64,000 nt of DNA from contig NZ_FOQT01000001.1 in assembly GCF_900113805.1 (NCBI RefSeq), forward strand, positions 496,001 to 560,000, in the 5' to 3' direction. This stretch comes from Halpernia frigidisoli (GTDB taxonomy: Bacteria > Bacteroidota > Bacteroidia > Flavobacteriales > Weeksellaceae). The notes under the pieces are model-generated. The model was not told where the DNA came from. It ran no database searches and saw nothing but the letters and a program-made list of their open reading frames with translations. The translations under genes and the position numbers were made by a program. Of this stretch, positions 1 to 64,000 are shown piece after piece. The stretch's first letter is position 1. Every line of letters begins with the position of its first letter.

Positions 1-1900
<1,900 letters not shown>

Positions 1901-1977
1901 TTAAAAGTAAAATAATAGATCGCAAAAGGAAGAATAATTGTCAAATTTTTGAAGGTTATGATTGACACGAAACTTTT

Positions 1978-2055
1978 GCAGCCCGGCTTGAGTGGAAATC
2001 CTTTTTTTTGCTTTTGAAAAAAAAGATTGGGAACGGAAGACGGATAAAGCTGCCC
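1978..2055 (+). repeat. Dispersed structured repeat, copy 1 (Flavo-1-like candidate RNA)
   Basis: The stretch begins GCAGCCCGG and has AGTGGAAATCC followed by a T-rich/A-rich hairpin, then AGATTGGGAACGG...AGACGG and GCTGCCC. The same layout recurs at 57261-57340 on this strand and at 24471-24532 on the other: AGCCC, G/A-rich arm, ATCCTTTTT, hairpin, AAAAAGAT, then an ACGGA- or ATGGA-type arm ending near CGG. It lies in the divergent spacer between ligA and the exchanger gene. From memory this resembles the Rfam Flavo-1 RNA motif of flavobacteria, which I cannot confirm here. Confidence 0.6.
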
Positions 2056-2127
2056 AAAAAATAATAATAATATTTATTTTTAATAATTAATTTACAAAAA
2101 ATCATAAATTTGAAGCAGAATAAAATT

Positions 2128-3192
2128 ATGAATAAAAAAGATATTTTTTTAATTATCGCAGCGGTTTCAGTTGCCGCTGTGACTGGTTTTGCGACACGTT
2201 TTGATATAAATTCAGTATTGCTTTTTGTGCTTGCTGCTGCATCGTTGGTAATGGTCGCGATGATCGTTGGGAAGGCAACGGAACAGTTGGGGAGCAGGAT
2301 GGGACCGGCTGCAACAGGCGTTTTGCAATCGGCGTTGGGGAATTTACCAGAACTTTTTGTGTGTATTTTTGCTTTAAGAGCTGGCTTGGATACGGTCGTA
2401 AAATCGGCTTTAATTGGTTCGATTTTGGGAAATTCAGTTTTGGTTTTTGGAATGGCGATTTTATTTGGCGGCTTAAAAAATGGAAGACAATATTTTCATT
2501 CAGAAGCGCCAAAAATGAATTCCGTGTTAATGATTTTGGCTTTCGCAGCAATGGCAGTCCCGACTTTAACGCATTATTTGCACACTCCGGCGGAAAGTCA
2601 TATCAATATGCTGGATATTTTAGTGGCGGCAGTTTTAATTATTTTATTTATCTGCAGTTTGATTTTTTCGATAAAAGGTGATCGATCGATTGTCGGGGAA
2701 GAACCTGAAGATGAAGGCCCGGAAGAAAAAAGCTGGTCTTTAACTTTGACTTTAATCGTTCTTGCAGGTTCAGGTTTGGGTGCAGCTTTTGTCTCAGAAT
2801 GGTTTGTTGATGCGCTAAAACCTGCTATGACAACACTTGGGATAAACGATGTATTTGCTGGATTAATTGTAGTTGCAATTGCTGGAAATGCTATAGAAAA
2901 TTTAGTGGGAATTCAGTTGGCTCTAAAAAATAAAGCCGATTATGCGGTGAGTGTGATCATGAATTCTTCGCTGCAAATTGCACTTTTTCTTTATCCTTTA
3001 TTAATTATATTATCTTTCTTTTTGGGAGGCGCGGTTTTGTCTTTTGTGTTGAGTCCGCTGCTTTTGGCTGCTTTTGCGCTCGCTGTAATTGTCAGTGCGT
3101 TCATCGTTTTTGACGGCGAAAGTATCTGGCTGGAAGGTGTCGCGCTGATCGGACTTTATATTATTATTGCGGCGGCTTTTTGGTGGGGATAG
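2128..3192 (+). CDS. Calcium/cation:proton exchanger (CAX/ChaA family)
   Basis: An inner-membrane antiporter expected to export Ca2+ or another cation in exchange for protons. It is a hydrophobic protein of about 354 aa with about ten membrane segments and the two alpha-repeat signatures of the CaCA superfamily: GNLPE at about residue 71, and GNAIEN at about residue 253 followed by the Ser-Ser-x-Gln-Ile stretch. An acidic loop (EEPEDEGPEEK) separates the halves. An in-frame TTG exists at 2110, but the ATG at 2128 gives the normal MNKKD start. The substrate cannot be told from sequence. It converges on the E1 dehydrogenase gene. Confidence 0.88.
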   Translation: MNKKDIFLIIAAVSVAAVTGFATRFDINSVLLFVLAAASLVMVAMIVGKATEQLGSRMGPAATGVLQSALGNLPELFVCIFALRAGLDTVVKSALIGSILGNSVLVFGMAILFGGLKNGRQYFHSEAPKMNSVLMILAFAAMAVPTLTHYLHTPAESHINMLDILVAAVLIILFICSLIFSIKGDRSIVGEEPEDEGPEEKSWSLTLTLIVLAGSGLGAAFVSEWFVDALKPAMTTLGINDVFAGLIVVAIAGNAIENLVGIQLALKNKADYAVSVIMNSSLQIALFLYPLLIILSFFLGGAVLSFVLSPLLLAAFALAVIVSAFIVFDGESIWLEGVALIGLYIIIAAAFWWG

Positions 3193-3198
3193 GTTTTT

Positions 3199-3340
3199 AC
3201 CACAAAGTTTTTTACCACAAAGTCACAAAGATTTTTTAAAACTGCTGATCACAGAGGACACAAAGTTTTTTGCTTAATAAATTTTTAAAAATTATTCTTA
3301 ACAAATCTTTGTGCTAATCTTTGTGACTTGTGGTTTATTG
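3199..3340. repeat. ACCACAAAG(T)CACAAAG inverted-repeat spacer
   Basis: The spacer between two convergent genes contains short runs of CACAAAG. Among them is a long inverted pair: ACCACAAAGTCACAAAGAT at 3214-3232 and its near-complement ATCTTTGTGACTTGTGGT at 3317-3334, with one base missing. A further GGACACAAAG lies between them. The position suggests a shared structured terminator, and the unit also resembles a dispersed flavobacterial repeat. Confidence 0.55.
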
Positions 3341-3346
3341 TATTTT

Positions 3347-5422
3347 TCAGTAAGCCAAAATTTCAGAAATTTTCACCGACACTTTTTCCGCATTCGGAAG
3401 CATTTCTTTTTCTAAAATCAAATTAATAGGAACCGCAGGTATATTTAGAGAACCTAAAGTTTCAACCGGCGCATCTAAAAATTTAAAACATTCTTTGGAA
3501 ATTCTTGAAGCAAAGGCTTCTGCAAAAGAGTTTTGCAAAGGTTCTTCCGTTAAAACCAAACATTTTCCGTGGGTTTTTACACTTTCAAAAACCAGACTTT
3601 CATCTAAAGGAATTAACGTTCGCAGATCGATGATTTCTACCTTTCCTTTAAAGTTTTTTGCCGCTGCTTTTGCCCAATGAACGCCCATTCCATAAGTGAT
3701 AATGACCATTGAACGACCTTCATCGATTTCAGTTTGATCGGCTTCCAAAATTTTGTCGGCTTTTCCAAAAGGTAAAATATAATCTTCCGCCGGTTCGATG
3801 GTTTTTGCATCTTCCGTTCCCGGAACTTTTGACCAATATAAACCTTTGTGTTCAAGCATAATTACTGGATTTGGATCGTAAAACGCGGCTTTTAAAAGGC
3901 CTTTAAAATCTGCTGCATTCGAAGGATATGCGATTTTTATGCCTTTGATATTACACAAAATACTTTCCACACTTCCGCTGTGATACGGTCCGCCACCGCC
4001 ATAAGCGCCAATCGGAACGCGAATAATATTACTCACTGGAAATTTCCCCATACTTAAATAGGAGGATTTTGAAATTTCGGTGATCAATTGATTCAAACCG
4101 GGATAAAGATAATCGGCAAACTGAACTTCCACAATTGGTTTTAAACCAACCGCGCTCATTCCAACCGTAGAACCAATGATATACGCTTCTTGAATCGCGG
4201 TATTGAAAACACGTTTATTGCCAAATTTCTTACCTAAAGTTACGGTTTCACGGAAAACGCCGCCAATTCTTTCTCCCACATCCTGTCCGTAAAGTAAGGC
4301 TTCCGGATGCTTGTACATAATTTCCTGAATAGCGTGAATGGCCGCATCAACCATGACGATTTTTTCTTTTGTATCTGTCGGAACTCGGGTTCCGGTTTCC
4401 TCTAAAATTGGTGTTGGAACAAAAACAAAATCTTCAACGGTTTCTGTTTTTGGATCTTCTGCAGCAACGGCTTTTTCAAAATCTTTTTCTACAATTTTCC
4501 TGGCTTCGACTTCAATTTCATTTAAATGATTTTCCTCAAAACCTTCATTAAGCAAATAATTTTTTAAAATTAGGCCCGGATCTTCACTTCTGTGTTTTTC
4601 CAGATCTGCTTCATCCCGGTAAAATTCACGTCGAACACCCGAAGTGTGATGACCAATTAAAACCGTTCTGGCGCAAACTAATAAAGGTTTTTGCTCCGAG
4701 CGTACGAAATCAAAAGCCTGTTTCATTTGGGTAAAACTTTCCACGAAATCAGTGCCGTTAAATTTCATTCTTTCTAAACCGACAAATCCTGCGGCGAAAT
4801 CGTAAGCGTCTGAAGTTCTGGCTTCTTCTTTTTTAACGGAAATTCCCCATTCATTGTCTTGAACTAAAAAAATAATGGGCAATTGATGCAAAGCCGCAAA
4901 TTGAAAGGCTTCCGAAACTTCGCCTTCCGTAATCGAATTATCGCCCAAACTGCAGACCACGACTGGGTTTTCATCAAATTGTTTTAAATTAAATTCTTGT
5001 ATATATTTTAAACCTTGCGCAACGCCGGTTGTCGGAATTGCCTGCATTCCTGTCGCGGAACTTTGGTGAATTATTTTAGGTAAATTTTCGTCTAAACTTG
5101 AAGGATGGGAATAGTAAGAACGCCCACCGGAAAAGGGATCTTCGGCTTTTGCTAGCAATTGTAACATCAATTGATACGGTGTAAAACCCATTCCCAAAAG
5201 CATCGCTTCATCGCGGTAATAAGGCGAAACCCAATCGTCTTTTTTTAGTTGATACGCCGTTGCCAATTGTACGGCTTCATGACCTCGGGACGTAGAATGT
5301 ACATATTTTGTAATTCCCCGGTTTTCCTCATAAATATCTGCGGTGGCTTTTGCGATCATCATGTGATGAAATGCTTTGAGCAAAATGTCTTTTGAAACGA
5401 TGTTTTCTTTCGTAAATTCCAT
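3347..5422 (-). CDS. 2-oxo acid dehydrogenase E1, fused alpha and beta subunits
   Basis: The thiamine-diphosphate E1 component that decarboxylates 2-oxo acids (branched-chain type most likely) and hands the acyl group to a lipoyl E2. The 691-aa protein has an alpha part (about 1-340) with the ThDP motif GDNSITEGE at 160-168 and N190. The beta part (about 355-691) contains GQDVGERIGGVFR and GAYGGGGPYHSGSVES. In many bacteria the two parts are separate genes; fused forms occur in Bacteroidota. The ATG at 5422 is preferred over a TTG at 5431. No E2 or E3 gene is adjacent. Branched-chain versus pyruvate specificity is an inference from overall similarity. Confidence 0.9.
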   Translation of the reverse strand: MEFTKENIVSKDILLKAFHHMMIAKATADIYEENRGITKYVHSTSRGHEAVQLATAYQLKKDDWVSPYYRDEAMLLGMGFTPYQLMLQLLAKAEDPFSGGRSYYSHPSSLDENLPKIIHQSSATGMQAIPTTGVAQGLKYIQEFNLKQFDENPVVVCSLGDNSITEGEVSEAFQFAALHQLPIIFLVQDNEWGISVKKEEARTSDAYDFAAGFVGLERMKFNGTDFVESFTQMKQAFDFVRSEQKPLLVCARTVLIGHHTSGVRREFYRDEADLEKHRSEDPGLILKNYLLNEGFEENHLNEIEVEARKIVEKDFEKAVAAEDPKTETVEDFVFVPTPILEETGTRVPTDTKEKIVMVDAAIHAIQEIMYKHPEALLYGQDVGERIGGVFRETVTLGKKFGNKRVFNTAIQEAYIIGSTVGMSAVGLKPIVEVQFADYLYPGLNQLITEISKSSYLSMGKFPVSNIIRVPIGAYGGGGPYHSGSVESILCNIKGIKIAYPSNAADFKGLLKAAFYDPNPVIMLEHKGLYWSKVPGTEDAKTIEPAEDYILPFGKADKILEADQTEIDEGRSMVIITYGMGVHWAKAAAKNFKGKVEIIDLRTLIPLDESLVFESVKTHGKCLVLTEEPLQNSFAEAFASRISKECFKFLDAPVETLGSLNIPAVPINLILEKEMLPNAEKVSVKISEILAY

Positions 5423-5467
5423 AGGAACCAAAGTTAATGAAAGTTTTGGAAATTTAAAATCGTCAAT

Positions 5468-5794
5468 TTATAAGGTAAATATTTTCTTTAATTCTCGCCA
5501 GTTTCCCAATTCATTATTTTCAACTGTAATTCTTTTAGATTGAATTTTTGAAAAAAATGTTTTAGATTTTTTCATGGCTTCAAGATGAATACCGTTTCGG
5601 TAAAAGTTGTTAATTTCATCGTCGGTCTCCCACAAACTCATTGTGTGCCAAAATTTTAGATTAAAACTTCCCGTTAGCTTGTATTTTTTGCAAGGCGATT
5701 CTTGCAATTGTTTTATGATCTGACTATTAAATTTAAAAAATGAAATGATTTTAGCGTAAGAATTTAGTTCGATTTTTGTGATTGGTAAGATAAT
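5468..5794 (-). CDS. Small monooxygenase-like protein (ABM/DUF3291-like), start codon abnormal
   Basis: A minus-strand ORF encoding a compact protein with the look of an antibiotic-biosynthesis-monooxygenase-type ferredoxin-like fold. It has a KFWHTMSLWETDDEI strand-helix followed by NFYRNGIHLEAMK, a pattern typical of these small proteins. A TTG at 5707 would start a 79-aa protein, but the protein-like reading continues upstream (ITKIELNSYAKIISFFKF...) to about 5794. Only ATT or ATC codons are available there, and a TGA lies just beyond. Either it starts at a rare AUU, or the start was lost and it is decaying. The substrate is unknown. It follows the YozG/DUF2975 pair on the same strand. Confidence 0.6.
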   Translation of the reverse strand: MILPITKIELNSYAKIISFFKFNSQIIKQLQESPCKKYKLTGSFNLKFWHTMSLWETDDEINNFYRNGIHLEAMKKSKTFFSKIQSKRITVENNELGNWRELKKIFTL

Positions 5795-5811
5795 GGTTTC
5801 AAAATAAAATT

Positions 5812-6021
5812 TTAAATTTCTTCAATATATTCAATTAAATCACGAGGTTGACAATTCAATGCCTTACAAATTGCCTCTAATGTCGTTATTTTTAAGGCTT
5901 TTGCTTTTCCAGTTTTAAGAATGGATAAGTTTGCTTGGGTGATCCCAATTATTTCTGCTAATTCCTGACTTTGCATCTTACGTTTTGCAAGCATCACGTC
6001 AATGTTAATTATTATAGGCAT
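5812..6021 (-). CDS. YozG-type Cro/C1 helix-turn-helix regulator
   Basis: A 69-aa DNA-binding protein consisting almost only of an HTH_3-type domain. The helix-turn-helix is QSQELAEIIGITQANLSILK, followed by KALKITTLEAICKALNCQP, the layout of the YozG/HipB-like small regulators. It starts 2 bp after the stop of the DUF2975 membrane-protein gene, so the two are translationally linked. This regulator plus DUF2975 pairing is common in Firmicutes and Bacteroidota. A role in sensing a membrane signal is an inference, and no target site was identified. Confidence 0.88.
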   Translation of the reverse strand: MPIIINIDVMLAKRKMQSQELAEIIGITQANLSILKTGKAKALKITTLEAICKALNCQPRDLIEYIEEI

Positions 6022-6023
6022 AA

Positions 6024-6620
6024 TTAAATAGTTAAATCGTTTTCGTTCTGCAACTGATATCCTTTTTTAAAAAAATCAACGACAAATAATATCATAATTC
6101 CTAAAAACCCTGAAAAGAAAATTTGAAATATTATTGAAATGTCAATTGAATGAAAGAATACAGTGTATAATATAAAAAGGATGGCCACTATCAAATTAAA
6201 GTAAGCAAAATGCTTAAGCCATTTTATCGCATTTGGATTAAAAATTTTATCGGTGCTCATTTCTTTCAAAGTCTTATAACTAAGAAAGAAAAATAAACTT
6301 AGAAATAGAAAAGCAAGGGAATTATAGATGATCTGTGATGAACCGTAAACCCCGGTTACAACTTGAACGCTGCTGAATGGATAATTTATTTTAAACTTCA
6401 GTAATTGATCCATTGGTATCGTCCATTTATTTCTAGTCCAACCAACATTTTTATTTAAAATGAAAGTATTAGGGAATATCTGGCTTCCGCTTTGGTGTTT
6501 GTAGTAAAGAACCGCATGTCCAACCAATTCATAAACCAAATGTACAGCGCAAAATGCAAAGATGAAAAAAGCAAAATAACTGAGATATTTTGCAAGTGAG
6601 TTTGTTCCAGTGATTTTCAT
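6024..6620 (-). CDS. DUF2975 family membrane protein
   Basis: A 198-aa inner-membrane protein with four hydrophobic segments: one near residues 10-35, one near 95-113, and two near 135-185. The second loop carries LKEMSTDKIFNPNAIKWLK, the short motif typical of DUF2975 before the third segment. A loop of about 55 residues separates the first two segments. It is the upstream gene of a two-gene operon with the small HTH regulator. Function is unknown; membrane partners of YozG-like regulators are suspected sensors. The spacer from here to dnaE (200 bp) is AT-rich and without a gene. Confidence 0.82.
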   Translation of the reverse strand: MKITGTNSLAKYLSYFAFFIFAFCAVHLVYELVGHAVLYYKHQSGSQIFPNTFILNKNVGWTRNKWTIPMDQLLKFKINYPFSSVQVVTGVYGSSQIIYNSLAFLFLSLFFFLSYKTLKEMSTDKIFNPNAIKWLKHFAYFNLIVAILFILYTVFFHSIDISIIFQIFFSGFLGIMILFVVDFFKKGYQLQNENDLTI

Positions 6621-6820
6621 GAGTTTAATATTAAATTATATCGCAAATGTATAATTAATTATTGACTTACAATAAATATATATTAAATTTTAATATTTTT
6701 AATTTTGACTAAATTCTGGTTTATTTTTTAATTTTAGTTTTTATTTATTGAATATAGGATTATTTTTCAACTTTTTTTTCTCCTATTTTTAACCTAATTT
6801 TACAAAAATTCTTCCTTTAA

Positions 6821-9800
6821 ATGTATTTAATTTTCGATACCGAAACCACCGGTTTACCTCAAAATTTTAACGCACCGCTCACAGATTCAGACAATTGGCC
6901 GAGAATGGTTCAGATTGCGTGGCAATTGCATGATGATGACGGTACTTTGCTTGAAAATCAGGATTATCTTATTAAACCTGAGGGTTTTGATATTCCATTT
7001 AATGCCAGTAGAATTCACGGGATTTCTACTAAAATGGCGATGGAAGAAGGAAGAGATCTGCAGGAAGTTTTGGTAGAATTTTCGGAAGTTATTACGAGGT
7101 CAAAAATTGGCGTTGGTCACAATATTATTTTTGATTATAATATCGTTGGCGCAGAATTTTTACGCAAAAATTTAGAAAATTCCTTGGAAAATCTGGCGTC
7201 TGCGGATACGATGATTCTGGGAACGGATTACTGCAAATTAGGAAGTGGTAGAAACGGCAAATGGAAGTCGCCGAAACTGACGGAATTATTTCAGATCTTA
7301 TTTGGTGAAAAGTTTGATGAAGCGCACAACGCTGCAGCAGACGTCAACGCAACGGCACAGATCTTCTTTGAAATGATGCGTTTGAATATTATTTCAGCGG
7401 AAGATCTCAAAATAAGCGATGAAGTTTTTAGAACATTCCAAAGCCAACATTCTTCGCCGATAAAACCTTTTGCAATCGTCATCCGCCGACAGGTTTCAGC
7501 TAATAAAAACCGCAAAAATAAAACAGATTTTGGCGATACCGATGAAATAGAAATTGGTGATTATTTTAATTTTCACAACCACAGTATTTATTCGTCTTTG
7601 CAGGCTTCTTCGAGCATTGCGGATTTAATTTCGAAGGCTTCAAAAAATAATTTTCCCGCGGTTGGTTTGGTCGATTTGGGGAATTTAATGGGCGCTTTTA
7701 AATTCGTGACAGAAGTTGAGAAATACAATAAAAGTTTAGAAGATAAATTACCAATTGACAACGCAGATTTAGAAAATGCACCGAAGAAATTAATCCCGAT
7801 TTTAGGTTGTGAATTTTATATTTCAGACCGTCCGGAACAGAAACAATTTACAAAAGATGATCCTGACAGACGGACAAATATGGTGCTTTTGGCAAAAAAT
7901 ATGAACGGTTATAAAAACCTGACAAAATTGTCGAGTATGGGTTTTGTGAACGGCTTTTATTTTGGCGTTCCAAGAATTTCCCGGGAAATGATTTCTAAAT
8001 ATAAAGACGATCTGATCGCTGTAACATCAAGTTTAAATGGCGATATTCCCGATACTATTTTAAATTTTGGAGAACAAAAAGGCGAAGAGATTTTCAAATG
8101 GTGGAAAGATACTTTTGGCGAGGATTTTTATATTCAAATTCAAAATCATAATTTGCCGGAAGAAGAATATTTAAATCAAATTTTACTAGGATTTGCAGAT
8201 AAATATGAGGTTAAAATTTTAGCCCAAAATGAAACTTTTTATACCGAAAAAGAAGATTCTAAAATTCAGGATATTTTGTATTGCATCAAAGATGGCGAAA
8301 AACTAACAACCGAAGTTGGTAAAGGTTTTGGCAAAAGACGTGGTTTAAAAAGTGACAATTATTTTATCAAAGATTCAAAAGAATTAAAGAAAGATTTTCG
8401 GGATTTTCCGGATGCTTTTGAGGCTTATTCAGAGTTATTGGCAAAATTTACACCTTACACTTTAAAAAGAGATGTTTTACTGCCAAAGTTTGAAATTCCC
8501 GAACAATTTTTAGACGAAGAAGATTTGTTAGATGCTGGAAAACGTGGCGAAATGGCGTATTTAACGCATTTGACTTACGAAGGCGCGAAAAAAAGATATG
8601 GCGAAATAACCGAAAAAATAAAAGAAAGAGTTGATTTTGAATTGTCGGTTGTAGCCAATACAGGTTATCCTGGTTATTTTTTAATTGTGCAGGATTTTTG
8701 TGAAGTGGCGCGACAAATGGGCGTTTGGGTTGGTCCGGGTCGTGGTTCTGCCGCGGGTTCTGTTGTGGCTTATTGCACGGGAATTACCAATGTTGATCCT
8801 ATAAAATATGATCTGCTTTTTGAGCGATTTCTAAATCCGGAACGTATTTCCATGCCGGATATTGATATTGATTTTGACGACGAAGGTCGGGACAAGATAA
8901 TAAAATGGGTGGTTGAAAAATATGGTAAAAACCAAGTAGCACAAATTATTACGTATTCCGTTTTAGGTGGGAAATCTGCCATAAAAGATGCGGGAAGAGT
9001 GATGGATGTTTCAATTTCTGAAACCAATAATATTGCTAAATTAATTCCTTCCACGCCGGGAATGAACATCGCAAAAGCCTTAAATAAACCTGAAAAATTG
9101 CGTCCGGAAGACCGTGTTTTAGCGGAAGAAATGAAAACTATTTTGGCTAATTCTTCTGATGGAAGATTTGCCGTTTTAGATGCGGCGAGAAAAATGGAAG
9201 GTTGCATTCGAAATACCGGAATTCACGCATGTGGTGTGATTATCACGCCCGAAGATATTTCAAATTTAGTTCCGATCACGATTTCGGGAAAAGATGCGGA
9301 AATTTTGGTTTCTCAGTTTGACAATTCTGTGGCGGAAGATGCGGGTTTACTGAAAATGGACTTTTTGGGTTTGCGAACTTTGACAATTTTAAAACACGCG
9401 ATTGCATTAATTAAGCAAAAACACAATATTGAAATTGATCTCGATAACTTGTTATTAGAAGATCCAAAAACCTATCAACTCTTTAAAGAAGGAAAAACGG
9501 TTGGGATTTTTCAATATGAAAGTTTGGGAATGCAAAAATATATGCGGGAATTAAAACCGGATAAATTTGCAGATTTAATTGCGATGAATGCCCTTTACAG
9601 ACCTGGACCAATTAAGTATATTCCAAATTTTATTAACAGAAAAAATGGATCGGAAGTCGTAGAATATGATTTGCCAGAAACACAGGAATATTTAGAAGAA
9701 ACGTACGGAATTACTGTTTATCAGGAACAGGTAATGCTACTCTCTCAAAAATTAGCCAATTTTACCAAAGGTGAAGCCGATACGTTAAGAAAAGCAATGG

Positions 9801-11416
9801 GGAAAAAACAGAAATCTGTATTAGATAAAATGTACCCAAAATTTATTGAAGGTGGCGAAAAAAATAATCTTGACAGAATAAAATTAGATAAGATCTGGAA
9901 AGACTGGGAAGCCTTTGCAGAATACGCTTTTAACAAATCCCACTCGACTTGTTATGCCTTAATTGCTTATCACACGGCTTATTTAAAAGCCAATTTTCCG
10001 GCGGAATATATGGCGAGTGTGATGTCTAATAATATCAATAACACCAAACAAATTACGCTTTTTATGGAAGACTGTAAAAATATTGGCGTTGATGTTTTGG
10101 GTCCCGATGTAAATGAATCTGCGTTTCATTTTGCAGTGAATGAAAAGGGACAAATTCGCTTTGGATTGGGCGCTATTAAAGGAATCGGCGAAGGTCCGAG
10201 TGAAGCAATTGTGAAGGAAAGAAAAAACGGAGAATTTAAAAGTATTTACGATTTTTTTGAACGCGTTCCGTCGTCCCAAATGAATAAAAGAGTGGCGGAA
10301 AGTCTGGTTTTCGGGGGTGGATTTGATGAGGTTGACAATTATCACAGAGCGCAATATTTTGATGTCGATAATTCGGGCAGAACAAATATTGAAATTTTGC
10401 TAAAATATGGACAAAGTTTTCAGGACAGTAAAAATGAAATTGAACATTCACTTTTTGCCGATTTTGCGGATGAAGTGAAGATTGAAAAGCCAAAAATCAA
10501 TCCCGCACCAGAATGGCAAAATATGCAAAAACTCAACAAGGAAAAGGAAATTATCGGCTTTTATCTTTCCGCGCATCCGCTGGATGAGTTTCAATATCAG
10601 TTTAAATTTATGCAAGGCGCACTTTCCCGTAAGGAAATTTTAGAAACTAAAAAAGAAGAAATCGAAATTGAAAGCGTGATCTTACCTACGGAAATTTCCG
10701 ATGATAGTGATGATGATAAGGAAGTTGTCGATTTAATTGAAACTGCAGATGGCGAAGATGAAATTATTGAAGAAATTTCCAAAAAAGTAGAACCAAAAGG
10801 CGCATTTAATTTCTTGAATTTAGATGAAGTTGAGGTTTATAAAAACCAGGTTTTTGCAGATCTGAATCCGGATTTATTTTCTGATTGGAATGAGCGGAAA
10901 AAAATAAATGATCGAAGCAAAGAATTTACAGTTGCCGGTTTAATAACCACTTATGAAGTGAAAGACAGCCCGAGAAGTGGGGAAAAAATCGCGTTTTTAT
11001 CGGTTGAAGATTACACGGGAAGTCAGAGTTTTCGTTTGGGCGACCGTGATTATTTGCGACTTCGGGACAAAGTTGATGTTCAGCGTTTTGTTATCATAAA
11101 GTTTAAATATTCACTTTCCGGCGACGGTCGCGTTTTCGTGAATATTACAGATGTGGAAGATCTGCGTGAAGCGCTTGATAAATTTGCAAAAACGATGAGT
11201 GTAGTTTTAAATGTAGAAGATCTTCGGGAAAAAGATGTGGATTTTTTCAAAACTTTAATTCAGAAAAAAGGCGAGCATAAACTTAACTTTTATATTAAAA
11301 ATTCTGTGGAAGAATCGCATTTAGAAGTTCATTCCATGCAAACACATATTAACATTAATGCGGAAACTTTGTCGCTTTTTAATACTTTTAATAAGTTTGA
11401 ATTTTTCTTGAATTGA
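6821..11416 (+). CDS. dnaE: DNA polymerase III alpha subunit with N-terminal proofreading exonuclease
   Basis: The replicative polymerase. The 1531-aa protein starts directly with a DEDD exonuclease domain (about 1-190): FDTETTG gives D6 and E8, and there are VGHNIIFDY and AHNAAADV motifs, so proofreading is fused to the polymerase. A PHP domain follows near residue 250 (NFHNHSIYSS). The palm has GPGRGSAAGS and the catalytic PDIDIDF motif near 679-685. A helix-hairpin-helix region and an OB-fold (FTVAGLITTYEV) come near the C terminus. A separate epsilon subunit usually supplies the exonuclease in proteobacteria. The start ATG is close to a T-rich promoter region. The assignment is secure. 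Confidence 0.96.
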   Translation: MYLIFDTETTGLPQNFNAPLTDSDNWPRMVQIAWQLHDDDGTLLENQDYLIKPEGFDIPFNASRIHGISTKMAMEEGRDLQEVLVEFSEVITRSKIGVGHNIIFDYNIVGAEFLRKNLENSLENLASADTMILGTDYCKLGSGRNGKWKSPKLTELFQILFGEKFDEAHNAAADVNATAQIFFEMMRLNIISAEDLKISDEVFRTFQSQHSSPIKPFAIVIRRQVSANKNRKNKTDFGDTDEIEIGDYFNFHNHSIYSSLQASSSIADLISKASKNNFPAVGLVDLGNLMGAFKFVTEVEKYNKSLEDKLPIDNADLENAPKKLIPILGCEFYISDRPEQKQFTKDDPDRRTNMVLLAKNMNGYKNLTKLSSMGFVNGFYFGVPRISREMISKYKDDLIAVTSSLNGDIPDTILNFGEQKGEEIFKWWKDTFGEDFYIQIQNHNLPEEEYLNQILLGFADKYEVKILAQNETFYTEKEDSKIQDILYCIKDGEKLTTEVGKGFGKRRGLKSDNYFIKDSKELKKDFRDFPDAFEAYSELLAKFTPYTLKRDVLLPKFEIPEQFLDEEDLLDAGKRGEMAYLTHLTYEGAKKRYGEITEKIKERVDFELSVVANTGYPGYFLIVQDFCEVARQMGVWVGPGRGSAAGSVVAYCTGITNVDPIKYDLLFERFLNPERISMPDIDIDFDDEGRDKIIKWVVEKYGKNQVAQIITYSVLGGKSAIKDAGRVMDVSISETNNIAKLIPSTPGMNIAKALNKPEKLRPEDRVLAEEMKTILANSSDGRFAVLDAARKMEGCIRNTGIHACGVIITPEDISNLVPITISGKDAEILVSQFDNSVAEDAGLLKMDFLGLRTLTILKHAIALIKQKHNIEIDLDNLLLEDPKTYQLFKEGKTVGIFQYESLGMQKYMRELKPDKFADLIAMNALYRPGPIKYIPNFINRKNGSEVVEYDLPETQEYLEETYGITVYQEQVMLLSQKLANFTKGEADTLRKAMGKKQKSVLDKMYPKFIEGGEKNNLDRIKLDKIWKDWEAFAEYAFNKSHSTCYALIAYHTAYLKANFPAEYMASVMSNNINNTKQITLFMEDCKNIGVDVLGPDVNESAFHFAVNEKGQIRFGLGAIKGIGEGPSEAIVKERKNGEFKSIYDFFERVPSSQMNKRVAESLVFGGGFDEVDNYHRAQYFDVDNSGRTNIEILLKYGQSFQDSKNEIEHSLFADFADEVKIEKPKINPAPEWQNMQKLNKEKEIIGFYLSAHPLDEFQYQFKFMQGALSRKEILETKKEEIEIESVILPTEISDDSDDDKEVVDLIETADGEDEIIEEISKKVEPKGAFNFLNLDEVEVYKNQVFADLNPDLFSDWNERKKINDRSKEFTVAGLITTYEVKDSPRSGEKIAFLSVEDYTGSQSFRLGDRDYLRLRDKVDVQRFVIIKFKYSLSGDGRVFVNITDVEDLREALDKFAKTMSVVLNVEDLREKDVDFFKTLIQKKGEHKLNFYIKNSVEESHLEVHSMQTHININAETLSLFNTFNKFEFFLN

Positions 11417-11508
11417 TTTTTATGAATTGATTTTTAAATATTAAATGTTATGTTAAATTGTAGATTTCGTTATGATGTGATGATTTGGTTAATAATTAAT
11501 GATTAATT

Positions 11509-11540
11509 TTTGTTGATATGAAGTAATTTTTGTATTTTTG
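11509..11540 (+). promoter_or_regulatory. Bacteroidota-type promoter of the curli-locus regulator
   Basis: TTTG at 11509-11512 and TATTTTTG at 11533-11540 match the TTTG / TAnnTTTG consensus with a 20-nt spacer. The predicted start site is about 70 nt before the LuxR-type gene. Confidence 0.55.
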
Positions 11541-11617
11541 ATTTCGCCATTAGCTCTTTTTATAGATTTTGTTTTTGGCGCGCAAATTAACATTGCAGAA
11601 AAAAAACACAAAAAAAT

Positions 11618-12259
11618 ATGAAAATCTTTATCGTTAACAACCATCAAATTCTTATTGATGGGCTTCTTTCTCTTTTCTTTAGGATGAAAAATTTCAAAGT
11701 TATCGGTTCTACAACGACACTTAATAAGGCTTTGGAACAGGAGAATTTTTTTAGTACCGATATCTTGCTCGTCGACGAGTATGAAAATGTAGAAAATATA
11801 AAGCAAATTAAAAAAAGAAAAAAAAGTCTGAAAATAATAAGTCTGTCAATTTGCAATGATCTTAAAAAAGTAAAAACTCTTTTTCAGGTGGGTATCGATG
11901 GTTTTATGGAGGTGAAAGGTGGTTTCCCGCAACTTTTAGAAGCAATGAAAAAAGTGGAGTTGGGTGAATTTTACATGTGTGAATGTTTAAAAAATAAGCT
12001 CGTTGATTCTTTTACACATCCAAACCAACCAGTAGAAAATTTGAAAATCTACGAGAAAATTGAGACGTTGACAAAACGCGAATTCGAAGTGATGGAAAGT
12101 ATCTGTAAAGGTCTTAAAAGTAAGGAAATTTCAGATCTGCTTTTTATCAGTACTAACACTGTAGAAACACACCGTAGAAATATTTTTCATAAACTGGATG
12201 TCAATAATTCTATAAGTCTTGTAAAATTGGCTTTAGAAAATAAACTTGTGGAATACTGA
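11618..12259 (+). CDS. LuxR-type regulator with atypical receiver domain (CsgD-like position)
   Basis: A 213-aa response-regulator-like protein. The receiver domain (1-120) keeps the phospho-acceptor position D53 (ILLVDEY) and K100, but the acidic Mg-binding pair normally found in IVDDH is Asn-Asn (N7, N8). Ordinary phosphorylation is therefore unlikely. The C-terminal LuxR/FixJ helix-turn-helix starts at LTKREFEVMESICKG and has VETHRRNIFHKL as its recognition helix. It lies next to, and converges on, the curli genes, so a CsgD-like control role is a reasonable inference; E. coli CsgD also has a non-canonical receiver. No cognate kinase gene is nearby. Confidence 0.85.
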   Translation: MKIFIVNNHQILIDGLLSLFFRMKNFKVIGSTTTLNKALEQENFFSTDILLVDEYENVENIKQIKKRKKSLKIISLSICNDLKKVKTLFQVGIDGFMEVKGGFPQLLEAMKKVELGEFYMCECLKNKLVDSFTHPNQPVENLKIYEKIETLTKREFEVMESICKGLKSKEISDLLFISTNTVETHRRNIFHKLDVNNSISLVKLALENKLVEY

Positions 12260-12289
12260 TTTAGAATTTAGACCAGATCAATAAAAACG

Positions 12290-12317
12290 AAATCCCCTGA
12301 AAATTCAGGGGATTTCT
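12290..12317. terminator. Bidirectional terminator between csg regulator and curli operon
   Basis: A near-perfect hairpin with arms AAATCCCCTGAA and TTCAGGGGATTT around a tiny loop, located between convergent genes. Confidence 0.85.
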
Positions 12318-12336
12318 TACTGAGAAAAAATGTAAC

Positions 12337-13836
12337 CTATTCCCAATCCGGCATTTCACCAGTGCTGAATAATAACGTTCTGGAATTATCATCATCAATC
12401 TGAATGGTATAAACACTTTTCTGCGAAATTCCATCATTAGAAGTATTGGTAAAAATTACCTGTGCTTCATTTGGAGAAAATCGAGGATCAATATCAATAC
12501 TTCCGGCGGGAATGCTTGTGAATTCAGACAAATCTGTTGTCGTAGAGGTGCTGAAATTATATAAAAATATGTGGGTATTTAATTGTCGGTAATCTGCATT
12601 TTGAAAACCTGAAATATCATGCGTGTAAAGGAGTTTTGTTCCATCAACTGAGAAATTTAAACCGCCGGAAGCACCATTTACTCCTGATAAAATGGTGGTT
12701 TGTATATTACCAAGAAGATTTATCACGAAAATTTTGGTATTGTAGCCATCATAATCATTGGTTTTCACAGCAATTCTGCTTCCATCTGAACTCCAGTCGC
12801 ACTCGGAAATCAGACTGCCATCAGTTGTTTTATAGACCAATTGCAGTCCGCTTCCATCTTTATTTATCCGGTACAGTTTGTCGAAATTAGCATACAGAAG
12901 CTCTTTGCCGTTTTGACTCCATGCGAAATCCAAATCTGTCAGATTGAAACCTGTAACCGCAATTGAAGTTACCTGAAAAACGTCTGATCCGTCAGGTTTT
13001 ACTGTAAAGATCTGGGTATTTCCACCCACTGTTCTTAAAAAAGCGATCAATCCTGAAAAATTATTTTTTCTAGGTCGCCAGGAATTGTAATTAGGACTTG
13101 TCAATTGAAAGTTAACGTCAGTTTCATTTGCAGATAAAATCACGTTGTTTCCAGAAATTTTCTGTACATAATGAAATCTGTTTGCCGGAATTTTGTTGGT
13201 TGTAAATTGACTTACAGCACTATAAACATCAGGATTAATGCCATCAGAAACAACGATCTGCCAGAAATAATTGACACCGTAATTTAGACTTGCCAAAGTG
13301 TAGGTTTTCTCTGCAATATTTTCTACCGTCTTTACCGTCGCATTTAAACTATTTTTTACAATTAATTTAAATGTTAAAATATCCTTTGCATCCGGATCCG
13401 TACACGTCCAGGAAAGCTGAACCGATAATGGCTGATCTACCGCATTGTCTGCAGGTGTTACCAGAATGGGAATGGAAGGCGGTGAATTTTGAGAATTATC
13501 ATCCTTCATTTCAAAAACTACACTTACTGTCTGTCCGTCATTTTTTAGACTTACAGCTTGAATTCCTAATAAATAACCCTGAAGTTCTGCTTTTAAAGAA
13601 TAATCCCCCACGGGTGTATTTGGTAATGTGAAACTGCCATCAGCCGCAGTAAAGACTGTTTCGGAACTTGGCGAGGTGGTAATTTTAACATTTGCTAAAG
13701 GTAAATTGGTCTTGGATTGCACAACGGTTCCTTTGATGAGTCCTGTTTTCACTTTATCCACTAAATCTTCGCTACAACTTAGATGCAAAAACAAAAGTCC
13801 GAAAATAAGTATTAGTTTTAAATAAATATTTTTCAT
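12337..13836 (-). CDS. Lipoprotein with carboxypeptidase-like, FnIII-like and TolB-type propeller parts
   Basis: A 499-aa surface or periplasmic lipoprotein: signal peptide with lipobox LHLSC (Cys21). Next comes an Ig-like carboxypeptidase-regulatory domain (about 35-110: GLIKGTVVQSKTNLPLANV). A fibronectin-III-like domain follows near 115-215 (PPSIPILVTPADNA...LSWTCTDPDA). The last part is a beta-propeller (about 255-499) with TolB/PD40 repeats such as QIFTVKPDGSDVFQVT and RINKDGSGLQLV. It is the last gene of the leftward curli block, 5 bp after csgG, so it is co-transcribed. No curli role is established for it; a fibre-associated or cell-wall-binding protein is my inference. Confidence 0.8.
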   Translation of the reverse strand: MKNIYLKLILIFGLLFLHLSCSEDLVDKVKTGLIKGTVVQSKTNLPLANVKITTSPSSETVFTAADGSFTLPNTPVGDYSLKAELQGYLLGIQAVSLKNDGQTVSVVFEMKDDNSQNSPPSIPILVTPADNAVDQPLSVQLSWTCTDPDAKDILTFKLIVKNSLNATVKTVENIAEKTYTLASLNYGVNYFWQIVVSDGINPDVYSAVSQFTTNKIPANRFHYVQKISGNNVILSANETDVNFQLTSPNYNSWRPRKNNFSGLIAFLRTVGGNTQIFTVKPDGSDVFQVTSIAVTGFNLTDLDFAWSQNGKELLYANFDKLYRINKDGSGLQLVYKTTDGSLISECDWSSDGSRIAVKTNDYDGYNTKIFVINLLGNIQTTILSGVNGASGGLNFSVDGTKLLYTHDISGFQNADYRQLNTHIFLYNFSTSTTTDLSEFTSIPAGSIDIDPRFSPNEAQVIFTNTSNDGISQKSVYTIQIDDDNSRTLLFSTGEMPDWE

Positions 13837-13841
13837 GATGT

Positions 13842-15299
13842 TTAGTTTTTTTTGATTTTAGAAAACTTACTATTGTTATTTTTTCCAAAATAGAAATTGA
13901 GACCGAGTCCGAATTTTAGGATATTATCATCTCTTTTACCGGCAACAAGTCCATCCCAGTCATCATTAAATCCGAAATCATATTCTCCGTAGGCCTGCAA
14001 GCCTAAATAATTAGTGATTAAATATTCCAAACCTGCACCTGCCTGGGCTTTTGGTTTTAAGTGGTTAAAATAAGAATAACTGTAACCAACATAACCCAAA
14101 CCTCCAAATAAATACGGCGTAAATTTATCATTTGGCATTAATAAAAATTCTAAATTAAGATCCGTAGAACTAAATTTTCTTTTAAAAATATCTGTATTTT
14201 CCAATTCGAATTTGGCAAAATTCAATTCAATATTGAAATGGTCATTGATGAAATATTTTGCATTTATTTTATAACCCGGTTTCATTACAGCATTATTGTA
14301 ATCACCTTTGATAGTATTTGATTCTGCATTAACTCCAATGCCGAATTTCCCTCTTCTGGAATCCAGAATCCTATTGTCAATACGGAAATTGTCATTTATA
14401 ATTTCTTCTTTATTGTATTCTGCTATTATGGAATCGATCTTAGATTTTTTAGATGGTTCGACATCCCAAATTTTATCTTTTACGCCCTCTATTATTAATG
14501 AATAAACAGATTTTTCGATCGCTTCTTTCACGGCTAATTGCACAGGTTCGTTTTTAGTAATGCCAATATCTGCTTCCAATAATCTTTCAGTATCCACGTA
14601 GCGAAATAAGTTTCCAGTAACAGATTGAAAAAGAAGTGTCTTTGATGTGTAAACTGTTTTTAAAATTTTTCCAGTCGAAGTTGAAACTGCGCGTAGATAA
14701 ACGGTGACATTATCCTGACGGTATTGCGAAGAGCCACCAATACCGAAATATCTTGCGCCCAATCCTCCAGTCATAATATTGGTATCGTAAGAAACAATAC
14801 CACCCTCCAGAATTATACCTGCATAAAGCAAGGGAGGAAGTGATTGAATAGTATTATTCTGTGAAGTATTTGAAGCTGAACTATTTGCTGGATTTAAAAC
14901 AGGATTTGAAGCAGAATATTCCTGACGCGTCGTCCGGATGATTTGTCTCTCGTTCAATAAATCACTGATATTTTCCCTTTCGATTGGCATAAACCATTTT
15001 GAATCTTCCAGAGCTTTTATCAAAATAGAGGTTGTTCCTTGCGGTATCGCGGTACTCCAGTTGGTACCATTTTCAGAAGGTTTGTACTGCCCGGTCTGGT
15101 CTTTAAATTTATAAACAGCAACCACGACTTTTTCTTTTGGATCGGGTAAACTTTTTATAATTTTGGTGTAAGGCGTTATTTCGCCCATTGTAGAATTTTG
15201 TTTCTCAGTCGGAGGTCGGAAGAGTGCGCTGCAACTTTGCAACATCGCAAACGACAAAACCGTCATAAGTTTTTGGTTTGATTTTTTTTTGGTTAACAT
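13842..15299 (-). CDS. csgG: CsgG curli secretion channel with extra C-terminal outer-membrane barrel
   Basis: CsgG forms the outer-membrane pore through which curlin subunits leave. The 485-aa lipoprotein has a lipobox MLQSC (Cys23) and a CsgG domain over about 40-290, including VVVAVYKFKDQTGQYKP, WFMPIERENISDLLNERQII and LEGGIVSYDTNI. E. coli CsgG is about 277 aa. The extra 190 residues here (about 300-475) are alternating beta-strands (YKINAKYFINDHFNIELNF, YLFGGLGYVGYSY, YLGLQAYGEYDFGF) typical of an OmpA-like eight-stranded barrel, fused in frame. It is in the csg operon between csgF and the propeller lipoprotein. What the added barrel does is unknown. Confidence 0.93.
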   Translation of the reverse strand: MLTKKKSNQKLMTVLSFAMLQSCSALFRPPTEKQNSTMGEITPYTKIIKSLPDPKEKVVVAVYKFKDQTGQYKPSENGTNWSTAIPQGTTSILIKALEDSKWFMPIERENISDLLNERQIIRTTRQEYSASNPVLNPANSSASNTSQNNTIQSLPPLLYAGIILEGGIVSYDTNIMTGGLGARYFGIGGSSQYRQDNVTVYLRAVSTSTGKILKTVYTSKTLLFQSVTGNLFRYVDTERLLEADIGITKNEPVQLAVKEAIEKSVYSLIIEGVKDKIWDVEPSKKSKIDSIIAEYNKEEIINDNFRIDNRILDSRRGKFGIGVNAESNTIKGDYNNAVMKPGYKINAKYFINDHFNIELNFAKFELENTDIFKRKFSSTDLNLEFLLMPNDKFTPYLFGGLGYVGYSYSYFNHLKPKAQAGAGLEYLITNYLGLQAYGEYDFGFNDDWDGLVAGKRDDNILKFGLGLNFYFGKNNNSKFSKIKKN

Positions 15300-15333
15300 A
15301 ATTTCTCATTTTTTTTTCAGTTATAAGTCGTAA

Positions 15334-15738
15334 TTAGGGTATAATGATTTCCGTTTGCTCGCCTGTCTGAGTGTCCAGAATACTCACATACAAGCCGGAA
15401 GTTGATCTCAAGATGTTGATATATAGATTGCCTAAAGTGTAACTTCCCGGTTGTAAATTTGAAGAAGATCCGAAATCTGTCCCAAAAAGATTTCTGGAAA
15501 GTTGATTGAGGATCTGCCGGTTTACATCTTCATTAAAACTTGAAATCGCACTTTTCTCATTAAATCCCTTGTCTTTATCATTGTCAAATTGATTTTGGGC
15601 ATTTGCAGAACTCAAAAGCCACTGGTAATTAAAAGTGTCGCCACCGAAAGCAGGATTTACAGGTTTGTACACGAATTGTTGCGCGTTGTAATAATTTCCT
15701 ATGAAGAGCAACAAAAGCGACAGATAAAAAGTTTTCAT
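15334..15738 (-). CDS. csgF: CsgF curli assembly factor
   Basis: CsgF sits at the CsgG exit and helps anchor and nucleate curlin fibres. The 134-aa precursor has a signal peptide ending near YNAQQ. It is followed by the CsgF signature FVYKPVNPAFGGDTFNYQWL and the SSANAQNQF stretch, which in E. coli inserts into the CsgG channel. The C-terminal half is beta-rich (GSYTLGNLYINILRS...LYVSILDTQTGEQTEIIIP). It is 34 bp upstream of csgG on the same strand. The length and motif agree with the family. Confidence 0.92.
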   Translation of the reverse strand: MKTFYLSLLLLFIGNYYNAQQFVYKPVNPAFGGDTFNYQWLLSSANAQNQFDNDKDKGFNEKSAISSFNEDVNRQILNQLSRNLFGTDFGSSSNLQPGSYTLGNLYINILRSTSGLYVSILDTQTGEQTEIIIP

Positions 15739-15763
15739 GGTTTTGTTTTTATTCTTAGTTAAT

Positions 15764-16099
15764 TTAAGGAGCAGATTCCCTGTCGATCAGATCTTTTCTA
15801 TTATTATATTCATTGAGGATTTTTAAAAGATTGTAAACCTGTGATGAAAGAAATTCTTCATTAGGATTCATTATGAAACCGTAAACATTTTTATCTTCAG
15901 CATCTATTAAAATTTGTCCTTTTTGATTTAGAGACGGTTTTTCTGTAATGGTGATAATAAAATCGTATTTCTTTAGAAGCTGAGAATATTGTGTGTAAAA
16001 AAGATCGAAAAAATCTTTGCCAAATTTCGTCTTAGTATTATCGATCACTATTCCCGAAATTTTGGAAATATCATCAGCTATGATTTTTGGCAGATTTAC
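15764..16099 (-). CDS. csgE: CsgE domain, out of frame with its N-terminal half
   Basis: CsgE caps CsgG and specifies curlin substrates. This reading frame contains the CsgE core TKFGKDFFDLFYTQYSQL, ITEKPSLNQKGQILIDAEDKNVYGF and SSQVYNLLKILNEYNNR. It has no signal peptide and no good start: the first NTG is a GTG at 16048, inside the domain, while CsgE-like sequence reaches upstream to GTA at 16099 (VNLPKIIADDISKISGIVIDNT). There it joins the ORF above by a -1 shift at an A10 tract. Joined, the product would be about 245 aa, the size I recall for flavobacterial CsgE. It could be expressed by frameshifting or slippage, or be an off-phase allele. Confidence 0.85.
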   Translation of the reverse strand, partial: VNLPKIIADDISKISGIVIDNTKTKFGKDFFDLFYTQYSQLLKKYDFIITITEKPSLNQKGQILIDAEDKNVYGFIMNPNEEFLSSQVYNLLKILNEYNNRKDLIDRESAP

Positions 16100-16110
16100 T
16101 TTTTTTTTTC
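16096..16110 (-). promoter_or_regulatory. A10 slippery tract with in-frame A AAA AAG then UAA
   Basis: Read on the minus strand the junction is GAA AAA AAA AAG TAA. The heptamer A AAA AAG is in the zero frame and is the same heptamer used for frameshifting in E. coli dnaX. A stop codon follows at once. A -1 shift gives AAA AAA GTA AAT CTG, which is exactly the CsgE frame. The ten A residues could also slip during transcription or replication. Confidence 0.7.
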
Positions 16111-16500
16111 AACGTTTATTTCTAAACTGTCCTTGGATATCAATAAATTTTTATTTTCATCTCTTACAAAAAGATAGGCTTTAAGCTGGTCGCTTGATTT
16201 CATATTAATGGAAATTTCCGACAAAGTTTTAGTTTCATCCGGATTAATGACAAATTTACCCTGCTGTTTGTTATTATTCGCGTTTCCTTCAGAACCTTGT
16301 TTAATAACCATTAGTAAATAATTCAATTCATAGAATACTTTGCTCTTATTTGTCGCCGTACCTTTTAAAGTCATTATATCACCTTCCCGCGTCATTATGA
16401 TCTTTGCTGAAATCTCTACAGTATCATGAGTTTTTTGGGCTTTAGATAAAATCATATTAAAAGCTGATAGAAATGTTAAAACAAATAAAAATTTTATCAT
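16096..16500 (-). CDS. CsgH-like N-terminal half of the split CsgE protein
   Basis: A 134-aa secreted ORF with a signal peptide (MIKFLFVLTFLSAFNMILSKA) and an Ig-like beta domain. The layout ISAKIIMTREGDIMTLKGTA, YELNYLLMVIKQGSEGNANNN, GKFVINPDETKTLSEISINM resembles CsgH, the small periplasmic curlin-aggregation inhibitor. It ends in VEKKK at a TAA that directly follows the A10 tract; a -1 shift at A AAA AAG continues straight into the CsgE domain. The normal product is probably a CsgH-CsgE fusion of about 245 aa. Alone, this half could act as a free CsgH-like chaperone. Confidence in the fold is moderate. Confidence 0.75.
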   Translation of the reverse strand: MIKFLFVLTFLSAFNMILSKAQKTHDTVEISAKIIMTREGDIMTLKGTATNKSKVFYELNYLLMVIKQGSEGNANNNKQQGKFVINPDETKTLSEISINMKSSDQLKAYLFVRDENKNLLISKDSLEINVEKKK

Positions 16501-16510
16501 TGCAATGTTT

Positions 16511-16900
16511 TTAATAATTTCTTACAATTACGGTTCTATTATCTCCAGTAATTTTTATCGTCATACCGTCAGAAATGCTATTGCTTCCATTAACGTCTAT
16601 ATAATTATTTATACCATTTTCGATAATATTTATACTCGAAGATTGAAGTCCGTTGTTATCCCTGTAATAAAGTTCATTTCTATTTCCATTTTGTTGAAGA
16701 TTAACTTTATCATCAATGAGATTTATTTTTGCAATATTGTAATTACCGATCTGCGAGAGAACATTTTCTGAAACTATTATTGAGTTTTCCCCAGAAATAC
16801 TCATCAAAGCACCAATATTTGACGAATTGATCTGTTGAAACTGATTACTCTGCGATTTAGCCAGAACGCTAAAAAAAATTAAAGAAATAAAAATTTTCAT
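16511..16900 (-). CDS. CsgB-like minor curlin / nucleator
   Basis: A 129-aa secreted protein with signal peptide (ends near LAKSQS) and short curlin-like repeats: SQIGNYNIAKINL, QQNGNRNELYYRD, IENGINNYIDVNGSN, ITGDNRTVIVRNY. The repeats are fewer and looser than in the neighbouring major subunit, as expected for a CsgB-type nucleator. It lies between the curlin gene and csgE in one leftward unit, 66 bp after csgA. The role is inferred from family and position. It ends in NY rather than in a further repeat. Confidence 0.78.
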   Translation of the reverse strand: MKIFISLIFFSVLAKSQSNQFQQINSSNIGALMSISGENSIIVSENVLSQIGNYNIAKINLIDDKVNLQQNGNRNELYYRDNNGLQSSSINIIENGINNYIDVNGSNSISDGMTIKITGDNRTVIVRNY

Positions 16901-16966
16901 AACAGTTGATTTTTATTAAAATAGGGAGAAAGTTGATCTTTCTCCCTAATTTATAAGTCCAGGTAA

Positions 16967-17722
16967 TTAGTTGCTTTGGAAAATAGTTTGAGAGTTTCCG
17001 TTTCCAAGTTGAACACCATAATGAACGTGATCAGTTCCCATTTGAGTTACATCAATAGAGTTGTTATTCCCTTGTTGATAGTCCCAGGCGAAATTTCTGT
17101 TCCCATCTTGGTATTGAGAAACTACGTTAGAATCGCCAATTTGGTAAGCGACAGCTGAATTTCTGTTTCCAAGTTGAAATTGATCCGCAGTGTTAAAATC
17201 ACCAAGCTGCAAAGCTCCAGCGTAATTTCTATTTCCCACCTGTGTTTGGAAAGTTGTGTTTACATCACCATATTGGTAAGATTCTGCAGTATTTCTGTTC
17301 CCAGTTTGGTTTTGAAAACTCCAGTTAAAAAAGCCATCCTGCACATTAGTAGCAGAGTTTCTGTTTCCAGTTTGGTTTTGTACACTCAAGTTGATTACAC
17401 CGTTTTGATCTACTACAGCATCATTTCTGTTACCAACTTGTGTCGTGTAATTTTCATTAGCTAAACCTACTTGTGTCACATCAATTGAATTACGATTTCC
17501 AGTACTTACAGATTCATTGTAGTTAAACGATCCCAGCTGATCAGTTGATGCATCATTTCTATTACCTGTTTGGGTAATATAGTTCTCATTAGAATTTCCG
17601 ACCTGGCTTATATTGGCATTATTTAGATTGCCAATTTGTTGAGTAATGTCAACGTTCGCTTGTGCAAAAGATAATGTTCCTAAAAATAGGGTTGCTGCAC
17701 TTAATAATAAATTTTTCATCAT
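16967..17722 (-). CDS. CsgA-like major curlin subunit
   Basis: The main fibre protein of curli-type amyloid. The 251-aa precursor has a signal peptide (LGTLSFAQA) followed by about 20 half-repeats of 11 residues, each with a G-x-x-N turn. Strong QTGNRN-type turns alternate with weaker ones (GSFN, GLAN, GVIN, GFFN, GDVN, GDFN, GDSN), so the full repeat is 22 residues, stacking as a beta-solenoid. E. coli CsgA has five such repeats; this one has about ten. It is the first gene of the leftward curli operon. Start: two adjacent ATG codons; MKNLL is the usual one in the family. It is longer and more repetitive than E. coli CsgA. Confidence 0.9.
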   Translation of the reverse strand: MMKNLLLSAATLFLGTLSFAQANVDITQQIGNLNNANISQVGNSNENYITQTGNRNDASTDQLGSFNYNESVSTGNRNSIDVTQVGLANENYTTQVGNRNDAVVDQNGVINLSVQNQTGNRNSATNVQDGFFNWSFQNQTGNRNTAESYQYGDVNTTFQTQVGNRNYAGALQLGDFNTADQFQLGNRNSAVAYQIGDSNVVSQYQDGNRNFAWDYQQGNNNSIDVTQMGTDHVHYGVQLGNGNSQTIFQSN

Positions 17723-17746
17723 AAAAATTTTAAGGGGTTAGTGGTA

Positions 17747-17774
17747 CAAATGTATATCTCTTATCAGATTCAAA
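17747..17774 (-). promoter_or_regulatory. Promoter of the curli operon
   Basis: On the minus strand TTTG (17771-17774) and TACATTTG (17747-17754) match the Bacteroidota consensus with a spacer of about 16 nt, slightly short. The leader before the first ATG is about 20 nt. Confidence 0.5.
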
Positions 17775-17784
17775 ACCTCATTTT

Positions 17785-17879
17785 TAATGATGATATTTTT
17801 AAATCATTAATAATAATGAGAACACTAATTAAAAATATGCCTCAGACTAATGATTAAAAATTAATGAAATAAATCATTA
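17785..17879. promoter_or_regulatory. Two TAATGAT / ATCATTA dyads upstream of curlin promoter
   Basis: TAATGAT at 17785 faces AATCATTA at 17802-17809. TAATGATT at 17848-17855 faces AATCATTA at 17872-17879. Both dyads lie between the curlin promoter and the divergent tetR promoter, so they are candidate operators for either the TetR or the LuxR-type regulator. Confidence 0.4.
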
Positions 17880-17898
17880 AATAAACTTAAAAACTATT

Positions 17899-17929
17899 TT
17901 TGTTTTTAAGTTTTTTTAAAATATCTTTG
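17899..17929 (+). promoter_or_regulatory. tetR promoter, apparently giving a leaderless message
   Basis: TTTG (17899-17902), a 19-nt spacer and TATCTTTG (17922-17929) form a perfect consensus promoter. The start codon at 17939 is only 9 nt past the box, near the expected transcription start. Confidence 0.65.
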
Positions 17930-17938
17930 CAGATGATT

Positions 17939-18544
17939 ATGAGTGAAAAAACAATTTTTTTAGAAAAAGTATCAGCGTTATTTTTAGAAAATGGCGCAAA
18001 AGCCGTTACAATGGATGATGTATCAAAGCATCTTTCAATTTCAAAAAGAACATTGTATGAAGAGTATAAAAATAAAGAAGAGCTTTTAGCAGCGGTTCTG
18101 GATTTCAAACTTCAGAATATAATTGATGCTATACAAAATATTGAGGCGGAAAAAACCAACTCAATTGAAAAAATTCTTATTCAGGATAAGGATTTTGAGA
18201 AATTTTCAAGTACAAATCACAGTGTTTTTATACGTCAGCTTATAAAATATTATCCCGCCATTTTTGATCAGCATATTCTGAATATGAATGAAAAAATTTC
18301 TGAGGTTTTATTAAAAAATATTGAAAAGGGTCGGGAAGAAGGACTTTACAGAGATAATTTTAATGAGAGCCTGAACATCAGATTTTTTCTACAGATCATG
18401 TTGTCATTCGAAAATTCTGTTTTGTTTGAAAATGAGCAATTTGACAGAAGTTCATTTTGTGCGGAAGGTGTGACATTTTATCTGTACTCTATCACGACGG
18501 AAAAAGGGCGTAAAATTTTAGATAAAATAAAGTCTGAATTATAG
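17939..18544 (+). CDS. TetR-family repressor of the efflux operon
   Basis: A 201-aa TetR-type regulator. The N-terminal HTH reads AKAVTMDDVSKHLSISKRTLYEEYKNKEELL. The C-terminal half is all-helical, as expected for a ligand pocket. The frame is open back to a TTG at 17900, but that overlaps the promoter. ATG codons at 17933 and 17939 are available, and 17939 fits the predicted transcription start. It lies directly upstream of the tolC/MFP/RND genes on the same strand, the standard arrangement for local repression relieved by a pump substrate. The inducer is unknown. Confidence 0.9.
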   Translation: MSEKTIFLEKVSALFLENGAKAVTMDDVSKHLSISKRTLYEEYKNKEELLAAVLDFKLQNIIDAIQNIEAEKTNSIEKILIQDKDFEKFSSTNHSVFIRQLIKYYPAIFDQHILNMNEKISEVLLKNIEKGREEGLYRDNFNESLNIRFFLQIMLSFENSVLFENEQFDRSSFCAEGVTFYLYSITTEKGRKILDKIKSEL

Positions 18545-18592
18545 GTAGAACCATCATTTAAATATTTAAAAAAAATTAAAAAACTATAGAAA

Positions 18593-19939
18593 ATGACCAA
18601 GTGGACAAAAATAATGATTGGAACGGTGCTTCTTTCAGGAACTTTTTCCCGATTAGCAGCGCAGCAAACCATTACCTTAAAAGAAGCGATAGAATTTGCC
18701 CTGCAAAACAAAGCAGAAGCGAAAAAATCAGCTTTAGATGTGAAAAATTCTGATTACCAGATCATGCAAGCAAAAGCGGGTGCACTGCCGAAAATTACAG
18801 GATCAGCAACTCTCATTTATAATCCTATTTTGCAGGAAAGTGCTTTGCCTGGCGAAATATTTGGCGCGCCGGGAACAACTATTCTTGTGCCTTTTGGACA
18901 GAAGTGGAATTCTGTTGCAGGCGTTAATTTATCGCAAGCGATTTTTAATCAACAGGTTTTTGTGGGTTTAAAAGCAGCAAAATCTACAAAAGAATTTTAT
19001 CAGTTAAATGAAAGTTTAACGCAGGAGCAAATTATCGAGCGCGTTTCAAATGCTTATTACCAGGTTTATACTGCTCAGGAAAAGCTTAAAACTTTTGAAA
19101 GCAATTATACAAGTACCGAAAAAGCGAGAAATATTATAAAAAGCCTTTTTGATAATGGTTTGGCTAAAAAAATTGACCTTGACAGAACAAATGTCAATTT
19201 AACAAATATAAAAACTGTCATCTCCCAAAATAAAAATGCAGTTTCACAAGCTGAAAACGCATTGAAATTTTATATGGGAATGGCTATCAACAAAGAGATA
19301 GCCGTAGTTCCTGCAGATATGGATATTACGCCACATCTTTTAGACGATACGGTTTCCACAGATGAGAGAGTTGAAATCAAGATTTTAACGAAGACAAAAC
19401 AACTGCTTGAATTTCAGAAAAAAGCTGATGAAGCCGCTTATTATCCGACAGCAAATTTGAATGCAGGTTACAATTGGCAAGGGCAGGGAAATCGTTTTCC
19501 TTTAACGAACGGAAGATCAAACGGCGTGAACTGGTCAGATTATTCTACCATTTCTTTAGGACTAAATATTCCCATTTTTAATGGTTTTGCAACAAAGGCA
19601 AGAGTTGCGCAGTCGCAGATCGCAATTGAAAAAAATGATGTTGATATTGAAGACAAAAAATTATCATTAGATCTGGATTATCAAAATGCCAAATCTCAGA
19701 TCAGCAACAGTTTATCCGCGATTGACAATCAAAAAGCGAACGTAACTTTGGCCGAATCAGTATTAAGTAATTCAAAAAGCAATTATCAATACGGATTAGC
19801 AACTTTAACGGATCTGCTTGATGCTGAAAACTCTTTGGTACAGGCAAAAAATAATTATACGAATGCTGTTTTAGATTACAAGATCGCAGAAATTCAATAT
19901 TACAAATCTCAGGGAGATTTGAAACATTACATTAAATAA
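18593..19939 (+). CDS. TolC-family outer-membrane efflux channel
   Basis: A 448-aa secreted outer-membrane protein forming the exit duct of a tripartite pump. It has a signal peptide ending near RLAAQQ, two OEP-type repeats made of long amphipathic helices (AYYQVYTAQEKLKTFES; DLLDAENSLVQAKNNYTNAVLDYKIAEIQYYKSQGDL) and beta-strand segments. It is the first of three pump genes, 49 bp after tetR and 24 bp before the membrane-fusion gene, so the three are one operon. Family assignment is clear; the substrate is not visible. Confidence 0.93.
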   Translation: MTKWTKIMIGTVLLSGTFSRLAAQQTITLKEAIEFALQNKAEAKKSALDVKNSDYQIMQAKAGALPKITGSATLIYNPILQESALPGEIFGAPGTTILVPFGQKWNSVAGVNLSQAIFNQQVFVGLKAAKSTKEFYQLNESLTQEQIIERVSNAYYQVYTAQEKLKTFESNYTSTEKARNIIKSLFDNGLAKKIDLDRTNVNLTNIKTVISQNKNAVSQAENALKFYMGMAINKEIAVVPADMDITPHLLDDTVSTDERVEIKILTKTKQLLEFQKKADEAAYYPTANLNAGYNWQGQGNRFPLTNGRSNGVNWSDYSTISLGLNIPIFNGFATKARVAQSQIAIEKNDVDIEDKKLSLDLDYQNAKSQISNSLSAIDNQKANVTLAESVLSNSKSNYQYGLATLTDLLDAENSLVQAKNNYTNAVLDYKIAEIQYYKSQGDLKHYIK

Positions 19940-19962
19940 AAACTAATAGAAATATATACAAA

Positions 19963-21039
19963 ATGAAAAAAGCAAGACCATTTATCTACGGTGCAATAGC
20001 CATTATTTTAGTTATTGCCGGTGCTTTTACTTTAAAGCGAAATAAAGAAAAAAACCAGGAACAGACGGCGATCGTTGCACAAACTAATTCTGCAATTATT
20101 GTAAATTCTGCGGTGGTAAAATATGAACATATCTCAACAGATTATTCTTCAAACGGAACTTTTGCGCCATTTCAGGAATTAACTTTTCCTTCGGAGATCA
20201 GCGGAAGAATTGTGCGTGTTTTTGTGGATGAAGGAAGTTATGTGAGAATCGGGCAAACATTAGCAACCATTAAAAAAGACCAATTGGAAGTTGATAATTC
20301 TACAGCCCGTGCAACTTACCAAAATGCTATCATTGATAATCAGCGCTACGAAAATGCTTTTAAAACTGGTGGCGTGACAAAACAACAGGTTGATAATTCC
20401 AGACTTCAGCTAAAAAATTCTAAAGCACAACTGGAGCAATCCAATATCAGAGTGGGAGATACTAATGTAAAAGCAACTATAAATGGTGTAGTTAATAAAC
20501 GTTTTATTGAACCGGGAAGTGTTGTAGCGCCGGGAACTCAGATGTTTGATATTGTCAATGTTTCCAGTTTAAAACTAAAAGTTACCGTTAATGAAACACA
20601 GGTCGCCAATTTACATTTGGGTGATGAAATTGAAGTGAAAGCAAGCGTTTTCCCGGAAGAAACATTTAGCGGAAGAATTACTTTTATTGCGCCTTTGGCA
20701 GATGCTTCTTTAAGTTTTCCGGTGGAAATTCAGATCGATAATAATTCTCAAAATAAACTGCGCGCGGGAATGTACGGAACTGCCGTTTTTTCTTCTAAAG
20801 ACAAAGGTATTTCTCACGCGATTTTAATTGTACCGAAAGAAGCATTTGTAGATGGAGTAAGTAGCGGACAGGTTTTCGTGATAAACAAAGACAGCTCAGT
20901 AACTTTAACAAAAGTGACAACGGGTAGAATTTTTGGAGATCAGATCGAGATCATCAGTGGTTTAAAACCTGATCAAAATGTGGTAACAACCGGCCAGATC
21001 AATCTTACAAACGGTGCGAAAGTGCAGGTTGCAAAATAA
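19963..21039 (+). CDS. RND efflux periplasmic adaptor (membrane-fusion protein)
   Basis: A 358-aa HlyD/AcrA-type adaptor linking the RND pump to the TolC channel. A single N-terminal membrane helix (about 8-24) is followed by a lipoyl-like hairpin domain (GRIVRVFVDEGSYVRIGQTLATI and its partner ATINGVVNKRFIEPGSVVAPG). A short helical hairpin lies between them. The beta-barrel (KLKVTVNETQVANLHLGDEIEVKA) and membrane-proximal domains follow. It lies within the operon, 152 bp before the pump gene; that spacer holds a stem-loop (21107-21157). Confidence 0.93.
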   Translation: MKKARPFIYGAIAIILVIAGAFTLKRNKEKNQEQTAIVAQTNSAIIVNSAVVKYEHISTDYSSNGTFAPFQELTFPSEISGRIVRVFVDEGSYVRIGQTLATIKKDQLEVDNSTARATYQNAIIDNQRYENAFKTGGVTKQQVDNSRLQLKNSKAQLEQSNIRVGDTNVKATINGVVNKRFIEPGSVVAPGTQMFDIVNVSSLKLKVTVNETQVANLHLGDEIEVKASVFPEETFSGRITFIAPLADASLSFPVEIQIDNNSQNKLRAGMYGTAVFSSKDKGISHAILIVPKEAFVDGVSSGQVFVINKDSSVTLTKVTTGRIFGDQIEIISGLKPDQNVVTTGQINLTNGAKVQVAK

Positions 21040-21106
21040 AAATTTAAGTTTAAAATCCAGTTATTTAGGTAAATCTCTGGTTATTTAAAACAATAAAAAC
21101 ATATGA

Positions 21107-21157
21107 AATCGCTGATTTTTAAACATGGTATTTTAGCCTTGATAAACTTTAGCGATT
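21107..21157 (+). other. Intra-operon stem-loop before the RND gene
   Basis: AATCGCT at 21107-21113 pairs with AGCGATT at 21151-21157. A 22-codon ORF (ATG at 21104, MKSLIFKHGILALINFSDSIRP) covers the same stretch. It could set relative expression of adaptor and pump, but there is no direct evidence. Confidence 0.3.
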
Positions 21158-21191
21158 CCATAAGACCATAAAAATTAATTAGCATATTCTT

Positions 21192-24100
21192 ATGAAATTA
21201 GCAGAAATATCGATAAAACGTCCCACCCTAATTATTGTACTTTTTACAATTCTTACCATCGGCGGCATCTTTAGTTATAAAAGTTTAGGCTATGAACTGA
21301 TCCCGAAATTTGATATTAACACGATCACTATTTCCACAGTTTATCCTGGCGCAGCGCCAAGTGAGGTAGAAAATTCAGTTACAAAGAAAATTGAAGACGC
21401 CATTTCTTCTCTTGAAAATGTAAAAAAAGTAGAATCGAAATCCTTTGAAAGTCTGTCTTTGGTAACGGTGACTTTAAATGCTGGAGCTGATACAAATTAT
21501 GCCATTAGCGATGCGCAGAGAAAAATCAATGCGATTTTAGCAGATCTTCCGGAAGATGCAAAACCGCCATCTTTGCTAAAATTTTCCCTTAGTGATCTGC
21601 CTATTATTACGGCTGGTGCAACTTCTTCTTTAAATCAGAAAGATTTTTATGATCTTTTAGATAAAAAAATTGAGCCTGTACTTTCACGAGTTAAAGGCGT
21701 TGCACAGGTAAATTTGATAGGAGGACAGGAGCGTGAAATCAAGGTAAATCTCGATCCTGCAAAAATTGAAGGTTACGGATTATCTGTACCGGAAATTCAG
21801 CAGGCGATCTTAAGTTCAAATTTAGATTTCCCCACCGGAAATGTGAAAACAAGAGATAATACTACAATCATCAGACTTTCCGGGAAATACAGAAGTACGG
21901 AGGAATTAAATAATCTGGTTTTACAGACGAAAGATGGTGCGCAGGTTCGTTTGGGAGATATTGCCTTTGTAGAGGATGCCCAAAAAGATGTAGAAAAAAT
22001 AGCAAGAGTTGATCAAAAAGCGGCAATTATCGTTCAGGTTGTCAAACAGACGGATGCAAATGCCGTTGAGGTAAGTGAACTGACGCGTGCTGCAATCGCA
22101 AAAATTCAGACAGATTATAAAAAAGAAAATGTAAAAATTGATATTGTAAATGATTCCACAGAATTTACATTAACAGCTGCCGACAATGTAACGCATGATT
22201 TGTTGATCGCAGTTGGTTTGGTGGCTTTGGTAATGCTTTTATTTTTACACAGTATTCGTAATGCCTTCATCGTAATGGTTTCCATACCAGCTTCGTTGAT
22301 CGCTACTTTTATTGGGATTTATCTTTTGGGATATACTTTAAATTTAATGAGTTTACTCGGGCTTTCGCTTGTTGTTGGTATTTTGGTTGATGATGCAATT
22401 GTAGTTCTTGAAAATATTTACCGCCATATGGAAATGGGCAAGAATAAAGTCCGCGCGGCTTATGATGGAACTTCCGAAATTGGATTTACCGTAATGGCGA
22501 TCACTTTGGTAATTGTCGTGGTATTTTTACCTATCGCTTTAAGCACAGGTTTGGTCTCAAACATTATTTCACAGTTTTGTGTTACGGTGGTGATTGCAAC
22601 TTTGCTCTCATTATTGTCTTCATTTACCATCGTTCCCTGGCTGTCTTCCCGATTTGGAAAATTGGAGGTTTTAACAGGAAAAAATGTATTCCAAAGATTC
22701 ATTTTAGCTTTTGAGAAAAAACTGGATGATTTCACACACTGGATCTCCGGACTTTTAACCTGGTCATTAAAAAGTAAAAAGAATAAAATAATAACCATGT
22801 TATTGGTGGTTTTTCTATTTTTCGGATCAATTTTCGGCTTATTTGGCGGTGGCTTCATCGGTGGTGAATTTTTCGCTAAAATTGACAAAGGAGAATTTTT
22901 GGTGCAAATAGAATTACCAAAAGATGCTTCAATTGAGCAATCCAACTTTATGACGCAAAAAGCTGAAAAATTTCTAAGAAGTAAAAGCGAAGTTGCGAGA
23001 ACTATCACAACTGTTGGACAAACCAGCGACGGTTTTGGTGGCGCTCAGGCGACCGCATACAAATCTGAAATTGACGTAATTTTAGTTGAAAAATCAAAAA
23101 GAGAAGACAATTCTTTCATAGCCGCGGCAAAATTAAAACGCGAGCTTGAAAATGTACTTGTCGGTGCAAAAGTAAAAACAGTTCCTATCGGACTTTTGGG
23201 TGCAGAACGTGCGCCATTGGCTTTGGTAGTAACAGGTTCAGATTTAAAATCTGCTTTAGAATATGCAAAACAGGCAGAAGCACAATTGCGAACAATTCCC
23301 GGCGCGGCTGAGGTAAAACTAAGTATCGAAGGCGGAAGTCCAGAAATCAATGTGCAGGTTGACCGGGATAAAATGTCTTTATTGGGTTTAAATTTACAAA
23401 CAGTTGGTGTCACAATGCAAACCGCTTTTAGTGGAAACACGGACGGAAAGTACCGCGCAGGCGACAATGAATACGATATCAATATTCAGTACAACCAAAA
23501 AGGACGCTCAACGATTGATGATGTTAAAAATTTAATTTTCGTTAATACTGCCGGACAACAGATCCGATTAGAACAATTTGCCGCCGTCACAGAAGGTTCC
23601 GGACCAAGTTTTCTGGAAAGAAGAGATAAATCTCCATCAGTAACCATCGAAGCACAGGCAGTAGGAAAACCTTCCGGAACGATCGCTGATGAATGGCAGG
23701 CAAAATTTGAAAAATTAAAAAAACCTACAGGTGTCGACTGGATATGGTCTGGTGATAAGGAAAATCAAACAGAAGGTTTTGGTACTTTGGGACTTGCTTT
23801 AGGTGCAGCCATACTTTTGGTTTATTTAGTAATGGTCGCGCTTTACAACAGTTTTGTTTATCCGTTTGTCGTTCTCTTTTCAATTCCTTTAGCTTTGATC
23901 GGTGTATTGGTTGCTTTGGCTTTAACCAATAATTCAATTAATGTTTTCACCATTTTAGGGATGATCATGTTAATTGGTCTGGTGGCGAAAAATGCGATTA
24001 TGATCGTAGATTTTACCAACCATAGAAAAGAAGAAGGCGAATCTACTTACAACGCTTTGTTGCAGGCAAACCACGCGCGGCTTCGTCCGATTTTGATGAC

Positions 24101-24371
24101 CACGATCGCCATGGTTTTCGGAATGTTTCCGATCGCTTTGGCAAGTGGCGCAGCGGCAGAAATGAACAGCGGTTTGGCCTGGGTGGTAATTGGCGGATTA
24201 ATTTCCTCACTATTTTTAACTCTGGTAATTGTCCCGGTCGTTTATTCCATATTTGATGGTTTGATCAGACGTTTCTCTAAAAATAGTGAAACAGATTATG
24301 AAGCAGAAATGCACGCAGATTACACACCGCATGAATTAAATGACGACGGCTTTTCGCCGAAGCATATATAG
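21192..24371 (+). CDS. RND-family inner-membrane efflux pump (AcrB-like)
   Basis: A 1059-aa proton-driven transporter with twelve predicted membrane segments and two large periplasmic loops, the internal duplication typical of RND pumps. The N-terminal helix and PAASL/PGAAPSEVENSV porter start are present, as is the proton-relay Asp-Asp pair in TM4 (GILVDDAIVVLENIYRH). The second half has the matching ALTNNSINVFTILGMIMLIGLVAKNAIMIVDF. It is the third gene of the tetR-controlled operon. The HAE-1-like sequence suggests drugs or other hydrophobic compounds, but the substrate is an inference. A rho-independent terminator follows. Confidence 0.95.
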   Translation: MKLAEISIKRPTLIIVLFTILTIGGIFSYKSLGYELIPKFDINTITISTVYPGAAPSEVENSVTKKIEDAISSLENVKKVESKSFESLSLVTVTLNAGADTNYAISDAQRKINAILADLPEDAKPPSLLKFSLSDLPIITAGATSSLNQKDFYDLLDKKIEPVLSRVKGVAQVNLIGGQEREIKVNLDPAKIEGYGLSVPEIQQAILSSNLDFPTGNVKTRDNTTIIRLSGKYRSTEELNNLVLQTKDGAQVRLGDIAFVEDAQKDVEKIARVDQKAAIIVQVVKQTDANAVEVSELTRAAIAKIQTDYKKENVKIDIVNDSTEFTLTAADNVTHDLLIAVGLVALVMLLFLHSIRNAFIVMVSIPASLIATFIGIYLLGYTLNLMSLLGLSLVVGILVDDAIVVLENIYRHMEMGKNKVRAAYDGTSEIGFTVMAITLVIVVVFLPIALSTGLVSNIISQFCVTVVIATLLSLLSSFTIVPWLSSRFGKLEVLTGKNVFQRFILAFEKKLDDFTHWISGLLTWSLKSKKNKIITMLLVVFLFFGSIFGLFGGGFIGGEFFAKIDKGEFLVQIELPKDASIEQSNFMTQKAEKFLRSKSEVARTITTVGQTSDGFGGAQATAYKSEIDVILVEKSKREDNSFIAAAKLKRELENVLVGAKVKTVPIGLLGAERAPLALVVTGSDLKSALEYAKQAEAQLRTIPGAAEVKLSIEGGSPEINVQVDRDKMSLLGLNLQTVGVTMQTAFSGNTDGKYRAGDNEYDINIQYNQKGRSTIDDVKNLIFVNTAGQQIRLEQFAAVTEGSGPSFLERRDKSPSVTIEAQAVGKPSGTIADEWQAKFEKLKKPTGVDWIWSGDKENQTEGFGTLGLALGAAILLVYLVMVALYNSFVYPFVVLFSIPLALIGVLVALALTNNSINVFTILGMIMLIGLVAKNAIMIVDFTNHRKEEGESTYNALLQANHARLRPILMTTIAMVFGMFPIALASGAAAEMNSGLAWVVIGGLISSLFLTLVIVPVVYSIFDGLIRRFSKNSETDYEAEMHADYTPHELNDDGFSPKHI

Positions 24372-24393
24372 TTTTTTTTTAAATTGTTAATAA

Positions 24394-24430
24394 AAAGTCC
24401 TGTGAATTAATTTTCACGGGGCTTTTTTTT
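24394..24430 (+). terminator. Terminator of efflux operon
   Basis: The hairpin AAAGTCCTGTGAA / TTCACGGGGCTTT (two G-T or mismatch positions) is followed by a run of T. Confidence 0.75.
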
Positions 24431-24470
24431 TGGGGAGCAAGAAAGGTAATTTTTCCCTTTCGAAATATTT

Positions 24471-24532
24471 CCGGCTGTCCGTTATATCTTTTTCTTTTTT
24501 CAAAAGAAAAAGGATGCCACTTCCATCCGGGC
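24471..24532 (-). repeat. Dispersed structured repeat, copy 2 (reverse orientation)
   Basis: On the minus strand it reads AGCCCGGATGGAAGTGG, CATCCTTTTTC, a hairpin, GAAAAAGATATAACGGA, CAGCCGG. This matches the copies at 1978 and 57261. It sits just beyond the terminator of the efflux operon. Confidence 0.55.
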
Positions 24533-24666
24533 TAAGATCGACGGGTATTTTTATTTTCAAAGGAATAAAAATTCTCCATCTAGAATATCGATCACTTTCC
24601 TATACAAATACCATTGCAATGCTTTAATATCTTATCAATAGCACGTTCAAGTAAAAACAAATCCCC

Positions 24667-24850
24667 TTTTAAAGATTTTACCCGAAAACTCCAAACCAGA
24701 TGTTTTAAGCTTTCGGGCGTTCCCGAAAGTCCAAAGTTGGGTGCAGCAAGCTTTCGGACGATCCCGAAAGTCCCAAACGAGGGTGTAACAACTTTTCGGA
24801 CAGTCCCGAAAACCTAAAGCGAGGGTGCAACAACCTTTCGGGGATTTTGG
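24667..24850. repeat. Tandem array of 41-42-bp units, each with a TTTCGG/CCGAAA hairpin
   Basis: Units start at 24709, 24750 and 24792, with a degenerate unit on each side. Unit 1 contains the perfect palindrome CTTTCGGG-CGTT-CCCGAAAG. Each unit ends in a GGGTGcAgCAA-type tail. Short ORFs across it merely translate the repeat. Together with the terminators and copy 2 of the dispersed repeat it fills the 600-bp spacer 24372-24972, which has no gene. Confidence 0.7.
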
Positions 24851-24903
24851 CAGATAAATAACAACTTTCATCTGGAAACATTGCGCATCGTAAGATTTTT
24901 AAC

Positions 24904-24933
24904 CAAAAAAAGCCGAACAAAAATGTCCGGCTT
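24904..24933 (-). terminator. Terminator of the barrel-protein gene
   Basis: The hairpin AAGCCG / CGGCTT with T-run on the minus strand lies 40 bp past the stop codon. Confidence 0.7.
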
Positions 24934-24972
24934 AATAATGAATTTAATTTTTTATACTAAAACTAGCTAAAA

Positions 24973-25614
24973 CTATTTAGCAAATTTGTAAGCTAAACCA
25001 ACTTGAAATACGTTGTTTCTTACTGAACTAGAGTTATTTGGTCTGTCTTTAGCAATATCAGTAACACCTGCTACATATCTTGCAGTTAAACCAAGTTGTG
25101 GTGTGAAATAATAACCTGCACCAATACCAATTCCTAAATTAAATTTGTTGATTTGGTCATTATAATTTCCTGTTTCTGCTAATGTATTTCCAGAAGTTTC
25201 GTTTTTTACTTTATTACTAGCATTTACATTTAAACCGAATTCTGGTCCAGCTTCTAAGTAAAAACTTGGCGTTGCGTTATATTGAAACATAACTGGCAAT
25301 GCGATGTAATCTAAATGGGATGCACTTGAAATCGTTTGGTTTGTTTTTATTGCACCATTATCAATCACTGTTTGATTATTAGCGGAAGATTTTTCACCAT
25401 ACTGTGTGTAGATTAACTCTGGCTGAATACTAAAATTAGAACCTAGAGGTGCATTTACAAAAGCGCCTGCGTTAAAACCAATTTTAGATTTTTGATCGCT
25501 TAATCCTGAATCTTTTGATAAAGAGGAAACATTCATTCCACCTTTAATACCAAATTGCTGTGCAAATGTCAATGAACTTACAGCTACAGCTGCTGCTAAT
25601 ACTAACTTTTTCAT
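24973..25614 (-). CDS. Porin-family outer-membrane beta-barrel protein (PorT-like)
   Basis: A 213-aa precursor with a signal peptide cleaved after LTFAQ. It is followed by about eight amphipathic strands (FGIKGGMNVSSL, IGFNAGAFVNAPLGS, SIQPELIYTQYGEKS, LDYIALPVMFQYNA, FYLEAGPEFGLNVNA, GIGIGAGYYFTPQLGLTARY) and a C-terminal aromatic-containing strand VFQVGLAYKFAK. This is the common outer membrane beta-barrel (PF13568-type) family of Bacteroidota, whose members are often abundant surface proteins of unknown role. It is monocistronic with its own terminator. Confidence 0.85.
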   Translation of the reverse strand: MKKLVLAAAVAVSSLTFAQQFGIKGGMNVSSLSKDSGLSDQKSKIGFNAGAFVNAPLGSNFSIQPELIYTQYGEKSSANNQTVIDNGAIKTNQTISSASHLDYIALPVMFQYNATPSFYLEAGPEFGLNVNASNKVKNETSGNTLAETGNYNDQINKFNLGIGIGAGYYFTPQLGLTARYVAGVTDIAKDRPNNSSSVRNNVFQVGLAYKFAK

Positions 25615-25855
25615 AATCTTTTAATTTTTAATTATCAAATTTATTAAACCTCGTTATGTTGTTTTCAGAGGTATGATGTTGGCGTACTTTCAAATACTTT
25701 GCCATCTTGTATTTTGATTTTTTAAATAAAAGTAAAACAAACGTTTAATTAACTTTTTAAATTATTTAAAGTATTATAATATAGTCAATTAGAAATTTTA
25801 TAGAGAGATTATTTAGAGTTATTATAAATTACTTATTGAGTTATTCGATAAAATT

Positions 25856-26896
25856 CTATGACAGTTTTCTGTAAAAATCCAGCGTTTTTATCACATTTTC
25901 TTCAGAAACTTCAATGTCAAAATTTCCTTTTCCTACCGTTTCGAGTAATGAAAATTTAATTTTTCCTGAATCATTTTTTTTATCATTAAGCATTAACAGA
26001 GTAATTTCTTCATTTGAAAAATGCGAAATATCTTGATAAGGAAAATAAAACTGCAACGCCGCAATGATCTGATCTGATGTTTCTGCCGAGATATATTTTT
26101 GTAAAAAAGAAAGATAAGTTTCGCATATCATTCCCATGGCAACGGCTTCTCCATGCGGAATGGCATTTTCTTTCTTTAAAAACAAACTCTCAAAAGCGTG
26201 ACCGAAAGTATGACCAAAGTTTAAAGTTTTTCGGACATTTTGTTCCTTAAAATCAATATCTACGACATTCTGCTTAATTTGCATTGACTTATTGATATGC
26301 ATTTCAAGATGATCTGCCGAAAGTTCTGTAACACTGATCAGATCTTTCCAGTGTTTTTCATCGGCAATTAATCCGTGTTTAAGCATTTCCGCAAAACCGC
26401 TGCGCAACTCTTCGAAAGGCAGGGTTTTTAAAAATTTTGGATAAAAAAAGATTTTTTCCGGCTGTGAAAATGTTCCGATTATGTTTTTTAAGAACGCATG
26501 ATCAATACCTGTTTTTCCGCCAATAGAAGCATCGCACATTCCCAAAAGTGTCGTTGGAATATTGATGAATTTTATTCCTCTTTTATAAGTTGACGCTACA
26601 AATCCACCCACATCTGTTATAACGCCGCCGCCTAAATTTATAACCAAAGCATTTCTGTCTGTTTTAAATTCAGCTAAAATTTCCCACAAATGTGTCGCCG
26701 TTTCAATTGTTTTAAGATCCTCGCCTGCTTCAATTTCGATGATCTCAAACGGAATCTCAGTCTCAAGATTTACCAAAAGCTGCGGAAGACAGTATTCATG
26801 CGTATTTTCATCTGCTAAAATTATAAGCTGACTTGGTTTTAACTCAGTTAAAAATTCATTTAAAGCCGAAAAATCATCATCAAGAAGGGAAATCAT
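25856..26896 (-). CDS. aroB: 3-dehydroquinate synthase AroB
   Basis: The second step of the shikimate pathway: converts DAHP to 3-dehydroquinate using NAD+ and a metal. The 346-aa protein has GGGVITDVGGFVASTYKRG and PTTLLGMCDASIGGKTGI as the NAD/substrate motifs, and the metal site from E-x-x-K (FAEMLKHG), HTFGHAFES and HGEAVAMGM. The length is normal. A TAAATTTG box sits 16 bp upstream (26912-26919, minus strand). It is divergent from proline dehydrogenase. Confidence 0.95.
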   Translation of the reverse strand: MISLLDDDFSALNEFLTELKPSQLIILADENTHEYCLPQLLVNLETEIPFEIIEIEAGEDLKTIETATHLWEILAEFKTDRNALVINLGGGVITDVGGFVASTYKRGIKFINIPTTLLGMCDASIGGKTGIDHAFLKNIIGTFSQPEKIFFYPKFLKTLPFEELRSGFAEMLKHGLIADEKHWKDLISVTELSADHLEMHINKSMQIKQNVVDIDFKEQNVRKTLNFGHTFGHAFESLFLKKENAIPHGEAVAMGMICETYLSFLQKYISAETSDQIIAALQFYFPYQDISHFSNEEITLLMLNDKKNDSGKIKFSLLETVGKGNFDIEVSEENVIKTLDFYRKLS

Positions 26897-26911
26897 AAAT
26901 TATTTTTTTTG

Positions 26912-26919
26912 CAAATTTA
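26912..26919 (-). promoter_or_regulatory. -7 box of aroB
   Basis: TAAATTTG on the minus strand, 16 bp before the ATG. No clear -33 TTTG was seen at the right spacing. Confidence 0.4.
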
Positions 26920-26980
26920 GCACTATTAAAGAAAGTCTATATTTCTAATGAAAACTATTTAAAAAAATTAATATTAGTAG

Positions 26981-26988
26981 TAAATTTG
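26981..26988 (+). promoter_or_regulatory. -7 box of proline dehydrogenase gene
   Basis: TAAATTTG ends 23 bp before the ATG. The -33 element is not evident. Confidence 0.4.
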
Positions 26989-27011
26989 GCTATTAAAATA
27001 ATCAAGAATTT

Positions 27012-28181
27012 ATGTCTGTTTTCAACGATACAAAAATTGCTTTTTCCGATAAATCTGATGCCGAACTAAGGAAAGCATTTTGGATGTTTAAGTTAATTGA
27101 GCAACCGGCTTTAACGAAAATTGGAACTTCAATTTTAAATTTTTCTGTTCACAACAACGTTCCGTTCGCTGGCGATATAGTAAAATATACCTTGTTTGCC
27201 CAGTTTTGTGGTGGCGAAACGCGCGAAGAAAGCACAAAAGTGGTGAACAAAATGTTTAAGCACGGCGTGGGAAGTATTTTTGATTATTCCATTGAAGGGA
27301 AAGAAGAAGAATCTGCTTTTGAAACTGCTTTTGCAGAGATAAAAGAAAATATAAAATTCGCCGAAGGAAATCCCGCGATTCCTTTTGTGGTTTTCAAACC
27401 AACCGCTTTTGGCAGGATTGATCTCTACGCAGAAGTTGGAAGTGGCAAAGAATTGACGAGCAGCGAAAAAGAAGAATGGCAAAGAATCGAATACCGTTTT
27501 GATGAAGTTTGCAAAATGGCTTTTGAGAAAAACGTCATGTTAATGGCTGATGCAGAAGAAACCTGGATGCAGCACGCGGCAGATGAACTTCTTTTTGAAA
27601 TGATGAAAAAATACAATCAGCAGAAAGCAATTATCTGGAATACCATCCAAATGTACCGAACCGGAAGACTGGAATATTTAGAAAAAGACCTAAAAAGAGC
27701 GGAAGATTATAATTTTTATTTAGGTTATAAATTCGTTCGTGGCGCTTATATGGAAAAAGAAAGAGCACACGCTGCGGAAAATAATTATCCAGATCCAATT
27801 CAGCCAACGAAAGAAGCGACAGATATTAATTATAATGCTGCGGTTGATTTTACTTTAAATCATTTAGATAGAGTTTCCGCGTTTTTCGGCACACACAACG
27901 AAAAATCGACCGAATTGGTAATGGATAAAATGCGTGAAAAAGGTTTAGAAAATAATAATAAACATTTATATTTTGGCCAGTTATACGGCATGAGTGATAA
28001 TATTACTTACGTTTTGGGCGAAAAAAATTACAATGTGTCGAAATACTTACCTTACGGACCAGTGAAAGATGTTGTTCCATATTTGACGAGAAGAGCGCAG
28101 GAAAACACTTCTGTAAAAGGACAAACCGGCCGTGAATTAGGATTAATTTCGAAAGAATTAAAACGCAGAAAGAATTCTTAA
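27012..28181 (+). CDS. Proline dehydrogenase (monofunctional PutA-type)
   Basis: Oxidises proline to pyrroline-5-carboxylate, passing electrons through FAD to quinone. The 389-aa protein is a single TIM-barrel domain. It has the residues of the substrate and flavin pocket visible in VMLMADAEETWMQHAADELL, WNTIQMYRTGRLEYL, YKFVRGAYMEKER and FGTHNEKST, and ends with YLTRRAQENTSVKGQTGREL, where the Arg pair binds the proline carboxylate. No P5C dehydrogenase gene is in the window. The size is as in other flavobacteria. Single gene, divergent from aroB. Confidence 0.93.
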   Translation: MSVFNDTKIAFSDKSDAELRKAFWMFKLIEQPALTKIGTSILNFSVHNNVPFAGDIVKYTLFAQFCGGETREESTKVVNKMFKHGVGSIFDYSIEGKEEESAFETAFAEIKENIKFAEGNPAIPFVVFKPTAFGRIDLYAEVGSGKELTSSEKEEWQRIEYRFDEVCKMAFEKNVMLMADAEETWMQHAADELLFEMMKKYNQQKAIIWNTIQMYRTGRLEYLEKDLKRAEDYNFYLGYKFVRGAYMEKERAHAAENNYPDPIQPTKEATDINYNAAVDFTLNHLDRVSAFFGTHNEKSTELVMDKMREKGLENNNKHLYFGQLYGMSDNITYVLGEKNYNVSKYLPYGPVKDVVPYLTRRAQENTSVKGQTGRELGLISKELKRRKNS

Positions 28182-28252
28182 GTAAAAAGCAAAAAGTAAA
28201 AAGTTTCATTTAAAATTTGAGGCTTTTCGTGAACTTATCTCCGAATTTTCCA

Positions 28253-28306
28253 ACTGACAACTGACAACTGAAAACCGACAACCGACAACCAACAACTGAC
28301 AACCAA
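28253..28306. repeat. Heptamer repeat tract (AACTGAC)n upstream of priA
   Basis: CAACTGACAACTGACAACTG and related AACCGACAACC units run up to the first priA-like codon. The same heptamer repeats occur at 36559-36584 and, on the other strand and less regular, near 44946-44976. Confidence 0.7.
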
Positions 28307-28327
28307 ATCTATTTCGCCCAAATCATA

Positions 28328-30754
28328 TTGCCCTTAAATTTAAAAGGAACTTTTACTTATAAAATTCCGGACAATTTGGTGGAAGAAATAGAATTGGGAA
28401 TGCGCGTTTTAGTTCCTTTTGGCGGAAAAAAAATCTATACCGGAATTGTTTCTGAACTTCACGATCGCGAACCTGAAACTTTTGCTGCCAAAGAAATCAT
28501 CAATATTCTCGACGAAAAACCAATTTTACCGAAAGAACAATTGGAATTTTGGCAATGGCTTTCAAACTATTACCTGTCAAATATTGGTGAAATTTACCGT
28601 TTTGCCTTTCCGTCTTCTTTAAAACTTGAAAGCGAAACTTATTTAAAATTAAAACCAAATGTTGAGATAAATTTTGAAAATCTCGACGTGAATGAAATGT
28701 ATCTCATTCAGGCGTTGGAAGTTCGGCAAATGATCAATTTAGCGGAAATTGAAGCCTTTATTCCCAAAAAATTAATTGTAAAAACCATCAATTCACTTAT
28801 CGATCTGCGATATATTGAAGTAGACGAAAAAATTTCAGAAACTTATAAAGCCAAAGAAGTTGCTTATTTAAAAGTGAATAAAGATGTTTTGCGCGATAAT
28901 TTTTTACCAGAAGTTTTAAAAAGTTTAAACAATGCGCCGAAACAAAAAGATCTTTTTCTTTTAATATTATCCAAACAGCAGGAAAATGAAGATATTCCAG
29001 TAAAAAAATCTTTCGTTTTCGAAGAAGGAAATTTTTCGCATTCACAATTAAAAGCCTTAATTGATAAAGGAATTATTGAAGAATATTTGCTTCAAAAAGA
29101 CCGTTTAAAATCCTATGAAGGCAAAACCGAAGATTTGGAAGCATTGACTGAACTTCAAAAGATCGCAAAATCTGAAATAGATCAGGCTTTTGAAAATGAT
29201 AAAAATGTTTTGCTTCATGGCGTCACGGCTTCCGGAAAAACACATCTTTATTTAGATAAAATCGAAGACTGTATTAATGATGGTAAAAACGTACTTTTTT
29301 TGTTGCCGGAAATTTCTTTAACCAAACAAATTATCCAAAGATTAGAAAAAAAATATGGTAAAAGTCTGGGTTTTTACCACACAAAATTAACGGATTTTGA
29401 AAGGGTAGAAGTGTGGCGGAAAATCCGTAATAATGAGATAAAGGTTTTGATCGGAACTCGAAATGCACTTTTTTTGCCTTTTCAAAATTTAGGTTTAATA
29501 ATTGTCGATGAAGAACATGACTTTGCTTATCGTCCGCGAGAAGTTTCACCTTATTTTAATGCAAAAGATGCAGCGCAAATTTTGGCTAAATTTTATTCTG
29601 CAAATGTTATTCTTGGTTCTGCGACGCCTTCTGTGGAAAGTTATTATGCTGCAAAAAAGGATAAACTGTCTTACGTTTTTTTATCTAAAAGATTTGGAAA
29701 TGTTGATTTACCAACAGTTGAATTAATAAATTTTGAAGAAGAACAAAAACTGCAGTTCACAAAAGGTCATTTTTCTTTTAAATTAATTGAAGAAATTAAA
29801 GGAAATTTAGAACAAAAAAAGCAAAATATTATACTCCACAACCGCCGTGGTTACGCCAATGTTGTAGAATGTGAAACTTGCGGCTATGTTCATTACTGCA
29901 GCAATTGTGATGTCGTGATGACTTACCACAAATATTCCCGTGAAATGAAATGTCATTATTGCGGTCAAAAAGCGACAAAACCAACAGTTTGCCCGAAATG
30001 TAATTCTGAAAATATCAACGAGCGTGGTGTCGGAATTGAGCAAATAGAAGAAGAATTACAAAAAATTTTCCCGGAAAATGAAGTTGACAGAATGGATGTT
30101 GATTCTATGCGCAAAAAATTTGCCTATGAACAATTGTACGAAAAAATTGAAACCGGAGAAGCGGAAATAATTCTTGGAACGCAAATGATCTCTAAAGGTT
30201 TGGATTTTGACAATATTGAATTGGTCGCAATTCCCAAAGCCGATGCATTGTTGCACGTGCAGGATTTTCGTGCGGAAGAAAGAGCTTATCAACTGATCAC
30301 GCAAGTTTCTGGTCGAGCAGGAAGAGTTTCCGGTAAAGGAAAAATTTTAATTCAAACCTATAATCCACAACATCCGGTTTTTAAATTAATTCAGGAAAAT
30401 AGCACTACCGAAATTTACAATCATTTTTTAGAGGAAAGAAAAAAGTTTCTTTATCCACCTTTTGTGAAACTTTTGATGATTGAATTAAAGCACAGAAGAG
30501 AAGACAAGACTGATCGTGCGTCGCAGTTTTTGGGTTCAGTTTTAAGAAAGTATTTACCTGCAGAATGTGTGTTAGGTCCCGAAAAATCACCCATTGCCAG
30601 AATTAAAAATCTATATCAATATCAAATTTTACTAAAACTTCCAAAAGGTAAAAATTATGAAAATTTTAAATCTTTAGTTTTAAAATCTTTTGAAGAATTT
30701 GATGAAATAACAGGTTATCATTCCATTAAAAAAAGCGTTTTTGTTGATTTTTAA
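28328..30754 (+). CDS. priA: Primosomal helicase PriA (N')
   Basis: Restarts stalled replication forks and reloads the replisome. The 808-aa protein has an N-terminal 3'-DNA-binding domain, then a DEAD-type helicase with Walker A GVTASGKTHLYL near residue 300 and a DEEHDFAYR box. An eight-cysteine zinc region follows (CETCGYVHYCSNC, CHYCGQKATKPTVCPKC), then motif V-VI (QVSGRAGRVSGKGK). The first NTG is a TTG at 28328 (MPLNLKGTF), but family-like sequence YFAQII precedes it in frame back to an ATC at 28307, directly after the heptamer repeats. Initiation may be at ATC or shortened to TTG. Confidence 0.94.
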   Translation: MPLNLKGTFTYKIPDNLVEEIELGMRVLVPFGGKKIYTGIVSELHDREPETFAAKEIINILDEKPILPKEQLEFWQWLSNYYLSNIGEIYRFAFPSSLKLESETYLKLKPNVEINFENLDVNEMYLIQALEVRQMINLAEIEAFIPKKLIVKTINSLIDLRYIEVDEKISETYKAKEVAYLKVNKDVLRDNFLPEVLKSLNNAPKQKDLFLLILSKQQENEDIPVKKSFVFEEGNFSHSQLKALIDKGIIEEYLLQKDRLKSYEGKTEDLEALTELQKIAKSEIDQAFENDKNVLLHGVTASGKTHLYLDKIEDCINDGKNVLFLLPEISLTKQIIQRLEKKYGKSLGFYHTKLTDFERVEVWRKIRNNEIKVLIGTRNALFLPFQNLGLIIVDEEHDFAYRPREVSPYFNAKDAAQILAKFYSANVILGSATPSVESYYAAKKDKLSYVFLSKRFGNVDLPTVELINFEEEQKLQFTKGHFSFKLIEEIKGNLEQKKQNIILHNRRGYANVVECETCGYVHYCSNCDVVMTYHKYSREMKCHYCGQKATKPTVCPKCNSENINERGVGIEQIEEELQKIFPENEVDRMDVDSMRKKFAYEQLYEKIETGEAEIILGTQMISKGLDFDNIELVAIPKADALLHVQDFRAEERAYQLITQVSGRAGRVSGKGKILIQTYNPQHPVFKLIQENSTTEIYNHFLEERKKFLYPPFVKLLMIELKHRREDKTDRASQFLGSVLRKYLPAECVLGPEKSPIARIKNLYQYQILLKLPKGKNYENFKSLVLKSFEEFDEITGYHSIKKSVFVDF

Positions 30755-30905
30755 CATTATTTAACGTTTTTTACCGAGAATTTATAAGTTTTGGAAGGTC
30801 AAACTTCAGCAATATTTTCTATTTTTACTCGTTTTTAGAATTACACCAGAACTACTTTAGTTAATCAAATTCTTTTTTCGGAGAGAATTAGAAATAAAAT
30901 AATAT

Positions 30906-32363
30906 ATGTTTAGATTAAAAAAATCTCTACTTCTTTCGGCCTTTTCTATATCCTTTTTCGCTTTTTCCCAAGGTACTTTTGCATCAAGCCAGTACCCGCA
31001 GATGTATGAAAATCAGGCTGATTCAAAAGACGCAAAATCTGTTCGCAGCTTTGCGGCAAAAGATCAGATCGACAGCGAAATTTCCAGAATGATATCTGAT
31101 CCCGTGTTGAAAAACGCAAACTGGGGATTTGTTGTTTACGATCCTGTTACTCAGAAAACAGTGACCGGTTACAATGAAAATTCAGCACTCGTTCCGGCTT
31201 CCACCACAAAATTGTTAACAACAGACACGGCTTATGACTTGGTTGGCGAAAAATTTAAATGGAAAACTCAGCTTGAATATAAAGGTGACATAGATGCAGA
31301 GGGAGTTTTAAACGGAAATCTTTACATTGTTGGGAGCGGTGATCCTTCATTAGGAACAAGAAAAGCCGGCGCTGCGTCTTACACGGATATTTCTTCAGAT
31401 TACTTAAGAGCAATTGCCGGAGCAGGAATTAAGAAGATAAAAGGAGATATTATTATTCAGACGGCGATTTTTAAAGTTAATAAAAGTCCTGTTTTGCCCG
31501 AAAATATAGTTTGGGTAGAAGATGGCAATTATTATTTGCCGGTTGGTACCACAACAGATATCAATCCTCGCAATGAAAAATTAACTGTTCCTGCGAAAAA
31601 TCCATTTTCAGAAAATGAAAGGTATTTTTATGTGTCTCCTTATGCGCACAAAATGGTTTTTGCAAATACGTTTGATGGCAAAAACTTTCTAAGTACAGCT
31701 TTGCCGGAAGCGCCATCTTATCTGGCTACACTTTTGCGAAATTCGTTGATAAAAAGTAAAGTTTCAGTTTCAGGAACTGTTATTAATCTTAAAACGCAGC
31801 CAAAAGCGGAGAATAGAAAAGTACTTTATACTTATGAATCTCCAACTCTGGAAGAAATAATTTTTTATACCAACCAACACAGTGACAATGGTTTAGCGGA
31901 GGCAATTATGAGAATGGTCGGATTTCAAAAATACGGTGACCAAACAGTGACTTCTGGAAAAGAGGCGGTTGTTGATCATTTAAAAGCCATTGGTTTTGAC
32001 TTAAATGGTTTCAATTACATAGATGGAAGCGGCCTTTCCCACAGCAATACGGTAATGCCTATTGCGCAGGCAAAATTTTTGGCGAGCCGAATGAAAGAGG
32101 AATATTTTAAAGATTATTTCGATTCTTTACCAGTCGCAGGTCAATCAGGAACATTGAAACATATGTTTTTGAACAGCGATGCAAACGGCCAGATCTTCGC
32201 AAAAACAGGCACTTTAAATAAGGTAAAAGCTTTGGCAGGTTTTATCAAAACAAAGAGCGGAAGAACGCTTACATTTTCTCTTTTAGTTAATAACTACGCG
32301 GGTTCGGTAAATCAGGTGAAGCAAAAAATGGAAGAACTGTTAGCGCCAACATTAGATCTCTAA
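30906..32363 (+). CDS. dacB: D-alanyl-D-alanine carboxypeptidase/endopeptidase (PBP4, DacB type)
   Basis: A periplasmic serine peptidase trimming or cutting peptidoglycan cross-links. The 485-aa secreted protein has the three penicillin-binding motifs: STTK (99-102, active Ser99), SDN near 326 and KTG near 432. The large insert between the first two (about 105-300) is typical of class C low-molecular-mass PBPs. The signal peptide ends near FAFSQG. The upstream 150 bp is AT-rich and the gene is followed by a strong terminator, so it is likely monocistronic. Confidence 0.93.
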   Translation: MFRLKKSLLLSAFSISFFAFSQGTFASSQYPQMYENQADSKDAKSVRSFAAKDQIDSEISRMISDPVLKNANWGFVVYDPVTQKTVTGYNENSALVPASTTKLLTTDTAYDLVGEKFKWKTQLEYKGDIDAEGVLNGNLYIVGSGDPSLGTRKAGAASYTDISSDYLRAIAGAGIKKIKGDIIIQTAIFKVNKSPVLPENIVWVEDGNYYLPVGTTTDINPRNEKLTVPAKNPFSENERYFYVSPYAHKMVFANTFDGKNFLSTALPEAPSYLATLLRNSLIKSKVSVSGTVINLKTQPKAENRKVLYTYESPTLEEIIFYTNQHSDNGLAEAIMRMVGFQKYGDQTVTSGKEAVVDHLKAIGFDLNGFNYIDGSGLSHSNTVMPIAQAKFLASRMKEEYFKDYFDSLPVAGQSGTLKHMFLNSDANGQIFAKTGTLNKVKALAGFIKTKSGRTLTFSLLVNNYAGSVNQVKQKMEELLAPTLDL

Positions 32364-32384
32364 ATTATTAATTTTATAATATTT

Positions 32385-32418
32385 AAACCTTTTGATTGAA
32401 TTATCAGAAGGTTTTTTT
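32385..32418 (+). terminator. Terminator after dacB
   Basis: The hairpin AAACCTTtTGAT / ATCAgAAGGTTT is followed by T's. Confidence 0.8.
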
Positions 32419-32444
32419 ACCTTTAAACCTAAATTTTAAATAAA

Positions 32445-34376
32445 ATGAAAAAAATATATTTATTGATATTAATTAGTGTTTTTGGCTTTTATTTAAAGGG
32501 TCAAAACATTAGTGAAGAAGCAGAAAGAAAATCATTGCTGAATACAGAGAAGAATAACTTTGCGAAAATGATCGCCTTCAATGTAAATCCAAATACTTTA
32601 AATTACGATCTAAAATCTCAAAGAATCGAACTACAGGTTGATCCTGCGGTTCAAAAAGTGACTGGAACTGTAACTTCCCAATTTGTTCCCAACCAAAATA
32701 TGTCTTCTATTTATTTTGATCTTGCTACAACTTTAACAGTATCTCAGGTATTATTTCACGGAAATAATCTTTCATTTACGCAACTTTCGACGAAGGAATT
32801 AAAGATTGATTTTGCGAACGCTTTACCCGCAAATTCCTTAGACTCTCTTTCTGTAACTTATTCAGGCGTTCCGGATCTTTCAACCGGTGCTTTTACCACT
32901 TCCAAACAGTCCAATACTCCGGTTTTATATACTCTTTCTGAACCATACGGCGCTCAGGAATGGTTTCCAACAAAGCAAAGCATGAATGATAAAATTGAAA
33001 AAATTCAAATGATCGTGACTGCACCTTCGCAATACAATGTGGCTTCCAATGGAAAATTAATTTCAGAAACAATTTCCGGGGCTTTTAAAACAACTTTTTG
33101 GCAGACGAAATATGCAATTCCTGCATACTTAATTGCAATTGGCGTCACCAATTACACAAAATTTAATGATACGATGGGTTCGCCCGCTTTTCCATTTGTA
33201 AATTACGTTTATCCATCAACTGCTGCGAATACAACTTCAATGAACAATATTGCTTTTACTAAGCAAATCATGGCGGTTTATGAGCAATATTTTGGTTTAT
33301 ATCCGTATCGTGATGAAAAGTACGGTCACATGGAATTTGGCTGGGGTGGCGGCATGGAACACGCTACAATGACCTCAATGGGAGGTTGGGGACAAACTTT
33401 AATAGCGCACGAACTTGCTCACCAATGGTTCGGGGATAAAATAACTTGTGGCGCCTGGAATGACATCTGGCTGAATGAAGGTTTTGCCACTTTTGGAGAA
33501 CATGTTACCCGGGAAAAATTGTTAAGTAATACCACTGATTTTAAAACATATCTGCAAGGACAATTAAACCTCATTACATTTCTACCAAGTGGAAGTGTTT
33601 ATGTTGATGACGCTAATTTAAGCAATCAAAATGTAATTTTTGACAGCCGTTTATCTTATGCAAAAGGTGGCTATGTTTTAAGAATGTTAAAATGGATTTT
33701 GGGAGACGACCAGTTTTATCAGGCAATAAGAGATTATAATTCTCGTCCGAATCTGGCTTACAATTACGCCAAAACCGTTGATTTAAAAAATTCATTTTTA
33801 CAGTCAACAGGTAAAGATTTTACTGAATTTTTTAATGAATGGATTTACGGACAAGGTTATCCAAATTACTCAATTCAGTATGGACAAAATACTGTTAATC
33901 AAAAGATAACTTTTAAAGTTTCTCAGTCCCAAAGTAACGCTTCAGTTCCTTATTTTAAAATGCCATTACCAATAAAAGTGACGGGAACCTCGGGTGAGAC
34001 AGCTTTTTTAGCTTTAGATAATGATACAAACAATCAGTTATTTACGAAAGATGTATCATTTCCAGTAGCAAAAGTTGAATTCAACTATGACCTGCAACTT
34101 ATTGAAAAAAACTCGACTGTAGCAGAAAATAAAGCCTTAGCAACCAATGAAATTTTAAGCAGTTCAAAAATTCAGATCTACCCAAATCCGGTGAAAAATA
34201 GCCTGAATATTTCTGGTTTAAAGGATTCTACAGCATTTGAAATTTACGGCATTGATGGCCGAAAAATAAAATCCGGTAATTATATTCCAAATTCCAATAT
34301 TGATGTTTCAAAACTTTCAAAAGGATTTTATCTAATAAAAATTATAGGACAGACTTTTAAATTTATTAAAGAATAG
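32445..34376 (+). CDS. Secreted M1-family zinc aminopeptidase with type IX sorting domain
   Basis: A 643-aa exported peptidase removing N-terminal residues from peptides outside the cell or at the surface. The signal peptide ends near LKGQ. The catalytic domain has WGGGMEHATMTSM and the HELAHQWF zinc site near residues 322-329, with the third ligand in NEGFATFGE. The last 80 residues (IYPNPVKNSLNIS...FEIYGIDGRKI...GFYLIKI) are a type A C-terminal domain recognised by the type IX secretion system, so it is anchored or released at the surface. Substrate preference is unknown. Confidence 0.93.
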   Translation: MKKIYLLILISVFGFYLKGQNISEEAERKSLLNTEKNNFAKMIAFNVNPNTLNYDLKSQRIELQVDPAVQKVTGTVTSQFVPNQNMSSIYFDLATTLTVSQVLFHGNNLSFTQLSTKELKIDFANALPANSLDSLSVTYSGVPDLSTGAFTTSKQSNTPVLYTLSEPYGAQEWFPTKQSMNDKIEKIQMIVTAPSQYNVASNGKLISETISGAFKTTFWQTKYAIPAYLIAIGVTNYTKFNDTMGSPAFPFVNYVYPSTAANTTSMNNIAFTKQIMAVYEQYFGLYPYRDEKYGHMEFGWGGGMEHATMTSMGGWGQTLIAHELAHQWFGDKITCGAWNDIWLNEGFATFGEHVTREKLLSNTTDFKTYLQGQLNLITFLPSGSVYVDDANLSNQNVIFDSRLSYAKGGYVLRMLKWILGDDQFYQAIRDYNSRPNLAYNYAKTVDLKNSFLQSTGKDFTEFFNEWIYGQGYPNYSIQYGQNTVNQKITFKVSQSQSNASVPYFKMPLPIKVTGTSGETAFLALDNDTNNQLFTKDVSFPVAKVEFNYDLQLIEKNSTVAENKALATNEILSSSKIQIYPNPVKNSLNISGLKDSTAFEIYGIDGRKIKSGNYIPNSNIDVSKLSKGFYLIKIIGQTFKFIKE

Positions 34377-34405
34377 TAATTTTTAAATAAATTTTTCTCT
34401 AAATC

Positions 34406-34457
34406 AACTTTGTCAAAGTTTAAAGCTTTTTAGCGATTAACTTAGACAAAGTTTTTT
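34406..34457 (+). terminator. Stem-loop terminator after the M1 peptidase (AACTTTGTCAAAGTT element)
   Basis: ACTTTGTC (34407-34414) pairs with GACAAAGT (34445-34452) before a T-rich tract. The left arm is also part of the palindrome AACTTTG-T-CAAAGTT. The element resembles a common flavobacterial dispersed hairpin. Confidence 0.6.
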
Positions 34458-34571
34458 CTTAATTTTCATTTTGATTAATTTCATCAAAAATAAACTTCAA
34501 TTTTTGTAAATTCGCAATCAAGATTATATTTAAAATTATAATCAAAAATGTAAAATCTAAAATTTAAAAAC

Positions 34572-35765
34572 ATGATATCTCAAAAATTTCTTGAAAACCT
34601 ACAATCCGAACTTCAAACTATCGAAGCAGACGGTTTATATAAAAAAGAACGCATTATAACTTCCTCACAATCAGCAGAAATAACCGCAAACGGAAAAGAA
34701 TTATTGAACTTTTGCGCCAATAATTATTTGGGATTATCTAACAATGCAGAAGTTGTGAAAGCGTCGCAGGAAATGATGGATTCTCACGGATTTGGTTTGT
34801 CATCCGTTCGTTTTATTTGCGGAACACAAGACATTCACAAAACTCTGGAAAGTAGAATTTCAGAATTTTTAGGAATGGAAGAAACCATTTTATACGCCGC
34901 TTGTTTTGACGCAAATGGCGGTGTTTTTGAACCACTTTTTACCGATCAGGATTGTATTATTTCAGATGCATTAAATCACGCGTCCATTATTGATGGTGTA
35001 AGACTTTGTAAAGCAGCACGATACCGGTATGAAAATAATAATATGGAAGATCTTGAAGCACAATTAATTGAGGCTTCTAAGAAAAACCACCGTTTTACAA
35101 TTATAGTAACCGACGGCGTTTTTTCAATGGACGGAATTGTCGCCAATTTAGCCGGAATTTGTGATCTTGCCGATAAATACGGCGCTTTGGTAATGGTTGA
35201 TGATTGTCACGCCACAGGATTTATCGGTAAAACCGGTCGCGGAACGCATGAAGCCAATAACGTGATGGGAAGAGTTGATATTATCACTTCCACTTTAGGC
35301 AAGGCTTTGGGTGGCGCAATGGGCGGATTTACGTCCGGTAAAAAAGAAATTATTGACATGCTTCGTCAGCGTTCTCGTCCTTATTTATTTTCAAATTCTT
35401 TGGCACCGGGAATTGTTGGCGCTTCTATAAAAGTCTTGGAAATGATCTCTAATGATACTTCGCTTCGTGATAAAGTTATGGAAAATGCAGAATATTTCCG
35501 AAAAGAAATGAAAGCCAAAGGTTTTGATATTCCGGATGGCGATGCAGCGATTGTTCCTGTGATGCTTTATGACGCACCTTTGGCGCAGAAAATGGCAGAA
35601 AAATTAATGGATGAAGGTATTTATGTGATTGGTTTTTTCTTCCCGGTTGTGGCAAAAGGAAAAGCCAGAATTCGGGTTCAACTTTCTGCGGCGCACACCA
35701 AAGAACAGTTGGATAAAGCGATTGCGGGTTTTACAAAAGTTGGGAAGGAATTGCAAGTGATTTAA
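34572..35765 (+). CDS. kbl: Glycine C-acetyltransferase (2-amino-3-ketobutyrate CoA ligase)
   Basis: A PLP enzyme converting 2-amino-3-oxobutyrate plus CoA into glycine plus acetyl-CoA, in threonine breakdown. The 397-aa protein matches the alpha-oxoamine synthase fold: LSDALNHASIIDG-type PLP contacts (SDALNHASI), DDCHATGFIGKTGRGTHE and the cofactor-binding lysine in TSTLGKALGGAMGG near residue 244. The size equals the family norm. The partner threonine dehydrogenase is not in this window. Serine palmitoyltransferase-like paralogues exist, but the N terminus and size fit Kbl best. The following spacer is a GC-rich repeat. Confidence 0.92.
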   Translation: MISQKFLENLQSELQTIEADGLYKKERIITSSQSAEITANGKELLNFCANNYLGLSNNAEVVKASQEMMDSHGFGLSSVRFICGTQDIHKTLESRISEFLGMEETILYAACFDANGGVFEPLFTDQDCIISDALNHASIIDGVRLCKAARYRYENNNMEDLEAQLIEASKKNHRFTIIVTDGVFSMDGIVANLAGICDLADKYGALVMVDDCHATGFIGKTGRGTHEANNVMGRVDIITSTLGKALGGAMGGFTSGKKEIIDMLRQRSRPYLFSNSLAPGIVGASIKVLEMISNDTSLRDKVMENAEYFRKEMKAKGFDIPDGDAAIVPVMLYDAPLAQKMAEKLMDEGIYVIGFFFPVVAKGKARIRVQLSAAHTKEQLDKAIAGFTKVGKELQVI

Positions 35766-35778
35766 AATTATAATTATT

Positions 35779-35895
35779 TGGGCGTGCCCTCGTCATTTTT
35801 CCTGCGCGGCTTCGCCGCGCCGAAAAAATAACGAGGTCGGTCTACGGTTCCCACTCCCGCCGCGGCGGGGAGTTCCACCTTCGCCCTCACGCGAG
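35779..35895. repeat. GC-rich palindromic repeat element
   Basis: GGGCGTGCCC opens the element and CCCTCACGC closes it, with GCGTG/CACGC as outer arms. Inside is one hairpin with the stem CCTCGT / ACGAGG around GCGCGGC-TTC-GCCGCGC, and another with ACTCCCGCCGC / GCGGCGGGGAGT. The order GGTCGG, arm, hairpin, TTCCACC, CCC resembles the minus-strand layout of the other dispersed repeats. It is strikingly GC-rich for this genome. Confidence 0.65.
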
Positions 35896-35944
35896 AATAG
35901 ATAAAAGATAGTTTTTAATGTAATAAAATTAAAACAATAAAAGA

Positions 35945-36382
35945 TTGAAAAAGATTATTATAACATTATTGATAAGTTTTATATTTTTAAATTGTAATGC
36001 GCAAAAGAGTGCATCACTTTATTACCAATATAATAATCAATCTACAAAATCAGATAGTTTAGGATATATTTCATATTTAAAAGAAGTACCACAAAAATTA
36101 CAAAGGAAAAAGAATGAAATTCTACTTTTATTTAATTATGCTGCTTTCGTGAATGATAAAATATCGATAAATAAAAAGGAATATTTATTTAATGATTATC
36201 GATGTGGATATCTTCAAATTAGAATTTTAAAAAAATCAAATATAAAAATTTACTCTGACAAGAAAGGAACGATAAATTTGAAATTAAAAAAAGGCTTTAA
36301 TTTTATAATAATTAACGGGAATTTTGACAATGGCTTGGGAATTATATATTCTGAATATTATCCAGTTCTTGAATGTATTTAA
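35945..36382 (+). CDS. Putative small lipoprotein, function unknown
   Basis: A 145-aa protein that I do not recognise. It has a TTG start (no ATG in frame upstream), a hydrophobic signal peptide and a lipobox-like FLNC at about residues 14-17. The rest is basic, AT-rich in codons and beta-rich (INKKEYLFNDYRCGYLQIRILK, INLKLKKGFNFIIINGNF). It lies between two repeat elements, and base composition is more AT-rich than the neighbours, which may mean acquired or poorly constrained DNA. A gene is likely but not certain. Confidence 0.55.
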   Translation: MKKIIITLLISFIFLNCNAQKSASLYYQYNNQSTKSDSLGYISYLKEVPQKLQRKKNEILLLFNYAAFVNDKISINKKEYLFNDYRCGYLQIRILKKSNIKIYSDKKGTINLKLKKGFNFIIINGNFDNGLGIIYSEYYPVLECI

Positions 36383-36446
36383 TAGTAAAATTTGAATTTT
36401 TAATTTTATTATTAATTAAATCTTAAAAATACTAACCAAACTTACT

Positions 36447-36521
36447 CGCTGGTGCGAGCGTCACGCTCGTATCAAAAAAAAAAATAATTACGGACACAAG
36501 CGTGACGCTTGCGCCATCGAA
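36447..36521. repeat. REP-like inverted pair
   Basis: The left arm GGTGCGAGCGTCACGCTCGT contains the palindrome CGAGCGT-C-ACGCTCG. The right arm ACAAGCGTGACGCTTGCGCC contains AAGCGT-G-ACGCTT. The two arms are near-complements of each other, separated by an A-rich spacer. This is the layout of paired REP sequences. No REP-associated transposase is in the window. Confidence 0.65.
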
Positions 36522-36558
36522 CGAAACCTAAAATCTAATTTTTACGATAATATTTTTA

Positions 36559-36584
36559 ACTGACAACTGACAACTGACAACTGA
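36559..36584. repeat. Heptamer repeat tract (AACTGAC)n
   Basis: There are four near-perfect copies of AACTGAC next to the truncated DUF4268 start. The same sequence is found upstream of priA. Confidence 0.7.
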
Positions 36585-36602
36585 TCACTACAACCTAAAT
36601 AC

Positions 36603-36644
36603 ATGTTTTCAAAAGAAGAAGTTACCAATCTCAAAAAAAATTAA
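36603..36644 (+). pseudogene. Truncated copy of the DUF4268 gene start
   Basis: The codons MFSKEEVTNLKKN then TAA repeat the first dozen codons of the intact gene at 41496 (MFSKEEAANLKKEFW). The first 19 bases are identical. A single-base loss in the A-run, then TAA, ends it. It lies just left of the sulfate-assimilation block. Confidence 0.7.
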
Positions 36645-36654
36645 AAAATATACT

Positions 36655-37992
36655 TTAAAATAATATCTTAAAAATATTAACCAAACTCATCACAATCACC
36701 AAAATACTAATTGCAATTGACATTTTCCGCACGGGAAGTCTTGAAGTCAACATCGCTGAAAATGGCGCTGTGACAACGCCTCCCAATAAAAGTCCAAGAA
36801 TAATATTCCAATGGTGAATTCCGATGGTGAAAATAAATGTTACTGCACTTGTAATGGTCAGTAAAAATTTTGCAACCGTGGAACTTCCCACAACATAACG
36901 CGGCGTTCTACCATCTTTTATCAAAGAACCCGTTACCAAAGGACCCCAACCTCCGCCGGCAAAGGAATCTATAAATCCGCCGACAATTCCGAGCACTTTT
37001 AAATTACTTCTTTTTCTGGTACTTTTTATCAGGGATTTTTTAGCCAAAGTTTTACGTAAAATATTGGCGCCCAAATATAAAGTGTAAACGGAAATGATCG
37101 GCTTTAAAATTTTTGCATAATGTTCCCCAAAGTAAGACAGCGAAACTGCACCGATAATGGCGCCGATAATGGCGAAAGGCGCTAATGCAAAAACAAGTTT
37201 TAAATTGACATTCTTAAGCTTAAAATGACTGATACTTCCAGCTGCCGTCGTAAAACTTTCAGCGGAATGAATACTTGCACTAACAATTGGTGGCGGTATA
37301 TTTAGCAATAAAAGAATAGTTGTGCAAATAACGCCGTAACCCATTCCCATAGATCCTGCGATCATTTCCGCCAAAAAACCGACCAAAACCATCCAAAGAA
37401 AAATGTGATTTTCTTGTGCGAAAAATAATTTTACATCAGGAAAGAGATTAAATTCCTGAAGCGTCAGAAAAAATAAACCGAAAAATACCAAAACACCAAT
37501 AATCCCCAAATATAAATTGGCTTTTAGTTTGGCTCTTTTTACAATTTTCGCGGTATTTTCAATCTCTTTGTACGGATCAACTAAACTTACTTTTCGGGAA
37601 GTATTTTTATCAAAATTTTTATTAGAAAATTCTGTTTCAAAATCACTTTTTTCTTCAGAATTTATAAAATGTATTAAACCAAAATTCTCTTTCGACCAGA
37701 TTTTAAAATAATGAAATTGAGTTTTTTCTGACTCTGTAACAAAAATTAATTTTTGATTTTTAAAATCACTTTCATCAACCTCTTTTTCAAAAATCGAAAT
37801 AAAATTATGGACTTCTGCAAGAGATTTTATCTCCTGATCTATTTTTGGAAAAACAATTTTTATGTGAAAAGTTGAATAGTTTTTAATTAAAAAATTTAAA
37901 AAATTTAAATCATTTTTATCGCCTCCAATAATTAAAATATTCAGATTTTCTGAATTTAAATAAATGGGAAAAAGCGAGTTTTTAGATTTCAT
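36655..37992 (-). CDS. TauE/SafE-type permease with N-terminal siroheme-synthase-like domain
   Basis: A 445-aa inner-membrane protein. Residues 1-120 form a soluble Rossmann-like domain (LFPIYLNSENLNILIIGGDKNDLNFLNFL...KLIFVTESEKTQ) resembling the NAD domain of precorrin-2 dehydrogenase (CysG/Met8). Its glycine loop is degenerate, so it may only bind, not catalyse. Residues 155-445 are an eight-helix TauE/SafE (TSUP) permease with GMGYGVICTTILLLLNIPPPIVSASIHSAESFT and GGFIDSFAGGGWGP. It is last in the cys block, 6 bp after cysN. It probably moves sulfate, sulfite or a related sulfur anion; direction and substrate are inferred. Confidence 0.85.
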   Translation of the reverse strand: MKSKNSLFPIYLNSENLNILIIGGDKNDLNFLNFLIKNYSTFHIKIVFPKIDQEIKSLAEVHNFISIFEKEVDESDFKNQKLIFVTESEKTQFHYFKIWSKENFGLIHFINSEEKSDFETEFSNKNFDKNTSRKVSLVDPYKEIENTAKIVKRAKLKANLYLGIIGVLVFFGLFFLTLQEFNLFPDVKLFFAQENHIFLWMVLVGFLAEMIAGSMGMGYGVICTTILLLLNIPPPIVSASIHSAESFTTAAGSISHFKLKNVNLKLVFALAPFAIIGAIIGAVSLSYFGEHYAKILKPIISVYTLYLGANILRKTLAKKSLIKSTRKRSNLKVLGIVGGFIDSFAGGGWGPLVTGSLIKDGRTPRYVVGSSTVAKFLLTITSAVTFIFTIGIHHWNIILGLLLGGVVTAPFSAMLTSRLPVRKMSIAISILVIVMSLVNIFKILF

Positions 37993-37998
37993 TTTTAA

Positions 37999-39240
37999 CT
38001 ATAAAATCATGCATGCTCCAACAGTAGCGTTGCTCGTTTCATCTATTAAAATCGCACTTCCCGTTGCATTATTTTTTTCATAAGAATCAAAAACCAATGG
38101 TGAAGCCGTTTTTAATCGAACTTTTACTATTTCATTCAGTTTTATATTTTCATTTGCAGGAATCTGCTCTAAAGTATTAACGTCGATTTTATATTCAATT
38201 TCTTTTACAATTGCCTTTACCAATCGGCTTTTGTGTTGAATGAAATATTTATTTCCTTCCGCCAGTTCTCTTTTGTCAAGCCAGCAAATTAAGGCTTCAA
38301 ATTCATTTTCAACACTTGGTAAATTTTCAGATTTTACAAAAAAATCACCACGCGAAATATCAATATTATCTTCAATCTGAATAACTGCAGGTTGATTGGC
38401 AAAAACTTCTTCCACTTCTTTTCCACCCGTTTCTAATTTTGAAATCGTCGTTTCAATATTTTCTGGAAGAATGGTTATTTTATCTCCTTTTTTATAAACA
38501 CCAGAAATAATTTGTCCCGCATAACCTCTGTAATCATGCAGTTCTTCAGTTTGTGGACGAATTACATACTGCACTTGAAAACGCGCATCAGTTAGATTTA
38601 CGTCGTCACTAATTTCTAAATTTTCTAAAAATTCTAAAAGTGGTTCGCCTTGAAACCAATTCATATTTTCAGATTTTCCTACAATATTATCGCCATGAAA
38701 CGCTGAAATAGGGAAGTAGTCCACATTTTTTAAGCCTAATGTTTCTGCAACTTTTTCGTAGTTTGTTTTAATTTCTTGGTAAACTTCTTCCGAATAATCT
38801 ACCAAATCCATTTTATTAACAGCAACTACAACATGTTTTATTTTTAAAAGTGAGGCAATTATCGAATGACGTCTTGTTTGCTCGATCACGCCTTGTCTAG
38901 CGTCAATTAAAATAATGATCAATTGAGAATTTGACGCACCTGTGATCATATTTCGCGTGTATTGCACGTGTCCTGGTGCATCTGCGATAATAAATTTTCT
39001 TTTTTTCGTGGCAAAATATCGGTAAGCAACATCAATTGTAATTCCCTGTTCACGTTCTGCACGCAAACCATCGGTTATTATTGCCAGATCAATTCCATCA
39101 GAATTTTTGTTTTTTGACTGCTTTTCCAGCGCTTCAAGTTGATCAACCAAAATACTTTTACTATCGTAAAGCAATCTTCCGATCAAAGTGCTTTTTCCGT
39201 CATCAACGCTTCCTGCGGTTATAAATCTTAAAATATCCAT
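37999..39240 (-). CDS. cysN: Sulfate adenylyltransferase large subunit CysN
   Basis: The GTPase subunit that drives ATP sulfurylase, making adenosine 5'-phosphosulfate. The 413-aa protein starts MDILRF, giving P-loop GSVDDGKST (residues 10-18), then DAPGHVQYTRNM and NKMDLVDY as G3 and G4 motifs, and EF-Tu-like barrels. The reading frame is open 48 bp further to an upstream TTG-type start, but MDILRF fits the family. It shows no fused APS-kinase (CysC) domain. It lies between cysD and the permease gene. Confidence 0.94.
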   Translation of the reverse strand: MDILRFITAGSVDDGKSTLIGRLLYDSKSILVDQLEALEKQSKNKNSDGIDLAIITDGLRAEREQGITIDVAYRYFATKKRKFIIADAPGHVQYTRNMITGASNSQLIIILIDARQGVIEQTRRHSIIASLLKIKHVVVAVNKMDLVDYSEEVYQEIKTNYEKVAETLGLKNVDYFPISAFHGDNIVGKSENMNWFQGEPLLEFLENLEISDDVNLTDARFQVQYVIRPQTEELHDYRGYAGQIISGVYKKGDKITILPENIETTISKLETGGKEVEEVFANQPAVIQIEDNIDISRGDFFVKSENLPSVENEFEALICWLDKRELAEGNKYFIQHKSRLVKAIVKEIEYKIDVNTLEQIPANENIKLNEIVKVRLKTASPLVFDSYEKNNATGSAILIDETSNATVGACMIL

Positions 39241-39325
39241 GTTTTTATATGAGTAATGAATAATCTTTAATAAGTAACTTTTACGCAATTTAGAATTGCA
39301 TATTACTTATTACCAATTAATTATG

Positions 39326-40231
39326 TTAAAAGTACCCGCCTTTTTTACGGTCTTCCATTGCTGCTTCGGTCACTCGGTCGTCAATTCTGGTTTCGCCCCG
39401 TTCAGAAATTCTGGAAGCAGTAATTTCATTAATGACATCATCCAAACTTGATGCATCAGATTCAATTGCGGCAGTACAAGTCATGTCACCAACAGTTCTG
39501 TAGCGCACTTTTTTATTTAAAATGGTGTCATTTTCATCAATTGTGATAAAATCCGACGCGGCAATTAATTGTCCTTCATGCTCAATCACATCTCTGAAAT
39601 GTGAAAAATAAATGGAAGGCAATTCAATTTTTTCTTTTCTAATGTAATTCCAGACATCAAGTTCCGTCCAGTTTGAAATGGGGAAAACACGCACATTTTC
39701 ACCTTTATGAATTCTGCCGTTGTAAATATTCCACAATTCCGGTCTTTGTAATTTCGGATCCCATTGTCCAAACTCATCTCGAACAGAGAAAAAACGTTCT
39801 TTTGCACGTGCTTTTTCCTCATCGCGACGAGCGCCGCCGATGCAGGCATCAAATTTAAATTCTTCAATCGTATCCAAAAGTGTGTGCGTTTGAAGCCAGT
39901 TTCTGGAAGCAAATTTGCCCTTTGGCTCCGTTAATTTTTTTGCTTTAATCGTATCTTCAACGTAACGAACAATCAATTCTGCGCCAATTTTTTTGGCTAA
40001 ATGATCGCGGTAATTCAAAGCTTCAATAAAATTATGACCAGTATCAATATGAACCAAAGGAAACGGAATTTTCATAGGAGCAAAGGCTTTCATCGCTAAA
40101 TGAACCATTAAAATAGAATCTTTTCCGCCACTGAAAAGCAAAGCTGGCTTCTCAAACTGTGCCGCAATTTCCCGCATCATATAAATGCTTTCTGCCTCAA
40201 GTTGCTCTAGATAATCTAACTGATAACTCAT
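39326..40231 (-). CDS. cysD: Sulfate adenylyltransferase small subunit CysD
   Basis: The catalytic subunit of ATP sulfurylase: an ATP-pyrophosphatase-type fold with SGGKDS at residues 34-39 and the ACIGGARRDEEKARAKER signature. 301 aa, normal length. It is followed by cysN after 85 bp and preceded by cysH at a 33-bp gap, on the same strand. The ending GRTRIDDRVTEAAMEDRKKGGYF-type tail is conserved in the family. It acts in the cytoplasm as a CysDN heterodimer. Confidence 0.95.
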   Translation of the reverse strand: MSYQLDYLEQLEAESIYMMREIAAQFEKPALLFSGGKDSILMVHLAMKAFAPMKIPFPLVHIDTGHNFIEALNYRDHLAKKIGAELIVRYVEDTIKAKKLTEPKGKFASRNWLQTHTLLDTIEEFKFDACIGGARRDEEKARAKERFFSVRDEFGQWDPKLQRPELWNIYNGRIHKGENVRVFPISNWTELDVWNYIRKEKIELPSIYFSHFRDVIEHEGQLIAASDFITIDENDTILNKKVRYRTVGDMTCTAAIESDASSLDDVINEITASRISERGETRIDDRVTEAAMEDRKKGGYF

Positions 40232-40264
40232 TTTCTAATTTTCGATTTTTTGAATTAAAGAGGT

Positions 40265-40957
40265 TTAATGAGAATGTAAACCACATTCTTTTTGAGAGGT
40301 TTCCCAAAACCAACGTCCGGCGCGAGGATTTTCTCCTGGCTCAATTGCTCGTGTGCAAGGCGCACAACCAACGCTGATAAAGCCTTTATTATGTAATGTC
40401 AATTCCTGAATTTTGTGAAGTTCAATGTATTTTAAAACATCTTCGTATGACCAGTTAATTAAAGGATTGAATTTATAAAGTTGTCGTTCTTCATCAAATT
40501 CTATCATTTTCATATTTTCCCGGTTTTCAGATTGCTCGCTTCTCAAACCAGTGATCCATATTTTCGCACCTTCCAAAGCACGGTTTAAAGGTTTTACTTT
40601 TCTTATAAAACAGCATTCTTTTCGGTTTTCCACAGAATGATAAAAAGCATTTATTCCTTTCTCATTCACATATTTTTCAACGTCTTTTGAGTCGGGAAAG
40701 TAAACTTCAGTTTTGATTTTATATTTTGAATTATTACCGGAAAGTAATTCGTAATGTTCGTAAAATAATCTTCCCGTATCTAAAGTAAAAACTTTTATCG
40801 GCAAATTATTTTTAAAAATAACATCAGTAATGACTTGATCTTCCTGACCAAGAGACGAAGAAAATAGCGCAGAATCACCAAATTTTTCAGCGATTATTTT
40901 TAAAGCATTTTCTAAAGTCGAGTTTTCAAGTAAGTCAATTTCAGGCGTTGAAAGCAT
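40265..40957 (-). CDS. cysH: Assimilatory (phospho)adenylyl-sulfate reductase CysH
   Basis: Reduces activated sulfate to sulfite. The 230-aa protein has the four cysteines of the APS-reductase [4Fe-4S] cluster (CC at 115-116, C198, C201), which PAPS-only reductases such as E. coli CysH lack. The catalytic Cys is in the C-terminal ECGLH motif (224-228). APS is therefore the likelier substrate, consistent with no APS kinase in the block. It heads the cys operon, 79 bp after the rrf2 gene, with the dyad ACCAA-A-TTGGT in front. Confidence 0.93.
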   Translation of the reverse strand: MLSTPEIDLLENSTLENALKIIAEKFGDSALFSSSLGQEDQVITDVIFKNNLPIKVFTLDTGRLFYEHYELLSGNNSKYKIKTEVYFPDSKDVEKYVNEKGINAFYHSVENRKECCFIRKVKPLNRALEGAKIWITGLRSEQSENRENMKMIEFDEERQLYKFNPLINWSYEDVLKYIELHKIQELTLHNKGFISVGCAPCTRAIEPGENPRAGRWFWETSQKECGLHSH

Positions 40958-41003
40958 TTTTTATTTAAATAAATATAGAATGCAAACTTCCGATAATTTT
41001 GTT

Positions 41004-41024
41004 AACCTACCAAATTGGTGGACT
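41004..41024. promoter_or_regulatory. Candidate Rrf2 operator in front of cysH
   Basis: The dyad CTACCAA-A-TTGGTGG, with ACCAA/TTGGT as perfect arms (41009-41019), lies between the regulator gene and the cys operon. It resembles CymR/IscR-type dyads in layout. The regulator binding it is an inference. Confidence 0.45.
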
Positions 41025-41036
41025 ACTATATATTTA

Positions 41037-41444
41037 TCAATCGGCTAAATCGAGTAGGGTTTTAGTTTCCAGAATACGCAGAGAAGCATCGCGCACTTCT
41101 ATTAAAACATCGTGCAAACTGCAATGATCTTCGCTGCAATTCTCACATTTTTTATAGAAATTAAGACTTACACAAGGCAAAAGTGCAATCGGACCATTTA
41201 CCAGACGAATTATTTTTGCAAGCGTCACATCTTTTGGATTTATCTTAAAAAAATAACCACCGCCTTTTCCTTTTTTACTGTCTAAAATTTCAGATTTTTT
41301 TAACTGAAGTAATATATTTTCTAAAAATTTTAAGGGAATATTTCGTTGTTTTGAAATTTCTGAAATCAAAACCGGACCTTCATTTCGTTTACCGACCAAA
41401 TAAGATAAAGCGCGGAATGCGTATTGTGATTTCTTTGATAACAT
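41037..41444 (-). CDS. Rrf2-family regulator of the sulfate-assimilation genes
   Basis: A 135-aa Rrf2 protein: winged HTH (AFRALSYLVGKRNEGPVLISEISKQRNIPLKFLENILLQLKKSEILDSKKGKGGGY read as HTH and wing). It carries four cysteines, C91, C100, C103 and C108, which could hold an Fe-S cluster as in IscR/NsrR-like members. The gene lies immediately upstream of cysH on the same strand, and a dyad lies between them. A CymR-like role, sensing sulfur or cysteine status, is an inference. Divergent from the DUF4268 gene. Confidence 0.9.
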   Translation of the reverse strand: MLSKKSQYAFRALSYLVGKRNEGPVLISEISKQRNIPLKFLENILLQLKKSEILDSKKGKGGGYFFKINPKDVTLAKIIRLVNGPIALLPCVSLNFYKKCENCSEDHCSLHDVLIEVRDASLRILETKTLLDLAD

Positions 41445-41495
41445 TTTACAAACTTAATATTTTTAATTAAATTTCAACTTTCAAAATTAAAATTA

Positions 41496-41924
41496 ATGTT
41501 TTCAAAAGAAGAAGCCGCAAATCTCAAAAAAGAATTCTGGACTGCTTTCGGGAAATCTTTTCCACGAAAATGGCTTTTGTATGATACCAAAATTAAAGAT
41601 TTTTCTTTTAAATTTTATGCTGATAATAAAAAAGCAGAAGTCTCGCTAAATATAGAAATGAACTACGAAGTTTACAGAAATGCTTATTTTGAAAAAATAC
41701 AAAGTCTGGAAAATCTTTGGCTGGAAGAAATTCCCGAACTTATTTTTGATGAAAATTTCACTTTAGAAAAAGGAAAAATAATCAGTAAAATTTGGGTAGA
41801 AAAATTAGACGTCAGTTTATTTAATAAAAATTCCTGGCGCGATATTTTTGAATTTTTTGTTGAAAATATGCAAAAAATGGAAACCTTGTTTTTTGAATAT
41901 GAAGATTATATTAAGGATGTTTGA
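41496..41924 (+). CDS. DUF4268 family protein
   Basis: A 142-aa cytoplasmic protein with the flavobacterial DUF4268 signature: MFSKEEAANLKKEFWTAFGKSFPRKWLLYDTKIKDFSFKF, then YEVYRNAYFEKIQSLENLWLEE and WRDIFEFFVENMQKMETLFFEYEDYI. Function is unknown; related domains occur at the C-terminus of some restriction-associated proteins. A short copy of its first codons lies at 36603, so the cys block sits between a fragment and this intact gene. A GTCATTCCGTAGGAATCT hairpin follows immediately. Confidence 0.82.
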   Translation: MFSKEEAANLKKEFWTAFGKSFPRKWLLYDTKIKDFSFKFYADNKKAEVSLNIEMNYEVYRNAYFEKIQSLENLWLEEIPELIFDENFTLEKGKIISKIWVEKLDVSLFNKNSWRDIFEFFVENMQKMETLFFEYEDYIKDV

Positions 41925-41930
41925 AAGTTA

Positions 41931-41996
41931 TTTTGTCATTCCGTAGGAATCTGAGCAATGTATTTTCACGGCGGAGATTTCTACGGAATGACAAAA
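41931..41996. repeat. Gene-less GTCATTCCGTAGGAATCT inverted repeat (hairpin)
   Basis: Two 22-bp arms (41931-41952 and 41975-41996) differ at one base and face each other across 22 nt. The arms begin TTTTGTCATTCC and end AGGAATCT. The same 21-bp arm flanks the GIY-YIG gene at 43770 and 44186. Confidence 0.8.
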
Positions 41997-42074
41997 CTGT
42001 TTTTGTAATTTGTGTATTCATGGCATAAAAAATCAACAGATTGTTTCGTTCCTCGCAATGACGTCAGATTTTAA

Positions 42075-43730
42075 TTAAGAAAATTTATTTTTCCTCAACC
42101 AATAAAAAAGTCCGCCAAGAAGTGCTAAAATACTTAAAGGTAAAAGCAAATTAAACCATTGCCAATACGTTTTTTCATCTTCAATTCTTTCTCTGTCGAG
42201 TAATCTGGCTTCAATATTTCGGTTGCGCAACGTCATTAAATTAGAATCATCTAAAAGAAAATCTAAGGAATTTTGCAAAAATTGCGCATTTCCATACGTT
42301 TGTTTTGTAAGCATATCTTCGCCTAAAGGCAAAGGTTTTCCTTTCCAGACTTCGTTCTTTCCCAGGTCGCCATCAGCAATTACGATCATTTTATTGTCAG
42401 AACTTTCTGCCTTAAAATTGGGATAAGAAGATTTTTCAATTCTGTTGGCATAAGCAGATTTGAATTTTCCTTCTAAACTAACAGCATAAATTTTCGGCGA
42501 AGTTAATTTCTCATCTTGGCTTAAAGAATCTGCTTTTACGATTTCTGAAAGCGACACATAATTCGGAACAGATTTCAATAAAGTTCTGTCGCTGCTTTCA
42601 AATAGAACGTTGGTTTTAATATTTTTTCGCCCCAAAGTATCGATTGAAGTGGGGAATTCAAACTTTACGGGATTGATATTTTTGGTGATTAGATTATTAT
42701 TTTCAGCAATTCCCAAAGGAAAATAAGGCCAAAGAAAACTTGTGAATTGCGGATTTCCTTCAACCTGACCAGAAACGATTCTTATCAACGCAGATTTCTT
42801 TAAATCTTTTACCAACGCGGGATTTATGCGTAAACCATAATTAAAAAAGAAATCCGTCATGTTTAAATCTGAAGGATACGCCATGATTTTTTTTGCGGTG
42901 TAAAGCGTGTCCATTTCTGCGTTTACAGCGTCCATCATCCACAAAGTTTTTCCGCCGTGCATGATGTATTGATCGAGAATTACTTTTTCATTATCGGTAA
43001 ATGCTTTGCGCGGTTTTGCGATCACCAAAGCATTCATTTGACTTAATTTCGGAACATCGTCTAATGAAAGTTCAGTTTTATTTGCGGGAATTATCGGTCC
43101 GACGTTATAATTTTCAAGCGCCATATTCAAAAATCCCTGAAAATGGTCCGGACTTAATTCAGCCTGATTGACTAAAAATCCAATGTTTTTTTTCTGTTCT
43201 TCCGTCATTTTTTTAATATTGGAAGCGAAATTATATTCTAAATTTTCTATCGATCTGTTGAGTTGATCTTGCGGGTCAATTCCTTGTTGGCTTATAATTA
43301 GAGGAAGGGAACTGCCGAAAGTATTGTATTTTAAAGTGGCGTACGGATAAATTGTGACTTGCGTAATTTTTCCGTTTCTGTTGTCAGAAAGTTGTGAAGG
43401 TTGCATTCCCATGGCAGACAAAGTATCGGGCGACATTTTTGTTTTTATAGGATCAATAAATTTAAAATCAATTTTCGGATTTACTTTTTGAAATTCTTCC
43501 AGTAAAAATTTCGTTTCATTTTGAAGTTGTTTAAAATTTGCAGGAAAATCGCCATCTAAATAAACATCAATTGTCATTGGCTTTTTCACGGAATTCAAAA
43601 CCTTTATGGTAGAATCTGAAAGTGTGTATCTTTTTTCTTTGGTTAAATCTAGGCGGAATTTATAAACGCCAAAAATGCCTGAAATTAAAATTAAGGCTAA
43701 AAATATATAGATGATTTTTTTTTTGTTCAT
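42075..43730 (-). CDS. gldG: Gliding motility ABC-type component GldG
   Basis: GldG is a membrane-anchored periplasmic component of the GldA-GldF-GldG ABC system needed for gliding in Flavobacterium. The 551-aa protein has an N-terminal membrane helix and a C-terminal one (QWFNLLLPLSILALLGGLFYWLRKNKFS). The periplasmic part contains YTLSDSTIKVLNSVKKPMTIDVYLDGDFP, FIDPIKTKM and DQYIMHGGKTLWMMDAVNAE, as in the GldG family. It normally follows gldF directly; here a GIY-YIG gene with inverted repeats lies between. The gldA ATPase gene is not in this window. Confidence 0.9.
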   Translation of the reverse strand: MNKKKIIYIFLALILISGIFGVYKFRLDLTKEKRYTLSDSTIKVLNSVKKPMTIDVYLDGDFPANFKQLQNETKFLLEEFQKVNPKIDFKFIDPIKTKMSPDTLSAMGMQPSQLSDNRNGKITQVTIYPYATLKYNTFGSSLPLIISQQGIDPQDQLNRSIENLEYNFASNIKKMTEEQKKNIGFLVNQAELSPDHFQGFLNMALENYNVGPIIPANKTELSLDDVPKLSQMNALVIAKPRKAFTDNEKVILDQYIMHGGKTLWMMDAVNAEMDTLYTAKKIMAYPSDLNMTDFFFNYGLRINPALVKDLKKSALIRIVSGQVEGNPQFTSFLWPYFPLGIAENNNLITKNINPVKFEFPTSIDTLGRKNIKTNVLFESSDRTLLKSVPNYVSLSEIVKADSLSQDEKLTSPKIYAVSLEGKFKSAYANRIEKSSYPNFKAESSDNKMIVIADGDLGKNEVWKGKPLPLGEDMLTKQTYGNAQFLQNSLDFLLDDSNLMTLRNRNIEARLLDRERIEDEKTYWQWFNLLLPLSILALLGGLFYWLRKNKFS

Positions 43731-43769
43731 ATTTAAAAATGGGTTTTTTTTCCAATTTTTTAAAGTGTT

Positions 43770-43790
43770 TTTGTCATTCCGTAGGAATCT
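43770..43790. repeat. Inverted repeat left of GIY-YIG gene
   Basis: TTTGTCATTCC...AGGAATCT; a perfect 21-bp complement to 44166-44186. Confidence 0.85.
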
Positions 43791-43820
43791 AAACTGTGAA
43801 ATTTTTGCAATAAGAAAATA

Positions 43821-44147
43821 TTAATTTGTAATGTTATTTTTAAATAAATCATTTAAAAAATCTAAATTAGGATTTATTTCACGAATTAATTTTAACTTTT
43901 TCTCTCGCGACAAATTTTTAATTTCCTTTTCCCGCTCAATTGCTAATTGTATCCACCCAAATTTTTGATAATAAATTAAATATTTCGTGTTATATCTTGA
44001 ACTAAAACTTTGAGGATTTTGATTATTGAAATGCTCGTCAAGTCTTCGATATAAATTATTTGTTACGCCTGTATATAAAACAGTTCTATTTTTATTTGTA
44101 AGAATGTAAACGTAACAATTATAAATACCTTCTGTAAATTCAATCAT
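43821..44147 (-). CDS. Small GIY-YIG nuclease-family protein (UPF0213/YhbQ-like)
   Basis: A 108-aa single-domain protein: VYIL (13-16) and YTG (25-27) as the GIY-YIG-type strand pair, R34/R35 in NLYRRLDEH as the catalytic arginine region, and a downstream helix AIEREKEIKNLSREKKLKLI. Such small genes are often present in several copies per flavobacterial genome. Here the gene lies inside a 417-bp segment bounded by perfect 21-bp inverted repeats and splits gldF from gldG. This suggests a mobile or repeat-associated element, though no transposase is seen. Confidence 0.88.
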   Translation of the reverse strand: MIEFTEGIYNCYVYILTNKNRTVLYTGVTNNLYRRLDEHFNNQNPQSFSSRYNTKYLIYYQKFGWIQLAIEREKEIKNLSREKKLKLIREINPNLDFLNDLFKNNITN

Positions 44148-44165
44148 TGGAAAATTTTTTAGTGT

Positions 44166-44186
44166 AGATTCCTACGGAATGACAAA
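44166..44186. repeat. Inverted repeat right of GIY-YIG gene
   Basis: AGATTCCTACGG...ACAAA; a perfect 21-bp complement to 43770-43790. Confidence 0.85.
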
Positions 44187-44216
44187 TGGATGAATAGTTC
44201 AATTTTTTATCTAATA

Positions 44217-44945
44217 TTACTTCTTTTTTTCAACAAAAAATTTAGACAAATATAAACTCAAACCAATCACCAAAAGAAAATATGCCAAATCTTTGCTATC
44301 AACCAAACCACGGGAAAAGCCAATATAATGTTGGTAAAATCCTAAATTTTGAAGGAAATAATCTGCGCCGCCCAATAATTTATACGAGGCTAATTGTTGG
44401 ATTCCAAAGTATAAAATGAAACATAAGAAAACGCCAGATAAATAAGCCATGATCTGGTTTTTTGACCAGGAACTTGCTAAAATTCCGAGGGCGGAAAAGC
44501 TGGCAATGAGTAAAATTAAACCCAAATAACTGCCGAAAGTCATTCCTAAATCGATATTGCCTTCCGGAATGCCTAAAATGTAAACCGTGTAAAAATAAAT
44601 TAACGAAGGCAAAAGACATAAAATCCCAACCAAAAAAACAGAGAAAAATTTACCTAAAATAATATCTGAGATTTTCAAAGGTTGAGAAAATAGCCATCTT
44701 AAAGTGCTGTTTTGTTCTTCTTCAGCCAAAGTTTTCATCGCCAAAGCGGGAATGATAAACATTAAAAGCCAGGGAACTAAAACAAAATAACTTTGTAAAC
44801 TGGCTGTACCAATGAAAAATAAATTAAAATCATTATCAAAGAAAAAAAGAAAAAGTGTGCCGATCAAACTGAAAGCCGCCAAAATTAACCAGGCGCTCCA
44901 ATTGCCGAAATACGCCCATAATTCTTTTTTAAAAATTGCAATCAT
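44217..44945 (-). CDS. gldF: Gliding motility ABC permease GldF
   Basis: A 242-aa integral membrane protein with six predicted helices, the ABC-2-type permease of the Gld system. It starts IFKKELWAYFGNWSAWLILAAFSLIG and includes PALAMKTLAEEEQNSTLRWLFSQPL, typical of GldF. It should associate with GldA and GldG. An inserted GIY-YIG gene lies between it and gldG. About 15 bp upstream is a TTAGTTGTTAGTTGATGG tract related to the heptamer repeat. Confidence 0.9.
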   Translation of the reverse strand: MIAIFKKELWAYFGNWSAWLILAAFSLIGTLFLFFFDNDFNLFFIGTASLQSYFVLVPWLLMFIIPALAMKTLAEEEQNSTLRWLFSQPLKISDIILGKFFSVFLVGILCLLPSLIYFYTVYILGIPEGNIDLGMTFGSYLGLILLIASFSALGILASSWSKNQIMAYLSGVFLCFILYFGIQQLASYKLLGGADYFLQNLGFYQHYIGFSRGLVDSKDLAYFLLVIGLSLYLSKFFVEKKK

Positions 44946-44976
44946 TATTAGTTGTTAGTTGATGGTTGTCAGTTGT
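44946..44976. repeat. Degenerate heptamer tract (CAACTGA-like, minus)
   Basis: GTTGTTAGTTGATGGTTGTC is the complement of the AACTGAC-type repeats seen elsewhere. It lies between gldF and the HemJ-like gene. Confidence 0.45.
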
Positions 44977-44988
44977 TGGAAAAATCAT

Positions 44989-45534
44989 CTATCTTTTCGC
45001 TTTGTTTACCAATTTTACGGTCATTGTTATTAAGAAAACTAAAACGAAAAATCCTAAGATTAATTGCCACCAATTTTGAATAACGTAATCCTTTAAAATA
45101 ACAGTTACAACTATTAAAAAGAGAAGAAAAGTCGCTATTTCATTATATTGTCGAAGTTTTAAATTCGAAATAGAAAGATCTTTTCCTGCAAGTGATTTTA
45201 TTTCTAAAACGCGTTTCCAGGCCCAATAATGGTAGAAAAATAAACCTACTAAAAACATCAATTTTAAATGAAACCAAGGCGTTTGTAAAAGTCCGGTATT
45301 TAAAATGATCATCGTAATTCCGCAAACTGTCATAATTATGAAAGCTGGAACTGTAATGATATTCCACAATCTTCGCATCATAAAAAGATACTGCTCGCGC
45401 AAGATTAATTTTTTTTCTTCAGGGAAAGAATCTGTGTCTTTGTAGTAAACAAAAAGCCTCACGAGATAAAAAAGTCCCGCAAAATAACTGACCATAAAAA
45501 TGATGTGAAAAGCTTTTAAAAGAAGATATAACAT
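44989..45534 (-). CDS. HemJ/CopD-like membrane protein (protoporphyrinogen IX oxidase type)
   Basis: A 181-aa protein with four or five membrane helices starting MLYLLLKAFHIIFMVSYFAGLFYLVRLFVY, which contains the conserved His of HemJ. A Lys lies in the third-helix region (WFHLKLMFLVGLFFYHY). HemJ oxidises protoporphyrinogen IX to protoporphyrin IX late in haem synthesis; the CopD family name is older. Neighbours do not include other hem genes. Family placement is firm, enzyme function likely. Confidence 0.8.
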   Translation of the reverse strand: MLYLLLKAFHIIFMVSYFAGLFYLVRLFVYYKDTDSFPEEKKLILREQYLFMMRRLWNIITVPAFIIMTVCGITMIILNTGLLQTPWFHLKLMFLVGLFFYHYWAWKRVLEIKSLAGKDLSISNLKLRQYNEIATFLLFLIVVTVILKDYVIQNWWQLILGFFVLVFLITMTVKLVNKAKR

Positions 45535-45605
45535 TGATTTTAATTATTAACAAAGATAAAGAAACTGTGCGAAGAAAGTTTTAAATAAAAGTCTAAAATC
45601 GATGA

Positions 45606-46433
45606 TTAAATAAACTCAATATAAACATGTTCGCCAAGATTAATGCCCAACAAAGTTTTTGCGCCACTGTTTTTGTTTCCTTTGTAAATGCTGATTTCTA
45701 ACAGATCTGCATCATTAAAAAGTGAAATAGATTTTCCGTGATATTGTACCTCATTATTCCAATCCGGAATAAATGATGTGTAACTGTCGTAAATATTATT
45801 TAAGGAAAGATTACGGAATTTCACGATATAATTTTCGTGTACAGCATTTATCTTTTCAAAAAATTGCCGTGAAATATTAGAAATTACGTTACCAAAATTG
45901 TCAATGTACATTATTTCACCAATGATAATTTTCTGGGATTCATTGTAAACTGCTCTTGGAAAGGTCAACTGCAAAGGATTTTTTAATTTTCTGCCAATCA
46001 CTTCCGGCAAACCGCCATTTAAAAGATGAACAGCTGCAGGCGCAAAAATATCCGTACTTGTGAATTTTACAATATCATCAAAACGGTTATTTAATGTGAT
46101 CTCGTAAATCGCCTCAGGTTTTTGATCAAAGAAAATTAATGACAGTAAACCATTGTCTGCAGCGATAAAATAATGGCCGTTCGCTTTATAGATAATAAGT
46201 TTTCTGTCTTTTGAATAAAAACTGTCAACAGAAATAATATGAATTGTGCCCGCGGGAAAATGAGAATAGGCATTTCGTACAACGTAAGCCGTTTCCGTTA
46301 AGTGATAAGCCGTAATCTCATGCGAAATATCATTAATTTTCGCGTCTTCGTTCATGCTCAAAATTTTACCTTTTATCGCTGCCACACGATGATCTACGAG
46401 ACCGTAATCTGATGTTAAAGTAATTAAAGGCAT
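45606..46433 (-). CDS. SAM hydrolase / SAM hydroxide adenosyltransferase (DUF62)
   Basis: A 275-aa protein of the SAM hydroxide adenosyltransferase and halogenase family. The first strand TLTSDYGLVDHRVAAIKG gives the conserved Asp and Arg-x-x-x-x-K region. HEITAYHLTETAYVVRNAYSHFPAGTIHIISVD and YFIAADNGLLSL follow, and an N-acetyl-like C-terminal barrel ends the protein. In most bacteria this family hydrolyses SAM to adenosine and methionine. A halogenase would need a different loop, so hydrolase is more likely. It lies divergent from phoH. Confidence 0.85.
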   Translation of the reverse strand: MPLITLTSDYGLVDHRVAAIKGKILSMNEDAKINDISHEITAYHLTETAYVVRNAYSHFPAGTIHIISVDSFYSKDRKLIIYKANGHYFIAADNGLLSLIFFDQKPEAIYEITLNNRFDDIVKFTSTDIFAPAAVHLLNGGLPEVIGRKLKNPLQLTFPRAVYNESQKIIIGEIMYIDNFGNVISNISRQFFEKINAVHENYIVKFRNLSLNNIYDSYTSFIPDWNNEVQYHGKSISLFNDADLLEISIYKGNKNSGAKTLLGINLGEHVYIEFI

Positions 46434-46599
46434 AGAAATTTTTGTTTGAGCTTCACCGTTTCTGGTTATTGCAAATTTAATTTAATTAGTTTAGAATAAA
46501 AAGTTTCTAACAAATGATTCATTTAAATTAGATGTTTTTAAAATATTTATTATAATTTTAATGTAGCAATAAATTTAAAAAAATAAAAATCAATACTGA

Positions 46600-47559
46600 A
46601 TGTTTGAACTGAACTACGAAATTTCTGATATAGATGTAAAGTCCTTTTACGGTGTAAATAATCAATTTTTTAACTTAATTAAATCTTCTTTTCCCACTTT
46701 AAAAATTACTGGCAGAGATAATTATATTTCCGCGAAAGGCGAGCAGGAAACTGTCAGTATTTTTAAAACTAAACTTGAAGACATTGTTTCTTTCATTAAA
46801 AAATACAATACGATCAATATAAAAGATGTGGAAAGTATTCTGAGAATAAAGGATGAAGATGAAAAAAAACTTGTTTTTGACAATGATGTGATCGTAAAAG
46901 GCGTTAATGGCAAAATCATTAAGGCGAAAACGACCAACCTTAAAAAACTCGTAAAAGAGAGTGAAAAAAAAGATATGGTCTTTGCAATTGGTCCGGCCGG
47001 AACAGGAAAAACTTACACAAGTGTTGCTTTAGCCGTGCGTGCGTTGCGTGATAAAGAAGTGAAAAGAATAATTTTAACGAGACCTGCAGTTGAAGCTGGT
47101 GAAAGTCTGGGTTTCCTACCAGGCGATTTAAAGGAAAAACTTGATCCTTATTTACAGCCGCTTTATGATGCTTTGAGAGATATGATTCCGCATGAAAAAC
47201 TGGAAGGTTTTATCGAAAAAAATGTAATTGAGGTTGCGCCGCTTGCATTTATGCGAGGCAGAACTTTGGATGAAGCTTTTGTAATTTTGGATGAAGCACA
47301 AAATACGACGCATTCTCAAATGAAAATGTTTCTGACAAGAATGGGAATGAATGCCAAATTTATCATCACCGGCGATCCAACACAAGTTGATTTGCCCATG
47401 CGCCAAAAATCCGGATTGAAGGAAGCGATGCGAATTTTGGAAAATGTAGATGAAATTGGCTTCGTGCATTTAACGGAAGAAGACGTAGTTCGGCATCCTG
47501 TAGTTCGTAAAATAATTGTGGCTTATGCAGCAGAAGATAAACGGCAGAATGAAAATTAA
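46600..47559 (+). CDS. phoH: PhoH-family ATPase
   Basis: A 319-aa cytoplasmic ATPase with an N-terminal KH-like region (residues 1-110) and a RecA-like domain. The Walker A GPAGTGKT is at 131-138 and a Walker B-type LDEAQNTTHSQMKMFLTRMG lies near 230. PhoH proteins are implicated in RNA metabolism or phosphate-starvation responses; the role is not settled. The length and motifs match the standard bacterial PhoH. A terminator lies about 70 bp after its stop. Confidence 0.93.
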   Translation: MFELNYEISDIDVKSFYGVNNQFFNLIKSSFPTLKITGRDNYISAKGEQETVSIFKTKLEDIVSFIKKYNTINIKDVESILRIKDEDEKKLVFDNDVIVKGVNGKIIKAKTTNLKKLVKESEKKDMVFAIGPAGTGKTYTSVALAVRALRDKEVKRIILTRPAVEAGESLGFLPGDLKEKLDPYLQPLYDALRDMIPHEKLEGFIEKNVIEVAPLAFMRGRTLDEAFVILDEAQNTTHSQMKMFLTRMGMNAKFIITGDPTQVDLPMRQKSGLKEAMRILENVDEIGFVHLTEEDVVRHPVVRKIIVAYAAEDKRQNEN

Positions 47560-48272
47560 AGATTTTATTTTTTTAGCGAATATCAAGTATTAAATTAAAT
47601 CAAATTTCCATATTTCATTAATGATTATAAAATCCTGCACATGTGGCGGGATTTTTTTTGTTTATTAAAGAAATCATTAAACATTTTTCTTAGAATTTTT
47701 TTTCTAAAACTTACTGTTTTAATTGAAATCGATCAAAGTTTTTAAAAAATTCTAAATTTTACGACGATTTGTGCAAAAATCTTGAGTTTTTTTTAATGAA
47801 AAATTCTTGTTTTTACACATAAAAAAGCAGTTTTTTTAAATATTTTTCAAATTATTTGAAATATTTTGAATTTTTTTTGTATAGGATTTGGTGAGAATTT
47901 TTAAATTTTAACACTTCAAATCATATTTATACAATTATTCTAAAAAGTCGCTATCTCCCATTATTTCTACTTTAATATGGAAACGTAATTTTTAGTTAAA
48001 CCTAAGTTTATATACGAATTATTTTTTTAAAATGAACTAAAATTTACTATATATTATTAAATATTTAAAAACTTTGATAATTGTGTAATATTTTAAAACT
48101 CAAATTGTAAAAGTGTATTATATTTAACCTATTTGTCATAAATTTTAATACTTATAATCAATTATTGCGTAAAATTATATAATTAATAACTAAAATACTA
48201 TTTTATTAATAATTTGATTATTATGTTTTTTGTTTTTAAATTAGCTTTAATAATCAGTTAAAGCATTTAATT
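47560..48272. other. Long AT-rich spacer, no gene
   Basis: 712 bp with very low GC. The first 100 bp carry the phoH terminator (47629-47659, AATCCTGC / GCGGGATT and T's). The rest is A/T-rich runs without an ORF longer than a few codons. I saw no promoter-like TAnnTTTG at a fitting distance for the next gene. Confidence 0.55.
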
Positions 48273-48980
48273 ATGAGAAAATATTATTATTTAAGTTGCA
48301 TTTTACTTTCCAGTTATGCATTCTCTCAGGTGGGGATTAATACGCCCACACCGCAAGGAACATTAGATGTAAATGGAAATATAATGGTGCGATTAACACC
48401 AACGCATGCTCCCGCAGCAAGTTATAATGTTTTAGCTGTCAATCCAACTAATAGGGAAGTACAGATAATCAGTACCACTTTGCAATCAGCTGTTAATGGA
48501 AGCATTGTAAAAGTGGAAAAGGATACCAACGTTAATCTTGCAAACGTAGCAATCTTTGCGGGTTCAGGTTATAACAGAATTAATTTCTCGCAAGCAAATG
48601 TCAAAATCGATAACCCTGATCCTAATGCTAATTTTGATGTAACTGACGATAGTTACACAGCGAAAAGTACGGGTATTTATGAAGTAAATTATGAATTTCG
48701 ATATGGAAGTGGTGTGCAAGCGTCAATCCTTGGTGGAGTTCCAGGGATAGGTGTTTTTAAAAAAGTTGGTTCAGCCGCCGCTACATTGTTAGATGAAAGA
48801 TTATTCTCAGGTGCGAATCTTCTTGTAGCAAATATAACGATCAGCCAAACAAGTATTAACAGTATTTATAAATTAACTGCAGGCGATAAGCTTTTATTTG
48901 GAGTTAACGAAGGAAGTATTGTAGTAAGTTTATTAAGCGGTAGTTTCGTTACCATAAATATTAGAAAAATTTCAGATTAG
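48273..48980 (+). CDS. Secreted protein with a C1q-like C-terminal part, function unknown
   Basis: A 235-aa exported protein. The signal peptide (CILLSSYAFSQ) is followed by QVGINTPTPQGTLDVNGNIMV, the conserved N-terminal segment of many flavobacterial surface proteins with tail-fibre-like features. The last 130 residues (VNLANVAIFAGSGYNRINFSQ ... YTAKSTGIYEVNYEFRYGSG ... YKLTAGDKLLFGVNEGS) look like a jelly-roll C1q/TNF-type beta fold, so trimer assembly is plausible. No defined role is known. It has a good terminator after it. Confidence 0.7.
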   Translation: MRKYYYLSCILLSSYAFSQVGINTPTPQGTLDVNGNIMVRLTPTHAPAASYNVLAVNPTNREVQIISTTLQSAVNGSIVKVEKDTNVNLANVAIFAGSGYNRINFSQANVKIDNPDPNANFDVTDDSYTAKSTGIYEVNYEFRYGSGVQASILGGVPGIGVFKKVGSAAATLLDERLFSGANLLVANITISQTSINSIYKLTAGDKLLFGVNEGSIVVSLLSGSFVTINIRKISD

Positions 48981-49016
48981 GTAGAGCGGTCAGCGCAATT
49001 TTAGATGAAAAAAGAG

Positions 49017-49046
49017 AATCCTGAGCATATGCGCAGGATTTTTTTT
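49017..49046 (+). terminator. Terminator
   Basis: Palindrome AATCCTGaGCAT / ATGCgCAGGATT with T's, about 40 bp past the stop of the secreted protein. Confidence 0.8.
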
Positions 49047-49096
49047 GCTTACTAAAATATATTATATTCGCAATTAATTAAAAAAAATATTTAAAT

Positions 49097-49612
49097 ATGA
49101 AAAAATTATTACTGACTTCTGCCATTGCATTTTTTGGATTGGTAAGCGCGCAAAAAGCTGTTTTTGGCGCCAACGCAGGTTATCTTGCAGGTTTTGCAAA
49201 GGCAAAAACACCATTTGGAACTTCTACAAATAACGATGGAGGTTTTTACGCCGGATTTTTTGCGGAATTTAATGCAGGAAGTAAATTAAAAATTGAACCG
49301 GCTATAAACTATGTAAATATTGATGGTGACAGTGCTTTACAAATTCCGATCGTAGCAAAATACTACGTTGATCCAAAATTTAATCTTCAGGCAGGACCAC
49401 AATTTTTGTTTGATTTTTCAGATAACCCTTATCCGGACAATTACAATACAACAAATATTGGACTGGCTTTAGGCGCCGCTTATGAATTTACGCCAAAATT
49501 ATTTTTGGAAGGCCGATATTCATTTCAGTTAAATGATCACTTGAAAAACGCACCAAGTAACTATTCTGTGAAAGCAAATTATCTTAATATTGGTTTGGGA
49601 TACAGATTTTAA
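49097..49612 (+). CDS. Outer-membrane beta-barrel protein (porin family)
   Basis: A 171-aa precursor; signal peptide ends at GLVSAQ. About eight short strands follow (AVFGANAGYLAGFA, GGFYAGFFAEFNAGSKLKIEPAINYVNI, LQIPIVAKYYVDPKFNLQAGPQFLFDF, TNIGLALGAAYEFTPKLFLEGRYSFQL) and the C-terminal strand ends in YRF. It is of the same broad barrel class as the protein at 24973, but shorter. Function is unknown. A shared hairpin separates it from ffh. Confidence 0.8.
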   Translation: MKKLLLTSAIAFFGLVSAQKAVFGANAGYLAGFAKAKTPFGTSTNNDGGFYAGFFAEFNAGSKLKIEPAINYVNIDGDSALQIPIVAKYYVDPKFNLQAGPQFLFDFSDNPYPDNYNTTNIGLALGAAYEFTPKLFLEGRYSFQLNDHLKNAPSNYSVKANYLNIGLGYRF

Positions 49613-49636
49613 TTCTGCAACAATTTAAAAAATAAT

Positions 49637-49661
49637 AAATCCTGAGAATTTCTCAGGATTT
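49637..49661. terminator. Bidirectional terminator between barrel gene and ffh
   Basis: AAATCCTGAGAA / TTCTCAGGATTT, an almost perfect hairpin between convergent genes. Confidence 0.85.
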
Positions 49662-49687
49662 ATTTATTTTAAAAAGATTTCTAAAAT

Positions 49688-51055
49688 TTATTTTCCAAAA
49701 AGATTTCCGCCCGCGCCCGGCATATTTGGCATTCCTTTGCTCATCATTTGCATCATTTGTTTGCCTTGTGGCCCCTGCATCATTTTCATCATTTTGCCCA
49801 TCTGCTCAAATTGTTTCATCAAAGCATTGACGTCTTCAATTTTTCTTCCGGCACCTTTCGCGATTCTTTGTTTTCTGGTTGTATTTATTAAAGACGGCGT
49901 TCTTCTTTCGTCCGGCGTCATACTGTGAATTATTGCTTCAATATGTTTAAAAGCATCATCATTAATATCCACATCTTTGATGGCTTTTCCCACGCCTGGA
50001 AGCATTCCCATCAAATCTTTCATATTTCCCATTTTTTTGATCTGGTTGATCTGTTTTAAGAAATCATCAAAACCAAACTCATTTTTGGCAATTTTTTTGT
50101 GTAATTTTTTGGCTTCTTCTTCGTCAAATTGTTCCTGAGCTCTTTCCACCAAAGAAACAACGTCACCCATTCCTAAAATTCTGTCTGCCATTCTTTCCGG
50201 GTAGAAAACATCCAATGCTTCCATTTTCTCACCCGTAGAAATAAATTTGATAGGTTTCTCAACAACAGAACGAATTGTCAAAGCCGCTCCACCACGCGTA
50301 TCACCGTCTAATTTGGTTAAAACGACACCGTCAAAATTAATAGTATCATTAAAAGTCTTAGCCGTATTTACCGCATCTTGTCCCGTCATGGAATCTACCA
50401 CGAAAAGCGTTTCATTTGGTTTAATGGTTTGATGAATTTTTTTAATTTCATTCATCATTGCTTCATCAATCGCCAAGCGACCTGCCGTATCGACGATTAC
50501 AACATCGTATTTATTTTCTTTAGCAAAAGAAATCGCATTTTCTGCAATAGAAACGGGATTTGTGTTTTCGGCTTCAGTATAAACCGTAATTCCAACCTGT
50601 TTTCCTAAAACTTTTAATTGCTCTATCGCAGCCGGTCGATAAACGTCACAAGCCACTAATAAAGGGTTTTTTGCTTTTTTTTGTTTTAAATAATTGGCGA
50701 GTTTTCCCGAAAAAGTTGTTTTACCAGAACCTTGCAAACCTGCAATTAAAATTACACTTGGTTTGCCTGAAAGGTTAATTCCTTCCTGCGAACCGCCCAT
50801 TAAATCTACCAATTCATCATGAACAATTTTCGTCATCAATTGTCCCGGACTTAAACTCGTTAAAACATTTTGTCCCAAAGCCGTATCCTGAACTCTTTTG
50901 GTTAAATCCTTGGCAACTTTATAGTTTACATCGGCATCCACTAACGCACGGCGGATTTCTTTTACCGTTTCTGCGACGTTAATTTCCGTGATTTTCCCGC
51001 GTCCTTTAATATTGTGAAGCGCTTTATCTAATTTATCCTGTAAACTGTTGAACAT
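49688..51055 (-). CDS. ffh: Signal recognition particle protein Ffh
   Basis: Binds signal sequences on ribosomes together with 4.5S RNA and docks with FtsY. 455 aa: an N-terminal helical domain, a GTPase domain with GLQGSGKT (106-113) and DTAGR, and a Met-rich M domain (GKMMKMMQGPQGKQMMQMM). The length and motifs fit the family well. A TATTTTTG box lies about 20 bp upstream (51076-51083, minus strand). No 4.5S RNA gene was recognised in the window. Confidence 0.96.
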   Translation of the reverse strand: MFNSLQDKLDKALHNIKGRGKITEINVAETVKEIRRALVDADVNYKVAKDLTKRVQDTALGQNVLTSLSPGQLMTKIVHDELVDLMGGSQEGINLSGKPSVILIAGLQGSGKTTFSGKLANYLKQKKAKNPLLVACDVYRPAAIEQLKVLGKQVGITVYTEAENTNPVSIAENAISFAKENKYDVVIVDTAGRLAIDEAMMNEIKKIHQTIKPNETLFVVDSMTGQDAVNTAKTFNDTINFDGVVLTKLDGDTRGGAALTIRSVVEKPIKFISTGEKMEALDVFYPERMADRILGMGDVVSLVERAQEQFDEEEAKKLHKKIAKNEFGFDDFLKQINQIKKMGNMKDLMGMLPGVGKAIKDVDINDDAFKHIEAIIHSMTPDERRTPSLINTTRKQRIAKGAGRKIEDVNALMKQFEQMGKMMKMMQGPQGKQMMQMMSKGMPNMPGAGGNLFGK

Positions 51056-51126
51056 AATTTTGATTTAATGAGTTGCAAAAATACGGAAATATTTAAAGTT
51101 TTAAAAATCTAAAAAAGTAAATTATT

Positions 51127-51144
51127 TGGTGTAAATTTACACCA
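51127..51144. promoter_or_regulatory. Palindromic operator of the ParD/ParE module
   Basis: TGGTGTAAATTTACACCA is a perfect 18-bp palindrome ending 15 bp before the antitoxin ATG, as expected for autorepression by the antitoxin. Confidence 0.7.
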
Positions 51145-51159
51145 CTAAAAATAAATATC

Positions 51160-51405
51160 ATGGCTAGACAAAGTATCACATTAGCAGAAAAAAATGACGA
51201 ATGGTTGAAAAATCAAGTTGAAGAGCAAGAATTCAGCAGTAAAAGTGAAGTGGTAAATTATTTAATTAAAAAGGCCCGCGATCAGAAAGAATATAACGAT
51301 TATGTTCAAATGAAAATTGATCGTGGATTAAAAAGTGGAAGAGCACCACACCAAACCAAAGAAGAAATACTTGCTGAATTTAAAAGTAGGATAAAAAATG
51401 TATAA
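51160..51405 (+). CDS. Antitoxin of a type II system (ParD-like, ribbon-helix-helix)
   Basis: An 81-aa protein with an N-terminal beta-strand and helices (ARQSITLAEKNDEWLKNQVEEQEFSSKSEVVNYLIKKARDQKEY), the ribbon-helix-helix layout of ParD/CopG antitoxins, and a basic tail contacting the toxin. The gene overlaps the toxin gene by 8 bp and is preceded by a perfect palindrome. It should bind its own operator alone and together with the toxin. Confidence 0.87.
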   Translation: MARQSITLAEKNDEWLKNQVEEQEFSSKSEVVNYLIKKARDQKEYNDYVQMKIDRGLKSGRAPHQTKEEILAEFKSRIKNV

Positions 51406-51673
51406 TTTATTTTTGAGCAAAGAAGCCAAAGAAGATTTATATAGAATTTACAACTATGGATTTTACAAATTTGGAGAATTGCAAGCAGATAAATATTTGA
51501 ATCAATTTTACAATCAATTTGATAGAATTGAAGAAAATCCATTGATGTTTCCCAAGGTTACGGAGCAAAAAAATATTGATAGATTTTGCGTTTGTGGTGT
51601 TGATAGAATTTTTTTTAATATTTTAGACTCTGAGATTGAAATTATTACAATTGTAGGTCGCCAAGATTTTTAA
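51398..51673 (+). CDS. Toxin of a type II system (ParE/RelE-like)
   Basis: A 91-aa RelE/ParE-fold protein (LFLSKEAKEDLYRIYNYGFYKFGELQADKYLNQFYNQFDRIEENPLMFPKV ... VDRIFFNI ... ITIVGRQDF). The final GRQDF is typical of the ParE branch, whose members poison DNA gyrase; RelE-branch enzymes cut mRNA. ParE is favoured by the length and tail. It overlaps the antitoxin gene by 8 bp. A bidirectional hairpin follows (51691-51724). Confidence 0.87.
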   Translation: MYNLFLSKEAKEDLYRIYNYGFYKFGELQADKYLNQFYNQFDRIEENPLMFPKVTEQKNIDRFCVCGVDRIFFNILDSEIEIITIVGRQDF

Positions 51674-51690
51674 ATATTCCTTTTCTAAGC

Positions 51691-51724
51691 AAAAAAAACA
51701 CAACCAAAAGATTGTGTTTTTTTT
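51691..51724. terminator. Hairpin terminator after parE
   Basis: AAAAACACAA / TTGTGTTTTT around a short loop, between convergent genes. Confidence 0.75.
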
Positions 51725-51745
51725 AATGAAAAATTTAATTTAATT

Positions 51746-52282
51746 TTATGCTTGTAATGTTTCAACAATTTTAGCATTGAAAGCATCTAAGTCTTTTGGA
51801 TTTCTACTGGTAATAAGATTTCCGTCTTTTACAACTTGTTCATCAACCCAATTTGCACCGGCGTTTTCCAAATCTTTTCTAATTGAAGGGAAAGATGTCA
51901 TTTTTTTTCCTTTAACAACTTCCGCAGTAATTAAAGTTTGTGGTCCATGGCAGATTGAAGCAACTAATTTATCTGTTGCGAAAAAGTCTTTCACGAATTT
52001 TACTGCATGTTCATCATTTCTTAAAGCATCTGGATTGATCACTCCTCCCGGCAAAATTAAGGCGTCATAATCAGCTACCTTTGTCTCACTTACAGTTTTA
52101 TCAACTTTAATGGCATTTCCCCATTCGTGGTCCGTCATTCCTTTTATTTCCCCGGATTTTAAAGAAATAATGTCAACTTCCGCACCTTCTTTTTTCAAAG
52201 CTTTTAATGGGCTTTCCAATTCTGACTGCTCAAAACCGTCCGCTGATAAAATGGCTACTTTTTTATTTTCTAAATTACTTAT
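51746..52282 (-). CDS. PfpI/DJ-1-family protein, apparent AUA start
   Basis: A class-I glutamine-amidotransferase-like protein with the nucleophile Cys in VASICHGPQ and EPxxxxPGG-type LPGGVINPD. The first strand KKVAILSADGFEQSE is essential for the fold and lies upstream of the first NTG (TTG at 52219). The reading reaches 52282, where the codon is ATA, giving ISNLENKK rather than the usual MSNLENKK. There is no ATG, GTG or TTG in frame nearby. Either AUA initiates, or the gene carries a start-codon mutation. It may be a general stress protein; the substrate is unknown. Confidence 0.8.
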   Translation of the reverse strand: MSNLENKKVAILSADGFEQSELESPLKALKKEGAEVDIISLKSGEIKGMTDHEWGNAIKVDKTVSETKVADYDALILPGGVINPDALRNDEHAVKFVKDFFATDKLVASICHGPQTLITAEVVKGKKMTSFPSIRKDLENAGANWVDEQVVKDGNLITSRNPKDLDAFNAKIVETLQA

Positions 52283-52510
52283 AATATTTATTTTCTTCTT
52301 CCCATGCAGGTTTTAAGCCATAAGCTGTTGTGCAAAAAAGTTTAACAAAATTTTATAACTTCTTTAATAATAGCCTGTTTTTTATATAATATTTCGTAAT
52401 TTCGATCGTAAAAAGATTTGGCAAAATTCAAGTTTTTTAATTGTTTTAGTTAAATATTCGATTTTTAGACCTCAATAACTCAGAATTAAATCTTTAATAC
52501 AATTTTCATT

Positions 52511-54390
52511 CTTCGTTCTTTCCTCTTGATAAAAAAGAACCAAAAAATCAAGACTGGAAACTCACCTAAAAATTTAAATTTCAGCCTAAAATTTTTGAAC
52601 TCGGGCGGGAAGTTTATTTATTTTCTGAGTTGATCATTTTTTGCCGCCACTCAAACAGAAAAAATTTTTTAACGGCTGAAATTCAAATTTTCTTAACGGT
52701 TCCGTTTCCTAGGTCGTTTTAAATACAAATTTGCTTTTTAAACCACAAGTTTGCCATTCAGAGCGAAATGAAGCGTGGAATCTCAGCAATTATTTTTACT
52801 CTTCATTCTTTTTTCTTGATAAAAAAGAACCAAAAAATCAAGAATGGAAACTCACCTAAAAATTAGATTTTAATTCTAAAATTTCCAAACTCGGGCGGAA
52901 ACGAATTTGTCTATTCACTCCAAAATTTTTGCCGCCACTCAAACACTGGAAATTTCTTAACGTCTTAAATTCAAATTTTCTTAACGGCTCCGTTTCCTAG
53001 GTAGTTTCAAATACAAGCGTCTTTTTTAAATCAAATTTGTCATTCAGAGCGAAATGAAGCAAAGCGGAATGACGTGTGGAATCTCAGCAGTAATTTTTAC
53101 GCTTCATTCTTTTTTCTTGATAAAAAAGAACCAAAAAATCAAGACTGGAAACTCACCTAAAAATTAGATTTCAATTCTAAAATTTCCAAACTCGGGCGGT
53201 AACTAATTTGTTTCTTCAATCCTAATTTTTTGCCGCCACTCAAACACTGGAAATTTCTTAACGAATTAAAATCAAATTTTCTTTACGGTTCCGTTTCCTA
53301 GGTCGTTTCAAATAAAAGCGTCTTTTTTAAATCAAATTTGTCATTCAGAGCGAAATGAAGCAAAGCGGAATGCAGCGTGGAATCTAAACTCTAAACTGAC
53401 TATTTTCGACGAAATTTTGTTAGAAATTTTCCGCCCTTTAGGGCCGGGGAAAAGAAAATTTCTGACGTCTATATATATCCAAAGTTTGTCATTCAGAGCG
53501 AAATGAAGCAAAGCGAAATGCAGCATGAAATCTCAACTCTAAACTGAGTATTTTCGACGAAATTTGGTAAGAAATTTTCCGCCCTTTAGGGTCGGGGAAA
53601 AGCAAATTTCTAATGTATATCTTTATCCAAATTTTTTCATTCAGAGCGAAATGAAGCAAAGCGGAATGCAGCGCGGAATCTAAATGTTAATTCTTTTTCT
53701 ACTCTTCATTCTTTTTTCTTGATAAAAAAGAATCAAAAAATCAGGACTGGAAACTCACCTAAAAATTAGATTTTAATTCTAAAATTTCCAAAACTCGGGC
53801 GGTAAAGAATTTGTTTCTTCAATCCTAATTTTTTGCCGCCACTCAAACACTGGAAATTTTTTAACGAATTAAATTCAAATTTTCTTAACGGTTCCGTTTC
53901 CTAATTCGTTTCTAATACAAGTCTGATTTTTAATGAAAAGTTTGCCATCAGAGCGGAATGAAGCAAATCGGAATGAAGCGCTTAATCTCAGAAGTTATTT
54001 TTACATTCCATTCTTTTTTCTTGATAAAAAAGAACCAAAAAATCAAGACTGGAAACTCACCTAAAAATTTAAATTTCAGCCTAAAATTTTTGAACTCGGG
54101 CGAAAAGTTTATTTGTTTTCTGAGTTAATCATTTTTTGCCGCCACTCAAACAGAAAAAATTTCTTAACGGCTGAAATCTAAATTTTCTTAACGATTCCGT
54201 TTCCTAGGTCAATAAAATGCAAGTTTGTTTATAATTCTCAACGTTGTTATTCAGAGCGAAATGAAGCAAAGCGTAATGCAGCGTGGAATCTCAAATCTAA
54301 ACGGAAGATTTTTGACGAAATTCCGTGAGAAATTTTCCACCCTTTAGGGATGGGGAAAAGAAAATTTCTGATGTATAAATTATCTTAGAA
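52511..54390. repeat. Array of ~300-bp non-coding repeat units
   Basis: An A module starts at about 52511, 52801, 53102, 53704 and 54006, so the spacings are 290, 301, 602 and 302 bp. It contains TTCTTGATAAAAAAGAACC, AAATCAAGACTGGAAACTC, a CTCGGGCGG / TTTTTGCCGCCACTC dyad and ACGGTTCCGTTTCCTAGG. A B module (TCATTCAGAGCGAAATGAAG ... GGAATCT, about 50 bp) occurs near 52755, 53041, 53341, 53488, 53638, 53946 and 54249. A C module (TTTTCGACGAAATT ... CCGCCCTTTAGGG ... AAAATTTCTGA) occurs near 53400, 53550 and 54310. No convincing ORF was found in this stretch. Confidence 0.85.
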
Positions 54391-54415
54391 TTAAATTTAA
54401 CAGGCTCTTAAAAAT

Positions 54416-55390
54416 TTAATCCATCGTCAATAAAATCTTACCGATATGTTCGCTGCTTTCCATGAGTTTGTGGGCTTCGGCGGCTTCTGCGAGAGGAAAG
54501 ATTTTATAAATAATAGGTTTTATTTCTTTTGATACAAACAAGGGCAAGATATTTTTTGCGACGTCTTTTGCGATCTGGGTTTTTATGTCGTCGGTTTGGG
54601 GTTTTAAAAAACTTCCGGTTAAGATGAGATTTTTTGCCATTATCGTGCGCAGATTGATATTGACATCAGAACTTTTCATGCCGTTGATGTAAACTAATCT
54701 GCCTTTTTTATTGAGGATTTCGAGATTTTTCTGGGTGTAATCTCCGCCGACCATATCTAAAATGACATCTATTTTTTCGTCTTTCCACACGTCTTCGAAA
54801 TTGTCTCTTTTGTAATTGATTACGTGATCAACGCCTAAATTTTTAAGGAACTCCACTTTTTCCTCTGTTCCTGCGGTAGAGTAGGTTTCGCAACCCCACG
54901 CTTTTGCCATTTGCAGACCCATGGTTCCGATGCCGCTTGTGCCGCCGTGAATTAATAATTTTTCGCCCGGCTGAAGTTGTCCCAAATGAAAGACATCAAG
55001 CCAAACGGTGAAAACGGTTTCAGGAATTGCCGCGGCGTCGGTTAAACTGATGCCTTCGGGAACGGGAAGAACGTGCGAACTTTCTACGGCAACGAATTCC
55101 GCGTAACCGCCGCCGGGAATTAGAGCGCAGACTTTATCGCCGACTTTTTTATCTGTTACATTCTCGCCGAGTTCTGTTATTTCGCCGGAAACTTCTAAGC
55201 CAGGAATTAAAGTTTCAGGGGAATTTTTGCCGTAAGTATTGGTGTTTTGGCGCGTGATCACATCGCTGCGATTGACACCTGCGGCTTTTACTTTAATTAA
55301 AACCTGGTTTTTTTCCGGTTTTGGTTTTGGGGTTTCCTGTAATTGTAAAACTTCCGGTCCACCGGATTTTGTTATGTGGATTGCTTTCAT
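54416..55390 (-). CDS. Quinone oxidoreductase (zinc-free MDR family)
   Basis: A 324-aa NADPH-dependent reductase of the medium-chain dehydrogenase family. It starts MKAIHITKSGGPEVL, has the GroES-like catalytic domain and a Rossmann domain with GGTSGIGTMGLQMAK, and lacks the zinc-ligand cysteines, as expected for QOR types. Likely substrates are quinones or reactive carbonyls; the substrate is unknown. Its start overlaps the stop of the AbiTii gene by 4 bp, so the two may be translationally coupled. It is not known whether this is functional or chance. Confidence 0.86.
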   Translation of the reverse strand: MKAIHITKSGGPEVLQLQETPKPKPEKNQVLIKVKAAGVNRSDVITRQNTNTYGKNSPETLIPGLEVSGEITELGENVTDKKVGDKVCALIPGGGYAEFVAVESSHVLPVPEGISLTDAAAIPETVFTVWLDVFHLGQLQPGEKLLIHGGTSGIGTMGLQMAKAWGCETYSTAGTEEKVEFLKNLGVDHVINYKRDNFEDVWKDEKIDVILDMVGGDYTQKNLEILNKKGRLVYINGMKSSDVNINLRTIMAKNLILTGSFLKPQTDDIKTQIAKDVAKNILPLFVSKEIKPIIYKIFPLAEAAEAHKLMESSEHIGKILLTMD

Positions 55391-56352
55391 TGTCCTATTC
55401 CGTAATATGTTTTAATCATTGTTGAAAGTAGTTGTGCGGAAACTGCTGTGGAAATCTTCCCAATTCCTTGTAGAGATTTATCTAAAATTTTTAATATCCA
55501 TTGTCTGGAATTTTCACCGAGGTTATTATTTTCATCCAAATTTTCTTCAGACACTATTTCTCCTAATTCAATTACATCATTTTCTTCAATGCCATGATTT
55601 TTCAGTTGTTTTTTTAATGATTCTAGATCATTTTTTATAATTGAATTTGACATATTAATATTGTTGTCGTTTCCTGTGTTTAGTACATTTCCGTCGCCCG
55701 TACTCGTAATTGTTGTATTCATTATATTATTTATTATCTGATTATTTGATTCTATATTTTCTTTAAAACTACTAATCTCAATATTATGCCCAAATTTTTC
55801 TCCTATTTCCATAACGAAATCCAATAATTTTACTCTTATAGAACTTTGTATTTCTAAAAAAATATGAGCATTTGAAACAGTATGTGCACTTTGTATTAAA
55901 ACTTTTCTATTGTCAACCAATATTTGGTTAACTACTTTTTGAATAATTGAAAGCATTTCCATCGGAATAGGACGAAAAATTTCATTTTTACCATCTCCCT
56001 CTAACATTTCCTTTGCCATTTTTTCTATAGTCTGTATTCCGTCAAAAATTATCAAATCTCTAAGCCCTTTATTGAAAGGCTCTTCTAACATCGAAATAGG
56101 AACTTCCACATTTTGGTTATTCATATAACTCTGCACATTTGCAAATAACCTCTGAGATGATTTTCTATATTTTGGTATTTTATCAATACTTTCATAACCG
56201 TTTATTTCTTTATTAGTGAATTCGATTAAATCTGAATTTTTAATAAGTTTTCCAAAATAATTAAGTTTTATAAGAGGGCCTGTAAGAGACAAGTTTACAT
56301 TTATTAAATCTGAGATTGTTTCCTCTAAAATAAAATTTTTAGAAATATCCAT
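55387..56352 (-). CDS. AbiTii-domain protein with C-terminal helical tail
   Basis: A 321-aa protein. Residues 1-130 carry an AbiTii-like pattern (LIKLNYFGKLIKNSDLIEFTNKEINGYESIDKIPKYRKSSQRL) associated with abortive phage infection. A helical region follows (about 130-210), then STGDGNVLNTGDDNNINMSN, a short G-D-x-N repeat. The last stretch GIGKISTAVSAQLLSTMIKTYYGI is small-residue-rich and amphipathic, as seen in AbiTii tails that may insert in membranes. The neighbour at 56463 is a second AbiTii gene on the same strand. Role in phage defence is an inference from the family. Confidence 0.75.
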   Translation of the reverse strand: MDISKNFILEETISDLINVNLSLTGPLIKLNYFGKLIKNSDLIEFTNKEINGYESIDKIPKYRKSSQRLFANVQSYMNNQNVEVPISMLEEPFNKGLRDLIIFDGIQTIEKMAKEMLEGDGKNEIFRPIPMEMLSIIQKVVNQILVDNRKVLIQSAHTVSNAHIFLEIQSSIRVKLLDFVMEIGEKFGHNIEISSFKENIESNNQIINNIMNTTITSTGDGNVLNTGNDNNINMSNSIIKNDLESLKKQLKNHGIEENDVIELGEIVSEENLDENNNLGENSRQWILKILDKSLQGIGKISTAVSAQLLSTMIKTYYGIGQ

Positions 56353-56462
56353 AATTTTTTTATTTGTATTTTTTAGAATTGAAATTTTAACGTGGGAAAA
56401 ATTCTTTTTACAAATATATTCTAATTGCAGAATTTTGTTTAAAAAATAAAAATAATTTTGAT

Positions 56463-57146
56463 TTATTCTTGTTTATAGTCGAAAGAATTATCATCACCCG
56501 TATTTAAAATATTTGCATCTCCATTATTATTTATTATAGTTTTATTGATAATTTTTGAAATCTCTTTCTCTTTATTTCGTAATTCTTTTATTTCAGTTAT
56601 ATTGCCATATTCTTCATCGATTTTCAGCATAAAATCTAGTAATTTATTTCTTACATTTGAAAGAATACCTTCAATGGTTGCTTTTGAAATGACTTTGTTC
56701 ACATTTTGAACAGAAAGAAAAGGATTGCCTATCTTAATCCAATTATTTTCTATTAAACCAACTATTTCTGCGCGTATTGGTGAATTGAAAGTTGAATTTT
56801 TATCGTTATTTGAAAACATATTTTCTAATTCAGTTACACTATTGCTAAAATCTGTACTTCGTAAACTCTTATTCCATTCTTCATCAAGACCAGCAGTAGG
56901 AATTTGAGAATTTGTATATCGCATGTTTCCATTTGTAAAATTACCGATTAACAAATTTGGAATTGCCAGTCGGTATTCAGGCAATTCATCAACTGAATTA
57001 TAACCTGTAAGTTCTGAATCCGCCCAATTTAGTAATTCCTTGTTCTGTATTCTACTAGCCAAAACTTTAGTTTTAAGTAATGCAGAACTTAACGTTTTAT
57101 TTTGTGGATCTATTAATTCATTAATTATTTGACTGACTAATTCCAT
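56463..57146 (-). CDS. AbiTii-domain protein (shorter paralogue)
   Basis: A 227-aa protein that matches the AbiTii pattern more closely than its neighbour: NELIDPQNKTLSSALLKTKVLASRIQNKELLNWADSELTGYNSVDELPEYRLAIPNLLIGNFTNGNMRYTNSQIPTAGLD is its N-terminal region (residue positions 10-90). The C-terminal part is helical and ends NNNGDANILNTGDDNSFDY, the same G-D-x-N repeat as in the other AbiTii protein, but without the hydrophobic tail. The two genes are 110 bp apart, in the same direction. They may form a two-component system, one a sensor and the other an effector; this is not established. Confidence 0.78.
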   Translation of the reverse strand: MELVSQIINELIDPQNKTLSSALLKTKVLASRIQNKELLNWADSELTGYNSVDELPEYRLAIPNLLIGNFTNGNMRYTNSQIPTAGLDEEWNKSLRSTDFSNSVTELENMFSNNDKNSTFNSPIRAEIVGLIENNWIKIGNPFLSVQNVNKVISKATIEGILSNVRNKLLDFMLKIDEEYGNITEIKELRNKEKEISKIINKTIINNNGDANILNTGDDNSFDYKQE

Positions 57147-57260
57147 TTATGAAAATCTATTTTGTTAATTATTGTATTCAAATATATCACAAATTAAAAT
57201 ATGGGTTTAAATTAAATTTTTCATTTTAAAACCTCCAAAAGAAAAAATCCCCTTCAACCT

Positions 57261-57340
57261 AGCCCCGATTGCAATGAAAATCCTTTTTTATAAATCTGCG
57301 AGAGCAGTTTTATAAAAAAGATTGTAATGGAAAGCGGGTA
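57261..57340 (+). repeat. Dispersed structured repeat, copy 3
   Basis: AGCCCCGATTGCAATGAAAATCC, a T-rich/A-rich hairpin with CTGC.GAGAGCAG at the tip, then AAAAAGATTGTAATGGAAAGCGGG. It has the same layout as the copies at 1978 and 24471. It lies upstream of mnmE. Confidence 0.6.
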
Positions 57341-57394
57341 CAGTTTTCGGAAAAAGCAAAACCGTGTTGCTCCTGAATTTCTTTATTATTTCCG

Positions 57395-57402
57395 TAATTT
57401 TG
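57395..57402 (+). promoter_or_regulatory. -7 box of mnmE, near-leaderless start
   Basis: TAATTTTG matches TAnnTTTG and ends 4 bp before the ATG at 57407. The -33 element is unclear. Confidence 0.45.
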
Positions 57403-57406
57403 CGGT

Positions 57407-58879
57407 ATGAACGGCAATTTAAATCAAGATACCATCTGTGCATTGGCGACGGCAAACGGAATAGGGGCGTTGGGAATTATCCGGCTTTCCGGGAATGAGG
57501 CGGTGGAAATTGCGCAAAAATGTTTTAAAGGAAGTGATCTGCGGACGGCGAAATCGCACTCGGTGCATTATGGATTTGTGGTGGAAAAAGACATAAATGA
57601 TGAAAGATTGTTGATAAATGATAATGCCAAAATCGATCATCAATCTTCAACCATAAATGATGAATTAATCGACGAAGTGATGGTTTCTGTGTTTCTGGCG
57701 CCGAAGACTTTTACGACTGAAGATGTGGTGGAAATTTCTTTCCACGGTTCGCCTCATATTGCGAAAAAAATACTGGAAGTTTTAGTGAAAAATGGCGCGA
57801 GACTCGCCAAAGCCGGTGAGTTTACGATGCGCGCTTTTATGAATGGTAGAATAGATCTCGCACAGGCGGAATCCATCGCCGACCTGATCGCATCTGAAAA
57901 TGAGGCGGCGAGAAAAGTGGCTTTGAACCAATTGAAAGGCGGGATTTCTAAAGAAATATCTTTGTTGCGCGGCGAACTTTTAAATTTTACTTCTTTTCTG
58001 GAACTGGAATTGGATTTCGGGGAAGAAGATGTGGAATTTGCGGACCGAACTGCGCTGAATAATTTGCTGGATAAAATTGAGCGGAAATTGAAATCTTTGA
58101 TTGAAAGTTTCCAATATGGAAATGCGGTGAAAAATGGGGTAGAAGTAGCCATTATCGGGAAACCAAACGCCGGGAAATCGACGCTGTTAAATGCTTTGCT
58201 GAAAGAGGAACGTGCGATCGTAAGTGCGATTGCGGGAACGACGCGCGACACGATTGAGGAAGTTTTGCACATTAAAGGCAATGCGTTCCGGTTTATTGAT
58301 ACGGCTGGTTTGCGGGAAACGACGGATGAAATTGAGAAAATTGGCGTGCAAAAAGCGAAAGAGAAAATTGCCTCGGCAAAAATCCTGCTTTATCTTTATG
58401 ACGAGTTTGATTCTTCGGCGGAAGAAGTGATCAGTTTTATCAAAGAGTTTCAGCGTAAAGATCTGAAGATCATTTTGCTTCATAATAAAATTGACCTTAA
58501 TGGCGGTTATTTTGAAAATGAACTGGACACGAAAATAAAATCTGAATTATTCCCGGATATTACGAATACGATTATTGGTATTTCCGCGAAAGATGTGGAA
58601 AGCGTAGAAGTTTTAAAAACGGAATTGTCGCTTTACATTGAAGATTTGAAAGATACAGAAAGCAATGTGATCGTTTCTAACCAAAGGCATTATGAGGCGT
58701 TGAAAAGTTCTTTGTTGGCTGTTGATGCGGTAAAAGAAGCCATAAAATCTAAAATTCCAACAGAACTTTTAGCATTTGAATTAAGAAATGTTTTGGAAAA
58801 TCTGGGCGAGATTTCCGGGGAATTTACGAATGATGAAGTTTTGGGGAATATATTTTCAAAATTCTGCATCGGTAAATAG
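57407..58879 (+). CDS. mnmE: tRNA modification GTPase MnmE
   Basis: With MnmG it makes the 5-carboxymethylaminomethyl group on U34 of certain tRNAs. The 490-aa protein has the N-terminal tetrahydrofolate-binding domain (IGALGIIRLSGNEAVEIA), a helical domain, and a G domain with GKPNAGKST near residue 252, DTAG and HNKIDL. It ends with the catalytic CIGK. A loop of about 25 residues (EKDINDERLLINDNAKIDHQSSTIND as positions 60-85) is an insert rich in D, N and I compared with most MnmE proteins. The insert is a likely species-specific loop. Confidence 0.95.
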   Translation: MNGNLNQDTICALATANGIGALGIIRLSGNEAVEIAQKCFKGSDLRTAKSHSVHYGFVVEKDINDERLLINDNAKIDHQSSTINDELIDEVMVSVFLAPKTFTTEDVVEISFHGSPHIAKKILEVLVKNGARLAKAGEFTMRAFMNGRIDLAQAESIADLIASENEAARKVALNQLKGGISKEISLLRGELLNFTSFLELELDFGEEDVEFADRTALNNLLDKIERKLKSLIESFQYGNAVKNGVEVAIIGKPNAGKSTLLNALLKEERAIVSAIAGTTRDTIEEVLHIKGNAFRFIDTAGLRETTDEIEKIGVQKAKEKIASAKILLYLYDEFDSSAEEVISFIKEFQRKDLKIILLHNKIDLNGGYFENELDTKIKSELFPDITNTIIGISAKDVESVEVLKTELSLYIEDLKDTESNVIVSNQRHYEALKSSLLAVDAVKEAIKSKIPTELLAFELRNVLENLGEISGEFTNDEVLGNIFSKFCIGK

Positions 58880-58999
58880 TTTAAATATTATTTCTACCTT
58901 CACTACTTATGATCTTACCATATTTTAACCTAAAAAAGTTGTACCAAAACATTTCAACAGGTAAGATTTATCAGAGGAAGGATTTATTTTAAAAAAAAA

Positions 59000-59026
59000 C
59001 AAACTCTTCCAAATTGAAAGAGTTTG
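59000..59026. terminator. Hairpin terminator
   Basis: CAAACTCTT / AAAGAGTTTG with A-run on the left and T's on the minus strand. It lies past the stops of both flanking, convergent genes (mnmE and the DUF2383 gene). Confidence 0.75.
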
Positions 59027-59168
59027 TAAATGAAATATTTAATTATACTATTTGAGAATAACCTAAAAGCAATAAAAAATTTAACTTAATAAGTTGTTTT
59101 CTTATTTGGGTTATTAAAATATTAATTTTGATACTAATAAATTCGTCTCAGTTGTAGTTTTTTTAAAA

Positions 59169-59621
59169 TTAACCAGCATTATCTTCTAAACTGCTGAATT
59201 TCGCATAAGAGCTTCGTAACTTCTCCAACTGATCCTGAACAAGTTCTCTGCTTTTTGAACATAATTCACCACTGCTTAGCGCATCTTCATAGGCTTTAAT
59301 AGCAGCATTTTCTCCAAACGTAACATTTTCAAGAGTTGATTCATCTTTATTTACAGAAAATGCATCTTTAACTGCTATCCAGGTGCGGTGTAAACCGCCT
59401 GCGATAGTTGTAGAATTTTCAGGTTCGCCGCCTTTTTCTGTGATCAGAGCGGATAAGTCTGATCTCATTCTCGTCGCTTGATCAACCATCATTTCATAGT
59501 CACTATTTAGTCCTGTAAAAGATTCAATTGCTTTTTTATCCACAGCTTGAAAACCATGTAATCGATCATTGGTAATTTGTAAAAGCTCATTTAGTGCTTC
59601 AATTGTCTTTGAATTTTCCAT
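59169..59621 (-). CDS. PA2169-like four-helix-bundle protein (DUF2383)
   Basis: A 150-aa helical protein matching the PA2169/DUF2383 family: KTIEALNELLQITNDRLHGFQ at the N terminus, ALITEKGGEPENSTTIAGGLHRTWIAVKDAF in the middle and RELVQDQLEKLRSSYAKFSSL at the end. These ferritin-like bundles are usually induced under stress, with no fixed function. It is divergent from the DUF892/catalase genes across 647 bp. Confidence 0.87.
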   Translation of the reverse strand: MENSKTIEALNELLQITNDRLHGFQAVDKKAIESFTGLNSDYEMMVDQATRMRSDLSALITEKGGEPENSTTIAGGLHRTWIAVKDAFSVNKDESTLENVTFGENAAIKAYEDALSSGELCSKSRELVQDQLEKLRSSYAKFSSLEDNAG

Positions 59622-60268
59622 AATAAAATATTTGAATTTGTTTGAAATATGGTTTACAATTAAAATACCGATAATTTATTTTTTAATCATTTTAATTTTT
59701 ACAGTTATTTTTTATTTCTATTGAACAAAAACTGAAATTGACTCTGAATTTGAAGTGTAATCTTGTTAAATATTCTTCTTAAATCCCAAAAATTATTTGC
59801 AGTAAAAAAATATCCTATTTGTAAATTATAATTGTTCTAAAAGGTAATTCACAATTTTGATGGTCATATTCTGATTGAATCGATTTCAAAAATAAGTCAT
59901 AATACTCTTATCCATTTTATAAAAGATGCAAATGCTTTTTTCTTTTTTAAAACACAAAAGACTGTCTTAGAAGTTCATAAATTTGATAATATTTAAATAT
60001 TAGGAATACATTTTAAAACTAGTCAATGGTAAGTTTAAAGTGGTAATACTTAAACAATAAAAGTTGAAAGCTTTTAAACTAATAGCTTTTATTATTCATT
60101 TCAGGCTGCATCAGTTATTTTAAATCTATTCTTTTTTACAGTTGATTTCAATGACATATAAAAAGAATTTTGATTGACGGTGAATAATAAAATTTTGAAT
60201 TGAAACAAATTAAAAATTACAGTTAGGGCATAATAAAATATATATAAATCACAAACAAATATTTAAAA
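59622..60268. other. Divergent spacer of stress genes, no gene seen
   Basis: 647 bp, AT-rich, with no ORF that looks coding. A TAAATTTG at 59978-59985 is the only strong -7-like box, without a clear -33 box. Regulation of the flanking stress genes may lie here but could not be located. Confidence 0.4.
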
Positions 60269-60838
60269 ATGAAAACAAATCAGAAAAAAGAAGAAAGTAA
60301 AACTGAAAAATCAGATGTTGCAGGAAATTTGCGCAAATTTTTCGTAGATGCACTTAAAGATATTTACTGGGCGGAAAATGCTTTAGTAAAAGCACTGCCG
60401 AAAATGTTTGACAATGCAACAGATCAAAAATTGAAATCTGCAATTAAAGATCATTTAGACCAAACCAAATCACATGTTGAGAGATTAGATCAGGTTTTTG
60501 CTTCGATGGATCTTAAAGCAGAAGGCAAAAAGTGCAAGGCGATGGAAGGTCTGATCAGTGAAGGTGAAGAAATTCTTGAAGAAACGGAAATTGGAGCTGT
60601 GCGTGACGCAGGAATTATAGCAGCTTCTCAAAAAATCGAACACTATGAAATTGCCACTTATGGAACTTTGGCTGCGTATGCTAAAACTTTAAATGAAAAA
60701 ACAGCATTGGATCTTTTGCTCAGAACACTTGGTGAGGAAAAGAAAGCGGATGCACTATTAAGCACAATAGCGGATACAAATCTAAATGCGCAGGCTGCTT
60801 CAGAAAATTTCAGATCAGATGATTTGACCGCAGTTTAA
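60269..60838 (+). CDS. Ferritin-like DUF892 (YciE-type) protein
   Basis: A 189-aa protein of the YciE/DUF892 ferritin-like family. FFVDALKDIYWAENALVKALPKMF and AIKDHLDQTKSHVERLDQVF contain the E and H residues of the potential diiron site, and IIAASQKIEHYEIATYGTL supplies a second set. Members are stress-induced in many bacteria. The gene is 20 bp upstream of the catalase gene on the same strand, so co-expression is likely. A role in metal or peroxide handling is an inference. Confidence 0.9.
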   Translation: MKTNQKKEESKTEKSDVAGNLRKFFVDALKDIYWAENALVKALPKMFDNATDQKLKSAIKDHLDQTKSHVERLDQVFASMDLKAEGKKCKAMEGLISEGEEILEETEIGAVRDAGIIAASQKIEHYEIATYGTLAAYAKTLNEKTALDLLLRTLGEEKKADALLSTIADTNLNAQAASENFRSDDLTAV

Positions 60839-60857
60839 TTAATATTAAAATTAGGAA

Positions 60858-62996
60858 ATGAAAATAGACGAAAAAGGACCATTTGAAGATGGTGCGAATC
60901 CCAAGAAAGAACAGTTAGGAAAATTCACGACGGATAATAATGGTGAATATCTTACAACAGATCAGGGTTTAAAAATTAACGACGATCAAAATTCTCTAAA
61001 ATCTGGAGAAAGAGGAGCGACGTTATTGGAAGATTTTATACTCCGTGAGAAAATTACACATTTTGACCACGAAAGAATCCCGGAAAGAATTGTTCACGCG
61101 AGAGGATCCGGAGCACATGGTGTGTTTGAACTTTATAAACCAATGGCCAAATACACGAAGGCCAAATTTCTGAATGAAACTTCCATCAAAACACCTGTTT
61201 TTGCCAGATTTTCAACCGTGGCAGGAAGCAAAGGTTCGACCGATGTTGCCCGCGATACAAGAGGATTTGCCGTTAAATTTTATACTCAAGAAGGCAATTA
61301 TGATCTTGTAGGTAATAATATGCCGGTTTTTTTCATTCAGGATGCTATTAAATTTCCGGATTTAATTCATGCCGTGAAACCGGAACCAGACAGAGAATTC
61401 CCACAGGCTGCATCTGCACACGATACATTTTGGGATTTTATTTCCTTAATGCCGGAGTCTATGCACCATATTTTTTGGACTATGAGTGATCGCGCACTGC
61501 CGCGAAGCTTAAGAATGATGGAAGGTTTTGGAATACACACATTTAGATTTATAAATGACGAAGGTAAATCACACTTTGTAAAATTCCATTGGAAACCTCT
61601 ACAAGGCGTGATGGGATTAGCGTGGGATGAAGCGCAGAGAATATCAGGAAAAGACAGCGATTTTCATAGAAAAGATCTTTGGGAAGCTATTGACAGCGGT
61701 CATTTTCCGGAATGGGAATTGGGTGTTCAGATTGTTCCACAAGAAGATGAACATAAATTTCCATTCGATCTTCTTGATCCAACTAAATTAATTCCGGAAG
61801 AAATGGTTCCTGTAGAAATTATCGGAAAAATGACTTTAAATAGAAATCCTGATAATTTCTTTGCGGAAACAGAGCAGGTTGCTTTTCATCCCGGACATCT
61901 AGTGCCGGGAATTGATTTTAGTAATGATCCGCTTTTGCAAGGAAGATTATTTTCCTACACAGATACACAAATATCAAGATTAGGCGGACCAAATTTTCAT
62001 GAGATTCCTATCAACAAATCCATTCCTGATGTTACGAATAATCAGCGGCAAGGAATTCACAGAACACAGATAAATACAGGAAGGGTTTCTTACCATCCAA
62101 ACTCTTTAGGCGGCGGTTGTCCTTTTCAGGCAGGTCAGGCTGAAGGTGGATTTAATTCTTACGAGGAAAGAATTGACTCTGTAAAGATCAGAAAAAGAAG
62201 CAAAAGTTTTTTCGATCATTTCAGTCAGCCAGAACTTTTTTACAACAGTTTATCAAAACACGAAAAACGACATCTTCAAAATGCATTTTCATTTGAACTG
62301 GGCAAAGTCAAAACAGTACCAATTCGTCAAAGGGTAGTAAATATGCTTTTAGAAATTGATGAAAGTCTAGCGAAAATCGTTGGTGATAATTTAGGCTTAA
62401 TTGCAAGTCGATTACCGCAGCCAATCACAGGAAGTATTCCTGCAGACGCCAAATTGGAAGACTATCATTCTTTTAAAGGAGATTTAGATCTAAAAGAAGC
62501 ACCGTCACTTAGTATGTCGGATAAACTTCAAAAAGATATTAAAGCAAGAAAAATTGCATTTTTAGTAGCTGATGGAGTTGATGATAAAGCCTTTACAGAA
62601 GTTAAAAAACATATTTGTGAACTTGATGCTACTGTTATTATAATAGCAGAAAAACAGGGATTTATAACTACCAAAGCTGGCGATCAATTTCCAATAGATG
62701 AGAGTTTATTGACGGCAGCTTCAGTTGTTTTTGATGCAGTTTATATTCCGGGTGGAGAAGGTGTTAAAAATTTATGCTCAAATGCTGATGCCGTACATTT
62801 TGTAGCTGAAGCATTTAAACACTGTAAACCAATCTCCGCAGATGGTAGTGGAATTGAACTGTTGCAAAAATCATTGAATGAAGAAGCAATTAAGGGTGAA
62901 GGTATATGTACTTCAGGGAAATTGGAAGATTTTATCGAAGATATCAAACAACATCGTTTTTGGTCAAGAGAAGAAACTCCTGATGTTCCGGCTTAA
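60858..62996 (+). CDS. katE: Large-subunit catalase (HPII/KatE type) with C-terminal DJ-1-like domain
   Basis: Breaks down hydrogen peroxide. The 712-aa protein has the haem-site residues of clade 2 catalases: distal His80 (RIVHARGSG), Asn153 (LVGNNMPVFF) and proximal Tyr367 (RLFSYTDTQ). The C-terminal part (about 560-700) is a DJ-1/PfpI-like domain whose nucleophile position reads SADGSG, with no Cys, so it is non-catalytic as in E. coli HPII. It follows the DUF892 gene by 20 bp. A terminator lies just past its stop. Confidence 0.96.
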   Translation: MKIDEKGPFEDGANPKKEQLGKFTTDNNGEYLTTDQGLKINDDQNSLKSGERGATLLEDFILREKITHFDHERIPERIVHARGSGAHGVFELYKPMAKYTKAKFLNETSIKTPVFARFSTVAGSKGSTDVARDTRGFAVKFYTQEGNYDLVGNNMPVFFIQDAIKFPDLIHAVKPEPDREFPQAASAHDTFWDFISLMPESMHHIFWTMSDRALPRSLRMMEGFGIHTFRFINDEGKSHFVKFHWKPLQGVMGLAWDEAQRISGKDSDFHRKDLWEAIDSGHFPEWELGVQIVPQEDEHKFPFDLLDPTKLIPEEMVPVEIIGKMTLNRNPDNFFAETEQVAFHPGHLVPGIDFSNDPLLQGRLFSYTDTQISRLGGPNFHEIPINKSIPDVTNNQRQGIHRTQINTGRVSYHPNSLGGGCPFQAGQAEGGFNSYEERIDSVKIRKRSKSFFDHFSQPELFYNSLSKHEKRHLQNAFSFELGKVKTVPIRQRVVNMLLEIDESLAKIVGDNLGLIASRLPQPITGSIPADAKLEDYHSFKGDLDLKEAPSLSMSDKLQKDIKARKIAFLVADGVDDKAFTEVKKHICELDATVIIIAEKQGFITTKAGDQFPIDESLLTAASVVFDAVYIPGGEGVKNLCSNADAVHFVAEAFKHCKPISADGSGIELLQKSLNEEAIKGEGICTSGKLEDFIEDIKQHRFWSREETPDVPA

Positions 62997-63022
62997 ATTT
63001 TAGGTAGAGAATAATTGATTAA

Positions 63023-63060
63023 AAATAAACTCCTTCATAATTTGAAGGAGTTTATTTTTT
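63023..63060. terminator. Bidirectional terminator after katE
   Basis: Arms AAATAAACTCCTTC / GAAGGAGTTTATTT between convergent genes. Confidence 0.8.
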
Positions 63061-63092
63061 ATCTTTAAATTACGAAAATTAACATTTTAAAA

Positions 63093-64000
63093 TTAATCCT
63101 TTGAGATAAGCAATCTGGACATGGCTTCTGGATAACCACGCTGAATGGTAAGTTCGCTTGCCAGTTCATCAATCTCGCTTTTTGGAATATCCAGAAGTGT
63201 GAAGTTCGGATCTACCATTACCTCAACGGAAGAAATGATTTTTTCTTTCTGTATTTGCGCTATGATCTGATTGGCAACCGTTAATGCTGAAGATGCTTTC
63301 ACAATTTCACTTCGCGCATAAGATTTTTCCGGGAAACTTACTTCGCCTACACGAAGATCCGGATTATCTCCCGGAATTTGCTGCGCCCCAAACATGGGCG
63401 GTCCACCAACTACAGCAGTTTCAAATGAAGGTAAAAATTTAGATATGAATTCTATTCCGTTTTCCGTTCTGGTGTTTATTTCTTCTTTTTCCCAGGCAAC
63501 ATTTAATTTTTGACGGATGTCTTTATTGAATCTTGGCTGCACTTCATCTTTTTTAGATTTTACCAGACCATCTTTAAACAAAGTAATATCCTTTGTCATG
63601 CCATGAATTTGGTAATAATCTTCGCAGTAAGGTGTCAGTTGCGCCATGCCGTGGGACGTTCCGCGCTTTCCATGAAATATCAGTTCCGGAATCAAACCTC
63701 CGATTGGTTCCCATTTTGACACGTAAGCCGCTTTAAATTCTATAAGCCGTTTTGTGCTTAAATGTAAAGATTCATCTATAATTCCGGTTTTAAAGCCACA
63801 TGAATTTACCAGATATTTCACTTTGAAAGAGGCGTCTTTGGTTTGTATTTCCCAATTATGATCGACATTTTCATCACGGATATCTTTAATATCTGTAACG
63901 CTTGTATTTAATTTTAGATCGCATTTTTTTGTTTTAATTAAAGCCAACTGTGCCTGCGCTGCAAGTCTAAAAAGATTCCACCCAAATTCCTGAACGATGA
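63093..64000 (-). CDS. FAD-dependent oxidoreductase of the DAO type (5' end outside window)
   Basis: A partial amine-oxidase or glycine-oxidase-like protein. The visible part (about 302 residues) has the conserved segment SCGFKTGIIDESL, a Gly-rich stretch near GGPPMFGAQQIPGD, and ends LTIQRGYPEAMSRLLISKD. The frame is open beyond the first ORF start (TTG at 63947), continuing IVQEFGWNLFRLAAQAQ, so the true start is to the right of 64000. The FAD-binding N-terminus is not in this window, and the substrate is unknown. Confidence 0.7.
   Translation of the reverse strand, partial: IVQEFGWNLFRLAAQAQLALIKTKKCDLKLNTSVTDIKDIRDENVDHNWEIQTKDASFKVKYLVNSCGFKTGIIDESLHLSTKRLIEFKAAYVSKWEPIGGLIPELIFHGKRGTSHGMAQLTPYCEDYYQIHGMTKDITLFKDGLVKSKKDEVQPRFNKDIRQKLNVAWEKEEINTRTENGIEFISKFLPSFETAVVGGPPMFGAQQIPGDNPDLRVGEVSFPEKSYARSEIVKASSALTVANQIIAQIQKEKIISSVEVMVDPNFTLLDIPKSEIDELASELTIQRGYPEAMSRLLISKD

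Follow-up and report, generated by a model that had tools for sequence, protein, structure and literature searches.

A conserved A10 run between csgH-like and csgE frames is probably a recoding site in curli operons of Flavobacteriales

Recoding at runs of A is already known in bacteria. In Thermus thermophilus dnaX, transcriptional slippage takes place on a coding A9 run, a stop codon lies close by in the slipped frames, and a long and a short product are made (PMC1088944). In Citrobacter rodentium tssM1, a type VI secretion gene with an A11 run, the default frame stops just past the poly-A and slippage restores a longer protein; secretion was shown to depend on the two forms and on the ratio between them (PMC4256274). 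The -1 frameshift of Escherichia coli dnaX uses the in-phase heptamer A_AAA_AAG, a nearby stop codon and a single tRNA-Lys(UUU), and has stem-loop and SD-like stimulators (PMC3711429, PMC5009743). In E. coli this heptamer shifted far more readily than the others in the same comparison, and a single tRNA-Lys is present in about half of the known bacteria (PMC5009743). Among curli proteins, CsgC and CsgH inhibit the fibrillation of curli subunits, CsgC at ratios down to 1:1000, and CsgE, which inhibits at 1:1, caps CsgG with a 9:9 stoichiometry (PMC5135000).

Here, we describe an A10 run at a csgH-csgE junction in a 64,000-nucleotide stretch of Halpernia frigidisoli DNA (the whole stretch analysed, hereafter the window). 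Judging from sequence comparisons, this run is very probably a conserved recoding site that should yield a free CsgH-like inhibitor as well as a CsgH-CsgE fusion. As in T. thermophilus dnaX, a coding A run with a close stop codon would give a long and a short product; however, the unslipped frame encodes the long product in Thermus and the short one here, in another gene and another phylum. The tssM1 gene is, by analogy, the nearest functional precedent, although it was proven experimentally and has an A11 run, whereas the curli A10 run recurs over dozens of species and is known from sequences. E. coli dnaX shares the heptamer, the nearby stop codon and the single tRNA-Lys(UUU), but its shift gives the shorter product, whereas the curli shift would give the longer one. 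The curli inhibitors CsgC and CsgH and the CsgE cap (PMC5135000, PMC4838910) resemble the proteins described here in their folds (2n59, 2xsk and 2na4) and in their partners (csgA/B, csgF and csgG), but CsgC and CsgE are separate genes in E. coli, whereas in Flavobacteriales the two parts belong to one polypeptide, which would depend on recoding in the species with a split gene. The curli setting is new: the literature searched, outside of which lay the survey of disrupted bacterial ORFs, yielded no description of a recoded curli operon, and the main text of a genome-wide frame-transition survey contains no mention of curli (PMC3711429).

In the window, positions 16120-16080 of the minus strand, on which all of the curli genes lie, read ...GTT GAA AAA AAA AAG TAA ATC TGC.... 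The zero frame (16096..16500) encodes a CsgH-like protein of 134 aa with a signal peptide-like N-terminus and the terminus VEKKK-stop. The A10 tract (16100..16109) encodes the Lys-Lys-Lys of the interdomain linker, the in-phase heptamer A_AAA_AAG was read directly from the sequence at 16099..16105, and the zero-frame UAA stop codon (16096..16098) abuts the 3' side of the heptamer. The frame carrying CsgE (15764..16108) is in the -1 register and accessible by a net -1 shift only; the domain proper spans 15794..16060, corresponding to positions 1-89 of Pfam PF10627 (54.8 bits; gathering cut-off 25). There is no ATG upstream of the domain in this frame; the sole possible start codon is a GTG at 16048, which lies within the domain and would give a product without a signal peptide. 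The original prediction had described a secreted CsgH-like ORF ending GAA AAA AAA AAG TAA with an A10 tract and a CsgE domain in the -1 frame with no usable start of its own, and all of these points proved correct.

The CsgH-like ORF matches NCBIfam NF041112 (43.2 bits; cut-off 35), and its score against Pfam CsgH is 18.9, under the cut-off of 27. An AF2 model of this ORF shows a complete seven-strand Ig-like sandwich of the CsgH/CsgC type (pLDDT 90.7), with CsgH 2n59 and CsgC 2xsk as the top PDB matches. The ORF contains no cysteines, and hence lacks the distant disulphide-forming pair (PMC4838910); for this reason we call it CsgH-like. Its inhibition of CsgA fibrillation is putative, by analogy with these proteins. 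In the AF2 model of a fused homologue (L058), residues 137-239 match CsgE 2na4 (Z 11.5, rmsd 4.0, 100 residues aligned), and the Lys-Lys-Lys linker lies within a predicted disordered stretch (127-142; pLDDT <50) that separates the CsgC/CsgH-type domain from the CsgE domain, both of them complete folds. According to these models, the short and long products would both be domain-complete. The window CsgE retains 13 of the 13 residues invariant in alignment A1, in which the window itself is one row.

The window operon looks complete. Upstream of the split gene are a curlin repeat protein, CsgA/CsgB-like (16967..17722; PRK10101, E 8e-22), and, directly upstream, a small secreted protein (16511..16900) that is probably the minor curli subunit, assigned to the csgB position by location and appearance with no family match. 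A similar small gene occupies the same position in Flavobacterium johnsoniae CI04 (L142) and in G191 (L031). Downstream follow csgF (15334..15738; PRK10050 family, E 1.2e-8) and the csgG secretion channel (13842..15299; PRK15184, E 1e-65; NF052316 at residues 390-460). F. johnsoniae CI04 has the same gene order, csgA-csgB-csgHE-csgF-csgG, and its csgHE is likewise split. The window CsgG is 485 aa long, of which the E. coli-type model spans about residues 10-297; its C-terminal extension resembles PorG/outer-membrane barrel domains, and the CsgG of F. johnsoniae CI04 (453 aa) looks alike in length. Elsewhere in the window, 6821-11416 on the plus strand holds a 1531-aa DNA polymerase III alpha-like ORF with, by eye, an apparent DnaQ-type exonuclease motif (FDTETTG) at its start.

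Within the window's GTDB family, Weeksellaceae, CsgE is present in 156 out of 320 genomes and, among those listed, is nearly always part of one continuous frame of ~243-286 aa fused to a CsgH-like part. A shorter CsgE frame, of ~114-119 aa, is the exception, present in the window and in G191, G193 and G194, three species that belong to a second genus. The junction reads GTA AAA AAA AAA CTT TAG in G191 and G193, giving A_AAA_AAA followed by C and not AAG, and GTA AAA AAA AAG TCC TAG in G194; a -1 shift is needed in all three. The sister species in the window's two-species genus (G001) had zero CsgE matches; the curli system differs within this genus. One Chryseobacterium-like fused frame (L034, G031; 189 aa) has its CsgH part truncated upstream, a change unrelated to the A tract.

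An order-wide comparison found the same split in >50 Flavobacterium loci, in genomes that include F. johnsoniae CI04, F. pectinovorum, F. aquidurense, F. hibernum and F. frigoris. A search with the window CsgE alone returned nothing, whereas an alignment including Flavobacterium members retrieved these loci. After removal of identical sequences, 59 distinct split loci remained, a count that includes related species with shared ancestry in the main clade rather than independent events: 57 have an A10 tract and one an A9 tract, all needing a net -1 shift (58/59), and one has an A12 tract and needs a +1 shift. The last of these (L114, G1011; minus strand, about 665-652), from a close relative of F. 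tiangeerense, is the only split locus whose needed shift is not -1. In the few loci read outside Flavobacteriales, we saw no A-tract split; the N-terminal parts of CsgE differ there, being LysM-like by eye in L293 (G1089), and L286 (G1323) is a standalone CsgE with a signal peptide.

We mapped the split state onto a tree of 155 CsgH+CsgE sequences, a quick tree in which some branches are long, the window's among them; it required a minimum of nine state changes. Split loci fell in at least four distinct parts of the tree: the window, the genus of G191, F. frigoris DSM 15719, which is nested within a clade of fused genes, and one large clade of Flavobacterium in which a few members are fused. 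The split state is probably derived, since the fused state is commoner both in Weeksellaceae and among other genera of Flavobacteriaceae. The split form of csgHE is dispensable for curli, since most Weeksellaceae relatives do without it. Sixteen fused loci retain at least nine A near the junction, and in most of them a slip in either direction leads to a stop codon within six codons. Fused csgHE genes with an A9-A11 linker include L090, L096, L102, L118, L120 and L103 and relatives; these have a -1-frame stop codon within a few codons, and slippage in them would release a short CsgH-like product.

Between split loci, the CsgE part had a median dN/dS of 0.055 (84 pairs) and the CsgH part a similar 0.081, and CsgE dN/dS between G191 and G194 was 0.067; these values come from other split loci, the nearest relatives of the window CsgE being too distant for this test. 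Judged from these sequence comparisons, purifying selection acts on the CsgE that lies downstream in split loci. The codon preceding Lys-Lys-Lys was GAA in 51, CAA in 4 and GTA in 3 of the 58 loci needing a -1 shift, with no GAG or CAG at all, compared with a background in the same genes of 79% GAA versus 21% GAG and 57% CAA versus 43% CAG, although an overlapping A_AAA_AAA also depends on the wobble A of GAA. One codon further upstream, usage varied normally (23 GAA and 7 GAG). The codon pattern indicates that tract length is kept beyond the needs of one heptamer. The run ended as an in-phase AAG, giving A_AAA_AAG, in 56 of the 58 loci, the window included, and across separate origins (the window, G194 and F. 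frigoris), although the CsgE-frame codon after KKK (D/E/V/A) partly determines the phase in which the final G falls. In 86% of split loci, the zero frame met a stop codon no more than two codons on, compared with 25% of control positions.

The shift could come from RNA polymerase adding an A, from a ribosome moving -1 on A_AAA_AAG, or from both. We regard it as evenly balanced whether polymerase stutter on the A10 run, with +1 A transcripts encoding the fusion, is the main route. Run lengths of A9-A12 are common to the 59 split loci and lie at or above the nine A associated with poly-A slippage, A9 and A11 runs being proven slippage sites (PMC1088944, PMC4256274). The wobble positions beyond the last heptamer are also A, and fused relatives such as L103 and L120 retain A9-A11 even without an AAG ending. 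The in-phase AAG, partly dictated as it is, counts against polymerase slippage and argues instead for a dnaX-like ribosomal shift aided by the nearby stop codon, which is quite possible as the main route, if somewhat doubtful. The window's genome (G000) decodes lysine with tRNA-Lys(UUU) only, having two UUU genes and no CUU gene among 35 tRNAs in an Rfam search. The A_AAA_AAA C of G191 and G193 and the conservation of run length past one heptamer's need do not favour the ribosome. Nor was there a conserved downstream hairpin in the split loci (alifold energy 0.0; mean folding z -1.26, versus -0.58 in fused controls), and an SD-like AGGA or GGAG within 30 nt upstream occurred in only 8 of 58 loci, with no conserved element. 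Thus, the analogy with dnaX drawn in the original prediction held for the heptamer and the adjacent stop codon but not for the stimulators.

We also weighed readings in which nothing is recoded. If csgE were a decaying pseudogene or the A10 tract an assembly error, the uninterrupted frame of most Weeksellaceae relatives would be explained, but the same split appears in dozens of genomes produced by many laboratories in unrelated projects, CsgE is under strong purifying selection, and the window CsgE has lost none of its alignment-invariant residues. The window's genome, as assembled, has 46 A10 runs; among the 42 others inspected, not one divides a gene, and five lie in continuous ORFs. Because no other inspected A10 run splits a gene and the split recurs in relatives, the arrangement is more than chance; we rejected decay or error, which is very unlikely indeed for the window and excluded, in the case of assembly error, as a general cause. 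Replication slippage toggling CsgE between cells is highly unlikely, if a shade less so. Such A tracts are mutable, and lengths sometimes differ between close relatives, F. turcicum being fused with A11 and F. erciyesense split with A10, and L114 having A12 and L115 A10; however, free switching would spread lengths over three frames, whereas split loci are near-invariant at A10, and length is constant even between species with clear silent divergence (e.g., L076 and L078; dS 0.32-0.58). This comparison between species disfavours the phase-variation option of the original prediction. Separate translation of CsgE, by internal initiation or by reinitiation past the CsgH stop codon, hardly comes into consideration. 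The overlap of stop codon and CsgE frame recalls translational coupling, and standalone CsgE proteins with their own signal peptide exist in some other Bacteroidota (e.g., L286), but no ATG precedes the domain in the CsgE frame in any of the 58 split loci, a start codon of any kind is absent in 51 of them, and the product would have no signal peptide. With these start codons missing, CsgE must be reached from the upstream frame, and we rejected an internal start.

Programmed frameshifting and transcriptional slippage, the other options of the original prediction, fit the data: the arrangement is conserved, it has arisen independently at the same linker, and its CsgE is under purifying selection. 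The prediction also held that uninterrupted frames in all relatives would make the split a simple error or a one-off mutation; most near relatives do have an uninterrupted frame, but the split is present in a large group, and the tract length that it proposed to check in sister genomes was A10 in nearly every split locus.

Under the recoding model, the default product would be a secreted, free CsgH-like inhibitor terminating shortly after Lys-Lys-Lys, and slippage on the A run would bring a fraction of the products into the frame of csgE, giving a secreted CsgH-CsgE fusion. A single gene would thereby supply both, mostly free inhibitor with some fusion. The ratio of the products would then determine how much soluble amyloid inhibitor there is compared with the CsgE available to cap and serve the CsgG channel. 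We infer the production of both proteins, the stage (transcription or translation) at which slippage occurs and the role of the ratio. More tentatively, the slippage ratio may be a tuned or regulated dial for free amyloid inhibitor versus CsgE cap, with fused lineages that keep the tract arriving at the same two products from the opposite direction, either slip mostly stopping within a few codons.

If both products are made, this would be the first described case, within the literature searched, of recoding in the secretion operon of a functional amyloid. The probable recoding site is widespread, covering most CsgE loci of one large Flavobacterium clade, and the lack of a start codon in its frame makes csgE easy to overlook, or to annotate as a pseudogene, in split genomes. 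The A10-split species and the tract-bearing fused species together form a natural experiment on the gain and loss of recoding sites, and the locus would offer a simple genetic handle on how cells balance amyloid inhibitor against secretion cap.
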